This document shows, in pieces, positions 1 to 9,867 of a stretch of 9,867 nucleotides of DNA. Within the stretch, counting starts at the first letter, position 1. Each line of letters begins with the position of its first letter. The translations under genes and the position numbers were made by a program. The stretch is from JBFMHD01 sp040752395 [NCBI: Candidatus Hydrogenedentota bacterium] (lineage in GTDB: Bacteria; JBFMHD01), in NCBI GenBank assembly GCA_040752395.1, contig JBFMHD010000096.1, forward strand, positions 1 to 9,867. The letters run 5' to 3'. The notes beneath the pieces are model-generated. The model made no database searches, was not told where the DNA came from, and saw only the letters and a program-made list of their open reading frames with translations.

Positions 1-18
1 CTACACTATTGTGTTCTT

Positions 19-66
19 GGGTTATTGGGTTATTGGGTTATTGGGTTATTGGGTTATTGGGTTATT
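19..66. repeat. 8-bp tandem repeat GGGTTATT, six perfect copies
   Basis: Six uninterrupted copies of GGGTTATT run from 19 to 66, followed by two degraded units at 67-82 (gcgttttt, gcgttatc). The array lies in the non-coding stretch before sat. An open frame passes through it and would encode repeated 'GYWVIGLL', but that is translated repeat: sat has a well-placed start with a ribosome binding site at 202. Arrays of this kind change copy number by slippage. No function is evident. Confidence 0.9.
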
Positions 67-76
67 GCGTTTTTGC

Positions 77-152
77 GTTATCTTGCTTCTTGCCTCTCGC
101 TTCTTTCGTTATCTTTCTTTTTTGTTATCTTGCTTCTTGCCTCTCGCTTCTT
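77..152. repeat. 29-bp direct repeat, pyrimidine-rich, two exact copies
   Basis: Positions 77-105 and 124-152 are identical over 29 bases (gttatcttgc...cgcttctt), separated by a short T/C-rich spacer. The block is almost purely pyrimidine on the + strand. Its second copy runs directly into leader A of sat, and a diverged version occurs at 1381-1410 ahead of the phosphodiesterase gene, so it belongs to the same dispersed sequence family. Confidence 0.85.
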
Positions 153-196
153 GTTTCTACTTGATATCATTAGAGTTACGGCGTTTTTCGGAGGAG
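128..196 (+). promoter_or_regulatory. Leader A, copy 1 (upstream of sat)
   Basis: This 69-base stretch aligns without gaps to 1381-1449. The 3' 28 bases (169-196) also match 6052-6079. The conserved core reads ATTAGAGTTAC, then three variable purine/pyrimidine positions, GTTTTTC and finally a GGAGGAG ribosome binding site 5 bases before the sat ATG. TATCAT at 165-170, just before the core, could be a -10 box, but I see no convincing -35, so the promoter role is inferred. The RBS role is direct from position. Confidence 0.7.
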
Positions 197-201
197 TGTT
201 T

Positions 202-1347
202 ATGAGTCTTGAACCCTATGGTGGTAAACTGGTTGAACGTTGTGTTAAAAGCGAGGAAGTAAACGAGTGGAGAGAATGGGGAGCCTCGTTAAAAAATATA
301 CAGATCGCTCCAAGAATCGAATCTGATGTATATCTACTTGCAATCGGTGCATTGTCACCGCTTGAAGGATTTGTCTCTAAAAAAGAGTATGATTCTATAA
401 TTAATGAGATGAAACTTTCTAATGGATTACCCTGGGCTATACCAATTACCTGCCAAATAACAAAAGAGAAACTTGTAGAACTAAAAAAAGAAAAATCTGT
501 TTCTTTGGTTAATACTGAGAATAAAATTATTGCTACTCTGGATGTTAATGAAATTTTTGAGTTGGATAAGAAAAGAGAAGCAGAGAAAGTTTTTAGAACA
601 ATTGATACAGCGCATCCGGGTGTTTTTAAATTATTTGAACTCGGTGAGTTTTCTGTAGCAGGTAAGATAAAGTATGATTTAACTACCTTTATACCGGAGT
701 TCACTGAATATACCAATACCCCGAGGCAATTAAGAAAAAAATTCAAAGAATCAGGCTGGAGAACTATCGTGGCTTTTCAAACAAGAAACCCGGTACACAG
801 AGCACATGAGTATTTACAGAAATGTGCGCTTGAGATAGTTGATGGACTGCTTTTACACCCGATAGTAGGTGAGATAAAAAAGGATGATATACCTGCAAAT
901 ATACGAATGGAGTGTTATAAAACTTTGCTTAATAATTACTATCCTGCAAATAGGGTTTGTTTATCGGTTCTACCTATGGCTATGCGTTATGCAGGACCTT
1001 CAGAAGCTATACATCATTCAATTATAAGACGAAATTATGGATGTACGCATATTATAATAGGTCGAGATCATGCAGGTGTTGGGAATTACTATGACCCATA
1101 CGATGCACAGAAGATTTTCGATTATGTTGATAAAGAAAAACTTGGTATTATTCCTTTGTTTTTTGAGAACTCGTTCTACTGTAAGAAGTGTAAGCAGATG
1201 GCTACTTCTAAAACCTGTCCACATAGTGAAAAGGAGCAGGTTTTCTTATCAGGTACTAAATTAAGGGAACTTTTAAAAGAAGGCGTGCTGCCGCCAGAGG
1301 AGTTCTCAAGAAAGGAAGTAGCTCAAATATTAATGAGATCACTTTAG
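202..1347 (+). CDS. sat: Sulfate adenylyltransferase (ATP sulfurylase)
   Basis: Sat converts ATP and sulfate to adenylyl sulfate (APS) and pyrophosphate in the cytoplasm, or runs in reverse in sulfur oxidisers. The 381-residue protein has the family's nucleotide-binding motif QTRNPVHRAHE at residues 193-203, followed by GEIKKDDIP, and the second motif GRDHAGVG at 287-294. A C-x2-C-x8-C-x-H cluster (C327, C330, C339, H341) resembles the zinc site described for the Thermus enzyme; this suggests the single-subunit prokaryotic Sat type rather than CysDN. There is no C-terminal APS kinase domain. The start at 202 is chosen because GGAGGAG lies 5 bases upstream; the 59 in-frame codons before it only translate simple repeats. 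The neighbouring phosphodiesterase gene shares the same leader, but no APS reductase, APS kinase or sulfite reductase gene lies in the window. Its role, assimilation, dissimilation or supply for sulfation, is therefore open. Confidence 0.95.
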   Translation: MSLEPYGGKLVERCVKSEEVNEWREWGASLKNIQIAPRIESDVYLLAIGALSPLEGFVSKKEYDSIINEMKLSNGLPWAIPITCQITKEKLVELKKEKSVSLVNTENKIIATLDVNEIFELDKKREAEKVFRTIDTAHPGVFKLFELGEFSVAGKIKYDLTTFIPEFTEYTNTPRQLRKKFKESGWRTIVAFQTRNPVHRAHEYLQKCALEIVDGLLLHPIVGEIKKDDIPANIRMECYKTLLNNYYPANRVCLSVLPMAMRYAGPSEAIHHSIIRRNYGCTHIIIGRDHAGVGNYYDPYDAQKIFDYVDKEKLGIIPLFFENSFYCKKCKQMATSKTCPHSEKEQVFLSGTKLRELLKEGVLPPEEFSRKEVAQILMRSL

Positions 1348-1380
1348 GGAGTCAAAGAGTCGAGAGTCAGGAGTCAGACT
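1348..1380. repeat. 'gagtcaggagtcag' simple-repeat tract
   Basis: The spacer just after the sat stop holds degenerate repeats of a GAGTC-containing unit (agtcaaagagtcgagagtcaggagtcag). A related GAGTTAG/AAGTTAG series closes the window at 9849-9867. It can pair imperfectly with the following GACTTCTTG, but no T-run follows, so I do not call a terminator. The sequence is a spacer repeat of unknown role. Confidence 0.6.
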
Positions 1381-1449
1381 TCTTGCTTCTTGCCTCTTGC
1401 CTCTTGCTTCTACTTGATATTATTAGAGTTACAATGTTTTTCAGAGGAG
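1381..1449 (+). promoter_or_regulatory. Leader A, copy 2 (upstream of phosphodiesterase gene)
   Basis: This stretch aligns without gaps over 69 bases to 128-196. By hand I count 8 differences, all transitions. The core 1422-1449 ends in GAGGAG, 4 bases before the ATG at 1454. TATTAT at 1418-1423 sits where TATCAT lies in copy 1 and AATTAT in copy 3, so a -10 element is conceivable. Conservation spans both the pyrimidine-rich part and the RBS-containing core. Confidence 0.7.
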
Positions 1450-1453
1450 ATCA

Positions 1454-2836
1454 ATGGTAAAGGTTGCTGTTATTGGAATAGATAGCGCTGTCTGGGATTT
1501 TGTTTTTAATAAATATAAAGTTTATTTACCCAATTTACAAAAACTTATGAATAATGGTGTTTATGGGATAATGGAAAGTACAATCCCGGCTGTTACTGTT
1601 CCTGCATGGTCATCTATGATGTCGGGTAAGGACCCCGGACAACTTGGTGTTTATGGTTTCAGAAACAGGAAAGATTATTCTTATACTGAATTAATTATCT
1701 CAGATTCTTTATCAATAAAAGAACCGAGAATCTGGGACATTCTTTCAAGAAATAGAAAACAATCCATAGTATTTACAGTGCCACAGACATATCCCCCAAA
1801 GCCATTACGTGGTCAGCTGGTAGGTTGTTTTCTCACACCTGATAATAATGCTAATTACACATATCCTGAAAGTTTAAAAGAAGAGATAGAGAGAACCACC
1901 TCTGGTTTTATAATTGATGTGCGGGAATTCAGAACAGAAGACAAAGAAAGATTACTAAAAGAGATTTACGAGATGACTGATAAACAATTCTTTGCAGTAA
2001 AATATCTTTTAACAAAATACGAATGGGATTTTTTTATGATGGTACAGATGGGGATTGATAGAATCCAGCACGGGTTCTGGAGATTCTGCGATGAGAAACA
2101 CAGGCTTTATGAAAAAGGGAATAAATATGAATTTGTTTTAAGAGATTATTATATTTATATTGACAGGAAAATAGGGGAGTTAATCGAGAAGTTCGATAAT
2201 GACACTGTTATTTTTGTGGTTTCAGACCATGGGTCGCAGAATATGTATGGCGGGGTTTGCATTAATGAGGTATTAATAGAGGAAGGATTATTAAAACTCA
2301 AGGAGTATCCAGCAAAAATAACACAGCTTAAACCTGAGATGATAGATTGGGAGAGAACCTACTGCTTTGGTGAGGGCGGTTATTTTGCCAGACTTTTTCT
2401 GAATGTCAAAGATAGAGAAGAGAGAGGTATCGTTCATTATAACGAAATAGAATTATTTATAAAAAGGGTTGAAGCAGCGTTAAACAATGTTAAAGATAAG
2501 GATAACAATAAAATTAAGATAACTATATACAGGCCACAGGAGATTTATAAAGAATGCAAAAACATCCCGCCAGATGCTATTATCTATTTTGGAGATTTGT
2601 CATACAGGTCAGTGGGTTCGGTTGGGTACAAATCATTTATCACCTATGAGAACGATACAGGTCCCGATGATTCAAACCACCACCCGGATGCTTTATTCAT
2701 TCTCTCAAATTGTAAACAACTAAATAAAAACGGCAAACTTCTGCATAAAATCTCAATCTACGATATAGCACCTACTATTTTAACATTATTTAATGTATCT
2801 TTACCACCAGGTATGATAGGTAAATCATTAATATAA
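1454..2836 (+). CDS. Type I phosphodiesterase / nucleotide pyrophosphatase-like protein (alkaline phosphatase superfamily)
   Basis: This 460-residue protein is a two-metal hydrolase of the alkaline phosphatase superfamily. Expected metal ligands and nucleophile appear in family order: D10 in the N-terminal GID; T48 in TVPAWSSMMSG as the probable nucleophile; D202 and H206 in IDRIQHGFW; D258 and H259 in SDHG; and H409 in NHHPD. A threonine nucleophile, rather than the cysteine of sulfatases, points to phosphodiester or phosphoanhydride hydrolysis. The substrate cannot be read from sequence. There is no signal peptide or membrane segment, so it should be cytoplasmic. GAGGAG 4 bases upstream supports the start. 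It follows sat by 106 bases and shares its leader, so action on a nucleotide linked to sulfate activation is possible but only inferred. It converges on the carbamoyltransferase gene with 6 bases between stop codons. Confidence 0.85.
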   Translation: MVKVAVIGIDSAVWDFVFNKYKVYLPNLQKLMNNGVYGIMESTIPAVTVPAWSSMMSGKDPGQLGVYGFRNRKDYSYTELIISDSLSIKEPRIWDILSRNRKQSIVFTVPQTYPPKPLRGQLVGCFLTPDNNANYTYPESLKEEIERTTSGFIIDVREFRTEDKERLLKEIYEMTDKQFFAVKYLLTKYEWDFFMMVQMGIDRIQHGFWRFCDEKHRLYEKGNKYEFVLRDYYIYIDRKIGELIEKFDNDTVIFVVSDHGSQNMYGGVCINEVLIEEGLLKLKEYPAKITQLKPEMIDWERTYCFGEGGYFARLFLNVKDREERGIVHYNEIELFIKRVEAALNNVKDKDNNKIKITIYRPQEIYKECKNIPPDAIIYFGDLSYRSVGSVGYKSFITYENDTGPDDSNHHPDALFILSNCKQLNKNGKLLHKISIYDIAPTILTLFNVSLPPGMIGKSLI

Positions 2837-2842
2837 AAATAC

Positions 2843-5119
2843 TTATTTAATAAGTTGCGGCTGGATGAGATTAATTTTCACTCTATCTTTTCTGTAACCG
2901 AAGATTACAAGACCAAGTTGAACATTGCTTGTTAATGAAGAATGTGGTATATCACAGCTTATATTAAAATTATTAAAACCTGTATCAACAACTTCTCTTT
3001 TATATATCAGATATGTTTCATTATCAACAATATGCAGAATAAAAATATTTAGTGGCTCGGTTAATACATCAAATTCAAGCCCCAGCTTAAACAAGAATTT
3101 ATAATTATTACCAGCTGGTATCCTCCAGACAACCCTTACAGGAAATGGCAGTAGAATAGAGTAATTATCACTATTTTCCTCTCTGATCCGTATAATATTT
3201 TCTTTATATAAAGAGACGATATATTCGGGCTGATTAAATAAGAAATAAGGGAGTTTGTTTTTATTTATATTATCATAGACAAATGTAAAATGTGATTCCC
3301 ATCTATTGCGTTTTTTCATCTCTTTTCTATTTTTTAATTTTTTTCTGATTTTGTTTCTGGTCATTCTAAATTTGTCTATGAACCAGCCCCTGAACCTACC
3401 CCACAGATTTTTACCAAGAAGATAATCTTCGATTACAAGATAATCTATATTAGTAGAGAGGAAAGTTCTTATAGCATCATCCGGGGTTTCTACAATGGGC
3501 TCGCCTGCTATATTAAATGAGGTATTCAGTATTACAGGCGTCCCTGTGATCTCGCCAAACTTTTTTACCATCCTGTAATAACTATCATTCTCTTCTTCAG
3601 TAATGGTTTGAACCCTTGCGGTATTATCAATGTGTGTTATAGCTGGGACCTCTTTTATCTTATTTGGGAGAACAGGAGCGACAATGAGCATATAGGGGCT
3701 TTCCAAATCAAGATCAAAGTATTTTTTAGTATTTTCTAAAGGCACAGAGGGAGCAAAAGGTCTGAAGCTTTCTCTGTGTTTAACTCGTTTATTAAGTATA
3801 TCCTTGGTTTTTTCACCACGGGAATCAGTAATGATTGAGCGGTGACCGAGGCTACGTGGCCCGAATTCGCTGCCTCCTTGAAACCATCCCAATATATAAC
3901 CCTTTGACAATAATCTTGCTGATTCTTCTTCTACATTGCCTTTTTTAAGTATCGTAACACCATTACGAGACCGAACAGATTGAGATATCTCATCTTTTGT
4001 ATAGGGTCTTCCTAAAAAGGCATTTTTCATTCTCCATTTTGACGGTTGATTTAAAATAACGCGCCACCCATATAACGCGTTCCCGAGACAACAACCATCG
4101 TCAGTTGCAGCTGGCTGTATAAACAGATTTTTTATCGGTGTTTTATCAATGATAAGTTTGTTTGTTACGCTATTTAAAGCAACGCCGCCACCAAGACATA
4201 AATTCGGTTCACCTGTTTGATTATACAGCCACTCCACGCAATGGATGAGTATCTCTTGAAGAATTTCTTGCACAGCATAAGCCATATTTAAGTCATCTTT
4301 CCGATATGTCGTACCAATGGCTTTAGGTCGTCCGAATAATATTTCAAAAAGGCGCTCATAACTGCTCTCAACAAAATATTCTTTAAAAAATCTTAAAGCC
4401 GGTTTGATTTTATAGATGCTATCCCGGTCATTTAGAAAGTATTGTGTCTTAAACAATTCAAGTAAACCCGAGGCTCTTCCATAAGGCGCAATGCCCATTG
4501 TTTTGCCTTCCTCAGTATTCCGAAAACCTATATACCTTGTTATGGAAGTATAGAGCGCACCAAGTGATATAGTGTAATCAAAATCAGAGGTGCTGTACGG
4601 TTCTGAGAGTTTCTTTAATAACGTTATTTTATTATCTACTCCATAATAAAAACTTGTTGCTTCTATTCTTAAACTCTCTTCTTCATCAACGATACTTCCC
4701 CAACCATCAACAACGAGGATAGCAGAATGCTCAAAACCAGAAGCAAAATAAGCGCTTGCAGAGTGACTTAAATGATGGGTTATTATATGAATTTTATTTT
4801 TATCTTTAATCTTAAGCTGGGAATGTATATCTTCTACGGTTAATTGTCTTTGAATATTTTTTCGGGTATCATCCACCCAGATGGTAGAGCATACGATACA
4901 ATCTATATCATTGATATTTATTCCAGCATAATCAAGACAATAGTTAAGTGATAATGGGGCGATGGACCTCCAGAAAAATCCATCCCTATCTTTGGGCATA
5001 TGATATTTTTTTATTCGGTTAAGCCGTTCCTCATTAATCGCAACTAATGGGATACCGTCTTTTATAATGCAGGCTGATGGGTCGTGTGATAGATTTAACC
5101 CGAGAACATAAACTGACAT
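2843..5119 (-). CDS. Carbamoyltransferase (NodU/CmcH/TobZ family) with C-terminal extension
   Basis: Enzymes of this family transfer a carbamoyl group from carbamoyl phosphate, through carbamoyl adenylate, to a hydroxyl on a small molecule or sugar. Residues 1 to about 350 form the Kae1-like ATPase-fold domain: GLNLSHD at 7-13, the metal-binding HHLSH at 115-119, VVDGWGS at 136-142, GGGVALNS at 310-317 and ATDDGCCLGNA at 338-348. Residues about 365-570 match the C-terminal carbamoyltransferase domain: GGSEFGPRSLGHRSI at 415-429, RPFAPS at 453-458 and NTSFNIAGEP at 532-541. The acceptor is unknown. The 758-residue length exceeds the usual roughly 550-620. A strongly basic stretch at 577-605 leads into an unrecognised, apparently beta-rich domain at about 606-758. 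The start has GAGG 5 bases upstream, inside leader B. It is the only minus-strand gene in the window. Confidence 0.93.
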   Translation of the reverse strand: MSVYVLGLNLSHDPSACIIKDGIPLVAINEERLNRIKKYHMPKDRDGFFWRSIAPLSLNYCLDYAGININDIDCIVCSTIWVDDTRKNIQRQLTVEDIHSQLKIKDKNKIHIITHHLSHSASAYFASGFEHSAILVVDGWGSIVDEEESLRIEATSFYYGVDNKITLLKKLSEPYSTSDFDYTISLGALYTSITRYIGFRNTEEGKTMGIAPYGRASGLLELFKTQYFLNDRDSIYKIKPALRFFKEYFVESSYERLFEILFGRPKAIGTTYRKDDLNMAYAVQEILQEILIHCVEWLYNQTGEPNLCLGGGVALNSVTNKLIIDKTPIKNLFIQPAATDDGCCLGNALYGWRVILNQPSKWRMKNAFLGRPYTKDEISQSVRSRNGVTILKKGNVEEESARLLSKGYILGWFQGGSEFGPRSLGHRSIITDSRGEKTKDILNKRVKHRESFRPFAPSVPLENTKKYFDLDLESPYMLIVAPVLPNKIKEVPAITHIDNTARVQTITEEENDSYYRMVKKFGEITGTPVILNTSFNIAGEPIVETPDDAIRTFLSTNIDYLVIEDYLLGKNLWGRFRGWFIDKFRMTRNKIRKKLKNRKEMKKRNRWESHFTFVYDNINKNKLPYFLFNQPEYIVSLYKENIIRIREENSDNYSILLPFPVRVVWRIPAGNNYKFLFKLGLEFDVLTEPLNIFILHIVDNETYLIYKREVVDTGFNNFNISCDIPHSSLTSNVQLGLVIFGYRKDRVKINLIQPQLIK

Positions 5120-5124
5120 AAATA

Positions 5125-5166
5125 CCTCGTCTTTTCTTCTTTGTGCCTGATGACTGTCGAAACTCT
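5125..5166 (-). promoter_or_regulatory. Leader B, copy 1 (upstream of carbamoyltransferase gene)
   Basis: Read on the minus strand, this stretch matches 7037-7086 upstream of glyA. It begins AGAGTTTCG, continues CAGTCATCAGGCAC and a purine-rich AAGAAGAAAA, and ends in ACGAGG, which supplies the ribosome binding site 5 bases before the ATG at 5119. The only large difference from copy 2 is the absence of an 8-base duplication (agaggcac). The same position and orientation relative to two unrelated genes argue for a leader role. Confidence 0.7.
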
Positions 5167-5191
5167 AAATCTCATATTTTTCTATCAAAAG

Positions 5192-5209
5192 GTCAAGAAT
5201 TACCTTGAC
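5192..5209. promoter_or_regulatory. Inverted repeat in the divergent spacer with back-to-back TTGAC boxes
   Basis: GTCAAG and CTTGAC form a perfect 6-base inverted repeat around a 6-base centre. It places TTGACG on the + strand (5205-5210) and TTGACC on the - strand (5196-5191), both good -35 candidates facing away from each other. On the + strand TAAATT follows at 16-base spacing (5227-5232), a 4/6 match to a -10 box. The minus side has no equally good -10. T6 at 5211-5216 also makes it look like a short terminator hairpin. Its position between divergent genes favours promoter or operator. Confidence 0.4.
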
Positions 5210-5271
5210 GTTTTTTATTAAATTTTTAAATTTAATATATGTAGAAAGGCAAACGTTTTTTCTTTTTATAT

Positions 5272-5277
5272 GGGAAG
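5272..5277 (+). promoter_or_regulatory. Ribosome binding site GGGAAG deciding the start at 5286
   Basis: GGGAAG lies 8 bases before the ATG at 5286. The open frame extends upstream to a TTG at 5205, but that codon lies in the inverted repeat and has no ribosome binding site. The extra 27 residues are also unlike the charged helical start of this family. The ATG at 5286 is therefore preferred. Confidence 0.7.
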
Positions 5278-5285
5278 AAATAACT

Positions 5286-5945
5286 ATGAAGAAAAGATAT
5301 GATATAGACAAAATCTTAAAAGGGATTGAAGAACTAAAAGAGAGCCAGAAGAAAACAGATGAGCAGTTAAAGAAAACAGATGAGCAGTTAAAGAAAACGG
5401 ATGAGCAGTTAAATAGGACAGATGCAGAAATAGATAGAGTTATTAAGGAGGCAGAAGAGCGGTCAAAGAGGATAGACGCAGAGATAGAGAAAGTTAACAA
5501 GATGGTAGGTAATTTAACAGATGGCTGGGGTAAATTCGTAGAAGGGCTTGTTGAACCCGCTGTCTGGGTGCTATTTAAGAGATTAGGTTATAAGATAACA
5601 AGGACATTGCAGAGAGTGAGTTCAAATGTGAATGGTAGGAATTTAGAGATAGATATTCTTGCGATAGGTAAAAACAAAGAAGGCGAAGATATAATTTTAG
5701 TGACAGAGGTAAAAAGCAATTTAACAATAGAGGAAGTAAAAAAAATCGAGGGGGTGCTAAGAGAGTTCATAGAATTTTTTCCAGAATATAGAGGTAAAAA
5801 GGTGATAGGTGTTGCAAGTGGGATAAGATTTGAGAAAGGTGCGGGGGGATATGCAGAGGGCCGGGGATTATATGTATTGGCGCCATCAGGTGAGAATATG
5901 AAGATATTGAATAGTTCTGATTTTAAGCCAAGGATATGGGGCTAA
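5286..5945 (+). CDS. Coiled-coil protein with C-terminal PD-(D/E)XK nuclease-like domain (DUF3782-like)
   Basis: This 219-residue protein is of unknown function. Residues about 8-75 form a charged coiled coil containing exact heptads KKTDEQL at 22-28, 29-35 and 36-42, then degenerate copies NRTDAEI at 43-49 and KRIDAEI at 61-67. After a WGKFVE linker, residues about 80-219 resemble the endonuclease-like fold of DUF3782-type proteins. The pattern EID at 121-123, then EVK at 141-143, fits a PD-(D/E)XK core with D123, E141 and K143 as catalytic candidates. The family is widespread, often multicopy, in archaea, cyanobacteria and other prokaryotes; nuclease activity is inferred from fold only. There is no signal peptide or membrane segment. 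It stands alone between a divergent gene and a repeat-rich spacer and carries neither leader A nor leader B, suggesting independent expression or later arrival. Confidence 0.8.
   Translation: MKKRYDIDKILKGIEELKESQKKTDEQLKKTDEQLKKTDEQLNRTDAEIDRVIKEAEERSKRIDAEIEKVNKMVGNLTDGWGKFVEGLVEPAVWVLFKRLGYKITRTLQRVSSNVNGRNLEIDILAIGKNKEGEDIILVTEVKSNLTIEEVKKIEGVLREFIEFFPEYRGKKVIGVASGIRFEKGAGGYAEGRGLYVLAPSGENMKILNSSDFKPRIWG
5349..5432 (+). repeat. 21-bp in-gene tandem repeat encoding coiled-coil heptads
   Basis: Three 21-base units (5349-5369, 5370-5390, 5391-5411) are nearly identical and encode KKTDEQL each time. A fourth, diverged unit at 5412-5432 encodes NRTDAEI. Because the unit is seven codons, expansion or contraction by slippage keeps both reading frame and heptad phase, so coiled-coil length can vary between strains. 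Confidence 0.9.
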
Positions 5946-6051
5946 ATTACGCATTTCGTATTTTGAATTTTTTAAAGGATGTTGGCTTCAGTCTCCGGGC
6001 TTTTGGCTCCAGCCGGCTGTAGTCCGTAGCCTGTAGCCTGTACCCCGAATT
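5946..6051. repeat. Spacer with simple repeats, including four 7-bp TGTAGCC-type units
   Basis: The spacer starts with an A/T-rich part (TACG-cattt-CGTA, then T-runs at 5961-5973) and turns sharply GC-richer from about 5980. It contains the perfect palindrome CAGCCGGCTG at 6010-6019. Four 7-base units follow at 6018-6045 (tgtagtc, cgtagcc, tgtagcc, tgtaccc). The tract runs straight into leader A copy 3. No open reading frame of note is present. Confidence 0.75.
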
Positions 6052-6079
6052 ATTAGAGTTACAGCGTTTTTCGAAGGAG
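6052..6079 (+). promoter_or_regulatory. Leader A, copy 3 (upstream of fba)
   Basis: These 28 bases match the cores before sat (2 differences) and the phosphodiesterase gene (4 differences): ATTAGAGTTAC, then AGC, GTTTTTC and AAGGAG. The ribosome binding site AAGGAGG at 6074-6080 lies 7 bases before the fba ATG. Unlike copies 1 and 2, the flank here is the TGTAGCC tract instead of the pyrimidine-rich tract, so the core is the conserved unit. Confidence 0.75.
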
Positions 6080-6087
6080 GATAATTT

Positions 6088-7014
6088 ATGCCACTTGTAT
6101 CATCTAAAGAATTATTTAAAAAGGCTTATAAAGAGGGTTATGCTATTGGTGCGTTTAATGTAAATAATATGGAGATACTCCAGGGTATCATGGATGGCTG
6201 TTCTGAGGAAAAGGCGCCGGTTATATTGCAGTTTTCAGCTGGCGCAAGAAAATATGCTCGGCATGAATATTTATGGCATCTTGTAGCAGCTGCGCTTGAA
6301 ACAGCTAATATACCTGTAGTATTACACCTTGATCATGGTGAAGATTTCGAGGTAGCTAAATCCTGTGTAGATGGCGGATTTACATCGGTTATGATTGATG
6401 GCTCGAAACATCCGCTTGAAGAAAACATAAGATTAACAAAAAAGGTTGTGGATTATGCCCATTCCAAAGGTGTTGTTGTAGAAGCAGAGCTCGGTCGGCT
6501 TGCTGGTGTTGAGGATGCCATCTCAGTAAAGGAGAAGGATGCTATTTTTACTAATCCAGATGAAGCAAAACGGTTTGTTGAAGAGACAGGTTGCGATTCG
6601 TTAGCGGTTGCGATAGGTACAAGTCACGGCGCTTATAAATTCAAAGGCGAGCCAAAACTTGATTTTGAAAGACTGCAAAAGATTCAGGACAAATTACCCG
6701 GGTTTCCACTTGTGCTTCACGGCGCCTCGAGTGTGCTTGATTATCTTGTTGAGCAGTGTAATAAATATGGTGGCAAACTACCGGGGACCAGGGGTGTACC
6801 TGAGGAGATGATATCACAGGCAGCTAAAATGGCTGTATGCAAAGTTAATATTGATACGGATTTAAGAATCGCAATGACAGCCTCGATTAGAAAAGTATTT
6901 GCTGAAAGCCCATCCGAGTTTGATCCGAGAAAATATCTTGGGCCTGCTCGTGATGCTATAAAAGAGGTTGTGAAACATAAATTGCACATACTTGGTTGCG
7001 CGGGTAAAGTATAA
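6088..7014 (+). CDS. fba: Class II fructose-1,6-bisphosphate aldolase
   Basis: This zinc-dependent aldolase interconverts fructose 1,6-bisphosphate with dihydroxyacetone phosphate and glyceraldehyde 3-phosphate in glycolysis and gluconeogenesis. The 308-residue protein is the normal length for the shorter class II enzymes and shows the expected TIM-barrel motifs: AFNVNNME at 22-29; LDHGEDFE at 81-88, with catalytic D82 and zinc ligand H83; EAELGRLAG at 132-140, with E134; GTSHGAYKF at 177-185, with zinc ligand H180; LHGASS at 210-215, with zinc ligand H211; and the phosphate-binding NIDTDLR at 254-260. AAGGAGG 7 bases upstream supports the start. It leads a + strand run, with glyA beginning 80 bases downstream. 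A tagatose-bisphosphate aldolase would look similar, but nothing nearby points to tagatose metabolism. Confidence 0.95.
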
Positions 7015-7036
7015 CCCGAGTCCAAAGTTTGTCAAC

Positions 7037-7086
7037 AGAGTTTCGGCAGTCATCAGGCACAGAGGCACAAAGAAGAAAAAACGTGG
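7037..7086 (+). promoter_or_regulatory. Leader B, copy 2 (upstream of glyA)
   Basis: This stretch matches the minus-strand copy at 5125-5166, with three substitutions and one 8-base insertion, a tandem duplication of agaggcac at about 7061-7068. It begins AGAGTTTCGGCAGTCATC and ends in a purine-rich run and ACGTGG, adjoining the glyA ribosome binding site. An open frame from a TTG at 7029 runs through it into glyA. The 22 residues encoded there come from the repeat and are not expected in the protein. Confidence 0.7.
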
Positions 7087-7089
7087 AAG
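7085..7089 (+). promoter_or_regulatory. Ribosome binding site GGAAG deciding the glyA start at 7095
   Basis: GGAAG lies 5 bases before the ATG at 7095. The upstream TTG at 7029 has no ribosome binding site, and the intervening codons are dispersed repeat. Starting at 7095 also gives the usual serine hydroxymethyltransferase length of 415 residues and a typical beginning a few residues before DPEIF. Confidence 0.75.
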
Positions 7090-7094
7090 TATAT

Positions 7095-8342
7095 ATGGGT
7101 TTATTATCAACTTTTGATCCGGAAATTTTTCAAGCGATTAAAAATGAAGAATATCGTCAGATGATGCATCTTGAAATGATAGCTTCTGAAAATTTTGTTA
7201 GCCCGGCTGTATTAGAAGCGCAAGCCTGTGTAATGACAAATAAATATGCTGAAGGGTATCCGGGTAAAAGATATTATGCTGGTTGTGAGTTTGTTGATGT
7301 TGCTGAACAGCTCGCTATTGATAGAACAAAATCTATTTTTAAATGTGAACATGCAAACGTCCAGCCACATTCAGGTTCACAGGCTAATATGGCTGTATAT
7401 ATGTGTTTACTTAATCCGGGGGATACGATTCTCGGAATGAGTCTATCACACGGCGGTCATCTTACACATGGTAGCCCTGTAAATTTTAGCGGGAAATTAT
7501 ATAAAGTGGTATCCTATGGCGTTGACCCGGAAACAGAAGTTCTAAATTATGATGAGATTCTAAAAATAGCTGAACAAACCAGACCAAAACTTATTATGTG
7601 TGGTGCGAGCGCTTATCCACGTATTATACGTTTTGACAGATTCAAAGAAATAGCTGATAAAGTTGGCGCATTTCTTGTCGCTGACATCGCTCATATAGCA
7701 GGCCTTATTGCAACTGATTTACATCCATCACCAGAACCCTACTGCGATTTTGTAACAACTACAACTCATAAAACTTTACGCGGACCACGCGGCGGGATTG
7801 TAATGTGTAAAGAAAAATTCGCTAAAGATTTAGATAAAACTGTATTCCCCGGTGAACAGGGCGGACCTTTTATGCATACTATCGCTGCCAAGGCTGTATG
7901 TTTAAAAGAAGTTATGTCAGAGTCGTTTAAAATTTATTCCCAGCAGATTATTAAAAATGCTAAAAGATTGGCTGATGTCTTAATTTCAAAGGGTTTTAGA
8001 CTTATAAGTAACGGCACTGATAATCATCTTATGCTTGTTGATTTAACTGATAAGAATATTACAGGTAAAGATGCAGAAAAAACTCTTGAAAAAATCGGGA
8101 TAACTGTTAATAAAAATACAGTCCCCAGAGAAACACGCTCACCTTTTGTGGCGAGCGGTATAAGAATCGGAACACCTGCGATTACTACCAGAGGGATGAA
8201 AGAAAAAGAAATGGAAAAGATTGGCGAATGGATAGCTTATGTATTATCTGATATAACTAATGATAAAAGAATTGGTTCTATAAAAGAAGAGGTATTAAAG
8301 CTTTGTAAAAACTACCCACTTTTCAAAGAAGAGTGGAATTAA
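7095..8342 (+). CDS. glyA: Serine hydroxymethyltransferase
   Basis: GlyA is a PLP enzyme that converts serine and tetrahydrofolate to glycine and 5,10-methylenetetrahydrofolate, the main source of one-carbon units. From the ATG at 7095 the protein has 415 residues, the normal length. Visible family motifs are [15 protein letters not shown] at 29-43; [15 protein letters not shown] at 51-65; [11 protein letters not shown] at 92-102; [10 protein letters not shown] at 196-205, with cofactor-contacting D197 and H200; and [14 protein letters not shown] at 221-234, with K226 as the PLP-binding lysine. [14 protein letters not shown] at 354-367 carries the carboxylate-binding arginine. All key residues are present. 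It lies 80 bases after fba and 14 bases before the hydantoinase-type gene, so co-transcription is likely, though leader B in the upstream gap could carry its own promoter. Confidence 0.97.
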
Positions 8343-8343
8343 G

Positions 8344-8349
8344 AGGAGG
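8344..8349 (+). promoter_or_regulatory. Strong ribosome binding site AGGAGG
   Basis: A perfect AGGAGG starts just after the glyA stop and lies 7 bases before the ATG at 8357. It fixes the start of the hydantoinase-type gene. No room for a separate promoter exists between the two genes. Confidence 0.85.
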
Positions 8350-8356
8350 TTAAACA

Positions 8357-9745
8357 ATGTTTGATCTAATTATTAATAATGGCAAGGTTGTTACAGCTAA
8401 AGACTCATTTAAAGCAGATGTAGGGATTAAGAATGGGAAGATACTTGCAATAGGTGAGCGGCTTAAAGGTAATAGTAGAACCGAGATAATCGATGCCAAG
8501 GGTAAACTTGTAATGCCTGGTGCTATTGATGTCCATGTCCATCTACAACTGCCTTTTTGTGGAACCGTTAGTGCAGATGATTTTGAGAACGGAACCAAAG
8601 CAGCTGCGTGCGGCGGAGTAACCACTGTAATTGATTATGCTATCCAGACAAAAGGCTCAACAATTACTGAAGCTATTAAAGCAAGAAAGAAAGAAGCTGA
8701 GACTAAAGTTTGTGTGGACTATTCGCTACATGGCGGTATAACTGACTGGAATGATAGAACACAGAAAGAGGTTGGCGAGATAATTAAGAAAGAGGGTATC
8801 CCGAGTTTTAAGATGTTTATGATTTATAAAACCCAGGGCTGGATGGCTGATGACGGCGCTTTATATCAGGCGCTTGAAACCACAGCACCGCTTGGCGGTA
8901 TGATTATGGTGCATGCTGAAAGCGTGTTTGTGCTTGATATGCTTGTGGCACGGTATCATGAAATAAAGAATAAGGTCAGCGCTTATGGACATGTTTTATC
9001 AAGACCGAATTTTACAGAATACGAAGCAGTACAACGGGCTGTTTTATGGGCAGAGGTAACAGGTGGTAAACTTTATGTTGTTCATATCTCAACAGGTGAA
9101 GCTTGTGATATACTAAAAAGGAGTCAGGAGAAAGGTGCACGAGTCTATGGCGAGACCTGCCCGCAATACCTTTTACTTGATGACTCGGTATTTAAGGGTA
9201 AGGATGGCCATCTTTATGCAACCTGCCCACAGATAAAAAAGAAAAAAGATTCGCTAAGATTATGGAAAGCTTTATATGATGGTGAGTTAGCCATCGTATC
9301 CACAGATACCTGCACATTTGATAAAAAACAGAAAGCGATGTGGAAGGGTGATTTTACTAAAATACCGTTCGGGATGCCAGGCGTAGAAACAATGTTGCCA
9401 CTTACTTTTCATTTCGGAAAAAAGAAAGGGTTTAGTATTAATAAAATAGTTGAGATATGTTGTACTAACCCTGCAAAACTTCATGGATTGTATCCTGAAA
9501 AAGGAACACTTGCTATTGGTAGCGATGCTGATATCGTTGTTTATGACCCAAATATTAAAGTAAAAATTGATTACCATAAACTTCAAACAAACTGTGATTG
9601 GAGCCCGTATCAGGGATGGCAGATTCAAGGCTGGCCCACCGTGACCTTATCGCGCGGTAAAATAGTTGCCATGAATGCTAAGTTCGTTGGTGAGAAAGGC
9701 TGGGGTAGATTCGTTAAAAGAAAACCATTTGGTGAAATAAGATAA
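8357..9745 (+). CDS. hydA: Dihydropyrimidinase / D-hydantoinase family amidohydrolase
   Basis: Family members open cyclic amide rings (dihydrouracil, dihydrothymine, hydantoins) using two metals bridged by a carboxylated lysine. The 462-residue protein has the full metal set: H60 and H62 in DVHVHLQLPF, K152 in SFKMFMIYK, H186 in VHAES, H243 in VVHIST and D317 in STDTCTF. Y157 matches the catalytic tyrosine, and residues 383-396 carry the GTLAIGSDADIVVY end motif. Several substrate-side motifs depart from the family as I know it: the usual TDHCPF reads TDTCTF at 316-321, SPPLR reads CPQIK at 290-294, and IPNG reads IPFG at 336-339. The substrate is therefore uncertain, and the gene symbol reflects the family only. 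No pyrimidine dehydrogenase or ureidopropionase gene is visible. It is translationally close to glyA (14-base gap) and presumably co-transcribed with it. Confidence 0.85.
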   Translation: MFDLIINNGKVVTAKDSFKADVGIKNGKILAIGERLKGNSRTEIIDAKGKLVMPGAIDVHVHLQLPFCGTVSADDFENGTKAAACGGVTTVIDYAIQTKGSTITEAIKARKKEAETKVCVDYSLHGGITDWNDRTQKEVGEIIKKEGIPSFKMFMIYKTQGWMADDGALYQALETTAPLGGMIMVHAESVFVLDMLVARYHEIKNKVSAYGHVLSRPNFTEYEAVQRAVLWAEVTGGKLYVVHISTGEACDILKRSQEKGARVYGETCPQYLLLDDSVFKGKDGHLYATCPQIKKKKDSLRLWKALYDGELAIVSTDTCTFDKKQKAMWKGDFTKIPFGMPGVETMLPLTFHFGKKKGFSINKIVEICCTNPAKLHGLYPEKGTLAIGSDADIVVYDPNIKVKIDYHKLQTNCDWSPYQGWQIQGWPTVTLSRGKIVAMNAKFVGEKGWGRFVKRKPFGEIR

Positions 9746-9867
9746 GATTTCTTCGAAAGATTGAAAGATTGAAAGATACGGCAAGGAAGTGTATATTTTC
9801 GCTTTCTTTACTTTTAACTTTTGACTTTTTACTTTTAACTTGTCATAGGAGTTAGAAGTTAGGAGTT
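9746..9867. repeat. A/T-rich spacer of short simple repeats
   Basis: The 122 bases after the last gene hold three kinds of short repeat. GAAAGATT occurs about three times at 9755-9777. ACTTTTAACTT occurs twice, at 9810-9820 and 9831-9841, around a ttttgacttttt centre. A GAGTTAG/AAGTTAG/GAGTT series lies at 9849-9867. I see no gene start and no convincing hairpin followed by T-run. The final series resembles the GAGTC tract after sat, so another leader or repeat unit may continue past the window edge. Confidence 0.6.

What the first reader, a model, noticed from the sequence alone, without database searches (positions are those of the whole stretch)
169..6079. Leader A: the same 28-base element precedes three unrelated genes and supplies their ribosome binding sites
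Cores at 169-196 (sat), 1422-1449 (phosphodiesterase) and 6052-6079 (fba) share ATTAGAGTTAC, GTTTTTC and AGGAG at matching spacing and end 4-8 bases from each start codon. Copy 3 has a different upstream flank, so the core itself is conserved. Dispersed repeats normally land anywhere; here every copy is in gene orientation and fused to the start. Possible explanations are a translation-enhancing 5'-UTR, a protein- or RNA-binding regulon site, a promoter with a -10 at the 5' edge, or a mobile leader that brings its own RBS.
Basis: partly seen in the sequence, partly recalled or inferred. Interest (0 to 1): 0.8.

Follow-up and report, generated by a model that had tools for sequence, protein, structure and literature searches.

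The report
Shared gene-start leader with ribosome site
In a bacterium of unknown identity, the same short stretch of DNA, ending in a ribosome-binding site, sits directly in front of three unrelated genes, and an eight-letter piece of it also opens a second repeated leader in front of two more genes, which suggests a reusable gene-start cassette.

Summary
Three exact copies of ATTAGAGTTACnnnGTTTTTCnnAGGAG (169-196, 1422-1449, 6052-6079) lie on the gene strand, 5, 4 and 8 bases before sat, a phosphodiesterase gene and fba; 200 shuffles gave none. A second repeated leader (B) sits 5 and 8 bases before the carbamoyltransferase and glyA. A and B share AGAGTTWC, found within 60 bases upstream of 5 of 7 genes; 500 shuffles never exceeded 1 gene. 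The RNA folds no better than shuffles and matches no Rfam family. I read it as a short promoter/5'-UTR/Shine-Dalgarno cassette spread by copying. Copies 1 and 2 share 37 of 41 upstream bases, with an extended -10-like sequence, but in that pair the core is no better conserved than the flank; copy 3 shares only the core. Promoter, translation element or regulator site is undecided. No genome is held for the window.

The parts
169..196 (+). Leader A copy 1, ATTAGAGTTAC-GGC-GTTTTTC-GG-AGGAG, 5 bases before sat ATG (202)
1422..1449 (+). Leader A copy 2, ATTAGAGTTAC-AAT-GTTTTTC-AG-AGGAG, 4 bases before phosphodiesterase ATG (1454)
6052..6079 (+). Leader A copy 3, ATTAGAGTTAC-AGC-GTTTTTC-GA-AGGAG, 8 bases before fba ATG (6088)
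128..168 (+). Upstream flank of copy 1, 37 of 41 bases identical to 1381-1421; degenerate 7-base-unit array (81-158) then an extended -10-like TGATATCAT (162-170, reaching into the core)
1381..1421 (+). Upstream flank of copy 2; CTTCTTG 7-base array (1379-1411) then an extended -10-like TGATATTAT (1415-1423, reaching into the core)
6017..6042 (+). Different 7-base array (CTGTAGC) upstream of copy 3, followed by AATTAT (6048-6053)
5125..5166 (-). Leader B copy 1 (AGAGTTTCGACAGTCATCAGGCACAAAGAAGAAAAGACGAGG), 5 bases before the carbamoyltransferase ATG (5119, - strand)
   Evidence: (I1, I5)
7037..7086 (+). Leader B copy 2 (AGAGTTTCGGCAGTCATCAGGCACAGAGGCACAAAGAAGAAAAAACGTGG), 8 bases before glyA ATG (7095); has 8 extra bases
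   Evidence: (I1, I5)
202..1347 (+). sat, ATP sulfurylase
1454..2836 (+). type I phosphodiesterase / nucleotide pyrophosphatase family
2843..5119 (-). carbamoyltransferase, preceded by leader B
6088..7014 (+). fba, class II fructose-bisphosphate aldolase
7095..8342 (+). glyA, serine hydroxymethyltransferase, preceded by leader B (start taken at the ATG at 7095; the ORF list opens at a TTG at 7029)

Best explanation
Leader A is a short gene-start cassette: a promoter-proximal box (extended -10-like TGATAT(C/T)AT running into ATTAGAGTTAC), then a short unstructured 5' UTR with a U-run (GTTTTTC), then a Shine-Dalgarno AGGAG fused to the start codon. Copies spread within the genome by duplication of intergenic DNA (copies 1 and 2 as a block of about 69 bp with its repeat array; copy 3 keeps only the core) and were kept because the unit delivers transcription start and ribosome binding together. 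SHOWN: three exact copies, orientation, a distance of 4-8 bases to ATG, AGGAG in each copy, eight letters shared with leader B, no RNA structure beyond chance. INFERRED: that transcription starts in or just after the ATTAGAGTTAC box; that the U-run aids ribosome loading (for example through protein S1); that copying rather than convergence made the copies; that selection keeps them.
For: Three 0-mismatch copies against 0 in 200 shuffles. All three are on the gene strand, 4-8 bases from ATG. The 5 variable columns fall in two runs (12-14, 22-23); two or fewer runs has p = 0.011 if variable columns were scattered at random, which suggests constrained boxes. Copies 1 and 2 share 37/41 flank bases plus the core: copying. 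TG plus a 5/6 -10 hexamer lies at the 5' edge of copies 1 and 2. AGAGTTWC occurs 6 times in the window, 5 of them within 60 bases upstream of a start on the gene strand; shuffles average 0.57 sites (maximum 4) and 0.008 genes (maximum 1 of 7). The leaders with the first codons fold no better than shuffles (z = 1.28, 0.45, -0.26 for A copies 1-3; 0.97 and 1.78 for the glyA and carbamoyltransferase B copies), as expected for an open initiation region. In gene frame copy 2 has a TAG inside its first box and copy 3 has TAA between core and ATG, so the leader is not a protein extension there.
Against: No -35 better than 2 of 6 at 16-18 bases from the 5'-edge -10 hexamers of copies 1-3. The consensus scan finds promoter-like sites in the window at the chance rate (33 against 32.2), none at copies 1 and 2, and its one hit overlapping copy 3 (6058-6085) would have its -10 between the SD and the ATG. 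Another TG plus 4/6 hexamer lies 76 bases before sat, so such matches are not rare here. Copy 3 has only a 4/6 hexamer and no TG; glyA has the head but no -10-like hexamer within 80 bases of its ATG (it may be cotranscribed with fba, inference). Between copies 1 and 2 the core (24/28) is not better conserved than the flank (37/41). Relaxed forms of the shared head show little or no excess: TTAGAGTTWC with 1 mismatch 5 sites, reached by 8 of 200 shuffles; AGAGTTWCRRC with 2 mismatches 11 sites against 12.8 expected. Only three copies from one unplaced contig; no close relative could be examined.
Confidence: 0.5

Rival explanations
1. An RNA-level translation element only: the U-run and SD (and perhaps the head) are bound by ribosomal protein S1, a cold-shock-type protein or another RNA-binding factor, and the promoters lie further upstream and differ.
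For: The conserved block ends at the SD and sits 4-8 bases from ATG; no structure beyond chance; the head recurs in leader B without a -10-like hexamer beside it at glyA. Start-adjacent heptamer repeats with a proposed S1/Csp/Csr role are described in Beggiatoaceae (PMC4679880; abstract, outline and 12 passages seen), and an A/U-rich enhancer upstream of the SD is described for T7 gene 10 (PMC8748333, six passages seen).
Against: S1-type enhancers need no 11-base exact box (my own knowledge); the -10-like hexamers at the 5' edge of copies 1 and 2 would be coincidence.
Confidence: 0.22
2. A protein-binding regulon operator shared by sat, the phosphodiesterase and fba.
For: Invariant boxes at fixed spacing in front of separate genes.
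Against: No dyad symmetry between the ends (2 of 12 bases complementary); no obvious common pathway (families; the judgement is mine); fusion to the SD 4-8 bases from ATG is not needed for an operator.
Confidence: 0.12
3. A neutral dispersed repeat of a repeat-rich genome that happened to be copied with its ribosome site; retention reflects recency, not function.
For: Intergenic regions hold many 7-8-base tandem arrays; in copies 1 and 2 core and flank diverge alike; leader B differs by 8 bases between copies.
Against: Copy 3 shares the core but not the flank; variable columns cluster (p = 0.011); 3 of 3 copies are start-fused and co-oriented.
Confidence: 0.12
4. A miniature transposable element carrying an RBS.
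For: Identical boxes in three places.
Against: No terminal inverted repeats (2 of 12) and no flank duplication of 4-9 bases at copies 1 and 2, only AATT at an offset at copy 3; 28 bp is very short for a transposon (my own knowledge).
Confidence: 0.03

Closest known systems
Putative mobile promoters / promoter propagation in prokaryotes (Matus-Garcia, Nijveen and van Passel 2012; original and a 2014 follow-up not held; seen only as cited in passages of PMC8049555, PMC9208149, PMC9944727 and PMC5017796)
   Same: Repeated upstream DNA before unrelated genes of one genome, thought to be copied as a regulatory unit (outline recalled, and as cited)
   Different: Here the unit shared by all three copies is only 28 bp, ends in the SD and is fused to the start codon; transfer between genomes was not seen
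TAACTGA heptamer repeats upstream of start codons in Beggiatoaceae (PMC4679880, abstract, outline and passages)
   Same: Short repeated sequence within several bases of start codons of genes with no evident functional pattern, mostly in gene orientation; 7-base arrays are also present in this window
   Different: There the repeats are tandem heptamers and only about 10% of the intergenic regions with repeats also hold an SD; leader A is a single multi-box unit that contains an SD, and its heptamer arrays lie upstream of it
A/U-rich translation enhancers upstream of the SD, such as T7 gene 10 (PMC8748333, passages)
   Same: U-run a few bases 5' of an SD in a leader without structure beyond chance
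   Different: Leader A has a longer invariant 5' box and appears before several genes of one contig

Membership tests
Putative mobile promoters (criteria recalled in outline, source paper not held) | Near-identical upstream sequence before non-homologous genes in one genome | tested here: met
   3 copies on one contig; different Pfam families
Putative mobile promoters (criteria recalled in outline, source paper not held) | Repeat of promoter-region length (tens of bp or more) | tested here: inconclusive
   Copies 1 and 2: 69 bp at 88%; copy 3: 62% over 69 bp, sharing only the 28-bp core
Putative mobile promoters (criteria recalled in outline, source paper not held) | Contains a working promoter | not testable with these tools
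   Only hexamer matches for and against; no transcript data
Putative mobile promoters (criteria recalled in outline, source paper not held) | Presence/absence at orthologous loci in relatives | not testable with these tools
   No genome held; the one genome-contig scan gave a single hit inside a long reading frame
MITE / transposable element | Terminal inverted repeats | tested here: not met
   2 of 12 end bases complementary
MITE / transposable element | Target-site duplication | tested here: not met
   none of 4-9 bases at copies 1 and 2; a 4-base AATT at an offset at copy 3
Structured cis-regulatory RNA (riboswitch, attenuator) | Match to an Rfam family | tested here: not met
   none at gathering score; one sub-threshold match, outside the leaders
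Structured cis-regulatory RNA (riboswitch, attenuator) | Folding beyond chance | tested here: not met
   z from -0.26 to 1.78 in 5 of 5 leaders
Sigma-70-type promoter | -10 hexamer with -35 at 16-18 bases or an extended TG | tested here: inconclusive
   TG plus 5/6 hexamer in copies 1 and 2; 4/6 without TG in copy 3; -35 at most 2/6; consensus scan at chance rate

The most novel reading that the evidence does not exclude
This lineage uses a modular, genome-wide gene-start system: a common head (AGAGTTWC) joined to one of several interchangeable 5'-UTR bodies (A, B and perhaps more) that is copied in front of most transcription units and recognised by a dedicated initiation factor, so that many unrelated mRNAs start with nearly the same leader.
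Probability: 0.2. Interest if true: 0.75.

Novelty: new variant of a known kind. Interest (0 to 1): 0.5.

Why it matters
If it holds genome-wide, it would be a case in which promoter, 5' UTR and ribosome-binding site move and are maintained together as one unit, showing how an uncultured bacterium could rewire expression of housekeeping genes by copying a ready-made gene start. It would also give a compact, directly testable expression part.

Tried and rejected
Structured RNA: not supported; the only Rfam lead, Termite-leu at 5184-5249, scores 22.7 bits against a gathering score of 51 (E = 0.28) and lies outside the leaders. N-terminal extension of the proteins: rejected for copies 2 and 3 (stops in gene frame); for copy 1 the frame is open back to position 25, but the ATG at 202 fits the PDB homologue. 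Transposon: disfavoured.

Copies elsewhere: GTDB r220 contigs with a 20-letter exact pattern gave one hit, inside a 736-aa reading frame (pilB-like, name recalled from its sequence) of a Desulfobacteraceae MAG, so I take it as chance. IMG/VR gave 0 with the 20-letter pattern; 4 stretches with a 17-letter pattern, in two pairs with the same sequence around the hit: one pair inside a frame of over 1,200 residues, the other not in a long frame, none with AGG at the SD position; and 0 with a variant. Leader B: 0 and 0 in IMG/VR. 148 genomes of the phylum of that MAG, up to 3 mismatches: 4 of 148 genomes matched, one match each, G001 being the hit that selected the group; the reversed control pattern had 6 matches in 5 of 148. 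Of those 4 matches, 2 lie in long reading frames, 2 do not, and neither of these two has an ATG in the 25 bases after it. BLAST of the copy 1 stretch against plasmids and of the copy 2 stretch against phages gave only partial hits, E 0.2 or worse. fba as a probe in IMG/VR found no relative.

Placing the organism: SHMT matched 101 of 118 genomes of that phylum at E 1e-50 or better, best identity 66%; in plasmids the best of 10 listed rows (of 271 records) was 60.7%. This does not place the window. In the 12 SHMT loci fetched, AGAGTTWC was not within 100 bases upstream of the start picked by my script in 11 of 12; for L016 the script found no start, but AGAGTTWC is absent from that whole locus. 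The start picked is doubtful in L017, L020 and L023. The one AGAGTTWC in the 12 loci is in L017 at 2706, not upstream of the gene.

Relaxed head motifs gave little or no excess.

Papers: searches listed no description of this leader that I recognised (listings with abstract starts; one search returned none); the library holds open-licence PMC papers only.
Full report
WHAT IS THERE. The pattern ATTAGAGTTACNNNGTTTTTCNNAGGAG occurs exactly three times in the 9,867-base window, all on the + strand with no mismatch, at 169-196, 1422-1449 and 6052-6079; no further site appears with up to 3 mismatches and 200 shuffles gave none. The downstream genes belong to the ATP sulfurylase, type I phosphodiesterase and class II fructose-bisphosphate aldolase families, with 5, 4 and 8 bases between the core and ATG. 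The start positions of sat and fba fit solved homologues. The seven gene starts used below are ATG codons that I chose; for sat, the gene at 5286 and glyA the ORF list opens at an earlier TTG.

MORE THAN CHANCE. A random 28-mer would end 3-10 bases before one of seven starts on the right strand with p = 0.0028. The five variable columns lie in two runs, 12-14 and 22-23 (p = 0.011 for two or fewer runs under random scatter), so the element reads as three boxes: ATTAGAGTTAC, GTTTTTC and AGGAG. The caution is that copies 1 and 2 form one 69-base repeat (88%) with 37 of 41 flank bases shared against 24 of 28 core bases; in that pair the core is no better conserved than its flank. Only copy 3 (26/28 and 24/28 in the core, 17/41 and 20/41 in the flank) separates core from flank.

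A SECOND LEADER AND A SHARED HEAD. An inverted pair of repeats, 5127-5166 (-) and 7037-7076 (+), extended by 5125-5148 and 7063-7086 (I1 and I5), lies 5 bases before the carbamoyltransferase start and 8 bases before the glyA start, again in gene orientation. These leader B copies begin AGAGTTTCG(A/G)C, close to the AGAGTTAC(G/A)(G/A)(C/T) of leader A. AGAGTTWC occurs six times in the window; five lie within 60 bases upstream of a start on the gene strand, the sixth inside the carbamoyltransferase gene on the other strand. In 500 shuffles the mean number of genes with such a site was 0.008 and the maximum 1. Looser forms show little or no excess: TTAGAGTTWC with one mismatch 5 sites, reached in 8 of 200 shuffles; AGAGTTWCRRC with two mismatches 11 sites against 12.8 expected. 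The two genes without the head are the one at 5286 and the amidohydrolase gene at 8357, which follows glyA by 14 bases and is probably cotranscribed (inference). I found the head after looking at the repeats, so the statistic is post hoc, and the five sites come from two repeat families.

SURROUNDINGS. Intergenic stretches hold many 7-8-base tandem arrays (run at a low score limit), and such arrays end 9-10 bases upstream of each leader A copy, with similar units in copies 1 and 2 and another (CTGTAGC) in copy 3. Leader B copy 2 has 8 bases more than copy 1.

HOW IT MOST LIKELY WORKS. At the 5' edge, copies 1 and 2 have TGATATCAT and TGATATTAT, a correctly spaced TG before a 5/6 -10 hexamer; copy 3 has AATTAT without TG; no -35 better than 2 of 6 is present. 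Against this, the consensus scan finds sigma-70-like sites at the chance rate, none at copies 1 and 2 and one overlapping copy 3 whose -10 lies between SD and ATG, and a further TG plus 4/6 hexamer occurs 76 bases before sat. An extended -10 needs little of a -35 (established knowledge), so a start site in or just after the ATTAGAGTTAC box, giving a 5' UTR of roughly 20-30 bases with a U-run and an SD, is the simplest reading. The RNA folds no better than shuffles and matches no Rfam family at its gathering score, so a riboswitch or attenuator is unlikely and an open ribosome site likely. Copying of intergenic DNA explains the 69-base repeat. That selection keeps the core rests on copy 3, the clustered variable columns and the start-fused position, and is inferred.

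WHAT COULD NOT BE TESTED. No genome is held for the window. The one scan of GTDB contigs found a single hit inside a coding frame. Viral contigs gave none with the 20-letter pattern and four stretches with a shorter one, none with an SD in place. 148 genomes of the phylum of that one hit gave 4 matches with up to 3 mismatches, against 6 for the reversed control pattern; 2 of the 4 lie in long frames and the other 2 have no ATG in the next 25 bases. These scans show that the exact element was not found before a start codon in what was searched; they do not show that it is unique to this contig's lineage, because the lineage itself could not be placed.

COMPARISON. It works most like the putative mobile promoters of Matus-Garcia and colleagues (original papers not held; seen only as cited in passages of other papers). 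It also resembles the start-adjacent TAACTGA repeats of Beggiatoaceae (PMC4679880, abstract, outline and passages), of which only about 10% of intergenic regions also hold an SD. I do not claim membership in either: promoter activity and presence/absence in relatives were not testable. I rate it a new variant of a known kind, with moderate interest. The head shared by A and B is the most surprising part.

Noticed in passing
window 5125-5166 (-) and 7037-7086 (+): A second repeated leader (B) 5 and 8 bases before the carbamoyltransferase and glyA starts, sharing the head AGAGTTWC with leader A; copy 2 has 8 extra bases.
   Followed up: partly
window 7-158, 1348-1411, 6017-6042, 9755-9777, 9810-9867: Intergenic stretches hold different 7- and 8-base tandem arrays; the last runs to the window end, so another leader may follow outside.
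   Followed up: partly
window 5184-5249: Palindrome GTCAAG-AATTAC-CTTGAC between the divergent carbamoyltransferase gene and the gene at 5286, terminator-like on both strands; weak sub-threshold Rfam Termite-leu match (E = 0.28).
   Followed up: no
window 5349-5424: In-frame 21-base tandem repeat giving KKTDEQL-type heptads in the protein at 5286; it looks coiled-coil with a nuclease-like C-terminal part (my impression; Pfam gave only matches below cut-off).
   Followed up: no
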